Source: Magnetococcales bacterium (GTDB lineage Bacteria; Pseudomonadota; Magnetococcia; Magnetococcales; DC0425bin3). Taken from it: a stretch of DNA of 7,191 bases. The notes under the pieces were generated by a model. That model did not search any database. It saw nothing but the letters and a program-made list of their open reading frames with translations, and was not told the DNA's origin. The stretch lies in NCBI GenBank assembly GCA_015229045.1, contig JADGCJ010000166.1, positions 1 through 7,191 on the forward strand, read 5' to 3'. Shown in pieces: positions 1 to 7,191 of the stretch. Each line of letters opens with the position of its first letter. Within the stretch, counting starts at the first letter, position 1. Both the position numbers and the translations under genes were made by a program.

Positions 1-555
1 TGACCCAGGGGCAGTGGCAGAAGGTGATGGGCAACAATCCGGCCTATTTCAAACGGGGCGACGACTATCCTGTGGAGCAGGTCTCCTGGGATGATGTTCA
101 GCAATTTATTAAAAAAATAAACGAAATGAGTAAAAACCACTACCGGCTTCCCACCGAGGCGGAGTGGGAGTATGCCTGCCGTTCCGGCGGCAAGGCGGAG
201 CGGTATGCGGGCGGTGATGATCTGGATGCGCTGGCCTGGTATGTCCAGAACAGCGACGAGGTCAGCCATCCGGTTGGTCAAAAGCTTCCCAATGGTTTGG
301 GGTTGCATGACATGTGCGGCAATGTGTGGGAGTGGTGCGAGGATTGGCGAGCGGTTTCCCGGAAAATCGCAAAAAACCGTGTCAAGGATATTTCGTCAAG
401 ACGGGTTCTGAATAGTTACATTTTTTTTCCATCTAAGGTCAACGGCCACTGTAAAGGGAGAAAACGTGGACCAAGGGATATCGCGCTGATGGCACAGGCA
501 ACATGGGCTTTCAAATTATTATTCATCCAGGTCAGACGCCTCCTGTAAATAAGCA
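1..555 (+). pseudogene. FGE-sulfatase/SUMF1-like domain protein, 5'-truncated by window, C-terminus frameshifted
   Basis: The frame is open from base 3 and begins TQGQWQKVMGNNPAYF, the usual middle of an FGE-sulfatase (SUMF1, C-type-lectin-like) domain, so the gene starts before the window. RLPTEAEWEYACR (about 141-182) and GLHDMCGNVWEWCEDW (300-347) are hallmark motifs of the family. After W at 345-347 the expected RVxRGGSW...LRSxxR...GFRxV tail is absent in this frame, which runs on as unrelated sequence to the stop at 546-548. Pieces of that tail appear in other frames: SRIFRQDGF, a TGA at 409, then LRSTATVKGENVDQG in one frame (to about 477), and GYRADGTGNMGFQIII in the next (476-526). 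This fits two frameshifts plus a stop. Family members include formylglycine-generating enzymes and many non-catalytic lectin-fold proteins. The conserved RGGSxC region that would decide between them is lost. Domain identity is secure. The reconstruction of the tail is by eye. Confidence 0.8.
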
Positions 556-943
556 GGAACCTGACCTTGTGCTGAGGTCAACCAAACAAGGTGGCTTCGT
601 TCACGGATTGTCAGCGAGTCGGGAGCAGGTGTTGAGCCTGGTGAGTGAAAGAATCATCTGCTCCCTGAGTATTGAGGCTGCTGGGCTACACTCTGATCCC
701 CGGATTGGCCGTTTCGCCACCGATGAGTGGGGTCATGTAACGCAGGGAATGAATTCGAGAAAGGACCGTCGGAGCTGGTTGGGCTTGGTTTTTCACAGTG
801 GTAGACATGGGGACGTCGGTGCAGGTCATGTTGTGGCCATCCATCCTCGTGTTCACCGAAACTTCCGTGTACCGAGCGAAGCCATCTTGGAGTTCATGGA
901 ACGCTCAAGAAAGACTGGACGGTGGAACAGAACTGCTTCCTGA
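503..943 (+). CDS. hypothetical ORF, probably remnant sequence
   Basis: This is a 146-codon open frame on the plus strand, with an ATG at 503 and a TGA at 941-943. Its first 10 or so codons (MGFQIII...) look like the displaced C-terminal end of the preceding FGE-type gene, so the ATG is probably not a true start. No convincing ribosome binding site precedes it. The rest is basic and rich in Arg, Ser, Gly and His, with no transmembrane segment, signal peptide or motif I recognise. It includes a WGHVTQG stretch around 730-750. The opposite strand is broken by stops, so if coding exists here it is on this strand. It may be a fragment of an old mobile element or non-coding debris. I cannot assign a function. 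Confidence 0.25.
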   Translation: MGFQIIIHPGQTPPVNKQEPDLVLRSTKQGGFVHGLSASREQVLSLVSERIICSLSIEAAGLHSDPRIGRFATDEWGHVTQGMNSRKDRRSWLGLVFHSGRHGDVGAGHVVAIHPRVHRNFRVPSEAILEFMERSRKTGRWNRTAS

Positions 944-1023
944 ACCTTAAACAGGCCCTGGAGGAGTGAATGGTAGGGCATTGATCATCATTTGGGCCAA
1001 CCGGTCGGGACGTTCGGTTAAAG

Positions 1024-1042
1024 CCCCCGGCTCTGCCGGGGG
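1024..1042. repeat. perfect 8-bp inverted repeat, 3-nt loop
   Basis: CCCCCGGC, loop TCT, GCCGGGGG. The stem is perfect and almost entirely GC. On the plus strand it is followed by ATACTTAC, not a T-run, so it is not a classic forward terminator. On the minus strand it is followed by CTTTAACC, a poor U-tract. A weaker dyad, AACCG...CGGTT, lies just upstream (about 999-1019). From memory, very similar GC hairpins recur around IS200/IS605-like elements and REP-type repeats in many genomes, so it may be the surviving end of such an element. No transposase for it is visible here. Confidence 0.6.
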
Positions 1043-1200
1043 ATACTTACTCCATAGGCACATGAAACACACAAGGTCATCATGGCCTTTGGGGATTGAG
1101 ACTATCGGTTTCATTTGCCCGCTAGTTGATGCAATACATTCAAGTATATATCTATGGAATATGTAATGATTATAATTATGAATATGTAAATACAATTTAT

Positions 1201-1206
1201 TATAAT
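1201..1206 (+). promoter_or_regulatory. possible -10 box in AT-rich leader
   Basis: TATAAT matches the sigma-70 -10 consensus and lies about 110 bases before the ATG at 1317. The region 17 bases upstream has no TTGACA-like hexamer. The surroundings are so AT-rich that several such hexamers would arise by chance, so this is only a candidate promoter for the downstream gene. Confidence 0.2.
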
Positions 1207-1316
1207 ATAGAATAACTGGAATAAAATAATCCTTATATGCGTTAATATAATATCTTTAGTATGTACCAGAAAGAAGCTGTGACCTTCTCCAACCAACCTA
1301 CGCGGAGTACAAACTC

Positions 1317-2070
1317 ATGGATAACCTCATGTCTATCAATACTAACAATCAAGCCGGCAATAGTGACGCTAACAATCAAAGCAGTCATAGTGGTAGCTAT
1401 TTTATGAAATTCCTCAAGGTTTCATCTGAGGTCATGGAATTCACAAACAATATCACCAATGGTATGGGAGATTCTGAGAAAAAATTTATGGTGCAACTCA
1501 TAGCATCAACAATCATCAATACAGCGAAGATGGAGCCCAATGAATACATCCCAATCCCATCAAAAACTATCGAGAAATACGCTCGCGGGGCAAATCCTTT
1601 GTCCGACAAATTCAACGATATCATCGAATTGATAAATGCAGACCAGCAAAGAAGACGATGCCGTCGTTTTCGTTTGGTGTCTGATAAGAGAGACGCCTTG
1701 TTGGAAGCAATGACCATCTCTAACATCGGCCAAAGGAGGTGCTTCAATTTGATAACCAGTAAACCGACTACAAGGATCAACAGGTCGAAATATAAGACAT
1801 CCGACGATAAACTCGAACCCGTTCTTATTCGTAAGGCAATGTATAATATCTGTCCTCGCCCGTATAACGCTCAAGCTATTGAGGCACACCTTTATCAAGA
1901 GAAACAGCAATACGAGGATATGAAATCAAATTATGGGGAAGACGATCGTCGAACGGTTCGCCAATTGGCTCGGTACCTGAACGATTTGCGTTGCTACCAC
2001 GTAGTGTTAAATGCCGAATCCCGTGTGATTATGTACCGAAAAGGAGCTATCCTCTATTCCTGGCCAGAGA
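1317..2070 (+). pseudogene. N-terminal half of a divergent family A-like polymerase, interrupted by IS481 element
   Basis: The ATG at 1317 has a GGAG ribosome binding site nine bases upstream (about 1304-1307). The open frame runs to a TGA at 2085-2087, but the last 5 or 6 codons are IS sequence, so native coding probably ends near 2070 (about 251 residues). Residues 1-28 are Asn/Ser-rich and low complexity. The rest is polar and mixed helical, with a basic cluster (QQRRRCRRFR) near residue 110 and a helical stretch ending RQLARYLNDLRCYHVVLN near 220-236. I recognise no domain: there is no DEDD exonuclease pattern, zinc cluster or Walker motif. It is assigned to the same gene as 3129-4005 because the downstream half lacks its own start, reads open back to the IS edge and has the same low-GC composition. 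By position it would precede the TGR motif, as the exonuclease/thumb portion does in family A polymerases. Confidence 0.6.
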
Positions 2071-3128
2071 TGTCCTTTCTCTGCTGAAACGTGGGTAGCC
2101 CAGGATCCCTTTCCCCCTGGATTACGGTCAATCCCCCATATTCGGGAAGAGCGCGATGAATATAAACCTCCACAAGAACGCTCGTACCACTCCAGCCATC
2201 CGGCGGGAGTTGAGTGAATCCCCGCTGCATCAGGCAGAATTGGCCCGGAAGTACCATTTGAGCCGTGCTACCGTGCGCAAGTGGCAAAGTCGGGATAGCG
2301 TTGAAGACCATTCCCATAGGCCTTTCACCCTCAAGGCCAATCTTTCGCCTGCCCAGGAGACAGTGGTGGTTGCATTACGGGAGACCCTCTTGCTTCCATT
2401 GGACGATTTGCTGGTGGTAACCCGGGAGTTCATCAATCCACTTGTTTCCCGTTCCGGTCTGGATCGTTGCCTTCGTCGCCATGGTGTCTCCAATCTCAAG
2501 GCGCTATTGCCCCAAGAGGAGCATGCCGTTCCTTCTTTCAAGACCTTCAAGGACTATGAACCTGGTTTCGTGCATGTGGATGTAAAGTATCTTCCCCAAA
2601 TGCCGGACCAGGAGCAGCGCAGCTACCTGTTTGCAGCCATTGACAGAGCCACCCGTTGGGTTTACGTGGAGATGCTACCAGACAAGTCAGCAGAGTCCGC
2701 CAAAGGGTTTCTGCAACGCCTGATCAAGGCTGCCTCCTTCCGCATTCAGAAGATCCTGACCGATAATGGAAAAGAGTTCACGGATCGTTTCTGTGCCACG
2801 GGAGAACGGGAGCCCACTGGCCAACATCCTTTCGATCAAGAATGTGTCCAGCATCAGATTCAGCACCGTCTCATCAAACCACGCCATCCTCAAACAAACG
2901 GAATGATCGAACGCTTTAATGGCCGTATCGGAGAAATTCTGGCTACGACACGTTTCGATTCAGCACAGAATTTGGAGCAGGCACTCATTCGATATGCTAA
3001 GATATATAATCAATTTATACCCCAAAAAGCCTTAAAACATACAACCCCAATCCAGGCACTAAAAAATTGGCAACAGAAACGCCCTGAAATATTTAAAAAA
3101 CGTGTCTATAATCTCGCGGGACTTGACA
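2071..3128 (+). mobile_element. IS481-family insertion sequence
   Basis: The element carries one IS481-type transposase and splits a pre-existing gene. The proposed ends are TGTC at 2071 and GACA at 3128. The terminal inverted repeat is weak beyond those four bases: TGTCCTTTCTCTGCTGA on the left against TGTCAAGTCCCGCGAGA on the right, 9 of 17 matching. No target-site duplication is visible. The only shared word near the edges is CCAG at 2064-2067 and 3135-3138, which would not give symmetric ends. The length would be 1058 bp, within the usual IS481 range. The element is certain, but the exact boundaries are good only to about 10 bases. Confidence 0.75.
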
Positions 3129-3133
3129 GTTAA
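2156..3133 (+). CDS. IS481-family transposase (DDE)
   Basis: This 325-residue transposase catalyses cut-and-paste or copy-type movement of the surrounding IS. The N-terminus (MNINLHKNARTTPAIRREL) and the helix-turn-helix LARKYHLSRATVRKWQSR (about residues 29-46) are typical of IS481. The rve/integrase-core DDE residues are visible as D142 (FVHVDVKYLP), D203 (LTDNGKEF) and E252 (PQTNGMIERFNG). The long D-to-E gap with an ATGEREPTGQHPFDQEC insertion is a pattern I recall from one IS481 subgroup. The length matches full-size members, so the protein looks intact. The ATG at 2156 is preceded by GGGAAGAG at 2144-2151. The ORF reads through the proposed right inverted repeat, and its TAA (3131-3133) falls just outside the element, in target DNA, if the end is at 3128. 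Confidence 0.93.
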   Translation: MNINLHKNARTTPAIRRELSESPLHQAELARKYHLSRATVRKWQSRDSVEDHSHRPFTLKANLSPAQETVVVALRETLLLPLDDLLVVTREFINPLVSRSGLDRCLRRHGVSNLKALLPQEEHAVPSFKTFKDYEPGFVHVDVKYLPQMPDQEQRSYLFAAIDRATRWVYVEMLPDKSAESAKGFLQRLIKAASFRIQKILTDNGKEFTDRFCATGEREPTGQHPFDQECVQHQIQHRLIKPRHPQTNGMIERFNGRIGEILATTRFDSAQNLEQALIRYAKIYNQFIPQKALKHTTPIQALKNWQQKRPEIFKKRVYNLAGLDS

Positions 3134-4005
3134 ACCAGCGCCCCAAAAAAGACCGCATCCTTCAAATCCACAGGTATCCAGCAGCTTATCAAGTCCAGAA
3201 AACAGGACGCATAGGCGAACAAGGCGGAGGGCTGCAAAGCGCGTCGAGGGCCATGAAAAAAGCTGCATATATGGGTATACCAGACCTGCACAACTACGAT
3301 CTGAAGTCTTCCCAGGTCAACGGATTGATCCAACAATTCCAGGACGCGGGTATCCCCATTGATTGGCTTGTCGATTATCGTGATCATCCTGAACGCCGCG
3401 AAGAGTATGCTTATGATATAAATATCGACCAAAATACGTTTAAAATATGTCTTCTGACATTGATTATGGGCGGAACTCTTGGCTCCGTTGAGGTAAAAAG
3501 CAGAAACGCAAGGGGGGCCATCTTAACAGCCATTGACGACTACCATAATGGCTCATCGATGTCCTCAAGTATAAGCTATATGAAGTTCAAAAGAATCGTG
3601 AGGCCTTTGATCAATGACATCGATAAATGGCATAATCACCTGCTAACCTACAACCAAAACGAACAAACTGATGATGTTATGTATAAGTATGAAGGAATCG
3701 TCAACCGGCGCAACCCAACTGGGAAAATAATGGCGATAGGACGAATCGCACCAGATGGAACTATCCAGACTCTCGAACAGCGTCAAATAACCAAAAGAAG
3801 GCTAGCTGCTTTCGTTCTGCAAGGACAAGAAGCAGCATTCATTCACCACCTCACCAACCTCTCCAGCAAATACGGATTTGAGGTGGTTGGCAACGAACAT
3901 GACGGACTACTGACACTGGGACAAATACCTAAAGAGGCCATAGAGGAGGCGGAAAAGCATTCCGGATTAAGAAATCCGATACTGGAGGAAAAGCCATTTG
4001 GATAA
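3129..4005 (+). pseudogene. C-terminal palm of a divergent family A-like DNA/RNA polymerase
   Basis: The frame is open from just after the IS end (about 3127) to the TAA at 4003-4005. The internal ATG at 3253 is not the native start, because clear conserved sequence lies upstream of it. The family A landmarks occur in order: TGRIGEQGGGLQS (3202-3240), matching TGRLSSxxPNLQN; YDLKSSQ with the putative metal-binding Asp at 3298; an O-helix-like FKICLLTLIMGG with Lys at 3442 and Gly nine residues later; LQGQEAAF (3817-3840), matching the PIQGxAAD helix; and EHDGLL with the second Asp at 3901, matching VHDE. The D-to-K gap (48) and the Q-to-D gap (27) are close to Taq/Klenow (53 and 31). The HDG and the motif A shape also recall T7-type RNA polymerases. 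It has probably lost function through the IS insertion. Alignments are by eye. Confidence 0.65.
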
Positions 4006-4036
4006 ACAATCCAGATAATTCACGCACCTGTCAAGC

Positions 4037-4083
4037 AGGAGGGGACAAGGGGGACAGGCCAGGAGACAGGACAGAAGGGGAAA
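4037..4083 (+). other. G-rich purine tract downstream of polymerase remnant
   Basis: This stretch is almost free of T. It has repeated GGGACA/GGACAG-like words and G-runs at 4041-4044, 4049-4053 and 4077-4080, plus several GG pairs. It could form a two-layer G-quadruplex, or it could be simple low-complexity sequence. No coding sequence was recognised across 4006-4138. Confidence 0.35.
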
Positions 4084-4138
4084 CCAGACCTGCTGCCAGA
4101 CTCCCCCAGATCCTTCTCTATGAAGTGGTCCGTGGCCA

Positions 4139-4153
4139 AGGGCAGATTTTTGC
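4139..4153 (+). promoter_or_regulatory. possible sigma-54 promoter before small TTG-start gene
   Basis: AGGCAG-N5-TTGC keeps the invariant GG (4140-4141) and GC (4152-4153) at the correct 12-base offset, with 8 of 10 consensus positions matching TGGCAC-N5-TTGC. Transcription would start near 4165, immediately before the AAGGTGAGGAG ribosome binding site. It is weaker than the site at 4814-4828 and could be chance. Confidence 0.3.
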
Positions 4154-4185
4154 GAAGGGTTTTCATAAGGTGAGGAGTAAATCCA

Positions 4186-4372
4186 TTGGCAGACTCTGCT
4201 CACGACCTATCCCCGGATCTGATCGATACCGTCGGGTTGTTATTCTGACCGCATCAAGGCCATGGCCGAACGGATTGCCGCCTCTGGGCAGTGCCCCAAC
4301 CCGGTACGAATGGCCGGTACGCTGCTTCAGGCCATGCTGGGGGGCAAGATCAGCTGGAAGGAATTGGGGTAG
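4186..4372 (+). pseudogene. small hypothetical protein gene with a frameshift
   Basis: A strong ribosome binding site (AAGGTGAGGAG, 4168-4178) sits eight bases before a TTG at 4186. Translation gives MADSAHDLSPDLIDTVGLLF and stops at TGA 4246-4248. One base on, the frame starting TCT at 4244 continues naturally as SDRIKAMAERIAASG..., and ends GKISWKELG at TAG 4370-4372. Joined, the product is about 62 residues, soluble and mostly helical, of no family I recognise. The ribosome binding site, the shared composition and the smooth join argue for one real gene with a +1-type frameshift, by mutation or sequencing error. It is convergent with the XRE gene, whose stop is 42 bases away, and may be functionally linked to it. 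Less likely, the second frame starts independently at ATG 4262, which has no ribosome binding site. Confidence 0.4.
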
Positions 4373-4414
4373 CCTTGGAAGTTGGAAGAAGCCGCTGACC
4401 TGGTTCGGTTTGAT

Positions 4415-4729
4415 TCACGGATCCAGCTGGCCTTTCGACTGGTCAATCAGCAGATTCCTGTGGTTCGGAGACAGTTGGCCGAGTCTCAGAATCAACTCCG
4501 CCATGCCATCGTCTTCCGCATAGAAAAACGGGGTGGGGACTCCAAGAACCGCAGCCAGTTTGGCGGCTGTTTCAAAGTCGGGGGCGTGTTTGCCCCTCTC
4601 GTATTGGTTCATCCGTGGGCTGGCGCTGAATTCGTCAAATCCCGCTCGAATCCCCAGCTCTTTCTGGGAAAGCCCCATCCGAGTTCTTGCTTGCCGCAGC
4701 CGTTTGCCGATGGGGGAAGATATTGCCAT
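4415..4729 (-). CDS. XRE-family helix-turn-helix transcriptional regulator
   Basis: The 104-residue protein has one Cro/CI-type HTH domain over residues 8-66. Helix 2 is GLSQKELGIRAG, and the recognition helix lies around SASPRMNQYERG, followed by the usual PDFETAAKLAAVLGVP helix. After the HTH comes FFYAEDDGMAELI and a short helical tail that may mediate dimerisation. The size fits a stand-alone phage-repressor-like regulator. The ATG is at 4729-4727 with no strong Shine-Dalgarno sequence. Two perfect CTAAG-N5-CTTAG dyads lie 33-81 bases upstream of the start, where an autorepressor would bind. The gene is divergent from the flagellin gene, whose sigma-54 promoter begins three bases past the second dyad. 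I infer that it regulates itself and the flagellin gene. The HTH assignment is secure and the target assignment is inference. Confidence 0.9.
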   Translation of the reverse strand: MAISSPIGKRLRQARTRMGLSQKELGIRAGFDEFSASPRMNQYERGKHAPDFETAAKLAAVLGVPTPFFYAEDDGMAELILRLGQLSPNHRNLLIDQSKGQLDP

Positions 4730-4761
4730 GTCACGACGTGCCCAAATCTGGAGGATCTGAG

Positions 4762-4776
4762 CTAAGATCTTCTTAG
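4762..4776. promoter_or_regulatory. operator-like dyad, copy 1 (CTAAG-N5-CTTAG)
   Basis: CTAAGATCTTCTTAG is a perfect 5-bp dyad with a 5-base spacer. The match extends to 6 bp (CTAAGA/TCTTAG) if the spacer is read as three bases. It is 33 bases upstream of the XRE start codon on that gene's strand. Its centre is 34 bases from copy 2. It is probably a binding site of the divergently encoded XRE protein. Confidence 0.65.
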
Positions 4777-4795
4777 AAGTGGCTGCGGCTGCATA

Positions 4796-4810
4796 CTAAG
4801 GAATGCTTAG
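4796..4810. promoter_or_regulatory. operator-like dyad, copy 2 (CTAAG-N5-CTTAG)
   Basis: CTAAGGAATGCTTAG is perfect and extends to ACTAAG/CTTAGT on the outside. It ends three bases before the -24 element of the sigma-54 promoter at 4814, so a bound protein would clash with sigma-54 polymerase. It also lies upstream of the XRE gene, so it could serve both directions. The following TTTT makes it look slightly like a terminator, but the recurrence of the motif argues for an operator. Confidence 0.68.
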
Positions 4811-4813
4811 TTT

Positions 4814-4828
4814 TGGCACCCCTTTTGC
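4814..4828 (+). promoter_or_regulatory. sigma-54 (RpoN) promoter of the flagellin gene
   Basis: TGGCAC-CCCTT-TTGC followed by TT matches the -24/-12 consensus at every conserved position, with the invariant GG at 4815-4816 and GC at 4827-4828. The predicted start is near 4840, giving a leader of about 140 nt before the flagellin ATG at 4981. RpoN control of flagellar genes is well established in many Proteobacteria and implies a bacterial enhancer-binding activator (FlrC/FleR/FlbD type) elsewhere in the genome. Its enhancer site would be expected inside the XRE gene region, and I did not identify one. Confidence 0.8.
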
Positions 4829-4889
4829 TTCGTGATTGTCAGGGCGTTCTCGGGTGAAGACCTGAGGAGAGCGCTGGCACGCCCGGATA

Positions 4890-4904
4890 CTAAGAACTCC
4901 TTAG
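4890..4904. promoter_or_regulatory. operator-like dyad, copy 3 (CTAAG-N5-CTTAG)
   Basis: CTAAGAACTCCTTAG is a perfect 5-bp dyad with the same 5-base spacer. It lies about 50 bases downstream of the predicted sigma-54 start and 76 bases before the flagellin ATG. Its centre is 94 bases from copy 2, close to nine helical turns, so the two sites could be looped together across the promoter. Confidence 0.65.
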
Positions 4905-4942
4905 CGTGAGGGGTTCGCCTGATGCGACGGCGGGGTGACCGC

Positions 4943-4958
4943 CCGGCAAAAAAGCCGG
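4943..4958 (+). promoter_or_regulatory. leader hairpin just before flagellin ribosome binding site
   Basis: CCGGC, loop AAAAAA, GCCGG forms a perfect GC stem in the flagellin 5' leader and ends about eight bases before the purine-rich AAGGGGGTGGG (4967-4977). An alternative pairing of GACC (4937-4940) with GGTC (4957-4960) is possible. It may stabilise the mRNA or affect translation. There is no U-tract, so it is not a terminator. Confidence 0.4.
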
Positions 4959-4980
4959 TCATTTCCAAGGGGGTGGGCTC

Positions 4981-6501
4981 ATGGCTTTGACGGTTCAAAC
5001 AAATTTGGCCGCGATCAACAGCCGCCGTTACCTCGACAAGGCAACGGTTACGGTCCAACGCACCCTGTTACATCTTGCCTCGGGGAAACGCATCACGGAG
5101 GGGCGAGACGATCCTTCCGGGTTGGCTGTCGTCAGCCATCAAAGTGCGCAGATTCGCGGCCTGCAACGGGCCACTTTGAACGCCAATGACGGCATTTCCA
5201 TGGTCCAGGTGGCTTCGGGTGCGATGGAGGAGTCGGTCGGTGTACTTCAACGTCTGCGGGAGTTGGCCGTTTATTCCGCAAACTCGGTTCCGACACAGCA
5301 GGACCGGCAAAAAATGCAGCTGGAAGTCACGCAACTCTTGGCTGAATTGGACCGTATCGCAACCGACACCCAGTTCAACGGCATGGTACTGTTGGATGGG
5401 CGCTATGCTGGGCAGGATACTGTTCCTGCCATTCCTCCACAGGCGGCACAAGCCGCCCAGCCAGCCATTCCGGGGGTGAAAGGTGAGCTGCGCTACGTTG
5501 GGTTTGATGCCCAGGGAAATATGTTGGGAAATTATAACCCAACGGGTTCAGTACTGAACTCCTTCGAAGTGGTGGGCAACCGCTATGTGGAGAGGGCAGC
5601 CGGGGACTTTCCGCAGGATCTTGCTGACGCCTTCAGCAACGATGGCCCGCTCAATGGACTCTACGAAATCGTGGTGCCCGGGCAGGATCCCGTTCCGGCA
5701 CGGCAAGCTACCGAGGCAACGGCTGGCGTGCCGGGGATTGCGGAGGTTCCCGGGTTTAACGTTCAGGTGGGGGACGATGAAGGGGAAACAGTGGGAGTGC
5801 GGATTCCCGATGTGCGCTCATCCGCTTTGATTGCCATGAGCAGCGCCATGCAGGCCTACTCCGTCAATCGCCATCCGGACATTCCCTGGGCACCTGATCC
5901 ATTGCTCAACCTTCCCTTCAGCACCTACCTGGATCCCACCCGTGCGCCAAATGACCCGGGAGGGACAGGAGTTCCAGGAACTCCTGCCCAGTATCAATTG
6001 ATCGCGGCAACGCCCGCCAACTATCCCGGGAAACCTCTTCCTCCGGTGGACGTCAATGGCAACCCAAGCCTGGGATACGAAGACTGGTTCTTCAATCCTT
6101 CCACGGGGGCTTACGTGTTTACCCAGGGGGTGGGCAATTACCGCAAAATCGCCGATGAAATTCCGGGAGTGGAAGGAACTCCAGTCAATCGGGAGATTCC
6201 CGGCCAGCAATCATCGGTCTGGGCCATCACCATGCTGGATCAGGCCTTGGAAAAGGTGAACCTTGCTCAGGCTCAACTGGGCGGCGTGTTGAACCGCTTG
6301 GAATCCTCGGCCCAAAATCTGGGAGTGATGACCGAGAATATGAGTCGATCGCGTTCCCAGAATAGCGATGCGGATATAGCCCAGGAAACCATGCTGTTGA
6401 CCCGAAACACCATTATTCAGCAAGCCGCCACAGCCATTCTGGCCCAGGCCAATCAGCAACCACAGTTGGTAATGGAACTCTTGGCTGTTGGGCGAAAATA
6501 G
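4981..6501 (+). CDS. fliC: flagellin
   Basis: This is the secreted flagellar filament subunit, 506 residues. The N-terminal D0/D1 region (1-140) is canonical: MALTVQTNLAAINSRR, LASGKRI, DDPSGLAV, a LQRLRELAVYSANS helix that corresponds to the TLR5-recognised segment in pathogens, and DTQFNGMVLLDG. The C-terminal D1/D0 region (about 411-506) contains ALEKVNLAQAQLGGVLNRLE, MSRSRSQNSDADIAQET and AILAQANQQPQLVMELL. It ends with AVGRK, slightly beyond the common ...LLR end. The central 270 residues are variable and rich in Pro, Gly, Ala and Asn, with repeated PAIP, VPG and IPG motifs, and should form the surface-exposed D2/D3 part. No signal peptide is expected, because export uses the flagellar type III system. 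The start is set by AAGGGGGTGGG just upstream. Expression is probably RpoN-dependent and may be repressed through the CTAAG dyads. Confidence 0.95.
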   Translation: MALTVQTNLAAINSRRYLDKATVTVQRTLLHLASGKRITEGRDDPSGLAVVSHQSAQIRGLQRATLNANDGISMVQVASGAMEESVGVLQRLRELAVYSANSVPTQQDRQKMQLEVTQLLAELDRIATDTQFNGMVLLDGRYAGQDTVPAIPPQAAQAAQPAIPGVKGELRYVGFDAQGNMLGNYNPTGSVLNSFEVVGNRYVERAAGDFPQDLADAFSNDGPLNGLYEIVVPGQDPVPARQATEATAGVPGIAEVPGFNVQVGDDEGETVGVRIPDVRSSALIAMSSAMQAYSVNRHPDIPWAPDPLLNLPFSTYLDPTRAPNDPGGTGVPGTPAQYQLIAATPANYPGKPLPPVDVNGNPSLGYEDWFFNPSTGAYVFTQGVGNYRKIADEIPGVEGTPVNREIPGQQSSVWAITMLDQALEKVNLAQAQLGGVLNRLESSAQNLGVMTENMSRSRSQNSDADIAQETMLLTRNTIIQQAATAILAQANQQPQLVMELLAVGRK

Positions 6502-6542
6502 GCGGATTTGAATCGATGCGTTGGTTTGGCGTGCCCATCTGA

Positions 6543-6557
6543 CTAAGTATTCCTTAA
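6543..6557. promoter_or_regulatory. operator-like dyad, copy 4 (one mismatch), before flgG
   Basis: CTAAGTATTCCTTAA differs from the dyad seen at 4762-4904 by one base (final G to A) and keeps the 5-base spacer. It lies 42 bases after the flagellin stop and about 93 bases before the flgG ATG. No convincing sigma-70, sigma-54 or sigma-28 promoter was found next to it. It suggests that flgG may belong to the same regulon. Confidence 0.5.
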
Positions 6558-6649
6558 TACGGGTCTGCCAAGTTCGAAAAAGTTTGAAGTGAAGAAGACA
6601 AACAGATGCCACAAGGCAACCTTACGAGCGTTTTCAAAAGGAGAAAGCA

Positions 6650-7191
6650 ATGATACGCGGAATGTTCAGTGCCGCTTCGGGGATGCAGGCTACGACAAAG
6701 AAAATGGATGTCATCAGCAATAATTTATCCAACTCTGCTACAACGGGGTTTAAAGCCTCGCGAGCCGAGTTCAAGGATATCTTTAGCGCTATCGTTCGTG
6801 CGCCTGGCGTTCAAAACGCTGATGGGACAGTATCCCCTGTGGGAATTCAAATTGGTCATGGTGTAATGCTTTCATCGGTTGCCCACGATTTTGCACAGGG
6901 AAGTCCGATCCAAGCGTCGACCGATCCTAAAGATGTAACTGTTATGATCAGCGGTCAGGGCTTTTTCAAAATTCAGCTGCCCGATGGCCAAACTGGTTAT
7001 ACGCGGGATGGAACATTTCATCTGGACAAGACTGGTCAGATCGTAACTGCTGACGGGTACCCTGTTGAAGGGCCAACTTCAATTCCATCCAACGCATCAG
7101 TCGTAAGTATCAATCAAAATGGAACCGTTAGCTATACTGATCCTTCAGCACCACCACAGAATGCAATCGTGCCCGCCGGACATTTTGAATT
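6650..7191 (+). CDS. flgG: flagellar basal-body distal rod protein FlgG (3'-truncated by window)
   Basis: FlgG forms the distal rod of the basal body across the periplasm and is exported by the flagellar type III apparatus. The visible 180 residues start MIRGMFSAASGM. The conserved N-terminal rod motif VISNNLSNSATTGFKASRAEF spans residues 21-41. The FlgG-type core GIQIGHGV (65-72), ISGQGFFKIQLPDG (100-113) and GYTRDGTFHLDKTGQIVTADG (116-136) follows. FlgG is usually about 260 residues, so roughly 80 lie beyond the window. GIQIG and the GQGFFxxxLPDG core favour FlgG over FlgF. The start is set by AAAAGGAG (6636-6643), seven bases before the ATG. It follows the flagellin gene after a 148-bp gap. 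No flgF precedes it here, unlike the common flgF-flgG order. Confidence 0.9.
   Translation, partial: MIRGMFSAASGMQATTKKMDVISNNLSNSATTGFKASRAEFKDIFSAIVRAPGVQNADGTVSPVGIQIGHGVMLSSVAHDFAQGSPIQASTDPKDVTVMISGQGFFKIQLPDGQTGYTRDGTFHLDKTGQIVTADGYPVEGPTSIPSNASVVSINQNGTVSYTDPSAPPQNAIVPAGHFE

Follow-up and report, generated by a model that had tools for sequence, protein, structure and literature searches.

A C.Csp231I-like controller protein appears to serve as a local switch at a predicted sigma-54 flagellin promoter in a Magnetococcales bacterium

What is the role of four copies of the inverted repeat CTAAG-N5-CTTAG that lie around the genes of an XRE protein, a flagellin and a FlgG-like rod protein in a Magnetococcales bacterium? 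The window, i.e. the whole stretch of 7191 bases that was analysed, is apparently one entire contig. The XRE gene (4415–4729, minus strand, 104 aa, Pfam HTH_3) and the flagellin gene (4981–6501, plus strand, 506 aa, Pfam Flagellin_N and Flagellin_C) diverge from a common gap, and the FlgG-like rod gene (6650–7189, plus strand) is located 3' of the flagellin gene. The latter is truncated by the contig end, its full length being 268 aa in a related genome, G055. Leftward of the XRE gene the window contains an IS481 transposase, two unassigned ORFs, and a partial FGE-sulfatase-like gene.

The motif scan found three exact dyads and one with a single mismatch, at the coordinates given in the original prediction. 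Dyads 1 (4762–4776) and 2 (4796–4810), both exact, are set in a 34 bp register with a 19-bp spacer. Dyad 1 is the XRE-proximal operator, in the position of OR in the C-box of C.Csp231I (PMC4824078, PMC4321490), and dyad 2 is the XRE-distal one, in the position of OL. The exact dyad 3 (4890–4904) falls in the predicted flagellin leader, and dyad 4 (6543–6557, CTAAGTATTCCTTAA, one mismatch) is separated from the flgG ATG by 92 bp, counted from the dyad end. A fifth match, at 3929–3943, has two mismatches and is unremarkable. For matches with up to two mismatches the expected number in the window is 1.68, and five were reached in 4 of 200 shuffles.

Flagellin was searched for in 48 genomes of the class (which we take to be Magnetococcia) of G001, the Magnetococcales MAG that contains locus L011. 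In one of them, G055 (4.5 Mb), the order XRE, flagellin, flgG is the same as in the window, the flagellin is 99% identical and the DNA is 98% identical over 3025 bp. The exact dyad occurs in G055 at three sites, which are dyads 1–3. Within one mismatch there are nine sites, namely dyads 1–3, dyad 4, and five elsewhere; these five are inside open frames of at least 133 codons, and their flanks, as far as fetched, gave no match to XRE, flagellin or FlgG. The dyad stands out by its place and not by its number, because its reversed control is often commoner (9 dyads versus 125 control sites in G055, and 2–3 versus 3–8 per genome in the further genomes counted). The earlier claim that the cluster exceeds chance stands, and it is the placing that is extraordinary, all three exact G055 copies being unscattered and found here. 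The placing of the sites around the XRE and flagellar genes is likewise borne out by the coordinates, by the G055 scan and by the homologous loci described below. In the Magnetococcales genomes G001–G004 the exact dyads are the two self-regulation sites and nothing more. In total, 89 exact dyads were found over 40 genomes, 67 of them upstream of an XRE gene; around the other 22 (20 regions) the flagellin and FlgG queries gave no match that would indicate a regulon elsewhere, a search in which other flagellar genes could be missed.

The XRE protein matches the C.Csp231I chain 3lfp (phmmer, E=4.5e-25) over residues 9–92, which take in the HTH and the greater part of the C-terminal helices. It also matches the PADLOC Control_protein model (E=2.6e-25) and the PDB chain 4o8b (E=3e-24), which is BswR of Pseudomonas aeruginosa (PMC3985676). 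The residues S37, Q42, and H48 of the window protein align with Ser32, Gln37, and His43, which make the base contacts in C.Csp231I (PMC4321490); in 56 sequences picked from the 120 homologues listed, S37 and H48 never vary and Q42 hardly ever does. The C-box of C.Csp231I is composed of two CTAAG-n5-CTTAG repeats with 18 nt between them, by which the protein first activates its own promoter and later represses it (PMC4824078). Binding of the XRE protein to the dyads is very likely. The label of repressor given to it in the original prediction cannot be taken as a given, C.Csp231I being described as both activator and repressor (PMC4824078).

No restriction-modification (R-M) partner was recognised among the 8 window frames scanned. 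The same is true for contig C16 of G055 (19 frames, 34 of 37.6 kb scanned), except for an MT-A70 gene, also matched by PADLOC MTase_II, which is separated from xre by ~7.6 kb that include a transposase and an integrase. As no partner was recognised in a scan that divergent endonucleases could escape, the XRE protein is filed here as a homologue working like the class and not as an R-M controller. A DNA search against plasmids gave no match, and protein homologues on plasmids reach up to about 57–60%. A tree was built from 45 XRE rows, namely 30 class loci, a choice of 12 of the 80 homologous loci, two PDB chains, and the window. In it the window protein groups with the general CTAAG proteins, apart from proteins associated with CTWCG dyads, with modest deep support.

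The homologous loci comprise the best 80 of 443 confirmed places, obtained in one genome scan with the homologue alignment. An exact dyad is present at most 200 bp upstream of the XRE match in 72 of these 80 loci, and a dyad within one mismatch in 77. Pairs set 32–35 bp apart, with each dyad within one mismatch, are found in 65 of the 80 loci, and two exact dyads in 45, compared with none of the 80 for a downstream control stretch. Together with the known C-box of C.Csp231I, the 72 loci support the predicted assignment of the dyad as a dedicated XRE operator. Two of the four copies, dyads 1 and 2, form the pair through which this C.Csp231I-like XRE family ordinarily regulates itself. The neighbours of the pair-bearing homologues vary, and neither flagellin nor FlgG was found in the examined flanks of the 80 best loci.

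On the other side of dyad 2, 3 bp past its end, a predicted sigma-54 promoter begins (TGGCACCCCTTTTGC, 4814–4828, plus strand), which has all 10 of the 10 consensus bases of TGGCAC-N5-TTGC and points toward flagellin. G055 has the same element with a single difference, in the N5 spacer, and RpoN was found in all six genomes tested, G055 among them. By convention, a sigma-54 start is placed 12 nt after the -12 base. The flagellin transcript would then start at about 4840, dyad 2 would occupy ~-44 to -30 and dyad 3 ~+51 to +65. A sigma-70 scan of 4600–6700 gave no match, and at dyad 4 neither a sigma-70 nor a sigma-54 match was seen.

The same arrangement was sought upstream of the XRE gene, over at most 400 bp, in 111 rows (30 class loci, with XRE genes located by tblastn, the 80 homologous loci, and the window), which include four places twice (L011/L252, L056/L247, L060/L249, L073/L250) and one species twice (the window and G055). 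A sigma-54 element within one mismatch faces away from XRE in six rows, and toward it in none. These rows belong to the window, G055 (regarded as one species with it), G067, G004, G068, and G002, and with two mismatches allowed G003 is a seventh. The distance from dyad start to promoter start is exactly 18 bp in each of the seven, and a second dyad starts 92–121 bp after the first, each dyad being palindromic within one mismatch. The dyads themselves are of the CTAAG type in the window and G055, CTWCG in G067, G004, G068, and G003, and CTGCG in G002. Five other rows have a two-mismatch sigma-54 match at other spacing (L249 and L060 are one place), and L232 has a two-mismatch match without a dyad. 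In G067, G004, G068, G002, and G003, nothing was seen that corresponds to dyad 1.

Searched genome-wide as a compound pattern (generic dyad, 3 bp, sigma-54 element), the arrangement is present in 5 of the 48 class genomes, each time adjoining an XRE gene, and its reversed control in none. Among 398 genomes of the phylum, the class included, the pattern occurs in the same five and in three more, and the reversed control in one. The three additional matches are regarded as chance: there is no XRE in the examined DNA near them, and their arms carry one mismatch (one case) or two (two cases). When the four CTWCG gaps are aligned, conservation is clearest at the dyad-promoter block and at the downstream dyad, while the cargo and much else have diverged. 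Within the class, a sigma-54 match within one mismatch is absent in 11 of the 12 CTAAG-type XRE loci fetched, and the arrangement is absent in 13 of the 18 more distant ones (with G003 counted as having it). Since the window XRE groups with the CTAAG and not the CTWCG proteins, the shared spacing implies regulator replacement, deep divergence or convergence. Between the window and G055, 13 of 141 bases are changed; the 15 bases of dyad 3 are unchanged, which is not significant (P=0.22).

The reading that we favour, and consider reasonably probable, is that the XRE protein regulates itself through dyads 1 and 2 and represses the sigma-54 promoter of flagellin through dyads 2 and 3, and that dyad 4 may act on flgG. 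An XRE dimer would bind each CTAAG-N5-CTTAG dyad, and dyads 1 and 2 would form a two-operator C-box that sets the XRE level, by activation at low and repression at high concentration, as for C.Csp231I. Dyad 2 would abut the upstream edge of the flagellin promoter, with dyad 3 downstream of the start; with this placing, bound XRE would most likely block both the sigma-54 RNA polymerase and elongation, so that the extra flagellin is kept off. Dyad 4 would extend this control to flgG. A strictly phased loop joining dyads 2 and 3 was considered and set aside as less likely, because the distance between the two dyads spans 8.76 to 11.52 helical turns across the sigma-54 loci, and the phasing is thus not kept. 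We infer binding by this very protein, use of the promoter, repression, and an inducing condition. The control of filament production, as put forward in the original prediction, is still a prediction, for which the fixed sigma-54 spacing that recurs with other operators in relatives is better support than the dyads on their own.

The same binding could also have the opposite sign, with XRE at dyad 2 bending the DNA by ~40 degrees and helping a sigma-54 enhancer-binding activator to get to the promoter, so that flagellin and flgG are activated; we regard this as possible but unlikely. The fixed 18-bp offset would suit a contact or a bend, but dyad 2, at ~-44 to -30, should on general knowledge overlap the polymerase site at its upstream edge, and blocking is the better fit for a second dyad that lies downstream of the start. 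Bends of 39 and 43 degrees are described for the operators bound by C.Csp231I, which at low level activates its own promoter (PMC4321490, PMC4824078); however, C-protein activation as described goes through sigma-70 (PMC4824078).

A decidedly unlikely reading is that only dyads 1 and 2 matter, as the sites of a self-regulating acquired controller protein, with no significance attaching to dyads 3 and 4 or to the adjacent flagellin gene. The varied neighbours of the pair in homologues, with no flagellin or FlgG in the examined flanks of the best 80 loci, are what it would lead one to expect, but it leaves aside the gathering of three exact sites and one near-exact site of G055 at this very locus, as well as the recurrence of the sigma-54 spacing and downstream dyad with other operators, twice before flgG. 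Very improbable is the proposal that the dyads are enhancer sites of a flagellar sigma-54 activator with XRE uninvolved: the dyads do surround a sigma-54 promoter, yet the dyad goes with an XRE gene in 72 of the 80 best loci, with flagellin and FlgG not found in their examined flanks, and within the class XRE residue 37 changes along with the sequence of the dyad. Chance or a dispersed repeat can practically be dismissed, as there are three exact copies in the 4.5 Mb of G055, all of them here, and pairs are conserved elsewhere.

The covariation of operator and residue 37 (numbering of C.Csp231I) deserves a closer description. The motif-8 proteins are described as Gln37 and His37 groups, split by an operator base (PMC3115060). 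In the class, residue 37 is Gln in 12 of 12 CTAAG-type loci and Arg in all 18 other XRE proteins fetched. None of the 18 Arg37 loci has a CTAAG dyad within one mismatch, and six of them have CTWCG, CTGCG or CTACG dyads; for the other 12 proteins no dyad of these three types was recognised. This suggests, as a lead, that the operator sequence changes together with the DNA-reading residue 37.

The genes past the promoter also differ. The cargo is flgG in G067 and G004, and in G068 and G003 a short protein followed by a large protein with PKD-type domains; G002 has a like order, with a large protein without a Pfam match. The N-termini of the large proteins of G068, G003, and G002 mark them as putatively secreted. 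Flagellin-like matches number 2 to 30 per genome in the 48 class genomes (relatives such as FlgL possibly included). Upstream of 36 class flagellins (30 fetched loci) a sigma-54 match within one mismatch was found once, at this locus's own copy, so that sigma-54 is not the class rule for flagellin; sigma-28-like motifs before the same 36 are weak matches only. Among the matches listed above 160 bits, a second FlgG copy is present in 3 of the 48 genomes (G055, G067, and G004, partial in the last), and in all three one copy is XRE-linked; four of the 48 have no FlgG match above 200 bits. In the FlgG tree (33 rows from 30 of the 48 genomes, leaving out 14 genomes that have a FlgG match but no fetched locus, and one duplicate row), the three XRE-linked copies form a group of their own, separated with 99/99 support from the remaining 30 rows; the copy of G055 is on a long branch that was flagged unsure by the program.

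Several described systems resemble parts of this arrangement. The closest is the C.Csp231I / C.EcoO109I class (motif 8), which shares with the window a homologous protein, the same base-contacting residues and the CTAAG-N5-CTTAG operator, and in C.Csp231I also the operator pair before its own gene (spacer of 18 bp there, 19 bp here); the window differs in that no R-M genes were recognised alongside, in its two extra operators, and in the sigma-54 flagellin promoter set against one operator. BswR is homologous, is described as structurally closest to C.Csp231I, and affects motility and flagella, but it is reported to act through rsmZ at ACCCGGCGTTCGCCGGGT and not through a local operator at a flagellin promoter (PMC3985676). 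C.Kpn2I blocks one promoter from upstream and stalls elongation inside its own gene, and thus offers a model for dyads 2 and 3; it belongs to an R-M system, and sigma-54 is not mentioned in the abstract (PMC6237814). XrpA of Cereibacter sphaeroides is an XRE protein that lowers flagellar gene expression and is tied to an RpoN paralogue, but there RpoN3 drives XrpA itself, which represses ctrA and chpT; a text search for 'C protein' in that paper gave no match (PMC11999139).

The original prediction had not taken the flagellar circuit for a described one. The pairing of operator and protein is already known from R-M systems (C.Csp231I, with C.EcoO109I related). The sigma-54 and flagellar use may be new: no XRE or C-protein circuit at a sigma-54 flagellin promoter was found in the titles and abstract openings listed for the literature searched, most subscription papers being outside its reach, and a search for orphan C proteins turned up only unrelated proteins of that name. 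Thus, the operator is known, and what is new is the predicted, perfect sigma-54 promoter toward flagellin 3 bp past dyad 2. As far as searched, this would be, if true, the first direct control of sigma-54 transcription by C.Csp231I-type proteins.

In a broader view, to which we give about an even chance, an R-M-type controller and a sigma-54 promoter have become firmly linked in the class to which the magnetic cocci belong, in a cassette of xre, dyad, 3 bp, sigma-54 promoter, and downstream dyad. Its operators would have diverged in at least three ways (CTAAG, CTWCG, CTGCG; Gln or Arg at residue 37), and its cargo would be exchanged between flagellin with flgG, flgG alone, or a small gene with a large putative secreted protein.

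In the organism of the window, a relative of the magnetic cocci, the controller protein appears to have found a second use in switching, locally, one additional flagellin gene and one additional rod gene, which, if true, would make it a dedicated switch for an accessory set of flagellar parts. The cassette offers a testable local switch for a single copy among many flagellin-like genes, and an operator changing with one DNA-reading residue would make paralogue cross-talk and cargo exchange predictable. For the family, the exact spacing suggests that a class of controller proteins has been co-opted onto sigma-54 promoters.

The identity between the window and contig C16 of G055, a genome of the same class, begins at position 4167. 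The part to the left of it (1-4166), including the IS481 transposase, has no match within the 34 kb of this contig that were compared, and the two open reading frames flanking the transposase (1317-2087 and 3253-4005, ~250 amino acids each) are without a Pfam, NCBIfam or PADLOC match. An ISL3-type transposase is found in G055 on the side corresponding to this left part. The G055 locus (L253) also carries a phage-integrase gene (9262-10215) and an MT-A70 methyltransferase gene (12510-13901, MTase_II in PADLOC), ~4.4 and ~7.6 kb from xre, respectively, which are possibly the remnant of an element that carried in the controller protein.

Among the enterobacterial homologues, three loci (L042, L049, L057) show an additional pair of exact dyads 345-399 bp upstream of the XRE gene, and a fourth (L067) has a single additional exact dyad within the same range, pointing to a further controlled promoter.

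The XRE proteins of L224, L225, L226, L228, L229 and L233 have arginine where C.Csp231I has Gln37, and their dyads are of the CTWCG, CTGCG or CTACG type; no such dyads were seen for 12 further Arg37 proteins. In L226, L228 and L229, the dyad plus sigma-54 arrangement upstream of the XRE gene is followed by a short protein and a large putative secreted protein (with PKD-type domains in two of the three loci).

The six Arg37 proteins with CTWCG, CTGCG or CTACG dyads could constitute a third specificity class, next to the published Gln37 and His37 groups (PMC3115060). In the protein alignment, BswR of Pseudomonas aeruginosa (PDB 4O8B) retains the equivalents of the CTAAG-reading residues Ser32, Gln37 and His43, yet the rsmZ site, as reported (PMC3985676), contains no CTAAG dyad. 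The operator of BswR itself may deserve re-examination.
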